From assembly GCA_944368065.1 (NCBI GenBank), contig CALVWV010000011.1, positions 61,683-125,682 of the forward strand: a stretch of DNA of 64,000 bases, read 5' to 3'. Origin of the DNA: an uncultured Clostridia bacterium (lineage in GTDB: Bacteria; Bacillota; Clostridia; Christensenellales; Borkfalkiaceae). This document shows, piece after piece, positions 1-64,000 of the stretch; the stretch's first letter is position 1; the number at the start of each line of letters is the position of its first letter. The translations under genes and the position numbers were made by a program. The notes beneath the pieces are model-generated. The model ran no database searches, had not been told where the DNA came from, and saw nothing but the letters and a program-made list of their open reading frames with translations.

Positions 1-1
1 C

Positions 2-1807
2 GGCTTCCTCGCTTTCCTCTGCCTCTTCGCCTTCCGCTTCGAGATCTTCGTCGGGAGTGAGCAGCTCTTCTATTTTTGCGGTAAGCTCGTCAATCTTGCG
101 GTTGATTTCGCCTATATCTTCGGCAGATACTGCGGGAGCGGCCTCTGCGGCAACTTCTTCAGCAGTCTCTTCGTTCGTTTCTTCCGCAACCTCGTCGGCG
201 GCTTCGGCGGCTTCGCTTGCTGCCTTTGCTTCGTCGAGCGCGGCGCGCATGCCTTCAAGCTCCCTCTTCATTGCGGCGAGCTTGTCGTCCATGCCCTCGA
301 GCATGGCATTGGTGGACGCCGTAACCTTCCAGGAGATGCTTTCGGTAATCTTCTGAAGGCCTTCGTCGTCTATAACTATATCGTAGTCGTTCTCTTCGTT
401 CTCGTTTTCGGAAACGGGCTCTGCGGCAACCGTTTCGGCGCTTTCAGCGGTTACGTTACTGTGAGCGAGCTTCTCGCATACGCCGTTTACGATAGCGTCG
501 TAATCGACTTCGGTGGCGGGTATGGATGCGAGCACTGCAGAGGCAACCTTATCGGCAATATCGTCTGCGTCTATTTCAGGCAGGTAGTTGGAAATAGCCG
601 CGGCAGTCTTGTCTGCGATGGATTCTTCGTTCACGCCGTTTGCGGCAAGCTTTTCGGAAACAAGCTGCGCAATCTCGTCGGAGTTCATGTTCTCCGTCTC
701 TTCGGCGGTGGCGTCTGCTGCGGCTGCTTCGCCGGCCGCGCTCTTTTCCGCAATCTTTTCGATTATGCGGTCGTAGTCGAGGCTGTCTACAACGGCTTCG
801 GCGAGCGAACGGCAACCTTCGTCGTCCACTATGATATCGAAATCGTTGGGCGAAAGCGCTGCAACCTTGCGCGCAATTTCGTCTGCGAGGGCGTCGGTAT
901 CGGCAACGGCTACACTTTCTGCCGAGCTTGCTTCGGTTTCGGCATTTGCTTCAGCCTGCTCTTCTGCAGGAGCGGGCGCAAGTTTTTCTGCAAGGCGGCT
1001 GGCAAGTTCTTCGTAATCGACTTCCGCCGTCGCGTGTACTTCTATGGGATGAGCTTCGCCGTTTTCGCCCACAACAACCTGGGGAACGACTATCTGCTCT
1101 GCAACCTTGGACGCCACGTAATCGGGCGAGATGACTTCCTGAGGAGGGATGCAGTCCGCAACCTTCTTTGCAAGCTCGTCGTAGTCGAGCTCCGCGGTAG
1201 CGGTAAGACCCTTTTCGGCAAGCTTTTCGGCAAGGCGTTCGGCAAGCTCGTCGTAGTTTATGTAACTGTCGGGTATGGTGAGCTGTTCTTCGGCATCTTC
1301 CGAATCGGCTGCGGGAGCAACTTCGTCGTCGAAAGTAACTTCCTCTTCTTCGTCGGTTTCGTCCGCGACGAAGATATCGGAAACGGCCTCGGTAACCTTG
1401 GCGTAGTCGACGGCGCCGCTTTCAATCTTTTCGGCGAGTTTTTCTTCGCTCTCTTTAAGCTGCGCGCCGAACTTTTCTTCCAGCGAAGTTATCATGGAAG
1501 AAAGCTTTACGAAAACGTTTTCGCACTGGGCGGCGAGATAGCCCATCTCGCGCTTCAGGCCGGCGTTCTCGGCAGAGAGCTTTTCGAAAATCGAGCTGTT
1601 CTGCTTGCTTAAATACGCAGTCTCCTGAGTGAGCTTCTGCGCTGAGGCTTCGATAGCCGCCTCTTCGTTAGAGCGTGCGTTGCCTGCGGCGAGAAGCTGG
1701 TCGAGCTTAGCCGCAATTTCTGCCTGGCGCTGAAGGATTACGTCTGCCTTGGTGGCGTAAGTGCCCTGGGCGCCTCCCCCGTTTTTCTTGTTGAAGATAC
1801 CTGCCAT
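2..1807 (-). CDS. Acidic helical-repeat coiled-coil protein (partial, C-terminus off left edge)
   Basis: The frame is open for 602 codons from an ATG at 1807, preceded by AGAGGTGC, to the window edge, so the C-terminus is missing. I do not recognise the family. Residues 1-130 look like a coiled coil (MAGIFNKK start). From about 133 to 450 a degenerate motif of the type DYDELAxKVAEKL recurs about ten times (near 133, 183, 208, 229, 263, 303, 343, 376, 412 and 433), separated by Ala/Glu-rich linkers. A second motif, D-I-(I/V)-V/I-DDEG, occurs at about 325 and 476. No signal peptide or membrane segment is visible. A structural or scaffold role is only a guess. It is transcribed alone, divergently from serC. 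Confidence 0.85.
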   Translation of the reverse strand, partial: MAGIFNKKNGGGAQGTYATKADVILQRQAEIAAKLDQLLAAGNARSNEEAAIEASAQKLTQETAYLSKQNSSIFEKLSAENAGLKREMGYLAAQCENVFVKLSSMITSLEEKFGAQLKESEEKLAEKIESGAVDYAKVTEAVSDIFVADETDEEEEVTFDDEVAPAADSEDAEEQLTIPDSYINYDELAERLAEKLAEKGLTATAELDYDELAKKVADCIPPQEVISPDYVASKVAEQIVVPQVVVGENGEAHPIEVHATAEVDYEELASRLAEKLAPAPAEEQAEANAETEASSAESVAVADTDALADEIARKVAALSPNDFDIIVDDEGCRSLAEAVVDSLDYDRIIEKIAEKSAAGEAAAADATAEETENMNSDEIAQLVSEKLAANGVNEESIADKTAAAISNYLPEIDADDIADKVASAVLASIPATEVDYDAIVNGVCEKLAHSNVTAESAETVAAEPVSENENEENDYDIVIDDEGLQKITESISWKVTASTNAMLEGMDDKLAAMKRELEGMRAALDEAKAASEAAEAADEVAEETNEETAEEVAAEAAPAVSAEDIGEINRKIDELTAKIEELLTPDEDLEAEGEEAEESEEA

Positions 1808-1880
1808 AATTTGCACCTCTCTGAGCGGCGATGGTTGTTTTTACCATATATATAACGCCGCACGTTTTGCTTACAGAATA

Positions 1881-1920
1881 ATTCTACAACAAAAAATGAT
1901 AATTGTAAATATAATTATCA
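1881..1920 (-). promoter_or_regulatory. Promoter with inverted repeat, upstream of the repeat protein
   Basis: On the minus strand TTTACA (1904-1909), 17 bases and TAGAAT (1881-1886) form a good sigma-A promoter about 75 bases ahead of the ATG. An inverted repeat, TGATAATT (1897-1904) and AATTATCA (1913-1920), overlaps the -35 box and could bind a repressor. Confidence 0.6.
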
Positions 1921-2080
1921 AAAATTTTTACCTTAAAGCACAAAAAATTTTTGTATTGACCGCAGAATATGCCGCGGGCAATCAAAAAAAAGGGGCAAAA
2001 CCTACCCGACTTTGCCACGGAGCGGAAAGAAAGGTACAAACACTTTCGATAAAAATTTCACAATTTTTTTACCCGTAAGG

Positions 2081-2109
2081 TTGAAATTTTACATATTCTG
2101 TATTATAAT
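2081..2109 (+). promoter_or_regulatory. serC-serA promoter
   Basis: TTGAAA (2081-2086), 17 bases, TATAAT (2104-2109). Transcription would start near 2116 and leave a leader of about 115 bases before serC. I see no recognisable riboswitch or T-box in the leader. The rest of 1808-2230 holds only A/T runs and this pair of divergent promoters. Confidence 0.65.
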
Positions 2110-2230
2110 ATCTGTATTATACGGAAAAAACAGCCGCCGTCAGACCCATTTCAAGGCGCGCGCGGAAGCAATTTGTCCGCATAACGGCGCGCATCGGCTT
2201 TTCGTAAATAAACAAACGGGAGATTGGATT

Positions 2231-3304
2231 ATGAGAGTTTACAACTTTTCCGCAGGCCCTTCCACCCTGCCCCTCAACGTACTTGAACAGGCTCAGAAAG
2301 AATTTCTGGATTTTGCCGGAACCGGGATGTCCATAACGGAAATATCCCACCGCGACAAAGCTTTCGACGCCGTTGTAAAAGAGGCGGAAGCGCTTGTGAG
2401 AGAACTTCTTGAAGTGCCCGAAGATTACGCCGTGATTTTTGTTCAGGGCGGAGCTTCCACTCAGTTTGCCGCCATCCCCCTGAACCTTATGCACAGCGGC
2501 AAAGCGGATTACATAGTTACGGGCAATTTTGCTAAAAAAGCATGGCAGGAAGGTCAGATTTACGGCGAAGCGGTTAAAATCGGCGACAGTTCAGACAAGA
2601 CCTATACCTACATACCCGACGTGGACACCCTGCCTTATTCCGAAGGCGCGGACTATGTGCACATCACTTCAAACAACACCATCTTCGGCACAAGGTACTC
2701 AAAATTCCCCGAATGCAAAGCGCCTCTTGTTGCAGACATGTCCTCTGAAATTTTCTCGCGCAAAGTAGACGTTTCAAAATTCGGCGTAATATATGCGGGC
2801 GCGCAGAAAAACCTTGCACCCGCAGGCGTTACGATAGTCATCGCAAAGCGCAGCCTCATTCAGGAGCCGCTTAAAATCTGCCCCACCATGCTCAAGTGGA
2901 AGGTGCAGGACGAAAACGGTTCGCTTTACAATACTCCCCCCTGCTTCTCCATTTACATGGCAGACCTCGTGCTCCGCGACCTCAAGGCAAAGGGCGGCGT
3001 AAAAGCCATGAACGAGGTCGGCGAATACAAAGCGGGTCTTTTGTACGACTTCATAGACAACTCCGCGCTCTTCAAAAACAACGTGGTGAAAGAATTCCGT
3101 TCGATAATGAACGTGCCCTTCGTCACCCCGTCCGCAGAGCTCGACGCAAAATTCATAGCCGAAGCCAAGAAGGCCGGCCTCGTTTCGCTCAAGGGTCACA
3201 GACTCGTAGGCGGCATGAGGGCTTCCATATACAACGCCATGCCCGTCGAAGGCGTGAAGGCGCTCATCGAATTCATGAAGAAATTCGAACTTGAAAACAA
3301 GTAA
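2231..3304 (+). CDS. serC: Phosphoserine aminotransferase
   Basis: A PLP-dependent aminotransferase (357 aa) that converts 3-phosphohydroxypyruvate and glutamate to phosphoserine in serine biosynthesis. It starts NFSAGPSTLP, typical of SerC, and the PLP lysine lies in GAQKNLAPAG. Length matches the family (about 360 aa). The frame is open further upstream, but ATG 2231 is chosen because it has CGGGAG 8-9 bases ahead and the conserved N-terminus follows directly. serA follows after 15 bases, so the two form an operon; no serB phosphatase is visible here. Confidence 0.97.
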   Translation: MRVYNFSAGPSTLPLNVLEQAQKEFLDFAGTGMSITEISHRDKAFDAVVKEAEALVRELLEVPEDYAVIFVQGGASTQFAAIPLNLMHSGKADYIVTGNFAKKAWQEGQIYGEAVKIGDSSDKTYTYIPDVDTLPYSEGADYVHITSNNTIFGTRYSKFPECKAPLVADMSSEIFSRKVDVSKFGVIYAGAQKNLAPAGVTIVIAKRSLIQEPLKICPTMLKWKVQDENGSLYNTPPCFSIYMADLVLRDLKAKGGVKAMNEVGEYKAGLLYDFIDNSALFKNNVVKEFRSIMNVPFVTPSAELDAKFIAEAKKAGLVSLKGHRLVGGMRASIYNAMPVEGVKALIEFMKKFELENK

Positions 3305-3319
3305 TAAGGGGGAAATAAA

Positions 3320-4483
3320 ATGTCAAGAAAGATACTTAAGTTAAACGCCATAAGCCCGCTTGCCGACACAATATTCGCAGGTTACGGATACAGCGACAGC
3401 TGCGACGACCCCGACGGCATAATGGTGCGCTCCGCTCAGATGGCGGATTATAAGCCCGGCGAAAACCTTGTTGCGGTAGCGCGCGCAGGCGCAGGCACCA
3501 ACAATATACCCGTTGCCGACTACGCCGAAAAGGGAATAGTCGTATTCAACACCCCCGGCGCCAACGCAAACGCCGTAAAAGAGCTTGTGATATGCGAACT
3601 CTTTCTCGGCGGAAGAAAGATTACCGACGCGATAGACTGGGTAAAATCGCTCAAAGGCGAGGGCGAAAACGTAGGCAAGCTCGTTGAAAAAGGCAAATCC
3701 AAATTCGTCGGACACGAAATTACGGGCAAGATGCTCGGCGTAATAGGTCTCGGCGCGATAGGCGTCGCCGTGGCTAACGCCGCTTACGGACTTAACATGG
3801 AAGTCATGGGCACAGACCCCTACCTTTCGACGATGAACGCGCTCGCGCTTTCGCCGCACATCAACGTAGTACCCGAACGCGAGGATATTTACAAGAAATC
3901 AGACTTCATAACGCTGCACGTGCCCCTCAATTCGGACACCAAGAACATGATTAACAAGGACACGATTGCTTCAATGAAGGACGGCGTTGTAATAATAAAC
4001 AACAGCCGCGGCGAACTTGTAAACACCGACGACATGATAGAAGCGCTTGAAAGCGGAAAGGTGAGCAGGTACATAACCGACTTCCCCAACGACAAGCTTA
4101 TAGGCGTCAGAAACTGCATATGCGTGCCCCATCTCGGCGCGAGCACGCCCGAGGCCGAGGATAACTGCGCGGTTATGGCGGCGCACGAACTCGTCGACTA
4201 CATAGAAAACGGCAACATAACAAACAGTGTGAACTATCCTTCTGTAAGCCTTGCGCGCGACGAAGGCAAAGGCAGGGTATGCATTCTGCACAGAAACGTC
4301 AAGAACATAATAACCAAGTTCACCTCCGCCATTTCGCAGCAGGAGCTGAACATCGCGCACATGGCGAGCAGCAGCCGCGGCGAATACGCGTGCTCCATAC
4401 TCGAAATAGACGGCGAAGTGCCCGCAAAGACGCTTGAAGCCATAAAGGCTGTGGAAGGCGTGCTGCGCGTTCGCGCCGTCTGA
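3320..4483 (+). CDS. serA: D-3-phosphoglycerate dehydrogenase
   Basis: NAD-dependent oxidation of 3-phosphoglycerate, the first committed step of serine synthesis. It is 387 aa, the short SerA form: an N-terminal substrate domain, a Rossmann domain with GLGAIGVAVA (about residue 140), the NNSRGELV segment, the catalytic HLGAST segment near 270, and a C-terminal ACT-like domain (about 315-387, ARDEGKGRV onward). The ACT-like domain suggests serine feedback, which is inference. A strong AAGGGGG site precedes the ATG. It is cotranscribed with serC and ends at a clear terminator. Confidence 0.96.
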   Translation: MSRKILKLNAISPLADTIFAGYGYSDSCDDPDGIMVRSAQMADYKPGENLVAVARAGAGTNNIPVADYAEKGIVVFNTPGANANAVKELVICELFLGGRKITDAIDWVKSLKGEGENVGKLVEKGKSKFVGHEITGKMLGVIGLGAIGVAVANAAYGLNMEVMGTDPYLSTMNALALSPHINVVPEREDIYKKSDFITLHVPLNSDTKNMINKDTIASMKDGVVIINNSRGELVNTDDMIEALESGKVSRYITDFPNDKLIGVRNCICVPHLGASTPEAEDNCAVMAAHELVDYIENGNITNSVNYPSVSLARDEGKGRVCILHRNVKNIITKFTSAISQQELNIAHMASSSRGEYACSILEIDGEVPAKTLEAIKAVEGVLRVRAV

Positions 4484-4528
4484 AACAAGCGCCTTTCTGG
4501 CGACTTTAGTTTAAACCTAATAAAAAGC

Positions 4529-4566
4529 GCCGCCGCGGCAAATTCTTGCCGCGGCGGCTTATTTTT
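4529..4566 (+). terminator. serCA terminator
   Basis: A perfect 13-bp stem (4529-4541 with 4546-4558), loop ATTC, followed by TTATTTTTTAT. Intrinsic terminator directly after serA. Confidence 0.9.
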
Positions 4567-4690
4567 TATGTTTTTGGGTTGTTAGTCGCGGAATATCCCG
4601 CAATCAACGTACTGATTTGCAAACGCGCGCAAGACTGCCGACAGCCGCCGCGCTGAACGCGGTTGAGTTTACCGCACGGTCAACGCAATT

Positions 4691-4728
4691 GCGCCGCGAG
4701 GCTGCACGGTTGTGCAGCCTCGCGGCGC
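4691..4728 (-). terminator. Hairpin after the FtsX permease gene
   Basis: A perfect 17-bp stem with a 4-base loop lies 20 bases beyond the permease stop on the minus strand. The tail is only AATT-rich, so termination is likely but not classical. Confidence 0.6.
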
Positions 4729-4747
4729 AGAGAAAACAATACTTTTG

Positions 4748-7153
4748 TCACTCAACGCTCTTGAGGGATTCCACCATGTCAATCTTTTTAAGACTGCGGT
4801 ACATTATAAGGTTGACGAGAATGGAAAAGCCGAGCGTTATCGCCGCGCCTATAAAGAAGCTTGCGACGGCTATTGTTCTGCCGAACATTATGAGGTCGAC
4901 TTCGATGGATTTTATTACATAGCTGTGCAGCAGAATGCCCACGAATATGCCGAAAACAATACCTAAAATTGTAAGGAGCATATTCTCCTTGTAGACGTAC
5001 GCCGCCACCTCCCTGTTGCGGAAGCCGAGCACCTTGAGCGTTGCGAGCTCCCTCTTGCGTTCGGCAATGTTTATGTTGTTGAGGTTGTACAGCACGACGA
5101 ACGCGAGGAGCGCCGCGGCGGCAAGCACGATAAGCACTATGGTGTTCAGCGAAGACAGGGTATCGTCCGCCCACTTTACCGTGGTCGAAACAAAGTTTAC
5201 GCCCTGCACTCCGCCGAGCGAAAGAAGGAAGGAGCCGAGCTCGTTTTCATAAGCGTCAGAGTTATCGGCATAACGCAGAATAAGCTGATTGTACTGCGGT
5301 TCTGCGCCGAAAACTTCTTTGTACAGCGAGGGCGAAATAAACAGATAGTGCCCTATATAGTTTTCGTAAACCGCCGCGATTTTCACGCTTTTCTTTGACG
5401 CGCCGCTTCCCACGGTGAGCTCGTCGCCCGCCTTCACGCCGAGAGACGTCGCCGTCTTTTCGCTTATAAGCGCGCCGTCGTCGCCGAGAACAAAGCTTTT
5501 ACGCGAAGTTCTGCCGCGGAAAGTGAAGAAGTCCTCCAGAGAATCGAGCGTGCGCGGAACGGTTACGGAAAGCGTCTGCACGCTCTCCGCACTTTCGGCG
5601 TCGACAGACATGCTGTATATTTCAACGGCGGATATGTCGGGGTCTTTTTCCTCAATCTGCAAAATTATATCCTCTTTCTGCTCCTCGCAGATTCCGTCGA
5701 CGTACGTCACCGCCGCCTGATAGTGGGTTATCTCTTCAAACTGCTTGTCCGCCACGACTATTATGGAATCGTGCAGTCCGAGCCCCACCATTACAAGCCC
5801 CATGCAGCCCGCCACGCCGATTACCGTCATTAAAAAGCGCCTTTTGTAGCGGAACATATTTCTGACCGTGGCTTTCTGCGTAAAGCTGAGGTGCTTCCAC
5901 ACGAAGGGCACTCTTTCAAGCAGTACGCGTTTGCCCGCCTTGGGGGCTTCGGGGCGCATTATCTGCGCGGGCTTTTCGCGCGAGATTTTAAAGCAGGCGA
6001 ACACCGTGGCAAGTCCCGTGCACAGCACGCTCGCGGCGACCGCTATCACGCCCTGAACGATGTTGTACGGCGCAAGATTATTCGGCAACCCCGTATACAG
6101 AAGGGAATATGCGTTCATTATTGCAAGCGGGAATATTTTTTCGCCCAGAAGAACGCCTGCCACCGCGCCGAGAAACGCGGGAATGAGCGCGTAGGCAAGA
6201 TAGCGGAAAAGCACCGTTCCGTCGCCGCAGCCGAGCGCTTTGAGCGTGCCTATCTGCGGGCGCTCCTCCTCCACCAGCCTCGTCATGGCGTTGAGGCTTA
6301 CGAGCGCCGCCACGAGGAAGAAAATTATCGGCAGCAGTCCGCTCAGGCTGTTTATCCTTTCGGCGTCGTTTTCGTAGTTGACGCAGGAGGCTATATATCC
6401 CCTGTCCAGAACGTACCATTGCCCGTCCGAAAGCTCCTCAATTTTTTTGGCAGCCTTTTCAACCTCGCCTTCGTACTTATCGCCGAAGCTGTCCAGCTCC
6501 GCCGCTCCGCTCACCGTCACGCTTATTTCGGTATATACGGGGAAGCGCGAAAAGGCTTCGGGCATGACTACGGCAAAGCCGTCCAGCTCGCCGTTGCCCA
6601 CGGTGCCCGTGCCCCTGTTAAGGTCCATATAATACGGCAGATTGCACAGTCCAGAAACGGTGAATTGCTTGCGGGAAAGCAGCATACCCAGCCCCGCGCC
6701 GCCGTCTGATACGGCAAAGGTATCGCCGACGGAAAAGCCGTAAACATCGGCAAAAAAACTGTCCAGAAGGCACTCGCCGTCGTTTTCGGGAAGCCTGCCC
6801 TCGGTTATATCGGGCAGGTTGACCTCGTCCGAATAAGAAATGAGTTTTACCGCCTTGTTGTCCTCGGTGTCGCTCACCACGTCGAGCGACCAGCCGCCGA
6901 CGGCTTTATCCACCCCGTCGAGCAAAGATATATTTTCCGCGTCCTTTTCGGTAAGGCCGTATTCGCTCATGACCTTAAGGTCCATAAGCGCGCTGTCGTC
7001 ATAGTACCGCTCCGCGGAAAGAAGCATATCCCCGCGGCTCGACCTCAGCCCCGAAAAGAAAGCCGCGCCAAGCAATATTATGAAAAACACGGAGATAAAT
7101 TTGCCCTTGTTTTTCGCCATTCCCCTGAAAAAATCTTTAATCAGCGCATTCAT
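4748..7153 (-). CDS. FtsX/MacB-type ABC transporter permease (system 1)
   Basis: Membrane subunit (801 aa) of an FtsX-superfamily ABC transporter with two repeats. There is one N-terminal membrane segment (about 18-38) before a large extracytoplasmic domain, three segments near 265-390 ending in the cytoplasmic REKPAQIMRP stretch, then a second repeat with one segment near 450 and three at about 680-785 around NLNNINIAERKRELATL. Clostridia use such transporters to export or detach peptides and lipids or for antimicrobial-peptide resistance; the substrate here is unknown. It follows the ATPase gene by six bases and is paralogous to the 23720-26404 permease. Confidence 0.9.
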   Translation of the reverse strand: MNALIKDFFRGMAKNKGKFISVFFIILLGAAFFSGLRSSRGDMLLSAERYYDDSALMDLKVMSEYGLTEKDAENISLLDGVDKAVGGWSLDVVSDTEDNKAVKLISYSDEVNLPDITEGRLPENDGECLLDSFFADVYGFSVGDTFAVSDGGAGLGMLLSRKQFTVSGLCNLPYYMDLNRGTGTVGNGELDGFAVVMPEAFSRFPVYTEISVTVSGAAELDSFGDKYEGEVEKAAKKIEELSDGQWYVLDRGYIASCVNYENDAERINSLSGLLPIIFFLVAALVSLNAMTRLVEEERPQIGTLKALGCGDGTVLFRYLAYALIPAFLGAVAGVLLGEKIFPLAIMNAYSLLYTGLPNNLAPYNIVQGVIAVAASVLCTGLATVFACFKISREKPAQIMRPEAPKAGKRVLLERVPFVWKHLSFTQKATVRNMFRYKRRFLMTVIGVAGCMGLVMVGLGLHDSIIVVADKQFEEITHYQAAVTYVDGICEEQKEDIILQIEEKDPDISAVEIYSMSVDAESAESVQTLSVTVPRTLDSLEDFFTFRGRTSRKSFVLGDDGALISEKTATSLGVKAGDELTVGSGASKKSVKIAAVYENYIGHYLFISPSLYKEVFGAEPQYNQLILRYADNSDAYENELGSFLLSLGGVQGVNFVSTTVKWADDTLSSLNTIVLIVLAAAALLAFVVLYNLNNINIAERKRELATLKVLGFRNREVAAYVYKENMLLTILGIVFGIFVGILLHSYVIKSIEVDLIMFGRTIAVASFFIGAAITLGFSILVNLIMYRSLKKIDMVESLKSVE

Positions 7154-7159
7154 TTAAAG

Positions 7160-7864
7160 TCACCATTCAATAAGTTCCGCGGAAACGGGGGAAGCGTTCA
7201 CGCTGACGCTTTCCGCCCTGCCGTTGCGCATACGTATCACCCTGTCCGCCATCGGCGCGAGAGCTTCGTTGTGCGTGATTATTATAACCGTCATATTTCT
7301 TTCCCTGCAGGAGTTCTGCAACAGCTTCAAAACGGCTTTGCCCGTGACGTAGTCGAGCGCGCCCGTAGGCTCGTCGCAAAGGAGCAATTTGGGATTTTTT
7401 GCGATGGCGCGCGCTATCGCAACCCTCTGCTGCTCCCCGCCCGAAAGCTGCGCGGGGTAGTTGTTTTTTCTGTCCGCAAGCCCGACCTCGGCGAGCACCT
7501 CGTCCGCGGAAAAGCGTTTTTTGCTTATCTGGAGGGAAAGTTCAACATTTTCTTTTGCCGTAAGGTTTGCCATAAGGTTGTAAAACTGGAACACGAACCC
7601 CACGTCCTCGCGCCTGTAGCGCGAAAGTTTTGCGCCGCGCAAAGCCGTTATTTCGCTTCCGTCGACGATTACCTTTCCGCCCGTCGCGGTATCCATTCCG
7701 CCTATTATGTTCAGCGCGGTCGTTTTGCCCGCGCCCGAAGGTCCGGCGACTACGGCAAGCTCGCCCTTTTCCACGAAAAAGCTGAGCGCGTTCAGAGCTT
7801 GTACGCTGCCCGTTCCGCTGCCGTATGTTTTAGAGACCCCTATAAGTTCCGCATAATGCCCCAT
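7160..7864 (-). CDS. ABC transporter ATP-binding protein (LolD/MacB type, system 1)
   Basis: Nucleotide-binding subunit (234 aa) for the downstream permease. Walker A is GPSGAGKTT (about 40), the signature LSGGEQQR, Walker [10 protein letters not shown], and the switch histidine lies in IITHN. It ends in an IEW tail that is shared with the paralogue at 26479. It belongs to the MacB/LolD/FtsE subfamily, which pairs with FtsX-like permeases. A consensus-like promoter lies about 75 bases upstream. No two-component or MarR gene is attached to this copy. Confidence 0.93.
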
Positions 7865-7921
7865 ATTTTCTCCGAATGCGCCAAAAGCGCAGAATTTATG
7901 CGCGGCGTACAGTAATTAATC

Positions 7922-7966
7922 ATTTATCAATAAATAAATTATAAACCAACGACGCACAAAAATCAA
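7922..7966 (-). promoter_or_regulatory. Promoter of ABC system 1
   Basis: On the minus strand TTGATT (7961-7966), 17 bases, TATAAT (7938-7943). Just downstream of the -10 lies an inverted repeat ATTTAT-CA-ATAAAT (7922-7935), a possible operator. Confidence 0.6.
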
Positions 7967-8106
7967 CTGCGTATTTTGCAAATTGAATTACCCGAAAAGC
8001 TTAAAAAACAGCGCGGCATATGCAAGGCATAAAAATTATGCCCGAATAAAAACCGGGCGCTCCGCGCATAATCACTTACAATAAAAAAATGCGGAGGTTA
8101 TTTTTT

Positions 8107-8214
8107 ATGTCCCGTAAAAAGAAAAAGATTGCAAAACTTACAGACAGGCAGTACAGCGAGTATATAGCCGCCCTGCGCGCCGCAGACGAGGAAAAATCGG
8201 GCAGCAAAAAATAA
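8107..8214 (+). CDS. 35-residue small protein, Lys-rich N-terminus
   Basis: A short frame with strong expression signals: GCGGAGG nine bases before the ATG and a strong terminator eight bases after the stop. The protein begins MSRKKKKIAKLTDRQYSEYI and continues with an Ala/Glu-rich segment ending in SGSKK. It is basic at the start, amphipathic in the middle, and has no hydrophobic membrane segment or signal peptide. I do not recognise it. It stands alone between ABC system 1 (divergent) and the MarR operon. A monocistronic small protein is the simplest reading; a transcribed small RNA is the alternative. Confidence 0.7.
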   Translation: MSRKKKKIAKLTDRQYSEYIAALRAADEEKSGSKK

Positions 8215-8221
8215 ATGGCGG

Positions 8222-8266
8222 GCGCCCCGCCGCACTTATTTTTTTGTGCGGCGGGGCGCTTTTTTA
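8222..8266 (+). terminator. Terminator after the small protein gene
   Basis: A perfect 14-bp stem (8222-8235 with 8246-8259) followed by TTTTTTATT. Confidence 0.9.
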
Positions 8267-8414
8267 TTGCTCAGAAAGGCGCTCCTCTCCCGCTCTTAGC
8301 AGCCCCTTTTGCAAGTGACTTCAACGCGCGGACACGTGAACATATCTGCAAAATCACAGAGAAGTGAACTTTATGAAAAGTCGGTGAATATAATTTTTAA
8401 GTGCGAAAATTATG

Positions 8415-8467
8415 TTGACAGACTATGCCCGCGTGCATATACTGTTAAAACAGTTATCAGATGATAA
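8415..8467 (+). promoter_or_regulatory. marR-ABC promoter with two adjoining operators
   Basis: TTGACA (8415-8420), 17 bases, TATACT (8438-8443), a near-consensus promoter. It is overlapped and followed by two 14-bp inverted repeats with 2-base centres: ACTGTT-AA-AACAGT (8441-8454) and TTATCA-GA-TGATAA (8454-8467). This is the usual geometry for autorepression by the MarR encoded downstream. Confidence 0.75.
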
Positions 8468-8494
8468 GTATTAAAAATCAAAAAAGGAGCAAAA

Positions 8495-8956
8495 ATGACT
8501 GACGAAAACGGAGCTGACAGAATAATTGCAGTTTTTCTGCGGCTTAAGGACTGCATGCGCAAATGCAGGCAGAAGCTTTCGGGCGGGAAAAACACGTTCA
8601 TCGTTTTAGGCAGCCTTACGGAGTACGAAAAGCGCACGGGAAGACACGTGACCGTGAGCGAAATTTCGCGCATTTCGGGTCTTGCGTTGCCGAATGTGAG
8701 CAGGCTGCTTGTTCCGCTTGAACAGGAAGGACTTATCTGCAGGGAAAAGAACGGCAGGACGGTGAGCGTTATCATAACGCAAAAGGGCAATGCCGCGCTC
8801 GAAGAAAGGAGCGCCGAAATGCGCAGATACATTACCGCCGCGCTGAACGCGCTCACCGACGAGGAATATGCCGCATTCGCCTCGGCAAGCGAAAAGATAC
8901 TGTTCAGCCTTGAAAACAATCTTGAAAATACGACTGCGGGAGACAGCGCATGTTAA
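8495..8956 (+). CDS. MarR-family transcriptional regulator
   Basis: Winged-helix DNA-binding protein (153 aa). The helix-turn-helix lies around residues 45-75 (VSEISRISGLALPNVSRLL) and the wing around 80-95 (REKNGRTVSVIITQKG). AAGGAG precedes the ATG. The stop overlaps the start of the first ABC exporter gene by seven bases, so regulator and transporter are cotranscribed. The likely job is to repress its own operon through the paired operators at 8441-8467 and release on binding an exported compound; the operator assignment is inference. Confidence 0.92.
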   Translation: MTDENGADRIIAVFLRLKDCMRKCRQKLSGGKNTFIVLGSLTEYEKRTGRHVTVSEISRISGLALPNVSRLLVPLEQEGLICREKNGRTVSVIITQKGNAALEERSAEMRRYITAALNALTDEEYAAFASASEKILFSLENNLENTTAGDSAC

Positions 8957-10695
8957 GACTTTACAAAAACCTTAAAGCCAGAGACTGGCTGCTTATATTA
9001 TTCATCGTAGGCATAACGGTGGCGCAGGTTTACTTTACCATGCTGCTTACCGACCAGGTATCCGCGATTGTGGGCGCAATTCAGTCCGTCAGCATGCACC
9101 TTCCCGGCGCGACTACGGGCGACATATGGCGGGAAGGCGGACTTATGCTTGCATTTGCCGTTTGCAGCGCGCTGTGCCAGGTTGCTTCGGGCGTGTCCGC
9201 TTCGAGGGTCGCAAGCGACCTTTCCGCAAGGATAAGGAGCAGGGTATATGCAAAAGTGGCCAGCTTTTCAGTTGCCGAAGTGAACAAGTTTTCCGCCCCG
9301 TCGCTTATAACGAGGACGACGAACGACATTCAGCAGGTGCACCTTGCAAACATAATGACGCTGCGCATGCTTATATACGCGCCCATTATGGCGATATGGG
9401 CGATATGCAAAATAAACGCCTCCAGCGCGGAGCTTACGACGGCTACCGCCGTAACCATAGCAGTGCTTGTAGCGTGCATAATAGCCATAATGCTTACGGT
9501 AATGCCAAAATTCAGGCTTATGCAGAAGCTCACCGATAAGCTCAACGGCGTGACGCGCGAAAATCTTACCGGCATAAGAGTTGTGCGCGCGTACAACGCA
9601 GAAGATTATCAGGAAGAAAAATTTGAAAAAGCCAATGCGGCTTTCACAAAAACCCAGCTTTTCACGGGCAGAGTCATGGCGCTTTTAAGCCCCGTGATGA
9701 TGCTTGCCATGAACGGACTTACACTAGCCATTTACTGGATAGGCGCTTCGCTGATGAACGCGGGGGAAATACAGTACCAGACGATAGTATCGTTCATGAC
9801 GCTCGCTTCGCAGGTCATAATGGCATTTTTGATGCTGCTTATGATGTTCATACTCATACCAAGGGCTCAGGTTGCGGCAAAACGAATAAATGCCGTGCTT
9901 GAAACTCCCCTCTCCATCTCCGACCCCGAGACAGAAGAGCCCGCAAAAGAAACGGGCACCGTGGAGTTCAGGGACGTAAGCTTCCGCTACCCCGACGCCG
10001 ACGCCGACGTGTTCGAACACATATCCTTCCGCGCGGAAAAGGGTCAGACGGTAGCCTTTATAGGCAGTACGGGCAGCGGCAAGTCCACGCTTATTAACCT
10101 TGTGCCCCGCTTTTACGACGCAAGCGAAGGCGAAGTGCTCGTCGACGGCGTTAACGTAAAGAACATGAAGCAGAGCACTCTGCGCGACAAAATAGGCTAC
10201 GTTCCGCAAAAGGGCGTGCTGTTCACGGGCACCGTCGCCGAAAATATAGGCTTCGGCGGCAAATCCGACCGGAAAGAGATTATCAGCGCGGCGAAAATAG
10301 CCGAAGCCGACTCTTTTATAAGCGAAATGGAAAACGGCTACGACAGCCCCATATCCCAGGGCGGCAAAAACGTTTCGGGCGGGCAGAAACAGCGAATTTC
10401 CATAGCGCGCGCCGTGGCGCAGAAGCCGGAGATAATGATTTTTGACGACAGCTTTTCCGCACTCGACTACAAGACGGACAGTCAGGTGCGAAAAAATCTT
10501 AAAGAGCATTTAAGCGGCGTGACCAGCCTCATAGTCGCCCAGCGCATAGGCACCATAATGGACGCCGACAAGATAATAGTGCTCGACCAGGGCAAAGCCG
10601 TAGGCGAGGGCACGCACAAGGAGCTTCTTGAAAGTTGCCCCGTCTACAGGGAGATAGCGCTTTCACAGCTTTCAAAGGAGGAACTCGGCTTATGA
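8950..10695 (+). CDS. ABC exporter half-transporter A (degenerate site)
   Basis: Membrane-fused ABC exporter (581 aa): six transmembrane helices (about 15-310) and a C-terminal ATPase domain with Walker A GSTGSGKST (about 373) and signature VSGGQKQR. Walker B reads IMIFDDSFSALD, so the usual catalytic glutamate is aspartate. In characterised heterodimeric exporters (BmrC/BmrD and TM287/288 types) this marks the subunit with the non-hydrolysing site. Its stop overlaps the next gene (ATGA). The partner is the canonical subunit at 10692. Multidrug or peptide export is inferred from the MarR linkage. Confidence 0.93.
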   Translation: MLRLYKNLKARDWLLILFIVGITVAQVYFTMLLTDQVSAIVGAIQSVSMHLPGATTGDIWREGGLMLAFAVCSALCQVASGVSASRVASDLSARIRSRVYAKVASFSVAEVNKFSAPSLITRTTNDIQQVHLANIMTLRMLIYAPIMAIWAICKINASSAELTTATAVTIAVLVACIIAIMLTVMPKFRLMQKLTDKLNGVTRENLTGIRVVRAYNAEDYQEEKFEKANAAFTKTQLFTGRVMALLSPVMMLAMNGLTLAIYWIGASLMNAGEIQYQTIVSFMTLASQVIMAFLMLLMMFILIPRAQVAAKRINAVLETPLSISDPETEEPAKETGTVEFRDVSFRYPDADADVFEHISFRAEKGQTVAFIGSTGSGKSTLINLVPRFYDASEGEVLVDGVNVKNMKQSTLRDKIGYVPQKGVLFTGTVAENIGFGGKSDRKEIISAAKIAEADSFISEMENGYDSPISQGGKNVSGGQKQRISIARAVAQKPEIMIFDDSFSALDYKTDSQVRKNLKEHLSGVTSLIVAQRIGTIMDADKIIVLDQGKAVGEGTHKELLESCPVYREIALSQLSKEELGL

Positions 10696-12485
10696 GACCA
10701 GGCATGAACAATACGGGCGCCAGGCTTAAAAAAGGCGAATTCACCAAGAACATCAAAAAGCTTGTCCTATACATGAAGCCGTACTATATTCCCGTAATAG
10801 TATCGCTCGTATTCACGATAGGCGCCACCCTCATTTCCATATTTGCGCCGCAGATACTTTCCGACCTCGTCAACGTTATAACGGCGAGCTTCGGCGGCGA
10901 ACCTGTGGACATGAACGAGCTCGCGCGGTTTGCGATAATTTTAATAGTGTTCTATGCGTGCAACGCGCTGTGCACATACGTTTCGGGCTTTATAATGACA
11001 ACCGTTTCGCAGAGAATGTGCCGCTCGCTCCGCACGCGCATTTCCGAAAAGATAAACAGAGTGCCCCTGAAATACTTCGATTCGCACCCCTACGGCGACA
11101 CGCTTTCGAGGGTGACCAACGACGTGGACACCATAGGCAACTCCATGCAGCAGGCAGTATCCATGGTCGTGCAGTCGGTGTGCATGGTGACGGGCGTGCT
11201 CATTGCAATGTTCGTGACGTGCTGGCAGCTCGCATTTACAGTGCTTTTAATAGTTCCGTTCATGGCTGTGCTGTTATTTATAATAATGAAGTTTTCACAG
11301 CCGCAGTTCAGAAAACAGCAGGACGAACTTGCAATTCTGAACGGCAAGGTGGAAGAAAACTATTCGGGACAGCTGGTAATAAAGGCGTTCAACGCCGAAG
11401 GGCGCACGGGCGCGGACTTTGAACAAACCAACAAGCGGCTTAAAAAGAGCACCTTCCTTTCGCAGGCGCTTTCAGGCATAATGATGCCGGCGATGACATT
11501 TATTTCCTACTTCGCCTATGCGGCAGTATGCGTGGTTGCAGGCATAATGATAAGCAACGGAACGGGCGGCGTGGGATTCGGCACGCTTTCAGCTTTCCTC
11601 GTTTACGTCAACCTTTTCCAGAGTCCCCTTTCCCAGATTGCGCAGGCGGCTAACGTGCTGCAGAGCGCGGCTGCGGCGAGCGGCAGAGTTTTTGAGTTCC
11701 TTGAAGAAGAGGAACTTTCCGACGAAAGCGGAAAGAGCTATCTTTTAAAGAACGGCGTGCGCGGCGAAGTGGAATTCAGACACGTAAAATTCGGCTACAA
11801 CGAAGACAGGGTCATAATTCCCGATTTTTCGGCAAAAATACAGCCCGGCTGGAAGGTTGCGATTGTAGGACCTACGGGCGCGGGCAAGACGACTATGGTA
11901 AACCTTCTGATGCGCTTTTACGAGGTTAACGACGGCGATATTTTAATCGACGGCGTTTCCGTAAAGGATATGCCGCGCGAAGAGGTGCACGACCTGTTCG
12001 GCATGGTTCTGCAGGACACGTGGATGTTCGAAGGCACTCTGCGCGAAAATATAGTGTATTCCAAGACGGCTACGGACGAACAGATAAAGGCCGCGTGCGA
12101 CGCGGCGGGCATTTCGCACTTTATTTCCACCCAGCCCGGAGGGCTTGACCACTATGTGGAAAACGGCGACGAGATTTCAGGCGGACAGAAACAGCTTATA
12201 ACCATAGCCAGAGCAATGATAGAAAACGCGCCCATGCTTATTCTGGACGAGGCAACTTCCAACGTGGATACGCGAACCGAGGAACTCATCCAGACGGCAA
12301 TGGATAACCTGACCCGCGGCAGAACGAGCTTTGTGATAGCGCACAGGCTTTCCACGATAAAGAATGCAGACCTCATTCTTGTAATGAACGAAGGAAACAT
12401 TGTGGAACAGGGCACGCACGAAACGCTTATAGAAAAAGACGGGTTCTACGCAAATTTGTACAATTCGCAGTTCGCTGGCGAATAA
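10692..12485 (+). CDS. ABC exporter half-transporter B (canonical site)
   Basis: Partner subunit (597 aa) of the heterodimeric exporter: six membrane helices (about 30-340), Walker A GPTGAGKTT, signature ISGGQKQL, and a canonical Walker B with glutamate, LILDEATSNVD. The start is the ATG at 10692, which overlaps the previous stop and has AAAGGAGG upstream; an in-frame upstream extension lies inside the previous gene and is unlikely to be used. A terminator follows 65 bases after the stop and closes the three-gene operon. Confidence 0.94.
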   Translation: MRPGMNNTGARLKKGEFTKNIKKLVLYMKPYYIPVIVSLVFTIGATLISIFAPQILSDLVNVITASFGGEPVDMNELARFAIILIVFYACNALCTYVSGFIMTTVSQRMCRSLRTRISEKINRVPLKYFDSHPYGDTLSRVTNDVDTIGNSMQQAVSMVVQSVCMVTGVLIAMFVTCWQLAFTVLLIVPFMAVLLFIIMKFSQPQFRKQQDELAILNGKVEENYSGQLVIKAFNAEGRTGADFEQTNKRLKKSTFLSQALSGIMMPAMTFISYFAYAAVCVVAGIMISNGTGGVGFGTLSAFLVYVNLFQSPLSQIAQAANVLQSAAAASGRVFEFLEEEELSDESGKSYLLKNGVRGEVEFRHVKFGYNEDRVIIPDFSAKIQPGWKVAIVGPTGAGKTTMVNLLMRFYEVNDGDILIDGVSVKDMPREEVHDLFGMVLQDTWMFEGTLRENIVYSKTATDEQIKAACDAAGISHFISTQPGGLDHYVENGDEISGGQKQLITIARAMIENAPMLILDEATSNVDTRTEELIQTAMDNLTRGRTSFVIAHRLSTIKNADLILVMNEGNIVEQGTHETLIEKDGFYANLYNSQFAGE

Positions 12486-12550
12486 AACTGCTTTCAATGC
12501 GCCAAGGGGCGGATATGCGGTAATTTTGCCGCTCCGCGGCGCATTTTAAA

Positions 12551-12586
12551 GCCGCCGCCGCATATATTGCGGCGGCGGCATTTTTA
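12551..12586 (+). terminator. Terminator of the MarR-ABC operon
   Basis: A 12-bp GC stem (12551-12562 with 12568-12579), loop TATAT, then ATTTTTATT. Confidence 0.85.
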
Positions 12587-12650
12587 TTAACGCATAATTT
12601 GTCGGAAAATGCAATTAAATAAATTAAATTGCATTTTTTTGAGCTTGGCG

Positions 12651-13220
12651 CATATGTTTGAAACGGCATATATCCACAGCGATTAAAAAGTTTTCCACCT
12701 CCGACTTAAGGGGAGCGGAGGGACGCTTTTCAGCCAATCACGCACATATTTTTTGCCGCGCATGTTTACGCCGCTACGCATATCACAAAAGGCACATATC
12801 AGGTTAAAATAAAATGAGCGCCCGCGCAGATAATTATATTTATTTTTATATCTTCATGCAGATGTCTTTAGCGCCATATTTCAAAAGCATTCATATGCAT
12901 GCGCGGTTACAGTCTGTTTTTTACGCATATGCGGCGCGCGGACAGATAAAAAAGGCATATTTCAATCTTTATAAATATGTCCTCCCGCTCCACCTCCGCC
13001 ACTTTGACTCAAACAAATATGCGCCGCCGCACACTCGCGTTAAATGCCACATATTGCCGCGCGTTTTGCCCTCTTTCCGCATATGCCGCATAATACGCAT
13101 GCCGCATTATCCACATTGAGCCGCACACATATTTTCCGCGGCTGATATTGCGCTTATGACATATGTCTGACCGCGGCAAAAAAGCATTTTTTTAAGAATT
13201 TATATGCATATATCGCATAT
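12651..13220. repeat. Gene-free region dense in CATAT motifs
   Basis: Between the exporter terminator and the SpoIVA-like gene there are about 840 bases without a convincing gene. I count CATAT at 12651, 12667, 12745, 12779, 12795, 12875, 12892, 12926, 12956, 13050, 13080, 13128, 13160, 13207 and 13216, usually as GCATATG, GGCATAT or CACATAT. Chance would give about one. Spacing is irregular (9-94 bases). From 13240 to 13395 the sequence is T- and A-rich with no visible element apart from the terminator at its end. Function is unknown. Confidence 0.6.
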
Positions 13221-13383
13221 GACGCAATATTACATAAAAACACATTTTTTGCAGAAAAAAATTTACACCGATAAAAGATTTTTTACCGCCGAGCCGCCTC
13301 CCCTCCCATTCATTTTTTAATTTATTTTTTATTTATTTTTTTGCAGCAATTTTTTATAAATCAATTTTAAAAATATCCCGCAA

Positions 13384-13421
13384 ATCAAAAAAATTATCCC
13401 GCCGCATTTTTTGCGGCGGGA
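13384..13421 (-). terminator. Terminator of the SpoIVA-like gene
   Basis: A 10-bp stem (13397-13406 with 13412-13421) eight bases after the stop, followed on the minus strand by a seven-T run. Confidence 0.85.
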
Positions 13422-13428
13422 TTTGAAT

Positions 13429-14529
13429 TTACAGTATTATGCAGATTACTCCGCCCTTGCCCTCGTTGGCCATGCGGGTTATCGCCTTGCGCAGTTTTGC
13501 GCGGGTATCCTCGGAAATGGTTGAAACTTTTGCCGCAAGCCCCTCCTGCACCATACAGCGCAGCGACCTGCCGAACACATCGGTATTCCACGTCTGTTCG
13601 GGGTCGGTTTCAAAGCCGCTCATCATGCTTTTCACAAGGCTTTCGCTCTGGGAGCTGTCGCCCATGATGGGACTGACCTCGCCTGAGACGTCCACCCTTA
13701 TCACGTGATATGTGGGCGCGGACGCCCTGAGTTTTATTCCGACCGACGAGCCCTGGCGCACGACCTGAGGCTGTTCGTAGCTCAAATCGTCTTCCGCGGG
13801 GCTGACTATGCCGTAGCCGTTGACGCGCGCGCAGTCGAGGGCGTCGCGCACTTTTGCGTATCCCCTTTTCGCCTCTGCGGCGGAACGCACGTAGCGCATG
13901 AGCGTATATTCGCCGTCTATGCTGTCGCCCGCAATTTCAGAGAGCATTTCAAAGAAAATGCCGTCCTTGGCGGCGCAATCGGCTACAGCAGCGCCGCTGG
14001 CAAAGTCAAGGCTGACTTTTATTTCGGGCGACCAGTATTTTGTGCCCTCGGTAAGCGCGGATAACCGCGGAACATCCTTTATTTTGCATATTTCTGCCGA
14101 AATTTCCCGGACTTTAGTTAAAAGTTCGCACACGGCTGAATTTTCCTTGGGCAGAAAGCGCATCCACTCGGGGATATTCACGCCTATGCTTAAAAGCGGA
14201 AATTCGCCCGCGAGCGCCCTTAAAAGCGACGAAAGCCATTCTTCGGAGTATTCATCCGGCTCAACGCACGTACAGCCGAAGCGCTTTTCGTCATCCTCGC
14301 CGCCTGAAGCAACCAATATGTAAGGCTTACCGTCCGCCGCGGCGGGGTCGAAGCCCTCCGCGCCGACAAAAATATACGCGGCGCAGTCCTTTGAGTATTT
14401 TTTGAATTCAAGCCCTGCCGCACCTCCGCCAAGCGCCGCAAGCAGAGCGCCGTCCTCGCCCTCGGACACGCCTACGGGAGCGCCGCAAAGGCGCGCGGAC
14501 AAATCTTTACAAATCTCGCTATCGAGCAT
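13429..14529 (-). CDS. SpoIVA-like protein lacking the N-terminal ATPase
   Basis: The C-terminal two-thirds closely resemble SpoIVA, the morphogenetic ATPase that polymerises at the base of the spore coat. Shared hallmarks: EFPLLSIGVNIPEWM (about 115), a DALDCARVNGYGI segment, EQPQVVRQGSSVGIKLRASA (about 265), DVFGRSL and the C-terminal GGVICIIL. Full SpoIVA is about 490 aa with a GxxxxGKS/T loop near its start. This protein is 366 aa, and its first ~75 residues contain no Walker A or B motif. The start at 14529 has GCGGAGG seven bases ahead. It may be a non-hydrolysing paralogue; whether a full SpoIVA exists elsewhere is unknown. Confidence 0.85.
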   Translation of the reverse strand: MLDSEICKDLSARLCGAPVGVSEGEDGALLAALGGGAAGLEFKKYSKDCAAYIFVGAEGFDPAAADGKPYILVASGGEDDEKRFGCTCVEPDEYSEEWLSSLLRALAGEFPLLSIGVNIPEWMRFLPKENSAVCELLTKVREISAEICKIKDVPRLSALTEGTKYWSPEIKVSLDFASGAAVADCAAKDGIFFEMLSEIAGDSIDGEYTLMRYVRSAAEAKRGYAKVRDALDCARVNGYGIVSPAEDDLSYEQPQVVRQGSSVGIKLRASAPTYHVIRVDVSGEVSPIMGDSSQSESLVKSMMSGFETDPEQTWNTDVFGRSLRCMVQEGLAAKVSTISEDTRAKLRKAITRMANEGKGGVICIIL

Positions 14530-14603
14530 TCCCTTCCTCCGCAAACATTTTTTATACAATACTTTATTTTTCTTACGCGGAGTTTAGAACATTTTGCGCA
14601 TTA

Positions 14604-14630
14604 AAAAAACGCCGCATTAAACTTTGCGGC
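14604..14630 (-). terminator. Second hairpin after the ATP-grasp gene
   Basis: A 6-bp stem (14611-14616 with 14625-14630) followed on the minus strand by seven T residues. It probably backs up the larger hairpin at 14656. Confidence 0.55.
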
Positions 14631-14655
14631 ATTTTAAAGGGGTAAATATTATAAG

Positions 14656-14690
14656 ACCGCGCGGCGCGCAAAACTTGCGCGCCGCGCGGT
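14656..14690 (-). terminator. Terminator of the ATP-grasp gene
   Basis: A perfect 16-bp GC-rich stem with a 3-base loop, 15 bases after the stop; the tail on the minus strand is TTATAATATTTA. Confidence 0.75.
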
Positions 14691-14705
14691 TATATGTTTA
14701 TTGAA

Positions 14706-15899
14706 TTACAGCTCTTTGGTGAGCAGCACATTTTTATAGAAAAGCGACATTTCTTCCTTGGTTTTGAAATTTGCAAGGAACATCGTGTTGCCCATCGCCG
14801 CTGAGAGCGCGTCGGGAATGCGGTCGTAAGATTTCAAATTTGCTGCGTACCTCTGCATTATATCCTTGTCGCTGTAAACAAACGGCTTGCCGTCGCGCCT
14901 GCCGGCAAACGCGCAGAAAAATTTTTCGCCCGTGGATACCAGAGTGCTGTCGTACGCAATCATGTCCGCCCATATTTTATATACGTCAGTGCTGTTGGCG
15001 TAGTTCATCATATCGGGGGTAAATCCGCCGCACGGGCGCATATTGACCTCGAGCGCAATCACGTCGCCCTTTTTGCCGAGATACTGGTCCTTCGTCAGGC
15101 GGAAGAACTCAAAGTGCACGAAGCGGCTTTTTACGCCGAACGCCTTTACCGTGCGCCTGCCAGCGTCGCGCACGTCGTCGGCAAGCTTATTGACTATGTA
15201 ATAAATGCTGTTGCCGTTGGTGTTGACTATATCCATTATGGAATAGGGCGTAACGTTGCCCGTTTCGAATATAGGCTCGCCGCGGCTGTTTATTATTGCG
15301 TCGTAAGAGTTGACTTCGGCGTCGACAAACTCCTCCATGATGTATTCGACGGGAGGCTTTGTATTGAAAAAGTTTTTAAGGTCTTCGTCCGAAGAAAGCT
15401 TGTAGGTATCGTTTGCGCCCACGCCGTTATCCGGCTTTACTATGACGGGATAGCCCACCTCTTCTATGAATTTTCTGCAAACCTCGGGCGAGGTTGCCAT
15501 GCAGTAGCGCGCCGTAACCACGCCCGCCTTTTTGTAGTATTCCTTCATGCGCGACTTGCACTTTACCTTTGCCATATCCTCCGTCTTGAAACCGCTGCAC
15601 ACATTGAAATCGGTCCTCAGCCTTGCGTCCTGTTCAAGCCAGAACTCGTTGTTGCTTTCTATGAAGTCAATCCTGCCGTATCTGAAAGCAAAATAAGCCG
15701 CGCCGCGGTAGACTTCCTCATAACTGGTGAGCGAATGAACGTAATAGTACTCGGTAAGGCTCTGCTTCAGCTCTGCGGCAAGATTTTCGTAAGGGCAGTC
15801 GCCTATGCCCAGAACGTTGAAACCGTTGTTTTTAAGTTCGCGGCAGAACTTCCAGTAGTTCGTCGGAAAGTTGGGTGAAATAAAAATAAAATTGTGCAT
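14706..15899 (-). CDS. ATP-grasp family ligase
   Basis: A 397-aa ATP-grasp enzyme: N-terminal pre-ATP-grasp Rossmann-like domain (FISPNFPTNYWKFC start), central ATP-binding region with YPVIVKPDNGVGAND (about 155) and the YIMEEFV stretch, and the metal-binding EVNMRPCGGF near 290. Such enzymes join a carboxylate to an amine or thiol through an acyl phosphate. Substrates cannot be read from the sequence. Its start has GGAGGGA upstream. Minus-strand neighbours upstream are three alpha/beta hydrolases, a pairing I have seen annotated in gut Clostridia, but I know of no assigned pathway. Confidence 0.85.
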   Translation of the reverse strand: MHNFIFISPNFPTNYWKFCRELKNNGFNVLGIGDCPYENLAAELKQSLTEYYYVHSLTSYEEVYRGAAYFAFRYGRIDFIESNNEFWLEQDARLRTDFNVCSGFKTEDMAKVKCKSRMKEYYKKAGVVTARYCMATSPEVCRKFIEEVGYPVIVKPDNGVGANDTYKLSSDEDLKNFFNTKPPVEYIMEEFVDAEVNSYDAIINSRGEPIFETGNVTPYSIMDIVNTNGNSIYYIVNKLADDVRDAGRRTVKAFGVKSRFVHFEFFRLTKDQYLGKKGDVIALEVNMRPCGGFTPDMMNYANSTDVYKIWADMIAYDSTLVSTGEKFFCAFAGRRDGKPFVYSDKDIMQRYAANLKSYDRIPDALSAAMGNTMFLANFKTKEEMSLFYKNVLLTKEL

Positions 15900-16028
15900 A
15901 TCTAATCCCTCCTGTGCTCATGCGCATAAATCCACGGCGCGCCCGCAAATATGAGGCGCACGCCGTAAAAATAAATTTTATTGTAAAGGCCATATATGCG
16001 GGTCAATTAAACTTGGTTACGGCATATG

Positions 16029-16085
16029 TGCGGGTCTTTTATCCTTGCCACTGAAACGGCAACGGGGACTGCGGGTCTTTTATCC
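16029..16085. repeat. 16-bp direct repeat pair
   Basis: TGCGGGTCTTTTATCC occurs at 16029-16044 and again at 16070-16085, 41 bases apart, between the ATP-grasp gene and the esterase gene. A related ATGCGGGTCAATT lies just before them. Role unknown. Confidence 0.8.
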
Positions 16086-16115
16086 GTGCGCCGCGCTGTC
16101 TGCGCCGATTGCTCG

Positions 16116-16868
16116 TCAGTCGCCTAAAATTATGGGCAGAAAATACGCCGCCTGGACGAACCACCAGTCCCAGTCGTGCCTTACGTCCCCGCCCCAGAAA
16201 TCAACCCAGGCGTTTATTCCCTTGGCTTTGAGAATTTCCGCAAACGCCGAAGTGCTTTCAAGCGTTTCGTTTTCCCACGCGCCGCGGCCTACGCACAGCA
16301 CGATTCTGCCCTCGTTGTATTTTTGTATATACGGGTGGTCGTACGGCATATTTGCTATGAACTGCTGGGGCGAATTGTTGTAAGTTATGTCGTCGTGATA
16401 GTCGCCGAAGCAATATTCGTTTGTGTAAAGTCCGCTGAGGCACAAAAGCGCGTCGAACACGTCGGGATAGCGGAAAAACAGCGTTGCGGCGTGAAGCGCG
16501 CCGAGGCTTAAACCTTCGACCATAAAGCGTATTTCCCAGCCGTTTGCCTGGGTGTTTATATACGAAAAGAGGGGCACTGCCTCCTCAATTATATACCTGA
16601 TCCACGCTTCGTGCAGCTCCGCGCGGGCGCGGGGGTCGCCGCTGCCGAAAAGGGTCTGGTTATCCAGACTGTCTATGGTAAAGACCTGAATGCGCCCTTC
16701 CTCTATATAAGGGGCGTAAACGTCGAGCATGTGCAGGTCCTCGAACTCGTAAAATCTGCCGCCCTGGCAAGGGATAGCCAGCACGGGCTTGCCGCGCGTG
16801 CCGTAAATTTTGTATTCCATTTCCCTGCCTAAATTGCGGCTGTAAAATTTTCCGTAACTTATCCTCAT
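16116..16868 (-). CDS. Putative esterase, alpha/beta hydrolase fold
   Basis: A 250-aa hydrolase of the putative-esterase type. The nucleophile elbow is GLSLG (serine near residue 121, FMVEGLSLGALHA), and the likely catalytic histidine sits in DVRHDWDWW near the C-terminus. No signal peptide, so cytoplasmic. The start has GGGGGAG close to the ATG. It is followed 216 bases on by the ATP-grasp gene and preceded by a second esterase 39 bases upstream; these probably form one transcript. The substrate is not predictable. Confidence 0.82.
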   Translation of the reverse strand: MRISYGKFYSRNLGREMEYKIYGTRGKPVLAIPCQGGRFYEFEDLHMLDVYAPYIEEGRIQVFTIDSLDNQTLFGSGDPRARAELHEAWIRYIIEEAVPLFSYINTQANGWEIRFMVEGLSLGALHAATLFFRYPDVFDALLCLSGLYTNEYCFGDYHDDITYNNSPQQFIANMPYDHPYIQKYNEGRIVLCVGRGAWENETLESTSAFAEILKAKGINAWVDFWGGDVRHDWDWWFVQAAYFLPIILGD

Positions 16869-16907
16869 AATCTCCCCCGAAAGAGCCGAAAATTGCCCCG
16901 AGGGAAA

Positions 16908-17669
16908 TTATTCCCCCTCAAAGCCGAGCGCGTTCATGAATACGGGTATCTGACTCTGCCACGAAGCTTCACAATGAGTTCCGCCGGGAACTATGCGCGA
17001 GGTGAGAAATACTCCCTTTTTTATGAGCGCGGCGGAAACTTCGGCAAAAATCGCGCGCTGCTGGTAATGGTTTTTGAATTCCTTGCTGCCATAGTCCATG
17101 TAAAGCTGGGTTTCCCTGCCGTACCTGCCTTTTTCAAGAAATTCAGGAGTAGCCCCGCCCACCCAGAGGCTGGGGGACAGCGCCGCCCCGCGCGAAAAGT
17201 ATTTATTGTACGCGGCTATCGCGTACATCGTCATAAGTCCGCCCATCGAACTTCCGCCTATGGCGGTGTTGAGCCTGTCCGGAAGAGTGCGGAAATTTTC
17301 GTCTATGAAAGGTTTGAACTCGCCCGTCAGCCAGTCCATATACTTTTTGCCCTTGCCGCGGATAAATGTGCCGTCGGGCATATAAAAGTTTACGGGGGAA
17401 TACTCCTCCAGTCTGCCGTTGCCGACGGTGTTGCATTCCACGGCGGCAATTATCAGTTTGGTGTTCGTATAGTCAAGGTATTCGCCTATGCCCCAGCTTT
17501 TGCCGTAAGTAGCCTCTTCGTCGAAAAAGAGGTTGTGCCCGTCGAACATATACATTACAGGGTAACGCCTGTCCGCTTCCTCATCGTAGCCTGCGGGAAG
17601 ATAGACATACGCCCTGCGCGTACGTTCGCCTGTAAGCTGCGGTATGGTTATATCCCATTCTTTTACCAT
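16908..17669 (-). CDS. Putative esterase (esterase D-like)
   Basis: A 253-aa alpha/beta hydrolase of the Esterase D/putative esterase family: RYPVMYMFDGHN near residue 35, nucleophile in GGSSMGG (about 140), and the C-terminal catalytic histidine in GGTHCEASW. The frame is open further upstream, but ATG 17669 has GAGG about nine bases ahead and begins the conserved fold. Family members hydrolyse sugar-linked or carboxylic esters, some trimming acyl groups from plant polysaccharide or siderophores. The second esterase lies immediately downstream. Confidence 0.83.
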   Translation of the reverse strand: MVKEWDITIPQLTGERTRRAYVYLPAGYDEEADRRYPVMYMFDGHNLFFDEEATYGKSWGIGEYLDYTNTKLIIAAVECNTVGNGRLEEYSPVNFYMPDGTFIRGKGKKYMDWLTGEFKPFIDENFRTLPDRLNTAIGGSSMGGLMTMYAIAAYNKYFSRGAALSPSLWVGGATPEFLEKGRYGRETQLYMDYGSKEFKNHYQQRAIFAEVSAALIKKGVFLTSRIVPGGTHCEASWQSQIPVFMNALGFEGE

Positions 17670-17821
17670 ATTTTTAAGCCTCGTAAAAAAAGTAAACCGC
17701 GTAATGAAGTTTTGGTTTGCGCAGCTTAAATCCGCGCCATTGCGGAGAATATTGCCGCGCATTTGCGCGCATTTTGCCGCAGTCAATGCGGTATTCAGCC
17801 GCGCATTTGCAGAAAAGTTAT

Positions 17822-18760
17822 TTACAGCGTTTCTTCCGCGGCAAGCCCCGCCTTGTCCTTTACAAAGGCGATGACGTCGCGTTCCGCCGCTTCCCTGCAG
17901 AAATCGTTTAATATTTCGTGTCTTGCGCCGGTGTAAAGTTTGAACTTCACGTCCTCAACGCCCGCTTTAAGGTATTTTTTATACGTTTTTTCCACACCCT
18001 TGCCGTAGTCGCCCACGGGGTCGTCCGAGCCCGCAACGATAAGAAGAGGCAACTTTTTGGGCGTATTTTCAAATGCGCGCGCAGAGCAGGCCTTGCGCAT
18101 TATATTAAAAAGCCCCATATATCCGCCGCACGTAAAGCCGAAGCCGCAGAACTCGTCGGCGATGTAGTCGTCGACATTTCCGTTTTCGCAGGAAAGCCAG
18201 TCGTAAGAAGTGCGCGCGGGCGCAAAGCGCTTGTTGTAAGCGCCGAACGCAAGCTTGCCTATGAATGCGCTTTTATGCTTTCTGCCCCTGAACGCGCCTA
18301 TTATCGCCGTAAGCATGCGCGCGAAAAAGAGCGTTGCGCCGTCCTTGTAGCCCGTGCCCATGATTATTGCGCCGCTTAAATTCCCGCCGTAGCGCGAAAT
18401 GTACTCGCGGCAGAAAAACGAGCCCATGCTGTGACCCATGATAAAATACGGCACGTCCGGAACCATGTCCTGCACGCGCAGAGTGAGCGAGCGGATATCC
18501 TCCAGCACGAGCTCTTCGCCGTGCTCAGGAAAATGCCCGCGCAACTCTTTTGAGGAAGTCAGGCCGTGACCGAGATGGTCTTCGGCGCAGACGAGTATGC
18601 CCTCGCCTGCGGCGCGTTCGGCAAAACGGGAATAGCGCGCGGCATATTCCTCCATGCCGTGTATTATCTGCAGAACGGCGCGCACCTTGCCGGCGGGGCG
18701 CCATATGACGGCGTGAACGGTATGTTCTCCGTCGGCAGAAGGATAACAGATGTCTTCCAT
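17822..18760 (-). CDS. Monoacylglycerol lipase-like alpha/beta hydrolase
   Basis: A 312-aa serine hydrolase of the Hydrolase_4/monoacylglycerol-lipase group. HGMEEYAARY (about 34) provides the oxyanion region, the nucleophile is in GHSMGS (about 110), an aspartate lies in AGSDDPVGDYG (about 245), and the histidine in GARHEILND (about 275). This is a complete triad. Likely substrates are short acyl glycerols or lysophospholipids. No signal peptide. CGAGG precedes the ATG. About 150 bases separate it from the esterase downstream, with no terminator seen. Confidence 0.88.
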   Translation of the reverse strand: MEDICYPSADGEHTVHAVIWRPAGKVRAVLQIIHGMEEYAARYSRFAERAAGEGILVCAEDHLGHGLTSSKELRGHFPEHGEELVLEDIRSLTLRVQDMVPDVPYFIMGHSMGSFFCREYISRYGGNLSGAIIMGTGYKDGATLFFARMLTAIIGAFRGRKHKSAFIGKLAFGAYNKRFAPARTSYDWLSCENGNVDDYIADEFCGFGFTCGGYMGLFNIMRKACSARAFENTPKKLPLLIVAGSDDPVGDYGKGVEKTYKKYLKAGVEDVKFKLYTGARHEILNDFCREAAERDVIAFVKDKAGLAAEETL

Positions 18761-18993
18761 GACAATACCTCGGGCGGATTTACCCGCCGATATTAAAAAT
18801 AATTATATCACTGCGTGAAAATTTTTGCAACAAAAACGAATAAATATGCAGCACATCACCATTTAATGCATATTATTATCGTAAAAACGACATAAATTTT
18901 AATTACAAATATCTTTCAGCGCGCAATATGCGTAAGCCGCGGATTAAAAATCATTTATGTTTTAACACCTGACCGCGGCGCGGACTTTGAAAC

Positions 18994-19060
18994 GCTGTTT
19001 TAAGCGCGGGATTTGAATTGCTGTTTTAAGCGCGGGATTTGAATCGCTGTTTTAAACGCG
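18994..19060. repeat. 26-bp tandem repeat, about 2.5 copies
   Basis: A 26-base unit beginning GCTGTTTTAAGCGCGGGATT starts at 18994, 19020 and (truncated) 19046, with one mismatch between the two full copies. It sits in the 370-base gap 18761-19131, which otherwise holds AT-rich sequence without a gene. The third copy runs straight into the terminator of the reductase gene. Confidence 0.85.
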
Positions 19061-19091
19061 GCGCCGTTCCGCTCGGCGGAACGGCGCCGCG
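19057..19091 (-). terminator. Terminator of the ketopantoate-reductase-like gene
   Basis: A perfect 16-bp stem (19057-19072 with 19076-19091), 3-base loop, tail TTTAAAA on the minus strand, 40 bases after the stop. Confidence 0.75.
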
Positions 19092-19131
19092 CTTTCAAAA
19101 GTTATTTTAATCAACAAAAGTCTGCGGCTGG

Positions 19132-20142
19132 TTATACAAAGTCTTCGAACACGGACAGATTTTTTACGGAAATCTCGCGTTCACCGCGCTCTATTTCGTG
19201 CACGGTGCGGCATATTATGCCGTTTAAAGTTGCGGGGAAGCAGACCCTGCTGCCGTACCTGCACACCACGCCGTTTATGAATTCAATCTCGCACAGCTTT
19301 CCCGCGGCGAGGTCGCAGTACATGCCGGAAATTATGTCGCGGTGCTTTTTCATTGCCACGGGAATTATCAGGTACGATATGAACCTTTTGAACGCGGTTT
19401 TATAGCCTAAAATTTTAGCCACGTTGTGACCTTGCACTTTTGCAGGCTTTATGCCGCAGGCGACGGCGACGTCGAAGCACTCTTTAAGCACGGCCTGCGC
19501 CACTTTGCGGGCATACTTATCGTCGCATATCTGCCCGAAAGTCAGCCCCGTTATTGCCGAAACGCCCGAAAAGGCGCAGTTTATAGTGAGCTTTGACCAG
19601 CGCGCGCCGAGGAAATTTTCTTCCACGGTGACCTTGCCCATCAGCGACAAAAGATTTTTCACCCGTCCGAGCTTTTCGCCGTTTTTGTAGATAGTTCCGA
19701 GGGCGAATTCGAGCGCGTCGGGGCGGGTGGTGAGCTTTGCGCTTCCTTTGCCGAGAAAGGTCGCGCCCCAGGATACCGCACAGCCGCAGCAACGCTCCTC
19801 CCCCACGACTTCCGCAACGGAAGGTTCGGGAAGTCCGTTCTGCGTAGTGCATACTATCCCGTCGTCGGCTATGTAAGGAAGCAAAAACTTAAGAATTTCC
19901 GCGTTGTTGCGCTGCTTTGTCATAAGGAAAATAACGTCGTACTTTCCCTCCATCTCCTCGGGTTCGAGCGCGGAAACGGGCACGGTGAACTCCGCCGCGC
20001 CGCATATGTGCGCCCCGCCCGACTTAAGGCCCGAGACGTGCTCCTTGTTGTGCGAAATGAGGTCGATACTCCCCCCGTTTTTGGTTATGTACGCGCCGAG
20101 CACCGTTCCCATGGCGCCCGCTCCGTATATGGCAGCCCTCAT
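19132..20142 (-). CDS. 2-dehydropantoate 2-reductase-like protein
   Basis: A 336-aa PanE/ApbA-family NADP-dependent oxidoreductase. The N-terminal nucleotide-binding motif is GAGAMG (residues 7-12), TKQRNNAEIL is near 75, and the C-terminal all-alpha domain carries the KLTINCAFSG segment expected of the family. PanE makes pantoate for coenzyme A, but no panB, panC or panD is nearby and many family members have other substrates, so I do not assign panE. ATG 20142 is preferred over upstream extensions because of its AAGGAGAG site and the conserved start. Confidence 0.88.
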   Translation of the reverse strand: MRAAIYGAGAMGTVLGAYITKNGGSIDLISHNKEHVSGLKSGGAHICGAAEFTVPVSALEPEEMEGKYDVIFLMTKQRNNAEILKFLLPYIADDGIVCTTQNGLPEPSVAEVVGEERCCGCAVSWGATFLGKGSAKLTTRPDALEFALGTIYKNGEKLGRVKNLLSLMGKVTVEENFLGARWSKLTINCAFSGVSAITGLTFGQICDDKYARKVAQAVLKECFDVAVACGIKPAKVQGHNVAKILGYKTAFKRFISYLIIPVAMKKHRDIISGMYCDLAAGKLCEIEFINGVVCRYGSRVCFPATLNGIICRTVHEIERGEREISVKNLSVFEDFV

Positions 20143-20320
20143 AAAATATTCTCTCCTTATAAAATAATAAACAGCGCCACGCTTTAATAAGACAGCGGCA
20201 ACATAAAATCGTGACGCATCACGCACCGTCCGAAAGCCGCAATTTCTGCGGCGATACACCCTGCATATGCCGTTCATCGGCGCATATATGCGGGGGCAAT
20301 TTGTGACGGGATAGGTTAAA

Positions 20321-22654
20321 TCAGTTTTTCTTTTCCCTGCCCGTTATAATCTTTTTGAGTCCGCGGAAAAACTTTCCGTTGCATATATCCACGAATCCGT
20401 GCGCCCTTGCAAGGTTGAAACCGGCGACCTGCATTGCCGCGCGCACGGTTATATAGCGGAAGGAAAGAAGCGCAGTCTGCTTTTTGCTCGTGCAGTATAA
20501 GTCGGCAATTTTATATATAAGCCTGCCTGTAAGTCCCTTTGCCCGCTTTAAGTCTATGAGCGGACTTTTCATCGTTATTGTCACGCGACCTTTTTTCACT
20601 GCGGGAACGGACGAGTCCGCTTCACTTTCAGCCGCGCGCACTCTTTGTATTATATTTTCGCGCTCGATTGCGCCATATCCGACGTTTTCTGGCATTTCGC
20701 CGTTTATCGTTATGACGTCCTCAAGGCGGATATCGCGCGAGGAAGAGCCTGCCTGCACGCCGTACTGACCGCCATATACAACGTAAGCGCCGAGGCTCTG
20801 GTCGTAAACGCGGAGCGCCGACCTGTTGAGCGGAATAAACACGACGCGCTCCTCCCCCGCCCCGAGAAAGACTTTTTCATAGGCGGCGAGCTTTTTTACG
20901 GGGTATGCAAATCCGCAGTCGGGAGGGCATATATAGAGCTGTACAACCTCCGCGCCCGCTCGGGTGCCTGTATTTTTTATTCTGAAAGCCACGCCGCGCT
21001 CGGTTGCGGAAAGGCGCGAATATTCAAATTTTGTGTAAGAAAGGCCATGCCCGAAGGGATATTTTACATCCAGCCCCGCGGCGTCGTACCAGCGGTAGCC
21101 TACAAAAATATCCTCTTCGTAGCGGCATATGTAGGGGTCTGAAGAAAAAAGTTTTGCGCAGGGCACGTCTTCGTACCTTACGGGAAAAGTTTCCGCAAGC
21201 TTGCCGCAGGGGTTCTTTTCGCCGCATAAAAGTTCGGCAACGGCAGTGCCAGTACCCGCGCCCGTAAGCGGCATGTAGAGCACGGCGGAGCAGAGCGCGT
21301 CCCACGCCATGTCAACTGCCGAACCGCAGCAGAGCACGACTATCGGTCTTACGCCCTCCGCCGCCAGCCTTTCCAGAAGCTCGAGCTGGCATACGGGAAG
21401 CATCATGCTGTCCCTGTCCGCGCCCTCGGCGTCCTCTCTGTCGGTAAGCCCCATGAAAAGCACGGTGTTTTTTGCCTTTTTTGCGAGCGCAACGGCGCGG
21501 CTTACAAGCTTTTTGCTGCGCTTTCCGCTGCGGTCGTAGCCGCGTTCAAAGCCGCAAAGCGCAAACTTATCGGAAATACACCCTATAATATCATCGATAT
21601 AACTTGCCGTAACCTTTGCCGAGCCGCCGCCCTGAATGTGGGGTTTTGCGGCGAGGTCGCCTATTAAAGCAACGCTTTCTCCGCGCTCAAGCGGCAAAGC
21701 GCCCTCGTTTTTTAAAAGAACGGCGCACTCCGCGGCAGCCGCGCGCGCAAATTCAAGGTGCTCCTTTTCGTCATACCCCTCTTCGGCGGTGTATGCGTAC
21801 CTTTCGCCGAACCTTCTAAGCCTGTCGAGGCAGGCGTACACGTCGTCTTCGGTAAGTTTTCCGCTTTCAAGCGCCGCTTCAAGCTCTTCGGGGGTAAAAT
21901 TGCAGGAGGGCATCTCTATATCCTCGCCCGCGGCGACGCCCGCCGCGCGGTCGGAAGTGCCCGTCCAGTCGGATACGACTATGCCGTCAAAACCCCATTC
22001 GCCGCGCAATATGCCCGAAATAAGCCAGGGATTTTCCGAACAGTACGTGCCGTTGAGCTTGTTGTAAGCCGTCATTACGGCGGAAACTCCGCCTTCCTTT
22101 ACCGCCGCTTCGAATGCGGGCAGATAAATTTCGCGCAGAGCCCTTTCCGAAACCTCGCTCGAGCATACGTTCCGCGCGAGCTCGCGGTTGTTGCACGCGA
22201 AGTGCTTGACGCACGCCGAAACGCCCTTGCTCTGCACGCCCTTTATGTATTCGGCGGCGAGCCCGCCCGCAAGAAGAGGGTCTTCAGAAAGATATTCAAA
22301 GTTCCTGCCGCAGAGCGGATTGCGCTTTATGTTTACGCCCGGGCCTAAAAGCACGTTGACGCCGAAAAAGCGCGCCTCTTCGCCAAGCCTTTCGCCAAGC
22401 GCGCGCGCCAGAGATTTATCCCACGAACAGCCTACGGCTGCAAGACAGGGAAAGCAGGTCGCGGGCTGTGCTCCCGAAAGACCGAAGTTATCCGCCGCGC
22501 CCCTCTGCGTGCGCAGACCGTGCGGGCCGTCCGAAAAGCGCACGGACGGTATGCCGAATTCGGGCGCGTGCACCGAAGTCCAGAAATCGCGCCCCGTAAG
22601 CAGCTTCAGTTTTTTATCCGCGCCGACAGCGGCGCCTTTATCCTGTTTTTTCAT
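20321..22654 (-). CDS. GH3 family beta-glucosidase
   Basis: A glycoside hydrolase family 3 enzyme (777 aa) in the normal domain order. The catalytic barrel (about 20-290) has KHFACNNRE and the nucleophile aspartate in VVSDWTG (about 235). The C-terminal sandwich domain follows (about 315-545), then a fibronectin III-like domain (about 570-640) and a C-terminal tail with NGKFFRGLKK. No signal peptide, so cytoplasmic, probably acting on imported beta-linked disaccharides or aryl glucosides. It is monocistronic; no transporter or regulator is attached. Confidence 0.94.
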   Translation of the reverse strand: MKKQDKGAAVGADKKLKLLTGRDFWTSVHAPEFGIPSVRFSDGPHGLRTQRGAADNFGLSGAQPATCFPCLAAVGCSWDKSLARALGERLGEEARFFGVNVLLGPGVNIKRNPLCGRNFEYLSEDPLLAGGLAAEYIKGVQSKGVSACVKHFACNNRELARNVCSSEVSERALREIYLPAFEAAVKEGGVSAVMTAYNKLNGTYCSENPWLISGILRGEWGFDGIVVSDWTGTSDRAAGVAAGEDIEMPSCNFTPEELEAALESGKLTEDDVYACLDRLRRFGERYAYTAEEGYDEKEHLEFARAAAAECAVLLKNEGALPLERGESVALIGDLAAKPHIQGGGSAKVTASYIDDIIGCISDKFALCGFERGYDRSGKRSKKLVSRAVALAKKAKNTVLFMGLTDREDAEGADRDSMMLPVCQLELLERLAAEGVRPIVVLCCGSAVDMAWDALCSAVLYMPLTGAGTGTAVAELLCGEKNPCGKLAETFPVRYEDVPCAKLFSSDPYICRYEEDIFVGYRWYDAAGLDVKYPFGHGLSYTKFEYSRLSATERGVAFRIKNTGTRAGAEVVQLYICPPDCGFAYPVKKLAAYEKVFLGAGEERVVFIPLNRSALRVYDQSLGAYVVYGGQYGVQAGSSSRDIRLEDVITINGEMPENVGYGAIERENIIQRVRAAESEADSSVPAVKKGRVTITMKSPLIDLKRAKGLTGRLIYKIADLYCTSKKQTALLSFRYITVRAAMQVAGFNLARAHGFVDICNGKFFRGLKKIITGREKKN

Positions 22655-22861
22655 ATATCCTTATTTTATCACAGCCGCGGCGCGATTGCAATATTAATTT
22701 TATTTTCGCCGCGGCATATATGCCCTCCGTTGCCAAATGCAAACTTTTTGCGGCGCGGCTTATGACATACAATGGCCGCGACTTAAATAATGCAGATGAC
22801 GGGATTGACTGTGCATAAAGAAAAGCAAAAGGACCATACTTATTTGCAAGGAGAAATATTT

Positions 22862-23107
22862 ATGTTAATTGCAAACTTTATTGCCTATATCCTTTGCATT
22901 ATAGGCGCGCTTAACTGGGGTCTTTACGGCATTTTCAACTTCAACCTTGTAAGCTGGATTTTCCAGGGACCCAGAACGGCGGGTTCAATTACCCTGTACG
23001 TTATAATAGCTGTTGCAGCTCTCTGGCTTATCCTTTCGCCCATCATCACGGGCTGGGGCTTAAGACTTTCGCGCGGCGACATGCACGAAGAAAGGGCGCA
23101 CAGATAA
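22862..23107 (+). CDS. DUF378 small membrane protein
   Basis: An 81-aa protein of the DUF378 (YuzA-like) family, recognisable from the IIGALNWGLYGIFNFNLV segment (residues 12-29). Two membrane helices are predicted (about 4-24 and 43-65) with a short charged C-terminus. Function is unknown in the family. ATG 22862 is used because AAGGAG lies just upstream; the frame is open for 24 more codons upstream without a better site. It converges on the MarR gene, and the two share a terminator. Confidence 0.9.
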   Translation: MLIANFIAYILCIIGALNWGLYGIFNFNLVSWIFQGPRTAGSITLYVIIAVAALWLILSPIITGWGLRLSRGDMHEERAHR

Positions 23108-23130
23108 ATATTTTGCGCACAGCGTACAAC

Positions 23131-23170
23131 GAAAAAACGTGCGGGCGCGGCTTTCTGCCGCGCCCGCACG
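23131..23170. terminator. Bidirectional terminator between DUF378 and marR
   Basis: A perfect 14-bp stem (23138-23151 with 23157-23170). The minus-strand tail is TTTTTTCG, strong for marR; the plus-strand tail CAATTTT is weaker. Confidence 0.85.
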
Positions 23171-23194
23171 CAATTTTAAACAAAAAACTTTTTT

Positions 23195-23644
23195 TCAGTG
23201 CGCAATTTTGCCAAACTTTTCCCAAAGGGCGGTTTCGCTGTCCGCCGTGACTTTAAGAAGAGCCGTAAGGCTGGAGATGTTTTCTTCGCCGAGCACGTCT
23301 ACGTACATATCGAAGTATTTTTCAAGGAACGAGTGCTTATCCTTTAAATAACGTATGCCCGACAGGGTAGGGGTAACGTTCATTCTGCGCCTGTCCTCGC
23401 TGTCCATCTCCATGGCAATATATCCCTTTTCGCGCAGGGTGCGCAGAATATTCGCCGTGCGCGCGCGGCTTAAATGCATGTCCTCGCTTATAGCCGTAGG
23501 CGTCACAGTGCCGTCCTGTGCGGAAATATACTCCAAAAGCGCCGTCTCGCCGACAAGAAATTCGCGCAGATAAAGCATTATATCCATTTTATACATGCGC
23601 CAAAGCTGCGCCATAAGCGCGTCGCGCAGGTCTGTTTTGTCCAT
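23195..23644 (-). CDS. MarR-family regulator of ABC system 2
   Basis: A 149-aa winged-helix regulator. The helix-turn-helix lies at about 50-75 (AISEDMHLSRARTANILRTL) and the wing at about 80-95 (MEMDSEDRRRMNVTPT), typical of MarR. It is the last gene of the operon ATPase-permease-marR, 75 bases behind the permease. The palindrome overlapping the operon promoter at 27350-27365 is the obvious candidate operator, which would make the operon autoregulated; that link is inferred. Confidence 0.92.
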   Translation of the reverse strand: MDKTDLRDALMAQLWRMYKMDIMLYLREFLVGETALLEYISAQDGTVTPTAISEDMHLSRARTANILRTLREKGYIAMEMDSEDRRRMNVTPTLSGIRYLKDKHSFLEKYFDMYVDVLGEENISSLTALLKVTADSETALWEKFGKIAH

Positions 23645-23719
23645 TGAGTGCCCCCGTAGGTAATTTACGACAGGCCGTGCCCGACTTCATGCGCGGGCGC
23701 GGCGCAATTTGCTTTTGCA

Positions 23720-26404
23720 TTATTCGTTTGATTTGAGCGATTCCGCCATGTCTATCTTGTACAGCTTTATGAGCATGAATGCGTAAACGACAATGGCAAA
23801 ACCTATTGTTATAAGGAACGCCCACAGATAACTGAGCGGAGATATCGCCTTTACGAACATCATCATGACGCTGTTTACCCTGCTTACTATAAACATATGC
23901 AGCAGCCATCCGCCGAGAAGTCCCAAAAGCGCGCCGACTATAGTTAAAATGGAGCTTTCGCGGTAAATATAGCCCGCAACCTCCCACTTGGTGTAGCCGA
24001 GCACGCGGAGCGTTGCAATCTCTTTCCTTCGCTCGTCTATGTTGATATTCGTAAGGTTATACAACACTATCGCCGCCAGAGCGCCGGCAGACACGACAAG
24101 TATTAAAATTACAAAGCTCATCGTCTCGTTCAGCGCGTCGAAGGAGCGCACGGTTGTGTAAGTGAATTCCACGCCCGAAACGAGCTCGTCGGACAACAGT
24201 TTTTCGGCATCGGCGTTCATTGCCGCTTCGTCATTGCCGTAACCGTATTTTATGAGGAATGTGTTGGGAACGGTATCGACCTCTCCGCCCGCAGCCTCAA
24301 CCGCGGCGCGGAAATTTTCGCCGCTCATGTAAACCTGCGAGCCCGTGTAATTTTCGCATATGCCCGTGACGTCGAGCGTTATGGAAACCCTGTCTGCCGT
24401 CAGGTAGGTTATTTTGTCGCCGACAGACAAATCATAGGCTATGGCTATGTTTTCGGGCACGACTATGCCGCTTTGCGATATATCTATATCTTTACCCGAA
24501 CCCCTCGTATGCAGGCTTACGAAACGGGAGAAGTTTCCGTTTTCCACGAGGTACATGTCTACGCTTTCGCGCGACAGGGAAGAACCTTCGCCCTTGAGCT
24601 CAAGCTGGCCGTTTTCGCTGTAAAGACTGAGCACGTCTTCGCTTTCCAGACCCCTGATGTATTCGGAAAGCGCGTCGTCCGCTTCCTCGGAATATTCGTA
24701 AGAGCTGTCGTAATTGACTATCGTATCGTAAAAGATTATATCGTTGTACTGCACGACGGTAACCTGCTCAACGCCGTCGCCGAGGCCGAAGCCCGTGAGT
24801 ATGAGCGCCGTGCAGCCGAGCACGGATATTATCGTGAGCACCATATTCTTTTTGTAGCGGAATATGTTGCGGATAGTCGCCTTCCATTTGAATTTAATGC
24901 GCTTCCATATGGGCGTGCAGCGTTCCAGAAGGATGCGCTTGCCGGGCTTGGGAGCTTTGGGCTGCATCAGTACGGAAGGTTTTTCCTTTGTGGTTGCGCG
25001 GCAGGCGAACACCGTAACCGCTACGGTCAGGGCGAGCGAGCCGAACACCACCGATATTGCAAGCCACCACGAGAAGCCGAGGTACAACTCGGGCAGGTAG
25101 TACATCGTGGAATAAGCGTTCCAGAATATGGTGGGCATTATGCTGAAGCCTAAGAGTATGCCTACCACCACGCCTATTATGCACGCCAGCGAACAGTAGA
25201 TGAGGTATTTGGACATTATTGTCCCCTCGTTGTAGCCGAGCGCTTTGAGCGTGCCTATCTGCATGCGGTCTTCTTCAACCATCTTGGTCATGGACGTGAG
25301 CGCGACGAGCGCCGCAACCACTATGAAGAACACGGGGAACACGCCCGCGATATCCTCCACCTTTTCAACGTTCATGTCAAAGCTTACGTAGCTTACGTTG
25401 GTGCTCGCCCTGTCAAGGACGTACCACGAAGAGCCGCCCGCAAGAGATGAGAACATAGGCTGCATCATCGCGGGAAGGCCGGCTATGTAGTCGTCTATTT
25501 TTGCGTTGACGTCGCCGTTTATCTTATCGCCGGCGTTATCTGAAATTATTTCCGCGCGCTCCGAAACGTAGTCCTTGTATTCGGTGTAAAAGCATTCGTA
25601 ATCTTCGGAATCTGCAATTTTAATCCACAAGTCGGTATAAAGAATATCCTCGCCGCGTATGCCGCCGATGACTGAGAAAGGCGACGTCATTGACTTTTTA
25701 AGATTGTAAATGCTGTTTGCGGAGTCGTCGGGGTCATAGTTGCCGTAGACGACGAGGCTGACTACCCCCGTGCCCACGGTAGTTATTTCACGCGCGTCAT
25801 TATAATAATAGTCGGGCGAAGACACTATTCCCACGACGGTGAACTCTGAAACAGAGTAAATATCGCCGTAAGTGCTGTCGGCGGTGTTGATTTCGTCCTT
25901 AAGGACTATTTTGTCGCCCACCTTCACTTCTTCGAAATAGTTGTTGGAGCGTTCGGCAACAACCTCGCCCGCGGCGGAAGGAAATCTGCCTTCAAGAAGA
26001 GTGAGGCGGTTGAGATAATTTTCGTTATCCTCTGCATTTTCCGCAGTCACGGCAGAAAAATCCAGCCCGATGATGTTGACGGCAGAATCGTTTGCGCCGT
26101 CTATGCTCGCAAGCACGGAGCTCGTCACGACGGGCATATATGCCGAAACCACCTTTTCGCCGCCGCCGCTGACGGAGACGACGGTCTGTATGTCAGAGTC
26201 CGTCAGGCCGTACGCAGATTTTATATCCACGTCGTAGGCATTGTTTGCGCGCAGATAATCGGACATGGAAGTCTTCATGTCGGGCGTGGCCTGGGAAATG
26301 CCGATAAGGAAGCCGACGCCGAGCGCGATTATCGCCATTATGGCGAGGAATCTGCCGAAACTCTTTTTAAATTCCTTGACAATGTTTTTTGTAAACTTTT
26401 TCAT
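23720..26404 (-). CDS. FtsX/MacB-type ABC transporter permease (system 2)
   Basis: An 894-aa permease with the same two-repeat architecture as system 1: an N-terminal membrane segment (about 20-40), a large extracytoplasmic domain, three helices near 345-470 ending in TTKEKPSVLMQPKAPKPGKR, a second N-type segment near 520, and three C-terminal helices at about 765-885 around NLTNINIDERRKEIATLRVL. It is longer than system 1 mainly in the first external domain. It works with the ATPase encoded 74 bases upstream. The substrate is unknown. Confidence 0.91.
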   Translation of the reverse strand: MKKFTKNIVKEFKKSFGRFLAIMAIIALGVGFLIGISQATPDMKTSMSDYLRANNAYDVDIKSAYGLTDSDIQTVVSVSGGGEKVVSAYMPVVTSSVLASIDGANDSAVNIIGLDFSAVTAENAEDNENYLNRLTLLEGRFPSAAGEVVAERSNNYFEEVKVGDKIVLKDEINTADSTYGDIYSVSEFTVVGIVSSPDYYYNDAREITTVGTGVVSLVVYGNYDPDDSANSIYNLKKSMTSPFSVIGGIRGEDILYTDLWIKIADSEDYECFYTEYKDYVSERAEIISDNAGDKINGDVNAKIDDYIAGLPAMMQPMFSSLAGGSSWYVLDRASTNVSYVSFDMNVEKVEDIAGVFPVFFIVVAALVALTSMTKMVEEDRMQIGTLKALGYNEGTIMSKYLIYCSLACIIGVVVGILLGFSIMPTIFWNAYSTMYYLPELYLGFSWWLAISVVFGSLALTVAVTVFACRATTKEKPSVLMQPKAPKPGKRILLERCTPIWKRIKFKWKATIRNIFRYKKNMVLTIISVLGCTALILTGFGLGDGVEQVTVVQYNDIIFYDTIVNYDSSYEYSEEADDALSEYIRGLESEDVLSLYSENGQLELKGEGSSLSRESVDMYLVENGNFSRFVSLHTRGSGKDIDISQSGIVVPENIAIAYDLSVGDKITYLTADRVSITLDVTGICENYTGSQVYMSGENFRAAVEAAGGEVDTVPNTFLIKYGYGNDEAAMNADAEKLLSDELVSGVEFTYTTVRSFDALNETMSFVILILVVSAGALAAIVLYNLTNINIDERRKEIATLRVLGYTKWEVAGYIYRESSILTIVGALLGLLGGWLLHMFIVSRVNSVMMMFVKAISPLSYLWAFLITIGFAIVVYAFMLIKLYKIDMAESLKSNE

Positions 26405-26478
26405 TATGATAGCACCTTAACCGCGGTTGTCGGTTGCAGTTGTAGTCAGAGCGGGCGCGTCGCGCCCGATTGCAGTTT

Positions 26479-27258
26479 TTACCACTCTATCTGCGATACG
26501 TCCATGGGGTTGGGGTTTACCTCCTCGCCCACTACGGTGCCGTTTTTGATGTGTATGACTCTGTCCGCCATCTGCGTTATGGCGGAGTTATGCGTTATTA
26601 CTATGACCGTCTTCTGGTTGTTGCGGCATACGTCGTGCAGAAGCTTCAATATATTTTTGCCCGTCTCGTAGTCGAGCGCGCCCGTAGGCTCGTCGCAAAG
26701 GAGAAGTTTGGGGTTTTTTGCTATGGCGCGGGCTATGGATACCCTCTGCTGTTCGCCGCCCGAAAGCTGTGCGGGGAAGTTCTTCATTCTGTCTTCAAGC
26801 CCGACCTCGCGCAGCGTGGCAACGGCGTCGAGCGGGTTTTTGCAGATTTCGGAGGCAATCTCCACGTTTTCAAGCGCGGTGAGGTTCTGTATGAGGTTGT
26901 AAAACTGGAACACGAAACCTACGTCGTAGCGGCGGTATTCGGTGAGCTTATTTTCTTTGAAGTCGCTCACGCGCACGCCGTCGACAATTATTTCGCCCGA
27001 AGTTACGGCGTCCATGCCGCCGAGCATATTCAGCACGGTTGTTTTGCCCGCGCCAGAAGGACCTACTATGACGCAGAATTCACCCTTGCCTATGGTGAAA
27101 TTGACGCCGTTGGCAGCCTTTATGACGTTTTCGCCCATCTTATAAAATTTGCAAACGTTTCTAAAGCTGACAAAAGTTTCAGCCGCAGGCCTCTGAACTA
27201 CCGTTCCTTGCGACTGATAGCCCCTCGCGTCCGTACGGACAAACTGAGTATAACGCAT
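26479..27258 (-). CDS. ABC transporter ATP-binding protein (LolD/MacB type, system 2)
   Basis: A 259-aa nucleotide-binding subunit: Walker [10 protein letters not shown] (about 65), signature LSGGEQQR, Walker [13 protein letters not shown] and switch histidine VITHN. It has an N-terminal extension of about 25 residues before the family core, missing in system 1, and the same IEW ending. The start has GGGGGAGG six bases ahead of the ATG. It is the first gene of the ATPase-permease-marR operon. Confidence 0.94.
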
Positions 27259-27348
27259 ATAATCCTCCCCCGCACCGCCGTCCGCATATTCCGCTTAAAT
27301 ACGGCAATGCCGTTAATTGTTTTTACCGTTTACATATTTTGCAACTTA

Positions 27349-27377
27349 ATTATAAGCGCTTATAAGCGGGCTGTCAA
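27349..27377 (-). promoter_or_regulatory. Consensus promoter with 16-bp perfect palindrome (ABC system 2)
   Basis: On the minus strand TTGACA (27372-27377), 17 bases, TATAAT (27349-27354), a full consensus sigma-A promoter about 90 bases before the ATPase gene. The perfect palindrome TTATAAGCGCTTATAA (27350-27365) overlaps spacer and -10, ideal for repression by the MarR at 23195. The remaining gap 27378-27673 holds one GC hairpin (27447-27457 with 27470-27480) and no gene. Confidence 0.85.
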
Positions 27378-27673
27378 TACCATTGCTGTTAAATTTGCGT
27401 GAAATAATTTTAACGGAAAGCTTTCCGCACTCCTGCCATTTTATGCGCCGCGCGCCGACGGCGTTACCGCGGCGCGCGGCTTTAAATTTAATGCAATGCT
27501 TCTTTGAATATATTGTAATTTTTACCATATATACTGGCTTTTATTGCGCCTTTGAAGGTTTCGCTGTAAAATATAATAAATAAGGCGGCGGACAAAAAAA
27601 TTTGCGGTCATGCCGCACGATTACCCTTTTTTACCTTGTTTTACCTTTGAAATTTTTTTCGGAGGATAAAAAC

Positions 27674-27928
27674 ATGAACAATACTTTTAAAAGGCGCGCG
27701 ATAGTTATCGCGGCAGTGGTTTTTGCGCTGCTCCTTATTCTGTTCCTTCCCATATCCGAAGGCGAATTTAAGGACGGCGGCACGCGTGTCTGGTCTGCGC
27801 TCACCTACAAGGTTGTGGACTGGAACCGCCTGTATGACGGCGGCAGAATTTACGACGAAACAAAAGTGTACTTCCTGCCCGACAACTTCAAAGACCTGGA
27901 CGAACTTTTTGAAACAGAAATCGCATAA
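27674..27928 (+). CDS. Small single-pass membrane protein
   Basis: An 84-aa protein with an N-terminal membrane segment (about 8-27, IVIAAVVFALLLILFLPI) that may be a signal anchor, followed by an extracytoplasmic part with DGGTRVWSALTYKVVDWNR (about 34-52). Similar DGGT...ALTYKIV.WNR segments occur in many small uncharacterised exported proteins of gut Clostridia; no function is known to me. GGAGG lies eight bases before the ATG. Monocistronic, with a strong terminator. Confidence 0.82.
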   Translation: MNNTFKRRAIVIAAVVFALLLILFLPISEGEFKDGGTRVWSALTYKVVDWNRLYDGGRIYDETKVYFLPDNFKDLDELFETEIA

Positions 27929-27930
27929 AA

Positions 27931-27966
27931 ATGCGGGCGCGGAAAAATCCGCGCCCGCATTTTTAT
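27931..27966. terminator. Bidirectional terminator
   Basis: A 13-bp stem (27931-27943 with 27948-27960), loop AAAA, with TTTTATTT on the plus side and TTTTTATG on the minus side. It serves the small membrane protein and the converging gene at 28004. Confidence 0.88.
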
Positions 27967-28003
27967 TTGCCTTATTAACCTGCCGCGCAAGGCGGCATTT
28001 ATT

Positions 28004-28441
28004 TTACTTTTTTTCAATAGAGTTGCGCTCCGATATGAGCGCATATACCTTATTTATGTAATTTTCCGCCTCGGAGCTGTCCTCTTCGGCGCGCGTTCTG
28101 GTAAGGTACGACTTTAAATCGGAAAGCGCTGTTTTTATTTTTTCGTCCGCTACCGCAACTTCCTCGTCCGCCGAAGGTTCGAGCGCCGCAAGCGTTGCAT
28201 ACAACCCGTCGAGCATTTTTATAACCTGAGGCTTGCCCTCGGCAAGCGCCCTTAAAGTACGCGCCGTATGCGCGTTTTCGTTCAGCTCGTCGCGGCTTTC
28301 AAGCACGGTTTCGTCCATTCCCTTTCTGCGGCGGCGGGTAACTACAAGCGAAGAGATTATTACGCTTGTAAACGCGGCGGCAACTATTACTATTATAACT
28401 ATTTCAACCGGCAGCAGCGATGCCAGCAACAGACCTTTCAT
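28004..28441 (-). CDS. Hypothetical single-pass membrane protein
   Basis: A 145-aa protein with one strong N-terminal membrane helix (about 10-34, VEIVIIVIVAAAFTSVIISSLVV) followed by RRRRK, so the remaining 110 residues are cytoplasmic. The cytoplasmic part is charged and helical, probably coiled coil (LNENAHTARTLRALAEGKPQ and later EENYINKVYAL-like segments). I do not recognise it. GGGAG precedes the ATG. Monocistronic, converging with the 27674 gene. The gap 28442-28730 upstream contains no gene, one GGCATATATG motif and A-rich runs. Confidence 0.75.
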   Translation of the reverse strand: MKGLLLASLLPVEIVIIVIVAAAFTSVIISSLVVTRRRRKGMDETVLESRDELNENAHTARTLRALAEGKPQVIKMLDGLYATLAALEPSADEEVAVADEKIKTALSDLKSYLTRTRAEEDSSEAENYINKVYALISERNSIEKK

Positions 28442-28730
28442 TCTCGTTCTCCCGATTCCCCTTTACGGCGCTTTGAACTTAAAAATGCGCCTTATATAAA
28501 ACATATTAACATACCTTATGAAATTTGTAAAGGAATGAGGACAACTTATTGCGCTTTGAAAAAACTGACAAAAATACAACTTCCGAAGATATCCGCGCAT
28601 TAAAAAAACGACAAAGCCGACCTAAAAAAGCTGTCCCCGCTTGAAAGAATGCGACAATGCTTACGAAGATTTTCAGCCGTCCGCCCTCATTAGTTAAGGC
28701 ATATATGTGCGGCAATTAAATTTTTTTGAA

Positions 28731-29429
28731 TCAGACGCCCTCTATGACGGTGCGTATCTGACCCATTTCCTCGTCCAGCTGAGCGCTTTTTTCCGCGCAG
28801 GATAAAAGCCGCTTTGCCGTTGCGGCGGCGAGCTCGGGCGGAAGATTCTTTTTGTAGCGGAGCTTGTGTTCGAGGTTTGCCCAGAACTCCATTGCTATGG
28901 TGCGGAGCTGTACCTCCACTTTCATGAACCTCTTTTCGTCCTGCAGAAATATAGGTATTTCGATTATAAGGTGAAGGCTTCTGTACCCGTTCTCCTTGGG
29001 ATTTTTTATGTAGTCCTTGGCGGTTATGAGCTTTACGTCGTCCTGCTTTAAAATGCAGTCGGCGAGCATATAGATATCGTCTTTGAACGAGCATATTACG
29101 CGCACGCCCGCAATATCGGTAAGGTTTTGCTCCACGGAAGCAAACGTCCTCGGAAATCCCTTTCGCGTAAGCTTTTCAAGAATGCTTTCGGGCGATTTGA
29201 GACGCGATTTTATGGTGTCTATCGGGTTGCGCTCGTGGCGGGTGGAAAACTGCTCGTCAAGCACCCTGAATTTGGTTTCCACCTCCATTATGGCACATTT
29301 GTAGTAAGACATCATTCTGCGGAATTTTTCAAGCGCGTCGCGCGTGCGCACGGCCTCGCCTGACGTGAGCGCGTCCAGCAGGCGGCGCTCCAGACTGCCT
29401 TCGGGCAATGGTTTTTCTTCAGCTTTCAT
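28731..29429 (-). CDS. Small alarmone synthetase (RelQ/YjbM-like)
   Basis: A 232-aa single-domain (p)ppGpp synthetase that transfers pyrophosphate from ATP to GDP or GTP. RelA/SpoT-type motifs: RVICSFKDDIYMLAD (about 115), the NGYRSLHLIIEIP segment (about 150) and VEVQLRTIAMEFWANLEHKL (about 175). There is no HD hydrolase or ACT domain, as expected for small synthetases. A TTG seven codons upstream is in frame, but ATG 29429 sits eight bases behind GGGGGA and is preferred. It lies next to polyphosphate metabolism genes. Gap 29430-29753 holds only a terminator and degenerate GGCAGAC repeats. Confidence 0.92.
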   Translation of the reverse strand: MKAEEKPLPEGSLERRLLDALTSGEAVRTRDALEKFRRMMSYYKCAIMEVETKFRVLDEQFSTRHERNPIDTIKSRLKSPESILEKLTRKGFPRTFASVEQNLTDIAGVRVICSFKDDIYMLADCILKQDDVKLITAKDYIKNPKENGYRSLHLIIEIPIFLQDEKRFMKVEVQLRTIAMEFWANLEHKLRYKKNLPPELAAATAKRLLSCAEKSAQLDEEMGQIRTVIEGV

Positions 29430-29708
29430 TATCTTTTCCCCCTTTTTCAAGCATATTATACAACATAATTGTTAAAACGCAATGTACCTTAAGTAAAATT
29501 TCCCGAAAAGCGAAAGTCCCGCACATCAAAGCGAGCAGCCCATATATCCAAGCGGCAGCCCAGGCATATTTTAAAAAGGCAGACGTTAACTAAAAAAGCA
29601 GACGACTTTCCAAAGGCAGACATTGCGGCGGAAAATTCTGTGCAGAATGAACGCCACGCGCGCCATGTACCCCGTATCTTCGGGTATGGAGAAAAAACAG
29701 CCACAATT

Positions 29709-29747
29709 TCATAAAAAAACAAGGCGCTGTAAAAAGCGCCTTGTTTT
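29709..29747 (-). terminator. ppk terminator
   Basis: A 13-bp stem (29716-29728 with 29735-29747), seven bases after the ppk stop, followed by a seven-T run on the minus strand. Confidence 0.92.
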
Positions 29748-29753
29748 TATAAT

Positions 29754-31826
29754 TTATACGTTATTCAGAAAGTAATCCTGGGAATCCGTCTTTTTCCCGT
29801 CAGTGCTCTCCACGCGCACGTAAGTGCCGTCGGGCATAAGCCTGCGGGCGTTGACGTTATCCGAAAGCATTACCTCGAGCATCTTGTAAATCTCGTTTTC
29901 GATATCCTTATCGAGAACGGGCGTTGCAATTTCCACGCGCCTGTCGGTGTTGCGCGTCATAAGGTCGGCGGATGAGATGTACATAACCCTGTCCTTTCCC
30001 TCGCCGAAGCAGTAAATTCTGGAGTGCTCCAGAAATCTTCCGACTATGCTTATAACGCTGATGTTTTCCGTTTTGCCCGCTTTGCCGGGAAGGAAACAGC
30101 ATATGCCGCGGACTATGAGCTTTATCTGCACTCCCGCGCAGGAAGCTTCGATAAGCTTATCTATGATTACTTTATCTGTAAGGCTGTTCATTTTGCCTAT
30201 GAACACGCCCTTCTTGCCCACCTTTGCCTTGGCTATTTCGCCGTCGAGGCACTCGAGTATCTTCTGCTTGAAGTACTTGGGCGCTATCTGAAGCCTTGAA
30301 TATTCGCCGTCGACGTTGGATATGGACACGTTGCGGAAGAACGCCGCGCCGTCTTCGCCTATCTGCCTGTCGGCGGTAATTATGTTGAGGTCGGTGTACT
30401 GCTTTGCAGTGCTTTCGTTATAGTTGCCCGTGCCGAGGTGGGTTATATAACTTATGCCGCCATCATCGTCGGAGAAAGTTATGGATATTATTTTGGAATG
30501 TACCTTGTAATTTTCCATTCCGTAAATGATGTTGCAGCCCGCGTCGTGCAGCTGACCTGCAAAATACATGTTGTTTTCTTCGTCGAAGCGTGCGCACAGC
30601 TCGATAACTACCGTTACGTCTATGCCGTTTTCGCTTGCGCGCTTCAGGGCGTCTACTATCCTCGAATGGTCGGCAAGGCGGTAAATGGTTATCTTTATGG
30701 CAATGCAGTCCTTGCGCTCCGCGCACTCGTTCAGAAGCTTGATAAGCGGCTCCATGCTCTCGAACGGGTACCTTAAAAGCACGTCCTTCTTTCTCACCTC
30801 GTCAATCATCGAAGTCGCTTTTGCAAGCCTGTCGGAAATCTTGGGTTTGAAGGGTGCATATGAAAGTTTTGCGGAAAGCTCCTTGTCTATGCGCCTGGGA
30901 AGGCTGAAAAGATACTTGAAGCTGAAGTTGGAGCGGACGTGGTAAATGAGGTTCTCTTCTATGCCTAAAGTTTCGGTTACGAACTTTAAAAGCGACTTGC
31001 TTTCGCCGTAAACTTCAAGCCTCGTGGCATTCTGGATAAGGCGCGTTTCCACCTTGCTTTTCATGTACTGCGAAAAGTCGTTGTTGTACTCCATGTCGGC
31101 GTCTTCGACGTACGTTTCGAAGTCGGCGTTGCGCGTAACCCTTATCATCATGGATGAAGTTGCCGTATAGCCGGGGAACGCGAGGCTGCCGAGGTTGCGG
31201 ATTATCTCCTCCATGGTTATGAAGCTGTATTTTTTGTTGCCGGTAAACTGGTACATGCTGTCCAGCCTGTCGGAAAATTCCATTACGCCTATCATCACGT
31301 GGTCGTTCTTTTTGAGCTTGTAGACCATGTAGCACCTTAAATTTTCAAACCTTAAAAGGGGGTGCTTGGCGTCTATTACCATCGGCGAAAGCAGAGGCAG
31401 CACTTTTGCATTGAAATATTTTTTAAGCTCCTCCTTTCTGCCGTCCGAAAGCTGGGCGTATGTAAGAATGTTTATGCCCTCTTCCGCAAGGTCGCGCTTA
31501 AGGTGGGTGAAGGCGTGCTCGCGCATTTCGTAAAGGCGGGGAACTCTTTCCGCGATGGCTTTGAGCTGCATTGCAAAAGTAAGCTTTGTTTTATTGTCGC
31601 GCGCGTCGGGGCGCAGGTTGCCTTCGTTGTAAAGGCTGCCCATGCGCACCATAAAAAATTCATCGAGGTTGGATGTGAATATTGATAAAAATTTGCCCCT
31701 TTCGAGTACGGGAGTATCCTCGTCCGACGCCTGCTCCAGAACGCGCAGGTTGAACTTTATCCACGAAAATTCGCGGTTCATGTATACTCCCTTTATTAAT
31801 TTTATCGGTGATTTTTCGTTTGCCAT
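29754..31826 (-). CDS. ppk1: Polyphosphate kinase 1
   Basis: A 690-aa enzyme that reversibly polymerises ATP gamma-phosphate into polyphosphate. Domain order matches Ppk1: N-terminal helical domain with NREFSWIKFNLRVLEQA (about 17), head domain, and two PLD-like catalytic domains. The phosphorylated histidine lies in ENYKVHSKI (about 430), followed by HLGTGNYNESTAKQYTD; the second histidine is in LEHSRIYCFG (about 590). AAGGA precedes the ATG. It lies downstream of the exopolyphosphatase gene in the same direction, so synthesis and breakdown of polyphosphate are coupled here. Confidence 0.97.
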   Translation of the reverse strand: MANEKSPIKLIKGVYMNREFSWIKFNLRVLEQASDEDTPVLERGKFLSIFTSNLDEFFMVRMGSLYNEGNLRPDARDNKTKLTFAMQLKAIAERVPRLYEMREHAFTHLKRDLAEEGINILTYAQLSDGRKEELKKYFNAKVLPLLSPMVIDAKHPLLRFENLRCYMVYKLKKNDHVMIGVMEFSDRLDSMYQFTGNKKYSFITMEEIIRNLGSLAFPGYTATSSMMIRVTRNADFETYVEDADMEYNNDFSQYMKSKVETRLIQNATRLEVYGESKSLLKFVTETLGIEENLIYHVRSNFSFKYLFSLPRRIDKELSAKLSYAPFKPKISDRLAKATSMIDEVRKKDVLLRYPFESMEPLIKLLNECAERKDCIAIKITIYRLADHSRIVDALKRASENGIDVTVVIELCARFDEENNMYFAGQLHDAGCNIIYGMENYKVHSKIISITFSDDDGGISYITHLGTGNYNESTAKQYTDLNIITADRQIGEDGAAFFRNVSISNVDGEYSRLQIAPKYFKQKILECLDGEIAKAKVGKKGVFIGKMNSLTDKVIIDKLIEASCAGVQIKLIVRGICCFLPGKAGKTENISVISIVGRFLEHSRIYCFGEGKDRVMYISSADLMTRNTDRRVEIATPVLDKDIENEIYKMLEVMLSDNVNARRLMPDGTYVRVESTDGKKTDSQDYFLNNV

Positions 31827-31934
31827 AATTCCTTATTTAAGGCGCGGAAAAATTTTTTCGCGCCCCGTACAGATATTTGATGCTTATTTTAATGCGGCGC
31901 ATATCTGCCCGCAGAAGCCGTAAGGCTTTGAAAT

Positions 31935-32972
31935 TTATTCGGACTTTTCTTCCTTTTCGTCGCTCTTGCGCTTTACGGGCGCCTTGCTCGCCTTCTGGCG
32001 GAGCTTGATGTGCTCGGCAAGTTCCTCGACGGACTTTATTTCCTTTACGGGTCTTTCGGGGAAGAAGGGCGAAAGCTCTGCCTTTTCCTCGCCGCTGAGC
32101 GCAAGCTTGAGGTAGCCTTCCTTTACGCCGAAGTCGCTTACCGCAACGCTGGAGAAGCCGTACTTTTTAAGCAGCTGCACGAGCGTTATGAGCGCGACGA
32201 CTATGAAGTAAATCTTTTCGGGCGCGTTCTTTATTAAAAGGTGCGACCTGTCGGGCGCTTCGATGAGCTTCTTCGCAAGCTTTTTGAGCTTTTCTATCTC
32301 TATTACCATATTTTCGGAAACTTCGATATCGTAATAGTCGCGGTAAATTTCGTATACCGAGCGGTTGGTTGCGCCTACAAGCACGGCCGTGCCGCCGCCG
32401 AACGCGGGCACTTCTGCCTTGGAAAGCGCCTTTTTGATGTATTTTTTGATTTTGGAGCATTCTTCCTTATCGGGATAAACGCTCTTTACGAATTTGCGCT
32501 GAAGGGTGAGCGCGCCGAAGTTGAGGCAGTAAATGCCCTCCCTGCCGCTTCTGGTGAGGTCGCAGAGCTCTATGCTGGCGCCGCCGATATCTATTATCAC
32601 GGGGCTTGCCATGGAGCGGAATTTTTCGTTTGCGACGCAGTCGCAATAGGCTTCAGTTTCGCCGTCTATCTGGTTTACCACGGCGCCCGTGCGCGTTTTT
32701 ATGGCTTCGAACACCTCTTCGGCGTTATCTATAAAGCGCATCGCCGCGGTGGATACCACGTAAAGCTTTTCCACGCCGAGTTTTTTGCACTGGTCCTGGA
32801 ACACGGAGATTTTATCGCAAATCTTTTCCACGCCGTGCTCGGTAAGCTTTCCCCCTTCGGTGAAGCTGACTGCGGAAAGGCTTTCCCTGAACTTATAAGC
32901 GGGGTGCGTTCCGTCCTTGCCGCACACAAGCATGGATATACTTGTGGAGCTGATGTCTATTACTGCATACAT
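31935..32972 (-). CDS. ppx: Exopolyphosphatase / pppGpp phosphohydrolase family (Ppx/GppA)
   Basis: A 345-aa member of the Ppx/GppA family with an actin-like fold. The first phosphate loop is IDISSTSISMLV (about 4), and the second is DIGGASIELCD (about 147). It has the short two-domain form without the C-terminal HD extension of the long type, and ends in a Lys/Glu-rich tail. It removes terminal phosphate from polyphosphate, and some members act on pppGpp, which fits the nearby alarmone synthetase. GGAGG lies upstream. The 223 bases up to the phosphofructokinase stop show no gene or clear terminator. Confidence 0.93.
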   Translation of the reverse strand: MYAVIDISSTSISMLVCGKDGTHPAYKFRESLSAVSFTEGGKLTEHGVEKICDKISVFQDQCKKLGVEKLYVVSTAAMRFIDNAEEVFEAIKTRTGAVVNQIDGETEAYCDCVANEKFRSMASPVIIDIGGASIELCDLTRSGREGIYCLNFGALTLQRKFVKSVYPDKEECSKIKKYIKKALSKAEVPAFGGGTAVLVGATNRSVYEIYRDYYDIEVSENMVIEIEKLKKLAKKLIEAPDRSHLLIKNAPEKIYFIVVALITLVQLLKKYGFSSVAVSDFGVKEGYLKLALSGEEKAELSPFFPERPVKEIKSVEELAEHIKLRQKASKAPVKRKSDEKEEKSE

Positions 32973-33195
32973 TCTTTTTTTCCTCCGATATTATTCAACG
33001 TATATCCCCCCGTCAGCGGAAATACTACGCGTGAATTTTTTTGTAATTATTTTTTTGCTCTCTTCAAAATGCCGGCTCTTTTTTAATGTCTGCCCGTTCT
33101 TTTCCGCTTTGCGCCGGGCTTTGCATTTTTCATCTTTGCATCTTCAGATCTTCGCTTGCAAAAATCAAGGCTTGTTCAGCCGCAATAAGTTATAT

Positions 33196-34266
33196 TCAGT
33201 CGCCGAAGTAAACGCCCGCCGCTTTTGCAAGACCTATCTGCTGACCGTCTACGGGAACGCGCTTTGTTCTGCCCGCGATGTCCACGAGGACGCTGTAGCT
33301 GAGTTTGTTGCCCCTCACGCATACGGTAACCCCGTATTTTCCCGTTTCGGCAAGGTACGCGCCGTATGCGCCTATTTCCGTGGAAATGAATTTATCGTAA
33401 GCGCAGGGTTCGCCTCCGCGCTGAATGTGACCGAGCACGGTTGACCTGCATGCAAGGCCAGTCTTCTGCGCCATAACCTCGCACAGCCTTTCGGCTACAG
33501 ACGCGTTGCCGCACTCGTCGATGTAGTCGCGGCGCTCCTTTTTGGACATTGCCGCTTCGCGCGTGCTACATACGCCCTCGGCTACGGCAACCACGACTGA
33601 GCGCGCGCCCGATGCTTTTTTGTTAATGATATACTGCGCAAGTTTTTCTTCGTCGTAATTGATTTCGGGAATGAGTATTATGTCCGCGCCTGCGGCTATG
33701 CCCGAATAGAGCGTAAGCCAGCCGACTTTGTTGCCCATAACCTCAACGAAAAACACGCGGCTGTGGCTGTCCGCAGTAGTGCGTATGCGCTTGAGCGCGT
33801 CGGCGGCTATATCTACGGCAGTATGGAAGCCGAAAGTAATGTCCGTGCCGTAAATGTCGTTGTCTATGGTTTTGGGAAGACCTATTACGTTGCAGCCTTC
33901 CACCGAAAGCAGCGACGCCGTCTTGTGCGTGCCCGCGCCGCCGAGCGTTACAAGCACATCCAGCTTGAGTTTTTTATAGTTTTCAACCATCTGCTGGAGT
34001 TTTGTGGGCGCGTCGCCCTCCTTGACGGTCATAAGTTTATACGGCTGACGAGAAGTGCCGAGTATTGTTCCGCCCAAATCGAGTATGTTTTCCACGTCGG
34101 CGGGGGCAAGAACTTTATAATCTTTGTTGATAAGTCCGGCGTAGCCTTCTAAAAAGCCATAAATTTCAACGTCTTTTATTCTGTTGAAGCAGTATTTGCA
34201 GAATCCGCGCAAAACCGCATTGAGCCCGGGGCAGTCGCCACCGCTCGTAAGAATACCTATCCTCAT
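33196..34266 (-). CDS. 6-phosphofructokinase family protein
   Basis: A 356-aa PFKA-family sugar-phosphate kinase: GILTSGGDCPGLNAVLRG at the start, the catalytic PKTIDNDI loop (about 130), VAEG, and LGHIQRGG. Two deviations stand out. The loop that is GGDGS in E. coli Pfk reads GGAGT, replacing the Mg-binding aspartate (E. coli 103) by alanine while keeping glycine at position 104, which usually marks ATP rather than pyrophosphate use. Lysine in PKT and MGNKVG instead of MGRxxG are further from the E. coli type. Phosphoryl donor is therefore uncertain. GGAGAGG precedes the ATG. It lies upstream of ppx and ppk. Confidence 0.9.
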   Translation of the reverse strand: MRIGILTSGGDCPGLNAVLRGFCKYCFNRIKDVEIYGFLEGYAGLINKDYKVLAPADVENILDLGGTILGTSRQPYKLMTVKEGDAPTKLQQMVENYKKLKLDVLVTLGGAGTHKTASLLSVEGCNVIGLPKTIDNDIYGTDITFGFHTAVDIAADALKRIRTTADSHSRVFFVEVMGNKVGWLTLYSGIAAGADIILIPEINYDEEKLAQYIINKKASGARSVVVAVAEGVCSTREAAMSKKERRDYIDECGNASVAERLCEVMAQKTGLACRSTVLGHIQRGGEPCAYDKFISTEIGAYGAYLAETGKYGVTVCVRGNKLSYSVLVDIAGRTKRVPVDGQQIGLAKAAGVYFGD

Positions 34267-34322
34267 GCCTTTCCTCTCCGTGCGCAGCGCGCACCTACTT
34301 ATTATAAAAATCGAGCATAATC

Positions 34323-34331
34323 ATTATACCA
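34323..34331 (-). promoter_or_regulatory. Extended -10 promoter of the phosphofructokinase gene
   Basis: On the minus strand TGGTATAAT, an extended -10, with a weak TTGTCC 19 bases further up. Transcription would start about 50 bases before the ATG. Confidence 0.55.
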
Positions 34332-34536
34332 TAAAATTTGCGATTGCGGACAAAAAAAATCAGAATTTAAAAATTTAATTGTAAAAAAGTTGTAAAAAAG
34401 TAAAATTATGGCACTCCTGAACCGAAAAAATATGCTTGTTTGCTTACAAAAAGCAGTTTTGCCGCACACAAAAGCAAGACGCGCCGATTTCAGGCGGGGC
34501 TTTCGCGCAGCACCCGACCGAGGGCAGCGGTCTTGT

Positions 34537-34630
34537 TTGTCCGCCGTTTTGTTCTCCGCGGCAGCGGCTTCCTTTGTCCGCCGTCCTGTTCTCCGCGGCA
34601 ACCGCTTGGTTTGTCCGAAACGGCAACGGC
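34537..34630. repeat. 37-bp imperfect tandem repeat, 2.5-3 copies
   Basis: Units begin TTGTCCGCCG at 34537 and 34574 and TTGTCCGAAA at 34611, an exact 37-base period. A partial copy (GGCAGCGG...TTTGTCC) precedes them. The core contains GTTCTCCGCGGCA. It lies between the phosphofructokinase gene and the end of the his operon, in a 430-base gap with no gene. Confidence 0.85.
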
Positions 34631-34641
34631 TTTTTCCTGTT

Positions 34642-34677
34642 AAAAAATGCGCCGCCCGCGCAGAGCGCGGGCGGCGC
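34642..34677 (-). terminator. his operon terminator
   Basis: A perfect 13-bp stem (34649-34661 with 34665-34677), loop AGA, then six T residues on the minus strand, 19 bases after the hisK stop. Confidence 0.92.
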
Positions 34678-34695
34678 TTAAAATTTGCATGAAAG

Positions 34696-35499
34696 TTAAA
34701 TTTCAGTTTCAACAAGTTCCTTGCCTTTGTACCTTACGAGCGACCTTACGCCGAGCTTTTTAAGCTTTTCGCACGTTTCGTCAAAGGCGTAGCCTATCGC
34801 CTGCACGCAGTGCGCGTCTGAAGACAGCATGAACCTGCACCCCCTTGCTCTGAGTTCGGGAATGAGCCATTCCGAGGGGTACATTCCGCCCTCGCCCTTA
34901 AAAAGTCTGCCGAGGTTGATTTCCACAACGGCGCCGTCCGGGAGTCTGCCAGCCGCGGCAAGAGCCGCCTTTTTATAGCGCGGCGCGCCCTCGTCAAAGA
35001 ATGAGCCGTCCGCATTGAACCTTGTAATAAGGTCAAAATGACCGTATATGTCAGGTCTGATTTTCTCCGCAAGCTCGCCGACTTCTTCAAAGTATCGCTC
35101 GGCAGCGGCAAAAGCGTCGCCGCGAAAAATTTGACCGATTATCTTTCTTAGTCCGCGCGCCGAAAGGTCTACGGGGTAATAATGCCCTTCTTCCTTAAGG
35201 TAATGCACCGAACCTATGACATAATCGCAAACCGAGGGGCGCTCGCCGTAAAGGTCGAGCTCCACCCCGTCGAGCACGCATATTTTATCTGCATAAGCCG
35301 CCCTGACGCGCTTTAATTCGCATATATATGCGTAGTAATCGCGTATGCAATATGTCGGGTCGAATGGCGTAAACGAATGGAAGGAAAAACCGAGAGTATC
35401 CATTCCGACGGCGACGGCGGCGCGCGTCATATCTTCCATGCTGTCCTTGCCGTCGCAGAAAGTCGTGTGCGTGTGCACGTTGGATTTTATGAGCGGCAT
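34696..35499 (-). CDS. hisK: Histidinol-phosphatase (PHP type)
   Basis: A 267-aa PHP-domain metallophosphatase that removes phosphate from L-histidinol phosphate, the penultimate stage of histidine synthesis. The metal motif NVHTHTTFCDGKD is at residue 7, further ligands lie in FSFHS, GSVH, YGHFD and SSDAH. This replaces the phosphatase half of the bifunctional HisB found in enterobacteria, which fits the monofunctional HisB here. It is the last gene of the his operon, 14 bases after hisIE. Confidence 0.95.
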   Translation of the reverse strand: MPLIKSNVHTHTTFCDGKDSMEDMTRAAVAVGMDTLGFSFHSFTPFDPTYCIRDYYAYICELKRVRAAYADKICVLDGVELDLYGERPSVCDYVIGSVHYLKEEGHYYPVDLSARGLRKIIGQIFRGDAFAAAERYFEEVGELAEKIRPDIYGHFDLITRFNADGSFFDEGAPRYKKAALAAAGRLPDGAVVEINLGRLFKGEGGMYPSEWLIPELRARGCRFMLSSDAHCVQAIGYAFDETCEKLKKLGVRSLVRYKGKELVETEI

Positions 35500-35513
35500 A
35501 AAATTTCTCCCGT

Positions 35514-36167
35514 TTACTGAAGCCTTTCCTGCTTTACCTTTTTATCCACAACGTGGCGGGAAGCCAGCTGAGCTTTTATATCGTTTATCGTTATGCCGTA
35601 TTCCGCCATGAGCACGAGCACGTGGTATGTAAGGTCGGAAATTTCAAAAATCGTCTCTTCCTTATCCCCGCCCTTTGCGGCTATCACGACCTCGGTGCAC
35701 TCCTCGCCTACCTTTTTGAGTATTTTATCTATGCCCTTATCGAAAAGGTACGAAGTGTACGACCCCTCCTTGGGGTTTTCCTTTCTGCCAAGAATAAGGT
35801 CGTAGAGCCCGTCGAGCGAGAACTCGTCTATGTCCTCGTTTTCAAACACGGCGTTTGTAAAGCAGCTGTCCGTGCCGAGGTGGCAGGCGGGACCGTCCTT
35901 TACGACTTCGATTACAAGGCTGTCCATATCGCAGTCGGCGGTAATGGACACTATGTGCTGGAAGTTGCCCGAAGTTTCGCCCTTAAGCCACAGCTTTTTG
36001 CGCGAGCGCGACCAGAAGCAGGTAAGCTTCCTCTTCATGCTTATTTCAAGGCTTTCCCTGTTCATGTATGCAACGGTAAGCACCTTCTTGGAATAGGCGT
36101 CCTGCACTACCGCGGGTATAAGCCCGTCTTTATCGAATACAAGTTTATCAAGATCCAAAAGTTTCAT
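35514..36167 (-). CDS. hisIE: Bifunctional phosphoribosyl-AMP cyclohydrolase / phosphoribosyl-ATP pyrophosphatase
   Basis: Steps two and three of histidine synthesis in one 217-aa chain. The HisI domain (1-110) has [14 protein letters not shown], the zinc ligands DCDMD and the CHLGTDSCF segment. The HisE domain (about 115-205) carries [20 protein letters not shown] and the [15 protein letters not shown] helix. GAGGAG precedes the ATG. It lies 194 bases downstream of hisF, separated by a repeat-bearing spacer unusual for this tight operon. Confidence 0.96.
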
Positions 36168-36263
36168 TTTACGCTCCTCAATCCGTACAACGTAATTTAA
36201 GTTGACAAAAACAGCGCATCTCTTTGCACGGCAAATTATATGCCATCCATTAAGATTGCTGCG

Positions 36264-36340
36264 CCATTGCGCCGCACAGTTTTAATACGGCAGCGTCCAT
36301 TGCGCCGCACAAATTTTATTTTATACAGCATTGCGCCGCA
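36264..36340. repeat. Three CATTGCGCCGCA repeats inside the his operon
   Basis: CCATTGCGCCGCACA at 36264 and 36297 and CATTGCGCCGCA at 36329, spaced 33 and 31-32 bases, fill the hisF-hisIE spacer. The third copy merges with a GCATATATGCC palindrome. A similar CATTTGCGCCGCACA occurs near 50871. Confidence 0.8.
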
Positions 36341-36360
36341 TATATGCCTTGATTACCATA

Positions 36361-37119
36361 TTAAAGGCGCACGTGCACGCCGTTTTCTTTAAGGTAAATT
36401 TTAAGCTCTTCGATATTAATTTCGCCGAAGTGGAACACCGACGCCGCAAGCCCCGCGTCCGCGCGCGGCACCTCCTGAAAGAGCTTTAAAAAATCTTCCT
36501 TTTTGCCCGCGCCGCCGCTGGCGATTACGGGAATTGTAAGCTTGCCGCACACGGCATTCAGCATTTCGCAGTCAAAACCGCCCTTCACCCCGTCCGTATC
36601 AATGCTGTTGAGCACGAGTTCGCCCGCGCCCTCTTCCTGACCGCGGTGCGCCCATTCAACGGCGGATATGCCCGTATTGACGCGCCCGCCGTGGGAAAAG
36701 ACGGTGAATTTGCCGTCCACCCTTTTGACGTCCATAGATAGCACCACGCATTGGTCGCCGTAGAGCTTTGCCGCTCTGCCAATGAGCAAGGGGTCGCGTA
36801 TCGCGCCCGTATTTACGCTGACTTTGTCCGCGCCGCACTTTAAAACGCGATCGAAGTCCTCAAGGGTGTTTATGCCGCCGCCCACGGTGAGCGGTATGAA
36901 TATGCAGGAGGCGACTTCCTTGAGAGTATCGGCAAACAGCGCGCGCCCTTCGGCAGAAGCCGTTATGTCGTAAAACACAAGCTCGTCCGCGCCCGAAAGA
37001 TTGTACCGCTGGGCGAGAGCCACGGGCGATTCAACCTCGCGTATGCCTATAAAATTTTTTCCTTTTACGACCATGCCGTCGCGCACGTCGAGGCAGGGGA
37101 TAATTCTTTTAGCAAGCAT
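36361..37119 (-). CDS. hisF: Imidazole glycerol phosphate synthase, cyclase subunit
   Basis: A 252-aa TIM-barrel cyclase which, with the HisH glutaminase, makes imidazole glycerol phosphate and AICAR. Diagnostic segments: AKRIIPCLDVRDG at the start (aspartate 11), PLTVGGGI (about 80), and VIASGGAG (about 220). It overlaps the end of hisA by 11 bases, suggesting translational coupling. Confidence 0.97.
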   Translation of the reverse strand: MLAKRIIPCLDVRDGMVVKGKNFIGIREVESPVALAQRYNLSGADELVFYDITASAEGRALFADTLKEVASCIFIPLTVGGGINTLEDFDRVLKCGADKVSVNTGAIRDPLLIGRAAKLYGDQCVVLSMDVKRVDGKFTVFSHGGRVNTGISAVEWAHRGQEEGAGELVLNSIDTDGVKGGFDCEMLNAVCGKLTIPVIASGGAGKKEDFLKLFQEVPRADAGLAASVFHFGEINIEELKIYLKENGVHVRL

Positions 37120-37831
37120 CTTCGCACTCTTTCACAACTTCACCAAGGTCGAGCGCGCCGTCGTAGATTGCCTTGCCGAGCACCGCGCCGCATACCCCCA
37201 TAGCTTTGAGCTTTTTAAGCTCGTCCATATAAGTTATTCCGCCCGAAGCGAGCACGTTGAGCCCCTTCAGCTTTACAAGCTCTTCATAAGCGGAAAGATT
37301 TGCGCCCGAAAGCGTTCCGTCGCGGGATATATCGGTATAAATTATCGTTCTCACGCCGTCCTCTTTCAGCCTTTTGCAGAATTCGAACGCGTCTATATCG
37401 GTAACTTTCTGCCAGCCGCGCACCGCCACTTTACCGCCGAGCGCGTCGACCCCCACCGCCACCTTTTCGCCGAAATACTTTACGGCATCGGTGACGAGGG
37501 TATAATTTTCCGCCGCGGCAGAGCCTAAAATCACCCTGCCCACGCCCGCGGAGAGGTATTCGCCTATCCTTGTGAGCGAACGGACGCCGCCGCCCACTTC
37601 TACGAACATCCCGCACGAGGCCGTTATTTTTTTGATAATGTCCTTATTCACGAGCTCGCCTTCGAGCGCGCCGTCAAGGTCGACGACGTGCAGATTTTTT
37701 GCGCCTTTCGCGGCAAATTTCTGCGCCACGTCAACAGGATTTATGGAATAAACCTTTTCCTTGTTGTAGTCGCCCTGATAAAGCCGCACGGCGTTTCCGC
37801 CGCGGATATCTATTGCGGGAAAAATTTTCAT
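37109..37831 (-). CDS. hisA: Phosphoribosylformimino-AICAR-phosphate isomerase
   Basis: A 240-aa TIM-barrel isomerase (ProFAR to PRFAR), the fourth step of the pathway. It begins MKIFPAIDIRGGNAVRL, and carries VEVGGGVRS (about 75) and IYTDISRDGTLSG (about 160). ATG 37831 with GAGG close upstream is chosen; the frame is open slightly further, but the family starts here. It overlaps hisF. Confidence 0.97.
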   Translation of the reverse strand: MKIFPAIDIRGGNAVRLYQGDYNKEKVYSINPVDVAQKFAAKGAKNLHVVDLDGALEGELVNKDIIKKITASCGMFVEVGGGVRSLTRIGEYLSAGVGRVILGSAAAENYTLVTDAVKYFGEKVAVGVDALGGKVAVRGWQKVTDIDAFEFCKRLKEDGVRTIIYTDISRDGTLSGANLSAYEELVKLKGLNVLASGGITYMDELKKLKAMGVCGAVLGKAIYDGALDLGEVVKECEDAC

Positions 37832-37926
37832 ACAGACCTCGATTTTAAGCAAAAATTTTTATATGAACGCCGAAGGATATATCCGTCGGCGCATTTTTAT
37901 TTGTTCTATCACTCGCGCGCAGATTT

Positions 37927-38541
37927 TTACCTGAGTTCGCTGAATGCCTTAAGTATTTTAAGCCCCGTCGCGCCGCTTTTTTCGGGGTGGAACTGCGTGC
38001 CGTATACGTTTTCTTTCTCCGCCGAAGCCGTAAGGTACGCTCCGCCGTAAGAGCAGACCGAAGTTACATTTTCCGCGCAGTTCTTCGCGTAATAGGAATG
38101 CACGAAATAAACGTACTCCCCGCCCGAAAGATATTTAAAAAGCGGCGAAGGCTTTCTGAATTCCAGGCTGTTCCAGCCCATATGCGGCACTTTGAGCTTT
38201 TCTTTGAGGTCGGGACCTATCGGGCACACCTCGCCGCCGATAAAGCCGAGCCCCTCATGCTCGCCGTATTCATAACTTTTATCGAAAAGAAGCTGCATGC
38301 CGAGGCATATGCCGAGCATCGGCTTGCCGTCCGCCGTTTCGCTTTTCAGCACGGGTATGAGTCCGCTTCTTTCAAGCTTTGCGTAAGCGTCGGCAAACGC
38401 GCCAACCCCCGGCAGAATTATGGCGGAAGCCGAGCGTATGATGTTTTTATCGGCAGTCACAACGCTTTCCGCGCCTATGTACTTAAGCGAAGCCGAGAGC
38501 GAAAAGAGGTTGCCAACGCCGTAATCTATTACAGCTATCAT
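37927..38541 (-). CDS. hisH: Imidazole glycerol phosphate synthase, glutaminase subunit
   Basis: A 204-aa class I glutamine amidotransferase that feeds ammonia to HisF. The catalytic cysteine is in LGICLGMQLLF (about 82), with the histidine and glutamate in YGTQFHPEKSG (about 185). It begins MIAVIDYGVGNLFS. Its start overlaps the hisB stop by four bases (ATGA). About 95 bases separate it from hisA. Confidence 0.97.
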   Translation of the reverse strand: MIAVIDYGVGNLFSLSASLKYIGAESVVTADKNIIRSASAIILPGVGAFADAYAKLERSGLIPVLKSETADGKPMLGICLGMQLLFDKSYEYGEHEGLGFIGGEVCPIGPDLKEKLKVPHMGWNSLEFRKPSPLFKYLSGGEYVYFVHSYYAKNCAENVTSVCSYGGAYLTASAEKENVYGTQFHPEKSGATGLKILKAFSELR

Positions 38542-39128
38542 AATACACCCTTTGTTGTAGGCAGCGCGCCGCCCTTTTCGGGGTCAACTTTTACTGCCTG
38601 AGCCATTACTTTTGCAAACGCTTTGAACGCGCCCTCCGCCACGTGATGATTGTTTTCGCCGTACAGCTTTTTGAAGTGCAGCGCCATAGGGCAGGCGCGC
38701 GCAAAGCCGAGGAAAAATTCTTTGACGAGCTCAGCGTCCATATCGCCCAGCCTGTATTCGCCGGGGAAAGTTATATCGAAGTTGACGGCGGTGCGCCCGC
38801 TTAAATCCGCGGCGCACAGAATAAGCGCCTCGTCCATGGGCAGAGCCGCCCATCCGTAGCGGCATATGCCGCGTTTATCGCCAAGCGCCTTTAAAAACGC
38901 CTCGCCGAGCGCTATGCCGCAGTCCTCCACGGTGTGGTGTCCGTCGACATATAAATCGCCCTTGCATTCAAGCGATATGTCAAACCCGCCGTGCCGGGCG
39001 AACTGCTCGAGCATATGGTCGAAAAAACCGCAGCCCGTGTTTATTGAGTATTTGCCCGAACCGTCCAGGCAGAGACTGAGTTTTATATCCGTTTCGTTAG
39101 TTTTTCTTGAAATTTCTGCCGTCCGCAT
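38538..39128 (-). CDS. hisB: Imidazoleglycerol-phosphate dehydratase
   Basis: A 196-aa monofunctional dehydratase. Manganese-binding histidine motifs: FFDHMLEQFARHG (about 37), DGHHTVEDCG (about 62), and the C-terminal ENNHHVAEGAFKA. The start MRTAEISRKTNETD is the family start and has GGAGGAAGG directly ahead, so the 32-base overlap with the end of hisC appears real. Confidence 0.97.
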   Translation of the reverse strand: MRTAEISRKTNETDIKLSLCLDGSGKYSINTGCGFFDHMLEQFARHGGFDISLECKGDLYVDGHHTVEDCGIALGEAFLKALGDKRGICRYGWAALPMDEALILCAADLSGRTAVNFDITFPGEYRLGDMDAELVKEFFLGFARACPMALHFKKLYGENNHHVAEGAFKAFAKVMAQAVKVDPEKGGALPTTKGVL

Positions 39129-40188
39129 AGCCTTCCTCCGCGAGAATCAGCCCCGCCGCTTCAATAAATTTATCCATCTGCTCTTTCGTGCCTATGGTTA
39201 CGCGCACATAGTCTTTTATTCTTTCATCCGAAAAATGACGCACGAGTATGCCGCGTTCTTTGAGCTTCAGATAGAGTTTTCCGCCGTCTGCCGCGCGGTG
39301 TTTTGCAAGCAGGAAGTTTGAAAGCGAATCGGTCATTTCAAACCCCATGTTTTTTAAAGTATTTGCGGTATATTCCCGCACGGATTTGATTTTTTCGGTG
39401 CATTCGCGGAAATAATTTTCCGCCTGAATGCTCTTAACCGCGGCGAACATGCTCATTCTGTTTATGTTGTACGGGTTGAACGAGCACCTGACCGCCTCAA
39501 TCTCGGCGGCGAGCTCTTTGCAGGCAAAGCAGAAACCCACCCTCGCGCCAGCAAGCGAACGCGACTTGGACATCGTCTGCACGACGATAAGATTATCGTA
39601 CTTTTCAACGAGCGGCGCAGCCGACTGTCCGCCGAAATCTATGTACGCCTCATCTATTATAACAAGTCTCTGCCGATTTTGCAATATCAGCTCTTCAATC
39701 TTTTGCGGCGGAAGATAAACGCCAGTCTGCGCGTTGGGGTTGGCTATGCACACGGGGCAGCCGAACGATGCGTAATCGCCCACGTCTACGGTGAAATCGG
39801 CGCGCAGGGGCACCGTTTTGTATTCTATGCCCAGAAGCGAACACAGTACGGGATAAAAACCGTACGTCACGTCGGGGAAAACCACGCCCTTATCCTTTAA
39901 AAACGCCCTGAATATGTGCGCAAGATTTTCATCCGAGCCGTTGCCGAGACTTACGTTTTCGGGCGAGAGCGAATAAATACCCGCCGCCGCCTTTTTTAGC
40001 GGCGCTCCGCTCGGGTCGGAATAAAGATTGAGCTGTTCCGCCTGCAGATACGCCGATTCCGCCACTCCCTCCGCGGGAGGGAAAGGACTTTCGTTGGTGT
40101 TGAGTTTTATGTACCTTTTATCCTGCGGCTGTTCGCCCGGGACGTAGGGTTCAAGACAGGCAAGGTCTTTTGACAAAAAGCGCGACAT
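39097..40188 (-). CDS. hisC: Histidinol-phosphate aminotransferase
   Basis: A 363-aa PLP aminotransferase of the class I/II fold converting imidazole acetol phosphate to histidinol phosphate. LNTNESPFPP (about 30), SLGNGSDENL (about 80), PNAQTG, and the PLP lysine in TMSKSRSLAGARVGF (about 208). Its coding sequence extends 32 bases into hisB in another frame. Confidence 0.96.
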   Translation of the reverse strand: MSRFLSKDLACLEPYVPGEQPQDKRYIKLNTNESPFPPAEGVAESAYLQAEQLNLYSDPSGAPLKKAAAGIYSLSPENVSLGNGSDENLAHIFRAFLKDKGVVFPDVTYGFYPVLCSLLGIEYKTVPLRADFTVDVGDYASFGCPVCIANPNAQTGVYLPPQKIEELILQNRQRLVIIDEAYIDFGGQSAAPLVEKYDNLIVVQTMSKSRSLAGARVGFCFACKELAAEIEAVRCSFNPYNINRMSMFAAVKSIQAENYFRECTEKIKSVREYTANTLKNMGFEMTDSLSNFLLAKHRAADGGKLYLKLKERGILVRHFSDERIKDYVRVTIGTKEQMDKFIEAAGLILAEEGYADGRNFKKN

Positions 40189-40207
40189 TTTATTGATTAC
40201 CCCCGTA

Positions 40208-41482
40208 CTATGCCTTATTTACCCGCACTTTTACCGAATTTGCATGGCCGTAAAGCCCCTCGCTTTCGGCAAACTTTACAACGCAGTCCGCAGCCTTTTC
40301 CAGCTCGCTTTCGGTATAGTACATATAGGAAGATTTCTTGAGAAAATTATCCACGGAAAGCGGGGAAGAAAACCTCGCCGAACCGCCCGTAGGCAATGTG
40401 TGGTTGGGCCCTGCAAAGTAGTCGCCCAGCGCTTCGGGCGTGTATCTGCCGAGGAATATAGAGCCCGCGTTCCTGATTTTAGGAAGAAGGGCAAAGGGGT
40501 CGTCCACGCACACTTCAAGATGTTCGGGCGCAATTGCATTGGCTATATCCACCGCCTTCTGCATGCTTTCGCACACGATTATCTTGCCGTTGTTTTCTAT
40601 CGAAGCGCGGGCAATATCCTCCCTCTGCATTGAAGAAAGCTGCCGCTCAAGCTCGGCCTGAACGGCAAGCGCAAGGCTTTCGCTGTCGGTGACGAGCACC
40701 GCCGAAGCGAGCCTGTCGTGCTCGGCCTGGGAAAGGAGGTCGGCGGCTACAAAAACGGGGTCGGACTTTTTGTCGGCTATAACTAAAATTTCAGAAGGTC
40801 CGGCTATCATATCGACGTTCACAAGTCCGTAAACGAGCTTTTTGGCGAGAGCCACGAAGATGTTGCCCGGCCCCACGATGACGTCGGCTTTCGGAATGCT
40901 CCCGGTGCCGTATGCGAGCGCAGCGATGGCCTGCGCGCCGCCCGTTTTGAAAACCCTTCCCACGCCCGCAACCTTTGCGGCGTACAGAATTTCAGGCTTT
41001 ACCTTGCCGTCGTTTTTGACGGGCGTAACCATAATTATATTTTCAACGCCCGCAATTTTCGCGGGGATTATATCCATAAGGACGGTCGAAGGGTAGCTCG
41101 CCGTGCCGCCGGGGACATATACGCCCGCGACGGCTACGGGGGTGTACTTCTGCCCGAGTATCACCCCGCCTTCTTTTTTGAGCTCGAAGCCCGTCTTCAT
41201 CTGATTTTTATGGAAGAAAGAGATATTCTCCGCCGAGGCGCGCACAACGCTTTTATAATCTTCCGAAAGCGCCTTTTCCGCCTCTTCGAACTCCTCTTCA
41301 GTGACTTCAAGATTATCCAAATCCGCGCCGTCGAACTTTTTGCCGTAATCTTTGAGCGCCGCGTCGCCGCGCTTTGCGACGTCTGCAAGTATGGACTTTA
41401 CCACCTGTTCGTACTCGGCGTAGTCGTCTATCTTTCTGTTGAGTATTTCCTCTGTCTTATAATTTTTGTAAATCTTAATCAT
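40208..41482 (-). CDS. hisD: Histidinol dehydrogenase
   Basis: A 424-aa zinc- and NAD-dependent enzyme that carries out the last two oxidations to histidine. Family segments: VPGGTASYPSTVLMD (about 123), AYGTGSIPKADVIVGPGN, AGPSEILVIAD and AEHDRLASAVLVT, and the C-terminal GPNHTLPTGGSARF with zinc-site histidine. It overlaps the end of hisG by eight bases. Confidence 0.97.
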   Translation of the reverse strand: MIKIYKNYKTEEILNRKIDDYAEYEQVVKSILADVAKRGDAALKDYGKKFDGADLDNLEVTEEEFEEAEKALSEDYKSVVRASAENISFFHKNQMKTGFELKKEGGVILGQKYTPVAVAGVYVPGGTASYPSTVLMDIIPAKIAGVENIIMVTPVKNDGKVKPEILYAAKVAGVGRVFKTGGAQAIAALAYGTGSIPKADVIVGPGNIFVALAKKLVYGLVNVDMIAGPSEILVIADKKSDPVFVAADLLSQAEHDRLASAVLVTDSESLALAVQAELERQLSSMQREDIARASIENNGKIIVCESMQKAVDIANAIAPEHLEVCVDDPFALLPKIRNAGSIFLGRYTPEALGDYFAGPNHTLPTGGSARFSSPLSVDNFLKKSSYMYYTESELEKAADCVVKFAESEGLYGHANSVKVRVNKA

Positions 41483-42101
41483 CGGGCAGCTCCTTTTTAA
41501 GTCTTTCCACGCAGGTTAAAATTTCATCCTTTTTGAAGCGGTAGCGCGCCTTGTTGGCTATAAGCCGCGCGCTTATGGGAAAGATTTCCTCAAGCACGGA
41601 CATATTGTTTTCCTTTAAGGTTGTACCCGTCTCCACGATATCCACGATTACGTCCGAAAGTCCGAGTATTGGCGCGAGCTCTATAGAGCCGTAAAGCTTT
41701 ATAACCTCTATGTCCCTGTTCCTGGAAGAAAAATACCTTTCAGCCACGTGCGGGAATTTGGTGGCAACCCTTAAAGGTCTGGACATGTCCTCCCTGAACC
41801 CGTTGACCGAAGCCACGCACATTCTGCAGCGACCCGTTTTAAGGTCTAAAAGTTCGTAGACGTCCGCGCCGCTTTCAAGAATGGTATCCCTGCCCGCAAC
41901 GCCGATATCCGCAACGCCGTGCTCCACATAAACGGTTACGTCGGTAGGCTTTACCCAGAAGTAACTCACCCCGCTCTTTTCGTCGGTGAACACAAGCTTT
42001 CTGGTATCCTTTAAAAGCTCCTCGCAGGAATAGCCCGCCTTTTCAAGCATCTTATAAATTTTTTCGCCCAGTCTGCCTTTGGGCAAAGCTACGTTAAGCA
42101 T
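41475..42101 (-). CDS. hisG: ATP phosphoribosyltransferase, short form
   Basis: First enzyme of the pathway, joining ATP and PRPP. At 208 aa it is the short HisG type, which lacks the C-terminal regulatory domain and works with HisZ, encoded just upstream. NVALPKGRLGEKIY starts the protein; the PRPP-binding DIVETGTTLKENN is near 155. ATG 42101 is used; upstream there is only an in-frame TTG. The ribosome site (CAGGTAA) is weak. Confidence 0.96.
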   Translation of the reverse strand: MLNVALPKGRLGEKIYKMLEKAGYSCEELLKDTRKLVFTDEKSGVSYFWVKPTDVTVYVEHGVADIGVAGRDTILESGADVYELLDLKTGRCRMCVASVNGFREDMSRPLRVATKFPHVAERYFSSRNRDIEVIKLYGSIELAPILGLSDVIVDIVETGTTLKENNMSVLEEIFPISARLIANKARYRFKKDEILTCVERLKKELPDD

Positions 42102-42162
42102 AGTTTTATTACCTGTATTAAACACTAATCTGTACAATTTGCATAGTTTTATTTGTAAAAAT

Positions 42163-42185
42163 AAGCAAATATGAATAGTTTGCTT
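42163..42185. other. Inverted repeat in the hisZ-hisG spacer
   Basis: AAGCAAA (42163-42169) and TTTGCTT (42179-42185) with a 9-base centre, in the AT-rich 102-base spacer. It may be a hairpin limiting expression or a protein site. Confidence 0.45.
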
Positions 42186-42203
42186 GTTATTATATTTTAT
42201 ATG

Positions 42204-43286
42204 TTAAAGTTTTATTGTCCGCTTGAAGCGCATGCCTTTAGGTATTTCGCGGCTTGCAAAAGCGCTTTCGCCGCCCTCTGAAACGGACTTTACGGCGCTT
42301 AAAATATCCGCGGGTAAAGCATCTTTATTATAGAGCACGAGGACGTCTGCATCGTAATCGGCGGCGCCGCGGGTATAATAGTCGAGTTCGTCGGGATAAA
42401 TGGCAAAACCTATGCCGCCGTCGCCCGCGCCGAATTTTTTTACGAGGTTATCGTATCTGCCGCCCGAAAGCACTGCGCGCGGAGATTTTTCGGCATATCC
42501 CTGAAAGACTATGCCGTTGTAGTATGCCGGGTCGTTGATGAGCGAAAAATCCACTTCAAAATATTTTGCCTGACCGCCGAGGGAGCGAAGAGCGCCTTCG
42601 AGTTCGTCCGCCGCGGAAATGCACCTTGAATTTTCAGGGAACAGCGAGCGGAGCAGAGCAATTTTATCGTTTGCCCCGCCTTCCGCGCCGATAAGCTTTT
42701 TAAGCTTTGAAGCAACCTCTTCGCTTATGCCGCAGTCTGAACATACGCAAGTTATATCGTGAAGGTTGCGCGCACGCACGCACGCCGCAACTTCGGCGGG
42801 GAGCTCTTCCCTGCCGCACTCGTTTGCAACGCCCTTGAGCGCGCCCATGTGCGAAATTTCCATGACGCACCCGCCGCCCGTCGCTTTAAGGCTTTCAGCC
42901 GCGAGTGAAAGCACCTCGAGCTGGGCGTATTCATCCACGTCGCCGACGTACTCTAAACCTATCTGACCTATTTCCCTGAACTGCCCGCCGGGGCGGTCGG
43001 GGCGGTAAACGCTTTCGCGGTAGTAGACCTTGCGCGTCTTTTTAAGCCCCTTGCAGTTTTTGACTATGGACAGCGTTACGTCGGGCTTCAAAGCAAGCAG
43101 TCTGCCGTCGCCGCCGCTGAAAGTTATTATATCCTTACTGCGCAGAAAATTGAGATTATCCGAATAAAGCGAATACTCTTCGAACCTGCGCATCTGAAAG
43201 CGCGAATACCCGTAACTTTCATACAAGCCCTTAAGACTTAAGTAAAGGCGCTCCTCTTCGGTAAGGTTGAGATTATCTTTTATCAT
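42204..43286 (-). CDS. hisZ: ATP phosphoribosyltransferase regulatory subunit
   Basis: A 360-aa histidyl-tRNA-synthetase-like protein that activates short HisG and carries histidine feedback. It has the class II synthetase core, with the motif-2-like KTRKVYYRESVYRPDRPG (about 80) and a GGRYDNLVKKFG segment (about 275), and lacks a normal anticodon domain. It overlaps the end of the yerC gene by 14 bases, so regulator and operon are coupled. Confidence 0.94.
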   Translation of the reverse strand: MIKDNLNLTEEERLYLSLKGLYESYGYSRFQMRRFEEYSLYSDNLNFLRSKDIITFSGGDGRLLALKPDVTLSIVKNCKGLKKTRKVYYRESVYRPDRPGGQFREIGQIGLEYVGDVDEYAQLEVLSLAAESLKATGGGCVMEISHMGALKGVANECGREELPAEVAACVRARNLHDITCVCSDCGISEEVASKLKKLIGAEGGANDKIALLRSLFPENSRCISAADELEGALRSLGGQAKYFEVDFSLINDPAYYNGIVFQGYAEKSPRAVLSGGRYDNLVKKFGAGDGGIGFAIYPDELDYYTRGAADYDADVLVLYNKDALPADILSAVKSVSEGGESAFASREIPKGMRFKRTIKL

Positions 43287-43605
43287 TATCTTCCCCTTCG
43301 CCGCTCAGCTCTCCCTGCTCAGCGCAGTATTTTCCGAGTATTTCGCGGTAACCGCCGCTTCCGTGCTGAAGACAGCGCGACACGCGCGAAAGCGTGGCGG
43401 ACGAAATATCCGTGATTTCTATTATTTTGTTGTATGTATAGCCCTTAAGAAGAAGTCTGGCGCACAGAAGCCGCTGGGAAAGCTGTTCTACCTCGGTATA
43501 GGTGCAGAGGTCTGCAAGCAGTTTTTCAAAGTCCTCAGCGCGGCTTATTCCTGCAAAAAGTTCATATAAATCTTTATGCGCCTGTTCCCTGTCGAATTTT
43601 TCCAT
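43273..43605 (-). CDS. YerC/YecD family TrpR-like regulator
   Basis: A 110-aa protein of the TrpR-related YerC/YecD family. The DNA-binding helix-turn-helix is LLLKGYTYNKIIEITDISSATLSRVSRCL (starting about residue 50). In Firmicutes, members of this family have been proposed as histidine-responsive repressors of his genes; its place as first gene of the his operon supports that here. It is likely to act at the promoter-leader region 43670-43739. Confidence 0.92.
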   Translation of the reverse strand: MEKFDREQAHKDLYELFAGISRAEDFEKLLADLCTYTEVEQLSQRLLCARLLLKGYTYNKIIEITDISSATLSRVSRCLQHGSGGYREILGKYCAEQGELSGEGEDNDKR

Positions 43606-43669
43606 ATTTTAATGCGTTACCTTTGAATGCGGTTATCAGCCAGCTTCAGGCGGCGGCTGTGACCGTATA

Positions 43670-43739
43670 TATTTTTTGACGTCAGTATTTTTTGACGCCC
43701 GCCTGTATATATATTACTTTATCACTTTAAATTTGTAAA
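43670..43739 (-). promoter_or_regulatory. his operon promoter and candidate operator
   Basis: On the minus strand TTTACA (43734-43739), 17 bases, TAATAT (43711-43716). Just downstream lies TATTTTTTGACG twice at a 16-base period on the plus strand (43670-43681, 43686-43697), with the palindrome TGACGTCA (43677-43684) in the first junction. This is a plausible YerC-type operator. Confidence 0.65.
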
Positions 43740-43807
43740 GCGTTTTGAGAAGAAATTTGATATTTATCCTAAAAACATAAACCGAAGAGATTGAATATTA
43801 TGCAAAG

Positions 43808-43845
43808 CAAAAAAATGCCGCCGCGCAGTATTCTGAGCGGCGGCA
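43808..43845 (-). terminator. Terminator between the P-type ATPase and the his promoter
   Basis: A 9-bp outer stem (43816-43824 with 43837-43845) with a smaller inner stem, followed by seven T residues on the minus strand; it ends the ATPase transcript and insulates the his operon. Confidence 0.8.
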
Positions 43846-43885
43846 ACCTGATATAAGCCTTTTATTAAGTTGTATACGCGTTGCC

Positions 43886-43995
43886 GCGCCATACTGCCGA
43901 GGCAATGCCTTTTTATACGGCAAACACACGGCAAGCCGCAGCAAGCAGATTTGCAGCTTAAAACTGCCTTACTTGCGCCATACTGCCGCGGCAAT
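43886..43995. repeat. 21-bp near-identical repeat pair
   Basis: GCGCCATACTGCCGAGGCAA at 43886 and GCGCCATACTGCCGCGGCAA at 43975, one mismatch, in the gap between the ATPase stop and its terminator. The copy at 43975 contains a GCCGCGGC palindrome. Role unknown. Confidence 0.8.
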
Positions 43996-44025
43996 TCAGT
44001 TGAAAAAACCTTATAATGGCGGTTA

Positions 44026-46752
44026 TCAGTCCAGATTTTCGGGCTGAGCTGCGGTATGCTTTTTCTTCCACAATCTCAGGAAAATTTTGCTTATTTCCAC
44101 GGCGACGAGCGGGAAGAGCGCGAGCGCGAGCACTATCAGATACTGATACCACTCAAGGTATACGAGCTCGAAGAAGTCCATAACGCCGGGCACGAACGAA
44201 ACTAACGCCACTATCGCAAGCGAGCCCGCCATTGCGCCGTAAAGGAACTTATTGTGACCCTGTCCGGGGCGGAAAACGCTGTCGTAATTGGAGCGCTGGT
44301 TTATCGCGTGAACGAGCTGCGAAAGCGAAAGCACCATAAACGTCATCGTCATTGCGATGTTGTGCGTCTCCTCTTCATTAGCGCCGAAGCACGCTTCGGC
44401 TATCCAGTAAGCAGAAAGCGAAGCCATTGTTATAAACAATCCGTGCAGAACTATGCGCGCTATAACACCCTTTTCAAACAGCGTGCCGCTTTTTACGGGC
44501 GGCACTTTCATCACGTTCCTGTCCGCAGGGTCTACGCCGAGCGCGATTGCGGGAAGAGAGTCCGTAGCAAGGTTGATAAGAAGCACGTGTATTGCAAGTA
44601 TGGGGTCGGGCCAGCCGAAAAGGAAGGCGAGGAAAAGCGTTAAAATTTCCGATATGTTGCCCGCAACGAGGAACTGTATGACCTTTTGTATGTTGCGGTA
44701 AACGCGCCTGCCCTCCCTTATGGCGTGCTCTATAGTAGTAAAGTTGTCGTCGAGGAGTATCATGTCCGCGGCGTCTTTGGCAACGTCCGTGCCGGTTATG
44801 CCCATCGCAACGCCTATATCCGCCTCTTTTAAAGCGGGACTGTCGTTTACGCCGTCGCCCGTCATCGCCGCGACCTCGCCCGTGCGCTTGAGCGATTTTA
44901 TTATGCGAAGTTTATCCGAAGGCGACACGCGCGCGAACACCACGCACGTCTTTACCGCCTCGTCGAGCTGTTCGTCCGTCATTTCGTCGAGCTCCGTGCC
45001 CGTAATTACAGTGTTTCCCTTTCTGAATATGTGAAGCTGTTTTGCTATTGCAAGCGCGGTGACTTTGTGGTCGCCCGTTATCATAATGACGCGTATGCCC
45101 GCATCGTGGCATGTTTCCACGGCGCCTATGACTTCCTTTCTGGGCGGGTCTATCATGCCGACCGCACCGATGAACGTCATGCCGTACTCCACGTCCGCCG
45201 TTTCCTCTTCGGGCACTTTTTCAAGTTTTCTCTTAGCAAAGCCCAAAACGCGCAGCGCGCTTTTGGACATATTGTTGCACAGTTCGAGTATTCTGCGGCG
45301 GTCGCCGTCCGTCATCTCGCGCACGCCTCCGCCCGTCTGGAAATGCGTGCACAGCGGCAGCATCTCGTCTACGGCGCCCTTGGTGTAGGCTATAAGCCCG
45401 CCCGACATTTTATTGAGCGTGGTCATTCGCTTTCTGTCCGAGTCGAAGGGCTGTTCGAAAAGCCTGGGGTGCTCGTCTTCGTAATCTTCGGAATTTATGC
45501 CGAACTTATCGGCAAAAAGTATGAGCGCACCCTCGGTAGGGTCGCCCATAGTTTCGCCGGGGCGGTCGGGGTCGAAGTGCGCGTTGCCGCAGAGTGCGCA
45601 ACCGTCGAGAAGGGCCTGATAAATTGCGCGGTCATACTTTTCGGCTAAGTTTTCGGTAAGCGTAGGCGTGCCCATCGCAAAATCTTCGCCGACGGCTACG
45701 TGGGTCACCGTCATTTTATTGAGCGTGAGCGTACCCGTCTTGTCGCAGCAGACGACGGTTGCGCTGCCGAGCGTTTCAACGGCGGGCAGGCTTTTGACGA
45801 GCGCGTTCTTTTTAGCCATTCGCTGGACGCCGAACGCCATTATTATGGTCGCCGTTGCAGGCAGACCTTCGGGGATTATGGAAATAGCCAGCGATATGCC
45901 GAGAAGAACGAGCGACTGCCACGTTCTGCCGCCGCGCGCGAAGCCTATTATCATAATCACAACGCACACTATAAGCCCTATGACCGTCAGAATTTTGCCT
46001 ACGGAATTGAGCTTCTTTTTTATAGGGGTCTGGAAATCGTCCTGCTTTTTGAGCATATCGGCAATTTTGCCGACCTCGGTATTCATGCCAGTGCCGACTA
46101 CTATGCCCACGGCGTTGCCGTACATTACCACGGACGAAGAATAAGCCATATTCACCCTGTCGCCGAGGGGCGCGTCTTCGGGCAGCACGGTAGGGCCGTC
46201 CTTGGGCGCGGGAACGCTTTCGCCCGTGAGCGAAGCTTCCTGCACGCTCATGTTGTTGTCGTTTATTATCCTTATATCTGCGGGGACGATAGCGCCGTCC
46301 TCAAGATAGACTATATCGCCGGGTACAAGTTCGCTCGCGGGAACGATGCTCTCTTCCCCGTTTCTCAAGACGCGCGCGTTCGGCGCAGTCATCTTTTTGA
46401 GCGCTTCAAGCGCGTCTGCCGCCTTCTTTTCCTGAATTACGCCCACGGCGGCGTTAAGTACGATTACGCAGAAAATGACTATGGCTTCCGCCAGCCCCTC
46501 GCCGTCCACGAAGAACATCACGAGCGAGAATATCATTGCGATGAACAGTATTATGACCATCACGTCCGAAATCTGCTCAAAAATCATCTTCCATATGCTC
46601 TTGGGTTTTGTTTCCCTCAGAACATTTCTGCCGTATTTTTCAAGGCGGGCAGCCGCCTCCTCATCGGAAAGTCCCTCCTCGCTGGTCTGTAAAACCTCCT
46701 CGGTTTTCTGGTAAGACATCGCGTGCCAAGGCCGTTGTTGTTGGTCTTCCAT
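44026..46752 (-). CDS. P-type Ca2+-type cation ATPase (P2 type)
   Basis: A 908-aa cation pump. Actuator TGES (SLTGESVPAP), phosphorylated aspartate in CDKTGTLT (about 335), hinge GDGVNDSPALK, and transmembrane helix 4 PEGLPA, the signature of Ca2+-type P2A/P2B pumps. Ten membrane helices are expected: two pairs before the phosphorylation domain and six after. The nearest known types are PacL/YloB and plasma-membrane Ca2+ ATPases. Calcium (or manganese) efflux is the likely role. Expression is probably controlled by the attenuator leader immediately upstream. Confidence 0.95.
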   Translation of the reverse strand: MEDQQQRPWHAMSYQKTEEVLQTSEEGLSDEEAAARLEKYGRNVLRETKPKSIWKMIFEQISDVMVIILFIAMIFSLVMFFVDGEGLAEAIVIFCVIVLNAAVGVIQEKKAADALEALKKMTAPNARVLRNGEESIVPASELVPGDIVYLEDGAIVPADIRIINDNNMSVQEASLTGESVPAPKDGPTVLPEDAPLGDRVNMAYSSSVVMYGNAVGIVVGTGMNTEVGKIADMLKKQDDFQTPIKKKLNSVGKILTVIGLIVCVVIMIIGFARGGRTWQSLVLLGISLAISIIPEGLPATATIIMAFGVQRMAKKNALVKSLPAVETLGSATVVCCDKTGTLTLNKMTVTHVAVGEDFAMGTPTLTENLAEKYDRAIYQALLDGCALCGNAHFDPDRPGETMGDPTEGALILFADKFGINSEDYEDEHPRLFEQPFDSDRKRMTTLNKMSGGLIAYTKGAVDEMLPLCTHFQTGGGVREMTDGDRRRILELCNNMSKSALRVLGFAKRKLEKVPEEETADVEYGMTFIGAVGMIDPPRKEVIGAVETCHDAGIRVIMITGDHKVTALAIAKQLHIFRKGNTVITGTELDEMTDEQLDEAVKTCVVFARVSPSDKLRIIKSLKRTGEVAAMTGDGVNDSPALKEADIGVAMGITGTDVAKDAADMILLDDNFTTIEHAIREGRRVYRNIQKVIQFLVAGNISEILTLFLAFLFGWPDPILAIHVLLINLATDSLPAIALGVDPADRNVMKVPPVKSGTLFEKGVIARIVLHGLFITMASLSAYWIAEACFGANEEETHNIAMTMTFMVLSLSQLVHAINQRSNYDSVFRPGQGHNKFLYGAMAGSLAIVALVSFVPGVMDFFELVYLEWYQYLIVLALALFPLVAVEISKIFLRLWKKKHTAAQPENLD

Positions 46753-46943
46753 GGTGCCTTTTTAAAAAATCCTCCTGAAAAAAATATATTCAAAACGCAA
46801 AAAGACATAACCATACAGGTCTGATACCTTATGGTTATGCCTCGGAATTTTGTATCAAGTTATAAATTATTCGTGGGTTGGCGTCGCTACAGTCGCCGTC
46901 TCCTGCGGACATCTATATATCCCCTTGCGTTTTATGTATTAAA
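46753..46943 (-). promoter_or_regulatory. Structured attenuator leader (candidate riboswitch) of the P-type ATPase
   Basis: The roughly 190-base leader contains a terminator-like hairpin inside it: CATAACCATA (46806-46815) pairs with TATGGTTATG (46830-46839), enclosing AGG/CCT, followed on the minus strand by TCTTTTTGCGTTTT. An upstream segment UUGAUAC (46852-46858) can pair with GUAUCAG in the hairpin loop (46821-46827). The very 5' AAAACGCAA (46925-46933) is complementary to TTGCGTTTT in the terminator tail (46792-46800). The 5' domain has a GGCG...CGCC hairpin near 46884-46901. I do not recognise the class. Confidence 0.75.
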
Positions 46944-46944
46944 C

Positions 46945-46986
46945 ATTATAGCATACTTATAAACATTTGTCAACTGCAATATTGCA
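46945..46986 (-). promoter_or_regulatory. Consensus promoter of the P-type ATPase
   Basis: On the minus strand TTGACA (46968-46973), 17 bases, TATAAT (46945-46950), perfect consensus. A perfect palindrome TGCAATATTGCA (46975-46986) adjoins the -35 box. Confidence 0.88.
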
Positions 46987-46990
46987 CGGC

Positions 46991-47024
46991 GCGGCGCGCG
47001 CCGGATGTTTCCGGCGCGCGCCGC
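46991..47024 (-). terminator. Hairpin after the cardiolipin synthase gene
   Basis: A perfect 15-bp stem with a 4-base loop 13 bases after the stop. There is no T run, so it may act as a barrier rather than a classical terminator. Confidence 0.6.
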
Positions 47025-47036
47025 ATTAAAACATCG

Positions 47037-48809
47037 TCACATCATCGGCGCGAAAATCTGAAGCACCGCCGTAACCAGCGAGCGGAAGAAACCCGAACGG
47101 CGCTTTATATACATGCGCTGAACGCACTCGGGAAAGGTGTTTTCAAAGTCGTCGCAAAGTCCGTCCATAACAGTTTTGTCGTCGGTGTAGAGCGCGTTTT
47201 CGTACTGCTGGAAAAACGAACGAAGGTCGAAGTTGGCAGAGCCTATTACGGCGCATTTTTCGGTAAGAACGGACTTTGTATGCACGAACGCGTCGGACAT
47301 TGTGTATACCTTTACCCCGCTTTTGGTGAGCTTATCGGCATTGTCGAGAGAAATAAGGTAGACAAACCCTTTGTCGGGCACGCCGGGCAGGACTATGCGC
47401 ACGTCCACGCCGCTTAAAGCCTTGCAGGCGAGCAGATTGGTTATGGTGTCGTCGGGCACGAAGTAAGGCGTCATAATCCACAACCTTTTATTCGCCTGAG
47501 AAATGACGCCGGCGTAAATATCGCGCACGACGGGGTCGCGGTATTCCAGCCCCGCCGCATAGGGTATGAATACGCCGCCGCGTCCGCGCCCGCCCTGCTC
47601 TTCAGCCAAAGGCACTGCGCTTTCCGCGGGCTCTGCAAGTTCCCCGTCAGCGGCGCGCTTTGCCTCCGTTACGACGGTGGTTTTGCCCGCACCCACCTGA
47701 ACATTTTCCGCAATCTTTTCAATTGCCCCGCACATATCCCCCGACGAAACGGGCGAAAGCAGCTTTCCGCCTTCGGCATACAGGAAGGGCGAATAGTCGA
47801 AAGATTTTTTAGTCACAAACTCCCACTGCCTTAAAAACATCAGCGTGAAGCCCTGAACGGCGTCGCCTTCAAGGCGCACGCCGTTATCTTTCCAGTAGCC
47901 GTAAAGGCGCTTTTCGTTGACGTACTCGTCGGCGATGTTTATGCCGCCCGTATATGCAATGCGACCGTCTATGACGGTGATTTTGCGGTGGTCGCGGTAG
48001 TTCATGCCTATTTTATAAAGCGGCACGAGCTTGTTGAAGGCATACAGCTGTATGCCAGCCGCCCTGACCTGTTTTTTGAGCTTATGCGCAAGTCTGCCGC
48101 TTGAGCCCATATCGTCGTAAATAATGCGCACGTCCACGCCCGCCGCGGCGCGTTCGGAAAGCACTTTGAAAAACCTGTCGAAAAGTCTGCCTTCCGCGAC
48201 TATGAAATATTCTATGAAAATGAACTTTTCCGCCGAGGCGCACTTTTCGAGCATATCGTCGAACGCCGAAGCGCCCGAAGGGAAATACTCTGCGCGCGTG
48301 TTTTTATAGGGCACGAAGCCGGTAGCCGTCCTTATATAGCTTGCAGCGCGCGCGGTGCTGTCGCGCATGCCGCAAGAGGAGCAGCCCGTAAGCATGCCCG
48401 CGGACGAAGCGAGGATATCCGCGTACCTTTTGCGCGAAGCGCGGAAAAATATGTTTTCGTCAGACACGAAATAGATTAAAAAGCCTACGGGGAAAAGCAC
48501 GAGCACTATCATTATCCAGACGGCTTTGGAGCGGCCGTTTTTGGACGTGCCGAGGATATAGAAGCAGGTTATTATGTCCAGCACTACGGAAAAAATGAGA
48601 TAGCTGTGGAAAGCCACGGCGACCATTGTATGAAGGTACGCGAGCAGGCAAAGCTGCAGAAGGGCGATAAAAAGTATGACCATGCCCTTGAGCTTGCCCA
48701 TGCCCTTGCGCTCCGTCTTTATGCGCACGATATCCCCGCCGTAAGACTTCTGCGCCCTTTTGAGGTGCGAAAGATGCTGGCGCTTTAATGTTCTGTTTTC
48801 AATGCGCAT
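47037..48809 (-). CDS. Cardiolipin synthase-type phospholipase D protein
   Basis: A 590-aa membrane phosphatidyltransferase. After a charged N-terminus there are two or three membrane helices (about 42-110, PLDc_N), then two HKD motifs: HRKITVIDGRIAYTGGINIA (about 275) and VHTKSVLTEKCAVIGSANFD (about 505). A low-complexity insert of about 70 residues rich in Ala, Gly and Glu (near 365-410) separates the two halves and makes the protein longer than usual (about 480-510 aa). It is the last of three overlapping or closely spaced genes, preceded by two small membrane proteins. Confidence 0.92.
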   Translation of the reverse strand: MRIENRTLKRQHLSHLKRAQKSYGGDIVRIKTERKGMGKLKGMVILFIALLQLCLLAYLHTMVAVAFHSYLIFSVVLDIITCFYILGTSKNGRSKAVWIMIVLVLFPVGFLIYFVSDENIFFRASRKRYADILASSAGMLTGCSSCGMRDSTARAASYIRTATGFVPYKNTRAEYFPSGASAFDDMLEKCASAEKFIFIEYFIVAEGRLFDRFFKVLSERAAAGVDVRIIYDDMGSSGRLAHKLKKQVRAAGIQLYAFNKLVPLYKIGMNYRDHRKITVIDGRIAYTGGINIADEYVNEKRLYGYWKDNGVRLEGDAVQGFTLMFLRQWEFVTKKSFDYSPFLYAEGGKLLSPVSSGDMCGAIEKIAENVQVGAGKTTVVTEAKRAADGELAEPAESAVPLAEEQGGRGRGGVFIPYAAGLEYRDPVVRDIYAGVISQANKRLWIMTPYFVPDDTITNLLACKALSGVDVRIVLPGVPDKGFVYLISLDNADKLTKSGVKVYTMSDAFVHTKSVLTEKCAVIGSANFDLRSFFQQYENALYTDDKTVMDGLCDDFENTFPECVQRMYIKRRSGFFRSLVTAVLQIFAPMM

Positions 48810-49365
48810 CTTCCGCCTCCACGTCAGAATTGTGCTCGGTTATGTCCCGCGCCTCGCGGAGGAGCGCCTCTATGTTTTCGCGCAGCACGGAGGCGACGGC
48901 GCCGTACCTTTGCTTATCCGTAGCGTGAACCTTGCCCGCCGTAGTTACCGCGAGGACAAAAAATATTATGCCCGCGGAAATGATTGCAAAACCGCTTGCA
49001 ATGAATACGGACGTAGTCGAAAAAGCTACCACAACCGCGCCGTAAACGGTAAGCGCCGCGGCTATGAGGGCGAGGAGAATGCCTATTATAACCGCCCGCG
49101 CGACTATAAGCCTTGACGCCCTGCCGAGGAAGTTGAGAGCCACTTCAAACCTGACCTGAAGGAGCTGAAGTCTGTCCTTTCCCTCCGTTTTGTGCGGGCG
49201 GGCAAAATCCATATGGACGATATCGCCGAAGCGCACGTCCTCATACTGATTTTCCAGCCGCCAGCCAAACGCGCGGTAGGCCGCCCTTATTTTGTCCGCC
49301 TGTTCAGACTTTACAGCCACGGCGAGCTTATCGTCATCGAAAACAACTTTTTCGTCCATAAACAT
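48799..49365 (-). CDS. Hypothetical two-helix membrane protein
   Basis: A 188-aa protein with a soluble N-terminal part (about 1-85, starting MFMDEKVVFDDDKLAVAVKS), two adjacent membrane helices (about 90-150) and a soluble C-terminal helix. I do not recognise it. The start is either 49365 or the next ATG at 49359; both sit behind CAGGTG. The stop overlaps the cardiolipin synthase start by 11 bases, so its product may work with that enzyme or the membrane. Confidence 0.75.
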   Translation of the reverse strand: MFMDEKVVFDDDKLAVAVKSEQADKIRAAYRAFGWRLENQYEDVRFGDIVHMDFARPHKTEGKDRLQLLQVRFEVALNFLGRASRLIVARAVIIGILLALIAAALTVYGAVVVAFSTTSVFIASGFAIISAGIIFFVLAVTTAGKVHATDKQRYGAVASVLRENIEALLREARDITEHNSDVEAEDAH

Positions 49366-49406
49366 TGCACCTGATTTGATTGCGCGCACAAAATACGCAC
49401 GCAGAA

Positions 49407-49721
49407 CTATTCAAACTTCTTTAAAAAGCGGTTGAACTGAAACATATTTACCGCCGCCGCCACAGCGCAGAAAACCGCCGCCGCGCCCAGCGCCGCGACG
49501 ACCGACCAGAACACCGCGGGATAGTCGGCCGTTATTTCCGCCGCGCGGGCTATGGCGATAAATATCACGCAAGCCGCGAGAAATGCGCTGAACGCTATCA
49601 TGAACGAGCGCGAAAGTTTGCTTTTATGCACTATATACTTTTTAATGAGCGCCGCATACTCCGCCTCCTGCCCCTTGGGCACGGAAGTTTTGTCCAGCGC
49701 GGCAATCTGTCTGTACGTCAT
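49407..49721 (-). CDS. Hypothetical small two-helix membrane protein
   Basis: A 104-aa protein with a charged N-terminus, two membrane helices (about 37-60 and 68-92) and a short basic end (FNRFLKKFE). It is not recognised. First gene of the operon with the 48799 gene and cardiolipin synthase, 41 bases ahead of the former. A good promoter lies about 100 bases upstream. Confidence 0.72.
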   Translation of the reverse strand: MTYRQIAALDKTSVPKGQEAEYAALIKKYIVHKSKLSRSFMIAFSAFLAACVIFIAIARAAEITADYPAVFWSVVAALGAAAVFCAVAAAVNMFQFNRFLKKFE

Positions 49722-49819
49722 TTAAGCCTCCGCAGACCTTTTTCTTCAGGCGCCCTGCCGGCACGCGACATAAACCCCTCAATCAGATCTGCTTTAAATA
49801 TTTTATACCCTTTTAATAA

Positions 49820-49848
49820 ATTTTATATTAAAAATGCCGATATGTCAA
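49820..49848 (-). promoter_or_regulatory. Promoter of the cardiolipin synthase operon
   Basis: On the minus strand TTGACA (49843-49848), 17 bases, TAAAAT (49820-49825). The rest of the 430-base gap 49722-50150 contains only the HdeD terminator and no gene. Confidence 0.7.
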
Positions 49849-50084
49849 ACCGTAAATAAAATTTCACACAGGCAAGCGCCGCGGAAGAGCATGCCGCACG
49901 CGCGCTCAGCCCGCGCACAGCCGTATCATCGGGCGCGCCGCCACACTTTTTCAGTCCGCCAAAATATTCTGTCAGCCGCATACCGCCGATACGCCGTTCT
50001 GTTCTCCGCCTGCGCTCCTCAACCTTCCCCAAGCCGTTAAATTTGCCGTCTGCGCTCACGGGCGCAATACCGTAAGGCGAAGCT

Positions 50085-50129
50085 TAAAAAAACTGCCTGC
50101 GGCGCTTTGAATAAAAGCGCCGCAGGCAG
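50085..50129 (-). terminator. Terminator of the HdeD-like gene
   Basis: A perfect 16-bp stem (50093-50108 with 50114-50129), then a TTTTTTAA run on the minus strand. Confidence 0.9.
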
Positions 50130-50150
50130 CAGAAATTGACAAAAACACAT

Positions 50151-50771
50151 TTATATATCGATGACGTTTCCGCCGCCTTTGCCGTCGCCTTTGCCATCAT
50201 CTTTGCCGTCGCCGCGACCTTTGGCTTCTTCCTTACCCGCGTGCACCGCCGCGTATATCATGACGGCGAGGCTGCACACCGCGTCGAGTATCATGGATAT
50301 GCCCACGAACACCATAAGCACGCGCGTGGTGGCAAAGGGATTGAAGATAATCACAAGTCCGAGAACGGCGCACACGCCGCCTATTACAGCGCCGAAAATC
50401 CAGCCTTTGTCGTTGAGTTTGTAAAGTTCGCCGCTCTCTATGATTTTAAGCACGCTGTCGACGATAAGTATAATGCCTAAAAGCACGGTTATAAGCTCTG
50501 CGATGAAATTGGGCGCAACTATCAGAAGTATGCCCGCCGCGACTATCACGCAGCTTAAAATAACTTCGTAAGAGCGCACGGGACGATGCCCGAAGCACAG
50601 GCAGAACTGGACTATGCCCCACAGAATTATGACCGCGCCGCTCACATAGCATACTATGCGCAAAGAATCTTCGGGGAAGGCTATAAACAGTATGCCCATA
50701 ATCAGCATCGCCAGCGCAACGGCTATGCCCTGCACGTCAAGGCGGCTTAAAAAATTGTTCAACTTTTTCAT
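50151..50771 (-). CDS. HdeD/DUF308 family membrane protein
   Basis: A 206-aa protein with six membrane helices, laid out as three tandem pairs, typical of the HdeD/DUF308 family (GIAVALAMLIMGILFIAFPE at about 13). The C-terminal tail is a Gly/Lys/Asp low-complexity stretch with repeated DGKGDGKG-type units before NVIDI. HdeD is linked to acid resistance in E. coli; the function of Gram-positive members is not established. ATG 50771 with CGGGAG upstream is preferred over an upstream extension. Confidence 0.87.
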   Translation of the reverse strand: MKKLNNFLSRLDVQGIAVALAMLIMGILFIAFPEDSLRIVCYVSGAVIILWGIVQFCLCFGHRPVRSYEVILSCVIVAAGILLIVAPNFIAELITVLLGIILIVDSVLKIIESGELYKLNDKGWIFGAVIGGVCAVLGLVIIFNPFATTRVLMVFVGISMILDAVCSLAVMIYAAVHAGKEEAKGRGDGKDDGKGDGKGGGNVIDI

Positions 50772-50898
50772 TTTATCTCCCGTAAGCAATAAATAAAGCC
50801 GTGTTAATGCCGCGCCGATGCAAGACAACCCAAAATTAAAACAGCTTTCCGTTATGTTTATTTATACACCGCATTTGCGCCGCACAAACACATTTTTT

Positions 50899-51696
50899 TT
50901 AAAGCCTGCGCCGCGATACGGCGCGGAATATCAGCGAAATAACCAATAATACGAGCTCTATCACAAGGAATATGCAGAAGAAGAAAAGCAAAAACGCGCC
51001 GCAGGCGAGCACCCCGCCCGTAAACGAAGACAGCAGCGACGTATTGACCAGAGCCAGCACCGCATCCACCGCGAGAAATATGAAAAGGTACGCGACTATG
51101 CCCGAAAGAGCGCCCTTCACGTCCTCGCGGCTGAGCGTCATGTGAAGCGCTATAAAGCTCCCGACGAGCAGAAATACCCACCACTGCCATCTGCCTATAT
51201 AGGTAAACATCAGCGCAAACGCGCTTAAAATGCTCAAAAGCGCGCCGCCCGCGTCGGAAGCGAAGTCTGCCTCGCCGACTTTTGATGAAACTTCGGCAAA
51301 AAGATCGGGAAGGAGCAGATAGAGTATGCCCGCAAGTATGAGCGAGCCGACAAACACGGGCGCAATGCCTATGAACAGGCAGCCGACCTTCTGATAAAGG
51401 TTTTTAGGGTTATATGAATGGCGCACATAGCCGAGCGTTCCGTCCGACGGGTCAAGGCTGAAAAGCTTTATTTCGGTAATTTTATGCCCGAATATAAGGC
51501 ACATAAGCGCGTGCGAAGCTTCGTGCACGGGCGTGCCTATAAAACCCGTGGCATAGCACACATTGCGCCCGCGCGAACCGAAGTTACGGTAGAACGCGCC
51601 GTTAAGAAAAGCCGTCACCTTGCCGAAAAGAAAAATAAATCCGAGCGTGAAAGCCATCTGAAGTATGAAATTCAGAATAAAATAACCAAAATCCAT
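50899..51696 (-). CDS. Membrane protein with HExxH motif (metalloprotease-like)
   Basis: A 265-aa polytopic membrane protein (about six helices) with GTPVHEASHALMCLIFGHK at about 54-72, an HExxH zinc motif next to a membrane helix as in site-2/M50 proteases. The usual NPDG-type second metal motif of M50 is not obvious, so catalytic status is uncertain. It may cut membrane proteins or be a scaffold. No anti-sigma factor or other clear substrate lies next to it. It is 73 bases behind the alcohol dehydrogenase gene in the same direction. Confidence 0.7.
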   Translation of the reverse strand: MDFGYFILNFILQMAFTLGFIFLFGKVTAFLNGAFYRNFGSRGRNVCYATGFIGTPVHEASHALMCLIFGHKITEIKLFSLDPSDGTLGYVRHSYNPKNLYQKVGCLFIGIAPVFVGSLILAGILYLLLPDLFAEVSSKVGEADFASDAGGALLSILSAFALMFTYIGRWQWWVFLLVGSFIALHMTLSREDVKGALSGIVAYLFIFLAVDAVLALVNTSLLSSFTGGVLACGAFLLFFFCIFLVIELVLLVISLIFRAVSRRRL

Positions 51697-51768
51697 AATT
51701 CCAATCCGCCCGCCGCGGCAAATGCGCGGCGGGGATAAAATATTAATTGATGCCGCAGTATGCCTTAT

Positions 51769-52800
51769 TTACGGCTTTATGGCAACCTTCATGACGCCGT
51801 CCTTGCCGCTTTCGAAAAGGCTGTACGCCCTATCTATGTCTTTAAGCGGAAAAGTATGCGTAATAAGCGGCGAGACGTCTATTTTGCCTTGTGAAATGAG
51901 TTCAAGAATTTCCGCGCAGTCGCAGCCGTCCACGCCGCCCGTCATGAAAGTTAAATTTTTGCCGTACATTTCGGGCAGGGGCAGGGTCATGCTCTCTTCA
52001 TAGAGCGCCGCAACCACCACAACAGCGTTCGGCCTTGCGTATTTCCACGCCGCAGAAAAAGACGAAGGCGTTCCGCCGCACTCCAGCACGCGGTCAGCCC
52101 CGCCGCGCTCAAGGCGCGCGGCTGCATCAGGCATATCCTCGGGCGAAATCACCTCGGCTTCGGGAATAAAGTGCTTTGCAAACGCTCTGCGCCCGCCGTC
52201 TTTTTCGCAAATTATAATCTTTGAAGGCTTTTTAAGCCGCGCGCACGCCGCGGCGCACAGACCGACAGGTCCCGCGCCTATTATAAGCACGCAGTCGCCC
52301 TCCTCTGCCCCGGATATCTTTACCGCCCAGTAACCCGTCGCAAGAATATCGCCTACAAACAGGGCGGACTCGTCGCTCACCCCTTCGGGAATCGCGGTGA
52401 GGCCGGTATCGGCAAACGGAACGCGCACGTACTCCGCCTGACCGCCGTCTATGCGGCAACCGAGCGCCCAGCCGCCGTTTTTATCCGTACAGTTATTGAC
52501 GTAGCCGCGCTTGCAGAACCAGCATTCGCCGCAGAAAGTTTCCACGTTTATGCACACCCTGTCGCCGACGGATACATTTTTAACGTCCGCGCCCGCTTCT
52601 TCGACCACGCCGACCATCTCGTGCCCGACGGTTATGCCTTTAACGGCGCGCGGAACGGCGCCGCGCTTTATATGAAGGTCGCTGGTGCATATGCTTGCAA
52701 GCGTAACCCTTACCACCGCGTCGCGCGGGGAAAGCAGCTTTGGCTTCTGCTTTTCAATAAGCCTGAATGTGCCCTTGTCCGTATATGTATATGCCAGCAT
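51769..52800 (-). CDS. Zinc-dependent alcohol dehydrogenase family protein
   Basis: A 343-aa medium-chain dehydrogenase. Catalytic zinc ligands lie in CTSDLHIKRG (about 38) and VGHEMVG, the structural zinc in CGECWFCKRGYVNNC (about 88-102), and the cofactor loop in GAGPVGLCAA (about 168). The substrate is unknown; threonine/sorbitol-type or butanediol-type activities are possible. ATG 52800 has AAGGGAGAAGG just ahead; the longer frame upstream lacks a site. Confidence 0.9.
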   Translation of the reverse strand: MLAYTYTDKGTFRLIEKQKPKLLSPRDAVVRVTLASICTSDLHIKRGAVPRAVKGITVGHEMVGVVEEAGADVKNVSVGDRVCINVETFCGECWFCKRGYVNNCTDKNGGWALGCRIDGGQAEYVRVPFADTGLTAIPEGVSDESALFVGDILATGYWAVKISGAEEGDCVLIIGAGPVGLCAAACARLKKPSKIIICEKDGGRRAFAKHFIPEAEVISPEDMPDAAARLERGGADRVLECGGTPSSFSAAWKYARPNAVVVVAALYEESMTLPLPEMYGKNLTFMTGGVDGCDCAEILELISQGKIDVSPLITHTFPLKDIDRAYSLFESGKDGVMKVAIKP

Positions 52801-52986
52801 ACCTTCTCCCTTACAAATTAATGCGCCCGCGCGCACAAAGCGCGCAAAACCAGAATTTTTTCAGCCGCCTGAAAAGACGGGCAGTTTTGCACACATACAT
52901 TATACCCCCGCGCAGCAAAGCTGTCAATATGAGTTTCGGGCATGCCGAAAAACGCTGCGCTCGCCGCAAATTCATGTCGCAAATAA

Positions 52987-53015
52987 AATAAGGAAGCCGC
53001 AAAAGCCTCCTTATT
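52987..53015 (-). terminator. Terminator after the YbaK gene
   Basis: An 11-bp stem with one mismatch (52987-52997 with 53005-53015) and a TTTTATTT tail on the minus strand. The 300-base gap 52801-53100 holds nothing else I can identify. Confidence 0.65.
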
Positions 53016-53100
53016 TCCGTGCACGTTTATTCCTTGCCCGTTAAAAGCGCCGTTTTTAAACGTAAAACCATTCAGCGCCGCGCGGGCAGACTTAAATAAG

Positions 53101-53565
53101 TCAGCCCCTTATGAGGTCGGCAAGTTTTCCGCCCGTTATTCTGATAAGTTCGGCGCTTGAAAGCTCCACCTGCATGCCCACCTTGCCGCCGCTTACAAAT
53201 ATTTTTTTGCCTTCGGCAGAGCTGTCGAAATATGTGGGGAAGAGCTTTTTCATTCCTACGGGCGAGCAGCCGCCGTGGATATAGCCCGTCGTCGGCAGAA
53301 GCTGCTTCTGCGGCAGCATCTCGACCGACTTTTCGCCTGCCGCCCTTGCCGCTTTCTTCAGATCGAGTTCAGCCGCAACGGGTATTACGAACACGTAAAA
53401 CTTCCCTGGCCCCGCAGTGGTTACCAGCGTTTTATACACCCTGTCTACGTCTTCGCCCAGCTCCTTTGCAACCTCCACGCCCGAAAGCGCGACGCCGTCG
53501 TACGTATAAACTTTATAATCCGCGCCGTCTTTTTCAATTATGCGCATTGCATTTGTCTTGGTCAT
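53101..53565 (-). CDS. ybaK: YbaK/EbsC-family Cys-tRNA(Pro) deacylase
   Basis: A 154-aa trans-editing enzyme that clears cysteine mischarged on tRNA-Pro. It starts KTNAMRI, has VYKTLVTTAGPGKFYVFVIPV (about 38) and the GYIHGGCSPVGMKK segment (about 93) that contains the conserved GGxSP-type loop, and SGGKVGMQVELS near the end. Length is typical. Monocistronic between two minus-strand genes. Confidence 0.94.
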   Translation of the reverse strand: MTKTNAMRIIEKDGADYKVYTYDGVALSGVEVAKELGEDVDRVYKTLVTTAGPGKFYVFVIPVAAELDLKKAARAAGEKSVEMLPQKQLLPTTGYIHGGCSPVGMKKLFPTYFDSSAEGKKIFVSGGKVGMQVELSSAELIRITGGKLADLIRG

Positions 53566-53604
53566 ATTTTTTTGCTCCGCTTAATTTATAATGTCGTTAT
53601 GCGT

Positions 53605-54450
53605 TCATTTTTCCGACATGAACGAAACTATGCTCCTGCCGTCGGCAAGCCCTTTATCGTACAGGCGCACAAGATTTTCTTTGTCGCGCGTGAGGGTATC
53701 CACCCCGCAGGTATCGTCGGGCGCGACTATGATGAGCCTGCCCTCCTTTTCGTACTTTTCGGCAAGCTCCAGCGAAGAGTTGTACCGCTCCGCGCGGAGC
53801 TTTAACCCCTCCGCCGCCGCGGGATACTTTTTTGCAATCCTTTCGGCTATTTTAATATCCGACAGGGATACCCGCCTGAAATCGCGCGGCTTGGTCAAAA
53901 GAAGGACGACCCTTTCGCACCCTTCTTCAAAAGCCTTTTTAACGGGTACGGGGTCGGAGAGCGCGCCGTCAAAGTAAGGCACGCCGCCTATTATATACGG
54001 CTGATTTACGAGCGGCAGAGTGCTTGAAGCTTTCAGCGTATCGTAATTATCCTGCGAAATATCCTCTTTGCCAAAATACTTCGCCTCGCCCGTGAGCGCG
54101 TTTGTGGCAACTACCAGAAAATCCATATGATTGGACTTCATTGCGGGATAGTCTATGGGGAATTCTCCGTCAGAATTGCTTAAAGTGCCGTAAGCGTAGT
54201 CGAGATTGACGTAATTTCTTTTGAAAAAGAAGTTAAAAATGCCCATATACTCCTTGCGCAGAGCGTAATTTGTGTAAAACACAAAGTTTCTGCCGCGCTG
54301 GCGCGCAAGGAAGGACGCTATGTTGGCGCTGCCCGCCGAGACGCCTATGCCGAGGTCGAAGTTTATTCCGTTTTCAAGGCACGTGTCGAGCACGCCCGCG
54401 GCATAAATGCCCCTCATGCCGCCGCCTACGTCTATTACCGCTGTTTTCAT
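53605..54450 (-). CDS. Patatin-like phospholipase
   Basis: A 281-aa acyl hydrolase of the RssA/YjeR-like patatin group. The oxyanion loop is GGGMRG (about 9), the nucleophile serine is in GVSAGSAN (about 38), and the dyad aspartate in FDGALSDPVP (about 180). Bacterial members hydrolyse membrane or host lipids. No signal peptide. ATG 54450 with AGGAGAAAGAG ahead is chosen; the frame extends upstream without a better site. Confidence 0.9.
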   Translation of the reverse strand: MKTAVIDVGGGMRGIYAAGVLDTCLENGINFDLGIGVSAGSANIASFLARQRGRNFVFYTNYALRKEYMGIFNFFFKRNYVNLDYAYGTLSNSDGEFPIDYPAMKSNHMDFLVVATNALTGEAKYFGKEDISQDNYDTLKASSTLPLVNQPYIIGGVPYFDGALSDPVPVKKAFEEGCERVVLLLTKPRDFRRVSLSDIKIAERIAKKYPAAAEGLKLRAERYNSSLELAEKYEKEGRLIIVAPDDTCGVDTLTRDKENLVRLYDKGLADGRSIVSFMSEK

Positions 54451-54642
54451 CTCTTTCTCCTGTGCTTTCTTTCCGCGAAAATGTGCGGAGCAGAATTTTC
54501 CGTTCGCCTGCATTATACCACAAATTAAAATTTTTCTCAAAACATCGGGTAAATATTTTTGCGTTGCTACATATTTACACTTTGTCAGAATTCAATATAT
54601 TTTTCCTCCGCATTATCTTTTGATTTGTTCTTAGGTAATGAC

Positions 54643-54673
54643 AAGCGGCGGCAGAATTCTTCTGCCGCCGCTT
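54643..54673. terminator. Hairpin upstream of the patatin gene
   Basis: A 14-bp stem (54643-54656 with 54660-54673) and a 3-base loop, without a strong T run. It may end the transcript through the decayed gene at 54835. The rest of 54451-54834 shows no gene. Confidence 0.4.
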
Positions 54674-54834
54674 TAAAATTATATATCGTTTTCACTTCAA
54701 GCCTTCTTTTTGGGACGCTTTTAGGAAAAAAATTACCCGCCGCCGAACAGAATATCTGTTGAGCGGGAGACAGCTGCATTTAACCGCTTAAAGGTGCGCA
54801 ATACTGTCCAGGCACAGATAAATCAGTCCGCGGA

Positions 54835-55197
54835 TTAAATGCACCAGATTGTTATTGCGCCTTTATATTCGACGAAAAATTCCACGCCTTCGACGACCTC
54901 GACCGTCCCCTCCGCTACGCCCGTATCCGAAGGAAAAACCGAGCACGCAAGGCAAATTCTGTCGGACGCCCACACAGGATAACTGCCATAATATTTTATG
55001 AAAATTTCATCATTTTTCAGGTCTTCAGCCTTGCCATAGCTGCTCTTTATAGCGTCAACGTACTTCGGTCTGAGCTCACCCTCATCAAACTCACCGAAAT
55101 GATTATTGATATCGGCTATTTGTCTGAGCGTAATAAGCGAAAAAAATGCACTCTTATATGCCGCACTGAAAAGCAGCGTATATGCAAATTTCAGTTT
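54835..55197 (-). pseudogene. Remnant of an unidentified gene without a start codon
   Basis: After a TGA, 120 sense codons run in one frame to a TAA at 54835, with ordinary protein-like composition (for example INNHFGEFDEGELRPKY, YYGSYPVWASDRICLA and a FFVEYKGAITIWCI end). There is no ATG, GTG or TTG in the first half and no ribosome site, and the frame begins just behind the SGNH hydrolase stop. It reads as the 3' part of a gene that lost its 5' end. I do not recognise the protein. Confidence 0.5.
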
Positions 55198-55949
55198 TCA
55201 GTCAATATCTGTCTGAGAACGGGAATAAGATAATCGGCTATAACTTTGTTGCCCGCGTCATTGGGGTGCAGACCGTCTTCGAAATAGGTTGAAAACGTTT
55301 CGTCCGAAAGGTTCATTCCTTCAAGGTTATAAAAATCTACGCACGTAAGGTTATACTGCGCGCTTAGCTCTTTTACCGCATCGCAATACTCTTTCAGAGT
55401 GTTGCCGCTGTCGTTGAGTTCGCCTTCGGGGTAGCCTGTTACGGAATTATCTCGCTGGAAAGGGGTAGCCGTCACAATCACTGCCTGCGGATATTTGGCA
55501 GAAAGCCTTTCGAGGAGCGTTGCATATGCGCCGTAAAAAGTATCAGTACCCTCGTCCCCCGCCTTACCCAAAGGCACCTCGCCCGTGGTTGCGCCGTAAT
55601 CGTTAGTGCCGCCGAGCACAAAAATCAAATCGGCATTTTCCGATATCTGGCTGTATCTGTTGACAAAAGCATAACTGTCCATAACTCCGCCGCTCGTACC
55701 TACGGTTGCGCCCGAAAAGCCGACATTCTGGGCATAACTTATAAAATCCTGCTTTGCTATAAGATTTGTGAACCGCGCAGACTGAGACGAGCAACCCTGT
55801 CCGTAAGTAATGCTGTCGCCGAGGAAAGCCAGGTAATACCCTTCGCCGTCTTCCTTATCGTCGCCGCTTCCCCCGCCCGAGCACGCCGCCGCAAGCGGCA
55901 TAAAATATAATGCAAGGCATAAAAAGGCGACCATAAATAATTTTTTCAT
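55191..55949 (-). CDS. SGNH/GDSL hydrolase lipoprotein
   Basis: A 252-aa exported serine hydrolase. The N-terminus is a lipoprotein signal (MKKLFMVAFLCLALYFMP, lipobox LAAAC, cysteine near 23) followed by a Gly/Ser/Asp linker. SGNH blocks: GDSITYGQG (about 44), the glycine block near SGATVG, GGTNDYG (about 112) and the C-terminal DGLHPN. The enzyme probably removes acetyl or other acyl groups from polysaccharide or other extracellular substrates, which suits the neighbouring GH3 enzyme. Confidence 0.93.
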   Translation of the reverse strand: MKKLFMVAFLCLALYFMPLAAACSGGGSGDDKEDGEGYYLAFLGDSITYGQGCSSQSARFTNLIAKQDFISYAQNVGFSGATVGTSGGVMDSYAFVNRYSQISENADLIFVLGGTNDYGATTGEVPLGKAGDEGTDTFYGAYATLLERLSAKYPQAVIVTATPFQRDNSVTGYPEGELNDSGNTLKEYCDAVKELSAQYNLTCVDFYNLEGMNLSDETFSTYFEDGLHPNDAGNKVIADYLIPVLRQILTEN

Positions 55950-55993
55950 AATTTCACCTCGGTATAAAAGTTTATCTGAATGCAGGCGCAGTC

Positions 55994-56027
55994 AGAAAAA
56001 TTGTCCGCCGCGGAGAGCGCGGCGGAC
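55994..56027 (-). terminator. Terminator of the GH3-membrane protein operon
   Basis: A 10-bp stem (56003-56012 with 56018-56027), loop GAGAG, tail AATTTTTC on the minus strand, 75 bases after the 56102 stop. Confidence 0.75.
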
Positions 56028-56101
56028 CGTATTAATTTTGAATACCGTCAACACAAAGCATCAGCTTGCCGCAGAATATCTGCCGCCGAAACGATGCAGA
56101 A

Positions 56102-56536
56102 TTACTCATCTTTGAGTGCGGAATCCCTGTAATCTTCGCGCATGAACGCCCCGACTACCGCCGCGACGACGGGTACGAGGAAGAGACCCGCAAACACCGC
56201 GCCGAGCGTGGCGTTTCCGCCTACGAAATTTACCTGATTCCACACATCGGACAGCGATTCGAGCGCAAGTATGAGGTGCTGACCGAATGCAAATCCGTAT
56301 ATAATACAGCTGACCGCAGGAACGAAATCGAGAAATTTCAGCCCCGTAAAGCAGTAAGCTATTGTGAGCAGCGAACCCACGAGCATAAGCGCGAATGTGA
56401 GGGACGAAAATGTTCTGTCGCCGTAATCGGATGCGATATATGCCACATCTATTGCAAGAATGAGCACGGCGGAAGCAAGACTTACATAGTAGCCTGCGCG
56501 CCTTCCTTTAAAGCGCGAAAGGAGCAACTCTTTCAT
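56102..56536 (-). CDS. Hypothetical four-helix membrane protein
   Basis: A 144-aa membrane protein with four helices (about 15-33, 43-63, 68-88 and 108-130). It is not recognised. Its ATG overlaps the stop of the reversed-domain GH3 gene by four bases, so the two are translationally coupled and the product may be a membrane partner of that enzyme. Confidence 0.78.
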   Translation of the reverse strand: MKELLLSRFKGRRAGYYVSLASAVLILAIDVAYIASDYGDRTFSSLTFALMLVGSLLTIAYCFTGLKFLDFVPAVSCIIYGFAFGQHLILALESLSDVWNQVNFVGGNATLGAVFAGLFLVPVVAAVVGAFMREDYRDSALKDE

Positions 56537-59493
56537 ACCTTTTCCTCCTTTTTGCCGAGCACGTTGACTTTATACAGCACAAACATTACCGCACAGCCGA
56601 CTGTTGCAGCGCCTATCACCACATCTATGGCTATAAGCGCACCCTGCCACCAGGGAGTGAACTCTGCCGCCACCATGTCCGCTGTATAGCCGTTTATCAG
56701 GCTTGAGCGCGACATTGCGTAGAAGAAATGTTTGTTGGCAAGCCTGAGCTGCTGAAGCAGATAGCCGTCCCTGTTGGATACTATGTATGTGCGCGCCTCG
56801 GTACCGCACGCCGTACGGGCGTTGAAAGTATCCGTGCCCGCCGCAAGGCTTGCAAGCGTGGGATTGTTATTTGCCGTCCAGGAGGCGACGGAGTCGGTGA
56901 TAGTCACGCCTTTGAATCCCCACTCGCCGCGCAGCACGTCCGTAAGGACAGCCTTGCAGGTGTACATCGTGCGGTTACCTACGCGCGAGCACGACATCAT
57001 TGTCGCAAGAGCGCCGCCTTTGGTAAATGCGCCTTCAAAACCCTTGAGCGGGCCCTGACGGAAAGCCTGTTCGGTATAGTAAACGCACAGTTCCGTCCTG
57101 TTTGTTTCCTGATCGTTGCCCGCAAAATGCTTGGGCGAGGCGTTGAGCCCGCCCGCCTGCATAGCTTCGCACTGGGCAGCAGAGCAGTGATAACTCATTA
57201 TGGAATCTTCCGAATAATACTCGAAGTTGCGCCCCGAGAAAGGCGTTCTGTGTATGTTGCAGCCGGGCGACCACAGCTGGGTCGTGCCGCCGTATAAGCA
57301 CTCTTCCGCAATGAACGTGCCCCTGTCGGCAAGTATCTGTTTATTCCACGTAGATGCGGCAACCACCTCGTTGACGCGGGTTGTGGGGCTGTTGGTTTTG
57401 TACCCCGCCTGAGGACCTGCAGGTCCGTCCGAGTTTGTGTTCGCACCCTTGCCTATATCGGATATGGCGTCCTGACCGAAATTTTCGCCTATCATGGTGC
57501 TCATTTCGGTTATGCTGAGCTGATTCAAAAACGTCTCCCATCTGGGGTCATCGAAGGGCACGTCGCGCATTTCAACGAGCTTTAAAGTAACTTCGGTATC
57601 CTGCGTAAACGATTCGTAAGCGGGCGCGTCGGCGGGCTTTACGTACGTCGTACCCTCCATCTGCTCTATCATCTCCTCGGAAGCCGTAAGATTATCGTAC
57701 GTTTTCGGGAAAGTGTTCCAGTCCGAACGGGTAAGATATGTAACCACGTCGTTTTCAAACCAGTAATTATAGTCTATGTCGTCGAAAAGGTTGCTTACAA
57801 CGTTCCCCGTTTCTGGCGACACCGCATAAGTTGTGTTGTCCGTCTCTTCGAGCGTGTCCTTTACCGCCTTTGAAGCGTCGCCTTCAACGGTCTGACCGCG
57901 CTCGTCGAACATTCCGCTCACTTCGCGCGCAGCGAGCACGTTATTGAGCGCATCGTGGCTGTCCTCGCCTATGGCAAAGTAATAATCGCCCTCGTCGAAC
58001 ACATAGCAGCCCTTCTTTGAAGTATCGGCGCCGTTTGTCGCGTTCATATCGTAAGCGGCAAACAGATAATCGCTGACCGTTATGGTTACAGTCTCGCTCT
58101 CGCCCTCGGCAAGAAGTCCCGTCTTGGCATAATCGAGGAGCTGTATCGCAGATTTCTGCGTCATACCGTCCTCGTACGGAAGCTGTACATAGAGCTGTAC
58201 CACCGACTTTGATTCGCCGCTGTAGGTGCAGCCTTCGGGATAGCCGTTGTTTGTGACCTTTACTTTGGCAGTCACCTCGTGGGTCTCTTTATCCCAGACT
58301 ATGCTTTCAACTTCCTGCGTGAAGTCGGCGTAGGAAAGTCCGTAGCCGAAGGGATATACGATTTCGTCCGCATAGTCCCAGCTGTTCGACTGGCTTGCAT
58401 ATACGCCCGCACTGCCCGAAGCATTGTTTATGCCGAGCACCTGGTCCTGATAGCGCGTTTCATAGTACTTGTACCCGACATATATGCCCTCCGCCTCTAC
58501 AATATAATTTGCATCCACGTTGGAGAAAGTGTGGTCGAAGGCATTCTGCACGGCAGCCGAAGAGAGCGAATCCGCGGCATACGTATCCACGAAATGCCCC
58601 GAAGGGTCTGCCTTGCCCACGATAAGATCGGCAACGCCGGAGAAGCCTAAAAGTCCCGTTCCGCCTATCCAGAGGCAGGCGTCCACGCCGTACTGTTCCT
58701 CGTCCACCCAGCCGAGCTCCATGGGGTACGCGCTGTTTATAAGCACTATCGTCTTGCCGAACCTGCCATCATTTTTAATCATTTCCAGAAGGTCGGCTTC
58801 CTGCTGATGAAGGGCGAGCTGGGATATGCCGTCCGCGTCCTCGTAAAAAAGGTCGCGCCCCTCGCCGCCGTCGCGCGAGAACATTACTATGGCGACGTCG
58901 TTATAGTCGTTCGTCCACGAAGAGCGGAGAGTCTGGGTGTAGAAGTTTATATCCTCTTCGCCTATGGAAGATTTCTGGCCCGCATCGTTTTCCACGGCAA
59001 CCTTTACGCGCTGCGTTTTGCTTGAAGCGTAGGCGTTGTATAACGTTTCGTTAATGGCAAAGCCCTCTTCTTCAAGCGCGCCTTTCAATGTGACGAGGCG
59101 GCTTTCATCGAGCGTAGGTCCGCCCGAATTGCCGCGGTAGACGGGGTCCGCCACCGCCCTGCCGAAGAGCGTAACTCTGCGCTCGTCAGAAGAAAGGGGC
59201 AGTGCGTTGCCCTCATTTTTTACGAGCACCGCGCCCTCCGTCATCGTCTGTATGTCATGCGCATCGGAAGCGGCGCGCATCAGCTCAAAGTTTGCGTCCG
59301 ATATCGTACCGTCGCCGAATGACGAGGGATAGTAATTTGTATCCCCGTCAGCCGCAACTGTAGGCGCCTGAACGCCGAGCGCTATGTTGACATTGCCTTC
59401 CCACTTGAAGAGCAGCGTCGTAAGAAATACGGCGCAGCCGAGCAACACGCCGCCCGCGGCGGTAAGCCCGCGCCATAACCTTGTCTTTTTCAT
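56533..59493 (-). CDS. Membrane-anchored GH3 beta-glucosidase with reversed domain order
   Basis: A 986-aa glycosidase. An N-terminal membrane segment (about 8-30) leads to the GH3 sandwich domain (GAVLVKNEGNALPLS near 85), then a fibronectin III-like domain (about 400-520). The catalytic barrel comes last (about 640-930): DGPAGPQAG, SGRNFEYYSED, KHFAGNDQE and ITDSVASW, where the aspartate is the likely nucleophile. A second membrane helix lies near the C-terminus (about 940-965). Reversed order is known from Ruminococcus albus and Butyrivibrio fibrisolvens beta-glucosidases; anchoring at both ends is less usual. ATG 59493 sits behind AAGGTGA. Confidence 0.92.
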   Translation of the reverse strand: MKKTRLWRGLTAAGGVLLGCAVFLTTLLFKWEGNVNIALGVQAPTVAADGDTNYYPSSFGDGTISDANFELMRAASDAHDIQTMTEGAVLVKNEGNALPLSSDERRVTLFGRAVADPVYRGNSGGPTLDESRLVTLKGALEEEGFAINETLYNAYASSKTQRVKVAVENDAGQKSSIGEEDINFYTQTLRSSWTNDYNDVAIVMFSRDGGEGRDLFYEDADGISQLALHQQEADLLEMIKNDGRFGKTIVLINSAYPMELGWVDEEQYGVDACLWIGGTGLLGFSGVADLIVGKADPSGHFVDTYAADSLSSAAVQNAFDHTFSNVDANYIVEAEGIYVGYKYYETRYQDQVLGINNASGSAGVYASQSNSWDYADEIVYPFGYGLSYADFTQEVESIVWDKETHEVTAKVKVTNNGYPEGCTYSGESKSVVQLYVQLPYEDGMTQKSAIQLLDYAKTGLLAEGESETVTITVSDYLFAAYDMNATNGADTSKKGCYVFDEGDYYFAIGEDSHDALNNVLAAREVSGMFDERGQTVEGDASKAVKDTLEETDNTTYAVSPETGNVVSNLFDDIDYNYWFENDVVTYLTRSDWNTFPKTYDNLTASEEMIEQMEGTTYVKPADAPAYESFTQDTEVTLKLVEMRDVPFDDPRWETFLNQLSITEMSTMIGENFGQDAISDIGKGANTNSDGPAGPQAGYKTNSPTTRVNEVVAASTWNKQILADRGTFIAEECLYGGTTQLWSPGCNIHRTPFSGRNFEYYSEDSIMSYHCSAAQCEAMQAGGLNASPKHFAGNDQETNRTELCVYYTEQAFRQGPLKGFEGAFTKGGALATMMSCSRVGNRTMYTCKAVLTDVLRGEWGFKGVTITDSVASWTANNNPTLASLAAGTDTFNARTACGTEARTYIVSNRDGYLLQQLRLANKHFFYAMSRSSLINGYTADMVAAEFTPWWQGALIAIDVVIGAATVGCAVMFVLYKVNVLGKKEEKV

Positions 59494-59508
59494 GTCCGTC
59501 ACCTTACA

Positions 59509-60120
59509 TCAGGCATTCGCGGGAGCGAGGGTCGTATAAGTAAAGCTGTAAGTAGCCGTATCCACAACTATGCTGGTCTGGGCAAAGGCGTTTGCAGCTA
59601 TGTACTGCTCCTCGGTAAGAGCGGCGTTGCCCTCTCCCGCGGCAGCCTGACCCATGGCGTCCGTCCAGGCAAGCGTGCTGATATAAGACGTGCCGCCTAC
59701 CGTATTGCCGCCCGAGAATTTGACGATTTCCGTAGGAGATGAAAGCGTGAGCGTAAGCAGACCTTCTTCCTCGGAAGAGGTGAACGTGCCGTAGTAAATT
59801 TCCACCGTCTGTCCCCTGTCGTTCGTGCCGCTTACGTCCATATCGCCCGTGTCTGCGGGGTCGAACGCAAGGTCGCCCGATATCATTTTGGAAGTTACCG
59901 TAAGTTCGTAAGTATTGTCGTCAAAAGTCTTTATTGTCTGGACAGAGGTCGTCACCTGTTTGAACGTAAAGTTGGGGTAAGCCGACATGAACGTGAAAGC
60001 ACCCGAAGAATACAGCGCGTTCAAATCAGCCGAGCCGCCGGAGCACGCAGCAAGCGCGCCTGCAGATGCGATGAGTGCCGCCGATGCCGCTATCGCAGCA
60101 ATTTTTTTGCCAAGTTTCAT
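59509..60120 (-). CDS. Lipoprotein of unknown function
   Basis: A 203-aa exported lipoprotein: signal MKLGKKIAAIAASAALIASAG with lipobox LAAC (cysteine near 26), followed by a Ser/Thr-rich beta-type domain with no motif I know. GGAGG lies 9 bases before the ATG. It is the first gene of the operon and lies 15 bases before the GH3 gene, so it may hold or present substrate for that surface enzyme. It is divergent from the LytTR response regulator. Confidence 0.8.
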   Translation of the reverse strand: MKLGKKIAAIAASAALIASAGALAACSGGSADLNALYSSGAFTFMSAYPNFTFKQVTTSVQTIKTFDDNTYELTVTSKMISGDLAFDPADTGDMDVSGTNDRGQTVEIYYGTFTSSEEEGLLTLTLSSPTEIVKFSGGNTVGGTSYISTLAWTDAMGQAAAGEGNAALTEEQYIAANAFAQTSIVVDTATYSFTYTTLAPANA

Positions 60121-60210
60121 TTTCAAGTTCCTCCTTAATGACGCATTTTTTCTTTTTGTGTTAATTTGTAACGTCGGCTACCATTATGAATGAAAAAAAT
60201 TAAAATACAA

Positions 60211-60229
60211 GCAGTTCGTCCTCAACTGC
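60211..60229. promoter_or_regulatory. Inverted pair of LytTR-like half-sites
   Basis: GCAGTT (60211-60216) and AACTGC (60224-60229), 7 bases apart, between the divergent lipoprotein-GH3 and LytTR operons. Read outward, each half (GCAGTTCGT and GCAGTTGAG) fits eight of nine positions of the published LytTR site [TA][AC][CA]GTTN[AG][TG]. Binding is inferred. Confidence 0.45.
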
Positions 60230-60320
60230 AAAAAAGAGCTCTCCAATTAAAGGCGGGTCTTAGTTTATGACGAAAAAAGCCGTATTCGTGCGGCGCGGGC
60301 GGGACTTTTTTCAATCGTTA

Positions 60321-60349
60321 TTGACAAACAATGAATTTTGCTTTATTCT
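60321..60349 (+). promoter_or_regulatory. Promoter of the two-component system
   Basis: TTGACA (60321-60326), 17 bases, TATTCT (60344-60349). It lies so close to ATG 60369 that it excludes the longer upstream reading frame as the true protein start. Confidence 0.7.
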
Positions 60350-60368
60350 TGTTTCAGGGAAAAATGAT

Positions 60369-61067
60369 ATGATAAAGTGTGCAACAGTTGAAGACGACGC
60401 CGCCCAGGCGGAGGCGCTTAAAAGTCACATAAAAAAATTCGGGGAAGAAAGCGGCGACGTTTTCGAAATCAGGGCATTTTCCAACGCCGTCAACTTTCTT
60501 GAAAATTATACGGCGGACTACGACCTTGCGTTCATAGACATACGAATGCCTTACATAAACGGCATGCAGGCCGCCAGAATGCTGCGCGAAAAAGACGACA
60601 GAATAATGATAATATTTGTGACCAGCCTTGCACAGTACGCCATAGAGGGCTATTCCGTGGGCGCGACGGACTACCTGTTAAAGCCCGTAAGCTATGCCGA
60701 TTTTTCGCTGACTATGACGCGCGCAATGCGCAGCCTCGGCAAGAAGGAAGGCGTGCTCTTCATATCGGCTAAAGAGGGAAACGTATGCCTTAAAATTTCG
60801 GGCATCATATATATCGAAACGCAGGGGCACAACCTCATTTACCATACGGCGGACAAAGAGTATATGCGGTACGCTCCGCTCAAAACAGCCGTAAAAGAGC
60901 TGGAAGGCAAAGGCTTCTCCCTCTGCAACCGCTGCTACCTCGTCAATCTGAGTTATGTGCGCGGGATAAAAGATTTTACCGTAACCGTCGGGGATACCGA
61001 ACTTCAGATAAGTCAGCCGCGCAAAAAGCAGTTTTTGCAGGAAATGAAAAAATTCACAGGCAATTAA
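60369..61067 (+). CDS. LytTR-family response regulator
   Basis: A 232-aa response regulator. The receiver domain (1-120) has the acidic pair VEDD (about 7), the phospho-acceptor aspartate in AFIDIRMP (about 57) and the conserved lysine in YLLKPVSY (about 104). The LytTR DNA-binding domain (about 135-230) includes IIYIETQGHNLIYHT and FSLCNRCYLVNLSYV. Such regulators (AgrA, ComE, LytR types) pair with GHKL kinases such as the one directly downstream. ATG 60369 is preceded by CAGGGA; a longer frame upstream is in the promoter. Confidence 0.94.
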   Translation: MIKCATVEDDAAQAEALKSHIKKFGEESGDVFEIRAFSNAVNFLENYTADYDLAFIDIRMPYINGMQAARMLREKDDRIMIIFVTSLAQYAIEGYSVGATDYLLKPVSYADFSLTMTRAMRSLGKKEGVLFISAKEGNVCLKISGIIYIETQGHNLIYHTADKEYMRYAPLKTAVKELEGKGFSLCNRCYLVNLSYVRGIKDFTVTVGDTELQISQPRKKQFLQEMKKFTGN

Positions 61068-61069
61068 CC

Positions 61070-62416
61070 ATGGACTGGCTGTTTGATTTACTCGGTGTAT
61101 ATACGCAGTTTTTCATAATGTGCGCGCAGGAAGCTATTATGCTGTTTTTGTACCTGCTCGCCCTGACGTGGTACAAAAAGAAGCGCAGATTTTACATAGC
61201 GCGGATTCTGATATGATTTGTCGTCTCGGTTCTTCTCTGCATTCCGCTCGGCATACTGCGCACGCACTTCAACATAATTCCGGTAAGGATATTCAACACC
61301 GCGTTTTTGCTGCTTGCCACGCTTGCCGCGCTTTTCATAAGCTACCGCGAAAAGGCCAATGAAATTATGCTCTGTTTTGCGGGAATAATAGCAGCCAAAA
61401 ATATGTCGGGGCAGATATTTGCGCTCCTTCTCAACATGTTCGGCGTGGATGACCTCGTAAGCATGTCGTTCTTTGCCGACTACGACGTGGTGCGCGACTG
61501 GATTATTTACTTTGCCATACACATACTGCTGCTTTCCGGCGTTTATATCTTTCTGCGCAAGCGCGAAAATCTGCAGGACGACCGCTCAACCGTGCGCGCC
61601 GTGAGCCTCGCCGCGATAACTTTCCTCGTGGCAACCGTGCTGAGCACTTATGCAAGGGCTTATCAGGCGGAAAGTTTTGCGCTTTCTGCCTGCATAAAGA
61701 TATTCCTTCTGATAATATACGCCTTCATACTCATAATGCGCTCGGACATCTTCTTCCGCAGCCGAATAAAACAGGAACTGTACGTCACCGAACAGCTACT
61801 TTATCAGGAAAAGAAGCACTACGACGAAATTAAAAACAATATCGACGTAATAAACATGAAGTGCCACGACATAAAGCACCAGCTTGACAATTTTCACGGC
61901 AGACTGACCGAAAGGGAACTCGAAGAGCTGCGCGAGGCAATTCAGATTTACGATTCAAACATAAAAACGGGCAACGAGATACTCGATACAATACTCTTCC
62001 AGAAGCGGCTTTATTGCGAAAAGAACGGCATAAGGTTAAAGTTCATGGCGGACGGGAAACTGCTCGGTTTTGTGGAAGGGAACGATTTGTATGCGCTTAT
62101 AACAAACGCGCTGGACAACGCCGCCGAAAGCGTGGTAAAACTTGCCGACGAGGATAAACGCATAATAGATTTTCATGTATGGCGCGAAAACGCCTCCGCT
62201 GTGATTGAGGTGGCAAACTTCTTTCACCCCGAAACATACGAAGGAGCTACCGCAAAAGAAGACAAGGTGCACCACGGCTACGGAATAAGAAGCATGAAAT
62301 ATATAACGCAGAAATACGGCGGCACTCTCAGCATATCCCGAGAAAACAATATTTTTACGCTTACAATCACTCTGCCCGTCCGCGACTTAAAACAGGACAA
62401 AAAAATTTACCGATAA
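61070..62416 (+). pseudogene. GHKL sensor histidine kinase interrupted by in-frame TGA
   Basis: From the ATG at 61070, two bases after the regulator stop, the frame codes a polytopic N-terminus, meets TGA at 61214-61216 (codon 49), and continues without another stop to 62416. Beyond it come further membrane helices (FVVSVLLCIPLGILR to about residue 225), a helix with CHDIKHQLDNF (phospho-acceptor histidine about codon 270), the N-box NALDNAAES and G-box HHGYGIRSMKYI. Total would be 448 positions, normal for AgrC-like kinases. Nonsense mutation or sequence error are the main readings; restart inside the frame would yield a truncated sensor. Confidence 0.85.
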
Positions 62417-62450
62417 ATGCAGAATATCAAAAGGCAAATATTTAAAAATT

Positions 62451-62479
62451 AACGCCCTCCCGCTTTACGGGAGGGCGTT
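62451..62479. terminator. Hairpin after the kinase gene
   Basis: A 12-bp stem (62451-62462 with 62468-62479), loop CTTTA. The plus-strand tail is weak; the minus-strand tail has AATTTTTAAA. The gap 62417-62752 holds no gene. Confidence 0.6.
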
Positions 62480-62689
62480 CCGTTTCGTGCCAGCAATATG
62501 CCGATACAAGTGCCGCGCACTCGTCTGCCGAACTGCCTGCCGCCGTACATATTGTCCGCTCAACGTACCCTCCTGCTGCGTTTTCGCCCACATATTAATT
62601 ATCAGAGCAAAATAATTATTGCTTTGATTTTTTCGATTTAACTAAACTTACAATAAGCATTGAAGTGACGTAAACTGTCAAAGTAAAGA

Positions 62690-62734
62690 CTTAAAAAAAA
62701 ATAATCCCGCCCGCGAGCAATTGCTCGCGGGCGG
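62690..62734 (-). terminator. Terminator of the 62753 gene
   Basis: A 28-bp perfect palindrome (62707-62734), 18 bases after the stop, followed on the minus strand by GATTATTTTTTTT. Confidence 0.85.
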
Positions 62735-62752
62735 TACAGCGCCGAAACAGAT

Positions 62753-63163
62753 TCACAAAAAAGTCTTTTCCAACGGATCAGGTTTACATTTTACCTTAAC
62801 ATATATTCCGCTTATAAGAGCAACCAACATAAACACCCCTTCGGGAATAAGCATATAGAACAAATTTATATCTGTACAAAAATATAAAAGCACCTCTAAC
62901 CCGAATAAAATTATTGCAATTATATCATCCAGCAATCCCATCACAAACACAAAAAAGTACTGTGAATATTTTAAAGGACTGACTGCAACTTTATATGGAC
63001 CGGTGTATGGTATAAAAAACGAAACATACCAAGGCAGTTCAATTTTTTTACGCCTGCTGAGTCTTTGATTGAGGTAATAATTTAAACCTCCAAGCCCATC
63101 AAAAACAAAGAAAAATCCAAAAAAAGTAAGTACAATTACAACAACCAGGTCAGATTCATTCAT
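62753..63163 (-). CDS. Hypothetical three- to four-helix membrane protein
   Basis: A 136-aa protein with membrane helices at about 6-27, 66-95 and 103-122, and a basic stretch RLSRRKKIELPWYVSFFIPY between the first two. Not recognised. Codon use is clearly more A/T-rich than in the rest of the window, marking the start of a compositionally different segment at the right end. Monocistronic, with its own consensus-like promoter, AGGAG site and strong terminator. Confidence 0.75.
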   Translation of the reverse strand: MNESDLVVVIVLTFFGFFFVFDGLGGLNYYLNQRLSRRKKIELPWYVSFFIPYTGPYKVAVSPLKYSQYFFVFVMGLLDDIIAIILFGLEVLLYFCTDINLFYMLIPEGVFMLVALISGIYVKVKCKPDPLEKTFL

Positions 63164-63246
63164 ATATTTTTCTCCTGATAGGATATTCGTGTTTGCCGCG
63201 GGCTAATCCATTCAAATCAATATAATTCAGTTAAAATGGTAATATT

Positions 63247-63275
63247 ATTTTAAACCCATTATACTCAGATGTCAA
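63247..63275 (-). promoter_or_regulatory. Promoter of the 62753 gene
   Basis: On the minus strand TTGACA (63270-63275), 17 bases, TAAAAT (63247-63252), about 85 bases before the ATG. Confidence 0.75.
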
Positions 63276-63300
63276 TAACGAGTCTTGATACACAAATAAC

Positions 63301-63333
63301 AATGCAGCCGCGTAAATTTACCGTGGCTGCATT
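63301..63333 (-). terminator. Hairpin after the frameshifted gene
   Basis: AATGCAGCC (63301-63309) pairs with GGCTGCATT (63325-63333), with a near-paired inner part, 43 bases after the stop; the tail on the minus strand is GTTATTTG. Confidence 0.55.
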
Positions 63334-63375
63334 TAATCAACTGATATTATATGTAATCAATAGCAATATTTATTA

Positions 63376-64000
63376 TTAAGAGCTTTCAACAAGCATATGA
63401 AGAAATCTTCTGAATTGTTTTTTCTCATCATCAATTGCCTGTTTATACTCATCCATGTTAAATGAATGAACCGAAGCAATTTTTTTATTATCATGTTTCT
63501 CAATAAGCTCTTGTATACCATATTCCTTAATAAAAGTCATCATATGCTCGCCTATAAAATAAATAGCGAAAGCATTCTTATTGAAAAACTGTAAATCATT
63601 TATTCTAACCTTATTAAACACCTCAATCATTTCTTTTTTCAAGACTAATAACGCTTGTCTATACATTACCAACTCAAAAATATTGCAATAAAAATCTTTT
63701 ATTATTTTATCCGCATCTTTTTTTAATATCCCTCCACGCGCCAAGTTAGACAATTCATTAATGTCATATAATGATGTGTAATGAGTATTAAGCTTTTTTC
63801 TGTAAATTATTATAACTCATAACTAACTTATCAAAGCCTTGAATTAAAACACTTTCCAAATCGTATTTAAAATTAATTAACGCATTATAATTTGCGAAAT
63901 CTAATAAAATTTCAAATTTATCCGTAAATCTGAAAAACTGCTCTTGTAATTGAGACAAATTATGTTTGGCTTTATTGCTGAAATAACTAATTATTGAGAC
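63376..64000 (-). pseudogene. Frameshifted, AT-rich gene (partial, N-terminus off right edge)
   Basis: From the right edge one frame codes 70 residues (VSIISYFSNK... to ...YNNLQKKA) and stops at TAA 63788. A second frame, one base over, is open from a TGA inside the first part and continues as YRKKLNTHYTSLYDINELSN and then about 120 more residues to 63376. The second has no ATG or ribosome site. The frames cross at a run of six A (63794-63799, T on the plus strand); with five the two halves would join. The product would be helical and charged, family unknown. AT content is much higher than in the rest of the window. Confidence 0.65.

Follow-up and report, generated by a model that had tools for sequence, protein, structure and literature searches.

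The window analysed here, a 64,000-nt stretch of DNA from an uncultured Clostridia bacterium, carries on its minus strand (44026–46752) a gene for a 908-aa P2A-type cation-transporting ATPase, assigned by Pfam and by comparison with the PDB, in which the nearest solved chains are LMCA1-type Ca2+-ATPases (6zhf, 9euq). The likeness is to Ca2+ pumps and not to any known Mg2+ exporter, which counts against the Mg2+ scheme considered below. Upstream on the same strand lies a TG-extended promoter of the sigma-A type (46945–46973), with TTGACA at 46973–46968, TATAAT at 46950–46945, a 17-nt spacer and a TG preceding the −10 element; it is the sole site with 12 of 12 consensus matches within an 8-kb scan that returned 16 promoter-like sites where 6.6 were expected. 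From a transcription start that would lie near 46938, a leader of ∼186 nt extends to the ATPase ATG, the probable Shine–Dalgarno sequence of the ATPase being AGGAGG at 46771–46776 (minus strand), with a long spacing of 18 nt. Within the leader, an intrinsic terminator hairpin (46804–46841, minus strand; −19.1 kcal/mol when folded alone) is followed by a U-tract (46799–46803); in 16 aligned sequences, 94.7% of the hairpin cells are paired and the five T residues are invariant. The initial annotation, which described a perfect consensus promoter followed by a leader of about 190 bases with an internal terminator-like hairpin and a T-rich tail, was accurate on these points. The leader folds more stably than all of 200 dinucleotide shuffles (z = −3.8; −3.3 for a shorter piece).

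Two other features of the neighbourhood may be mentioned. Between the end of a phospholipase-D-like gene and the promoter, a very GC-rich inverted repeat without a T-run is visible by eye at 46993–47022 on the minus strand (GGCGCGCGCCGG...CCGGCGCGCGCC). On the same strand, 43273–43605 encodes a TrpR-like protein of 110 aa (PF01371), directly upstream of genes that by eye resemble hisZ, hisG, hisD and hisC; we presume that it is possibly a local histidine regulator.

The 5′ part of the leader contains a short ORF that was absent from the initial description. The string AAGGGGA...AUG corresponds to a Shine–Dalgarno site (AAGGGG, 46926–46921) and the start codon of 25 codons (MSAGDGDCSDANPRIIYNLIQNSEA; 46835–46912, minus strand) that end at a TAA (46837–46835). 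A single frame translates the conserved block in 16 of 16 seed leaders, and both the frame and the placement of the stop are kept in 47 leaders, namely the 16 seeds, window included, and 31 found with a covariance model (46 distinct 45-nt starts); the leader of locus L034, for example, holds the in-frame ORF MSVGDGDSSGAYPRISDNLKVIF. A Shine–Dalgarno match of at least four precedes the chosen start in 38 of the 47, although this match also helped to pick the start, and in one leader (L079) the start was assigned by hand to an inner in-frame ATG. Residues 2–10 of the peptides are rich in Asp, accompanied by Gly, Ser and Asn. Over residues 2–14 of the 47 leaders, Asp occurs 139 times versus 18 for Glu, and in later residues 20 versus 34 times; the acid counts are inflated because acidity was one of the grounds on which starts were chosen, with equal weight for D and E in this set (and a higher one for D in the terminator-pattern set described below). 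An acid-poor subgroup begins with MDADGSTAGPS, and one leader (L206) has a single Asp. Conservation of the peptide stops at about residue 14, the length ranges from 14 to more than 50 residues, and the spacing of the Asp residues varies across the groups, with DGDSSG and similar spacings recurring.

Synonymous sites lend weak support to coding. In one leader group 7 of 29 variants are synonymous (5.9 expected, p = 0.38) and in another 9 of 25 (4.0 expected, p = 0.012), two further groups being too small; the pairwise count is 191 of 564 against 134 expected, with frame 2 also in excess on ungapped pairs (122 versus 95). RRY codons are common to D, N, S and G, so that part of the selection may be at the nucleotide level and bear on the RNA. 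From the sequence comparison we infer that the ORF is translated.

The stop codon of the window ORF lies inside the 5′ arm of the terminator (GGCA-UAA-CC). Across the 47 leaders, its position ranges from 16 nt before the hairpin to beyond it, and it is never farther upstream. A stop more than 20 nt upstream of the hairpin occurs in none of the 47 in the frame of the ORF, versus 21 in the +1 and 39 in the +2 frame, and 300 shuffles of the spacer gave such a stop in a mean of 7.9 of 47 leaders (s.d. 2.4, lowest 2). Codon 13 is mostly separated from the hairpin by 17–33 nt. The leading edge of a ribosome lies about 15 nt past the P site. When this 15-nt rule is applied to the 47 leaders, the mean computed hairpin energy is −19.0 kcal/mol without a ribosome, −19.0 kcal/mol when codon 13 occupies the P site and −4.7 kcal/mol with the ribosome at the stop. 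A ribosome on codons 10–13 is thus computed to leave the hairpin intact, and 39 of the 47 leaders lose at least half of the hairpin energy when it has reached the stop; more than half remains in the other eight (L003, L033, L035, L037, L063, L064, L068 and L092). On these values, failure on the Asp stretch predicts termination and completion of the peptide predicts readthrough. No conserved antiterminator hairpin was found in the alignment or consensus fold of the 16 sequences; direct occlusion of the terminator by the ribosome needs none.

Relatives of the leader were gathered by DNA similarity within the same family of genomes and from the regions upstream of orthologous ATPases. The leader is present in nine of nine members with 71–100% ATPase identity (the window and L033–L040), and a weak DNA match outside the seeds (L023) is a real leader (L217). 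A leader ORF was found in none of 31 paralogues at 49% identity or below, these being part of a longer list of matches; the rule used detects the leader in only three of the nine orthologues known to carry it, and the count rests on reading of the sequences as well. The leader is conserved ahead of orthologous ATPases. For a covariance search in related genomes, which the initial annotation had suggested, a model was built from the 16 ATPase leaders only; of 396 genomes searched in the order it matched 28, and of 391 in the class 12, figures that both include the genome of the window and still contain chance matches; the distribution is sporadic, even within the order. Six matches, L077 (E = 2.3e-7), L088, L097, L099, L100 and L101, were dropped upon reading as gene-end or other terminators without a leader ORF, and L066 as a duplicate of seed L040. 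The 31 new leaders that were retained fall into seven families of the order (24 leaders; an eighth family holds seed L040) and five families outside it (seven leaders). They precede 18 ATPases, two of which (L063 and L064) were typed by their N-termini only, 12 CNNM transmembrane-domain proteins and one gene that is unreadable at a contig end (L092). Pfam identified an ATPase in 20 of 24 proteins, the remainder being, by elimination, L077, L088, L097 and L100, with L099 and L101 outside the scan. Since the model had been trained without CNNM genes, the 12 CNNM leaders amount to a real prediction. Near-identical leaders and ATPase starts occur in three families (L063, f24; L064, f6; L003, f1), reflecting either recent horizontal transfer or mis-binned contigs.

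A pattern of the terminator only, GGCATARCC-N(2-30)-GGYTATGYCTTTTTGCG, scanned over 84,980 species genomes, retrieved 37 loci, 23 of them new. An upstream ORF of the leader type is present at all 37 (at L202 and L211 by reading), and unrestricted choice gave the same ORF at every locus except these two. At least three D or E residues occur within residues 2–14 at 28 of the 37 loci and at least two at 36, L206 having one. The stop is the TAR inside the hairpin arm at 21 of the 37, a count that is not independent, since an ORF had to extend to 25 nt or less from the hairpin in order to be taken into account. The 36 readable downstream genes comprise 28 P-type ATPases, seven CNNM genes and one alpha/beta hydrolase, so that 35 of 36 belong to the two exporter families with which the leader is associated at the level of sequence. 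The hydrolase, the sole exception, follows a leader module (MDDADSDGNQDCNHNKIGLCTGRFRA and terminator) in Clostridium sp. 1001271st1_H5 (L199:6080–6260, minus strand). In Paenibacillus timonensis, P. barengoltzii and P. phocaensis, MSDSDDPESSN or MNDSDDPESSN precedes CNNM, and the pattern also occurs in Intestinibacillus massiliensis and Anaeromassilibacillus sp. An200. When loosened slightly, the pattern matched one of 299 genomes of the phylum, that of the window itself, indicating that the exact terminator is rare.

The association was also approached from the side of the CNNM genes. Among those picked by domain score and having free upstream space, an acidic short ORF precedes 11 of 54, whereas among 99 other genes it precedes one (p = 4e-5); this single control match is a CNNM missed by the filter, the controls come from the same contigs and the window and still contain at least three CNNMs, and the detector rule was set after earlier detector outputs had been obtained. 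At least one of the matches (L173) is doubtful, its ORF ending far before the hairpin. Three versions of the detector were applied to 80 CNNM genes, each retaining a part of them: the first gave a score of at least 3 in 4 of 51 (no control), and the second gave 6 of 47 versus 2 of 118 (p = 0.007), both control matches, the window ATPase and a CNNM, being leaders of the same kind. The CNNM proteins themselves (L102–L181) often start with MDDP, MDADP, MEDPP or MDSEP; D or E near P within residues 2–8 occurs in 28 of 80, versus 13 of 235 controls. Such an acidic N-terminus could act in cis through intrinsic ribosome destabilisation (IRD), as has been reported for CorC, with membrane topology as a confounding factor. 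CNNM/CorC proteins have been linked to Mg2+ efflux in the accessible part of one report (PMC12421838), and in another the direction in which CNNM proteins transport is described as controversial (PMC8726484).

An ORF with its own ribosome-binding site between promoter and terminator is the arrangement of a leader-peptide transcription attenuator, and the leader is very likely one. A ribosome would load at AAGGGG and translate the Asp-rich peptide. Were it lost or stuck on the Asp stretch, the hairpin 46841–46804 with its U-tract would form and transcription would end before the ATPase gene; were the peptide completed, the ribosome would come to stand at the stop in the 5′ arm (or pass through the hairpin in some relatives), no terminator would form and the exporter would be transcribed. 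Acidic residues early in a nascent chain are known to make ribosomes pause or to destabilise them, the latter when Mg2+ is low, as in MgtL of E. coli; the signal is therefore most likely the cytosolic level of a divalent cation, Mg2+ in the first place and Ca2+ or Mn2+ next. A high level would permit complete translation, readthrough and expression of the exporter, that is, the logic of MgtL with the output inverted. Such a response suits an exporter, whereas stalling caused by the metal would switch the exporter off when it is needed. Mg2+ is favoured by the link to CNNM and Ca2+ by the type of the ATPase; the leader of a P2A paralogue in the same genome (L184) resembles a Mn2+ riboswitch by eye, with no Rfam match, which speaks mildly against Mn2+. 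We infer IRD, the identity of the cation and the direction of the response from these considerations, and regard their combination as rather probable. To a ribosome-controlled attenuator that turns the exporter on at high divalent cation, taken as a whole, we would assign a probability of about 0.62. The initial annotation had proposed a metal or calcium sensor; a signal of the metal type is indeed plausible, since the leader also precedes CNNM genes, but the aptamer mechanism that this proposal implied is unsupported.

The same geometry of ORF and terminator would also fit an attenuator that answers to a signal other than a cation, namely impairment of the ribosome, an antibiotic or a shortage of Asp-tRNA, with the exporter taking part in a stress response. 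It is in line with this possibility that EttA and ribosomal protein L31 affect the translation of acidic leaders, according to the portions available of two reports (PMC11282234, PMC8092293). However, the two unrelated downstream families have only cation transport in common. Attenuation by Asp supply, moreover, predicts a gene of the Asp pathway and a conserved antiterminator, and neither is seen; the leader is Asp-rich, but what follows it are cation transporters and not the genes of a trp- or his-type amino-acid attenuator. A non-cation signal is therefore unlikely.

A rather improbable alternative is the one that the initial annotation favoured, in which the conserved leader RNA would be an aptamer riboswitch binding the metal directly and toggling the terminator. 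Nucleotides are conserved within groups, the synonymous signal in the ORF is weak and a long-range helix, P0, shows some compensatory changes, all of which an aptamer would account for. P0 pairs a 5′ strand (AAAACGCAAGGGGA; 46920–46933, minus strand) that contains the leader Shine–Dalgarno AAGGGG with a 3′ strand that overlaps the U-tract (UCUUUUUGCGUUUU; 46792–46805, minus strand), as judged from sequence, pair counts and duplex energy. The 9-base complement noticed earlier (46925–46933 with 46792–46800) is present and extends to 14 pairs when G-U pairs are included. In the 16 aligned sequences, 90.6% of the P0 cells are paired and both sides have changed in 3 of 12 pairs, changed pairs being found in L040 and L011. 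For P0 and the terminator together, 92.5% of cells are paired, versus 40.5–54.3% when the strands are slid; of 500 shuffles, 32 matched or exceeded the number of pairs changed on both sides, and 436 did so for the number of further pair types. The covariation is moderate, and only some of the relatives have a strong P0: over the 46 distinct leaders, the mean duplex energy is −9.8 kcal/mol for matched and −8.1 kcal/mol for mismatched strands, with 12 of 46 in the best tenth. As a universal part of the leader P0 was rejected: the clade of the window and a few other groups have it, but many leaders show a weak P0 or none. Furthermore, its 3′ strand is transcribed only after the U-tract, too late for P0 to have any say in termination. 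In the window clade it may, at a guess, shut off translation of the leader by capping the Shine–Dalgarno sequence, or protect the 5′ end after readthrough.

An alternative pairing of 46852–46858 with the loop at 46821–46827 does exist in the window as 7 bp, yet it falls outside the consensus of the 16 sequences, the loop of the terminator is not conserved, and the pairing, rejected as an antiterminator, is probably due to chance. Besides the terminator and P0, the consensus fold of the 16 sequences contains nothing but one 2-bp element, and an aptamer would leave the preserved reading frame and the placement of its stop relative to the terminator without explanation. What had been taken for a 5′ domain is a Shine–Dalgarno site and an Asp-rich ORF ending on the terminator, and the riboswitch reading is probably wrong.

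The observation that the leader lacks the motifs of the yybP-ykoY, NiCo, M-box and fluoride classes, on the other hand, was borne out. An Rfam scan of the window leader returned no family, either at the gathering cut-off or at E ≤ 10, and a scan of 20 related loci yielded two tRNAs and nothing else; the leader matches no Rfam family and is uncharacterised. The M-box, NiCo, fluoride, Na+ and Li+ riboswitches gave no Rfam match in the window leader or the 20 related loci, and the yybP-ykoY covariance model (RF00080) none in the window leader, at gathering or E ≤ 10. The L1 motif of yybP-ykoY, which we take to be of the GGGGAGUA type, is represented upstream of 10 of the 31 P2A paralogues by GGGAGTA, a motif presumably typical of Mn2+ riboswitches. 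GGGAGTA is absent from the 330 nt upstream of the window ATPase (L032), and the orthologues carry the peptide leader instead. The ten GGGAGTA leaders belong to the same order (L184, in the genome of the window, L189, L190, L191, L041, L046, L052, L057, L060 and L061). Among them, only L052 matched RF00080, with 26 bits (E = 0.0019) and thus short of the gathering cut-off of 45; by eye these leaders resemble yybP-ykoY riboswitches, of which they are possibly a divergent form.

A direct role of the peptide in binding the metal is still less probable than an aptamer. An Asp-rich nascent loop (DxDxS[GD]), which we assume to be EF-hand-like, would bind Ca2+ or another metal and thereby stall or free the ribosome. 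The excess of Asp over Glu in residues 2–14, the recurrence of DGDSSG-like spacing and the resemblance of the pump to Ca2+-ATPases would agree with such a loop, but the Asp spacing is not fixed across groups, residues 2–10 would sit within the exit tunnel, and stalling by the metal would bring about termination when the metal is abundant, the opposite of what an exporter requires. Very remote is the idea that the ORF, conserved and with its own promoter, encodes a stable small protein acting in trans, with the terminator doing no more than closing the transcript: the peptides are conserved up to about residue 14 only, their length varies widely, and the stop follows the terminator and not a protein end.

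We see about an even chance that the leaders represent a widespread class of cation sensor, so far without a name, that works through a nascent peptide and occurs in the Bacillota, in Clostridia as well as Paenibacillus. In such a class, the Asp-rich leader would be translated successfully only at plentiful divalent cation, and the ribosome, by covering the intrinsic terminator, would then switch on the P2A ATPases and CNNM proteins before which this single module is placed. Little is understood of the way in which bacteria perceive an excess of Mg2+ or Ca2+ and switch on exporters; what controls the expression of corC and mgpA has been described as unclear (PMC12421838). The regulatory signature that a clade of P2A ATPases has in common with CNNM genes helps to assign the ATPase substrate, and a compact leader present in named isolates makes a possible reuse of the principle with opposite sign for Gram-positive exporters directly testable. 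Leader-peptide attenuators and acidic Mg2+ leaders are already known; the version with an intrinsic terminator and an Asp-rich peptide before exporters in Bacillota appears to be new, Asp-rich leaders before CNNM or P2A ATPases being absent from the top-ranked papers found in the open-access literature.

Leader peptides and ribosomes control transcription in Gram-positive bacteria in the case of the BmrC/BmrD and YxjB leaders of Bacillus subtilis; these are described as induced by antibiotics and are not linked, in the portions available of the work describing them, to cation exporters or Asp-rich peptides. In Salmonella, an acidic ORF controls a Mg2+ transporter: the Asp2 and Glu5 codons of the 8-aa mgtQ uORF of mgtCBRU destabilise the ribosome, but mgtQ acts on the translation of mgtB via stem-loops and not on transcription termination, and it serves an importer, as far as the available sections describe it (PMC8092293). 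CorC/YbeX and the YoaL leader of mgpA (yoaE) belong to Mg2+-induced genes for excess Mg2+. The N-terminal region of CorC is an IRD sequence and corC expression rises with Mg2+, according to the accessible part of that report (PMC12421838). The K-12 CorC/YbeX N-terminus (MSDDNSHSSDTISNKK, beginning MSDDNSHSSD) resembles leaders such as MSDDDSDSSNLINLI (L093). The acidic motif of CorC, however, lies within the protein itself, and K-12 YoaL is not acidic (MDRHRRHFSIRPF). The present leaders share with IRD leaders the acidic first codons (Asp-rich residues 2–10), the acid-poor MDADGSTAGP subgroup excepted, and the gene that follows is a CNNM in 12 of the 31 leaders found, whereas in the window it encodes a P2A ATPase of the Ca2+ type. 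The requirements for IRD stated in the available text of the cited work do not include that Asp be preferred to Glu.

The closest parallel is MgtL of mgtA in E. coli and Salmonella, an early-acidic short ORF before a Mg2+ transport ATPase, in which the fate of the ribosome decides transcription and low Mg2+ causes ribosome drop-off at EPDP, as described in the available text (PMC11282234). In the enterobacterial examples, destabilisation of the ribosome by acidic chains serves Mg2+ importers. MgtL accordingly turns an importer on in low Mg2+ by way of EPDP and a Rho-dependent terminator, whereas the leaders described here combine exporter-like genes, Asp-Gly/Ser peptides and a terminator made of a hairpin and U-tract, and the response predicted for them is the opposite. 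If this prediction is true, they would be the mirror image of MgtL, with one module reused before two unrelated families of exporters.
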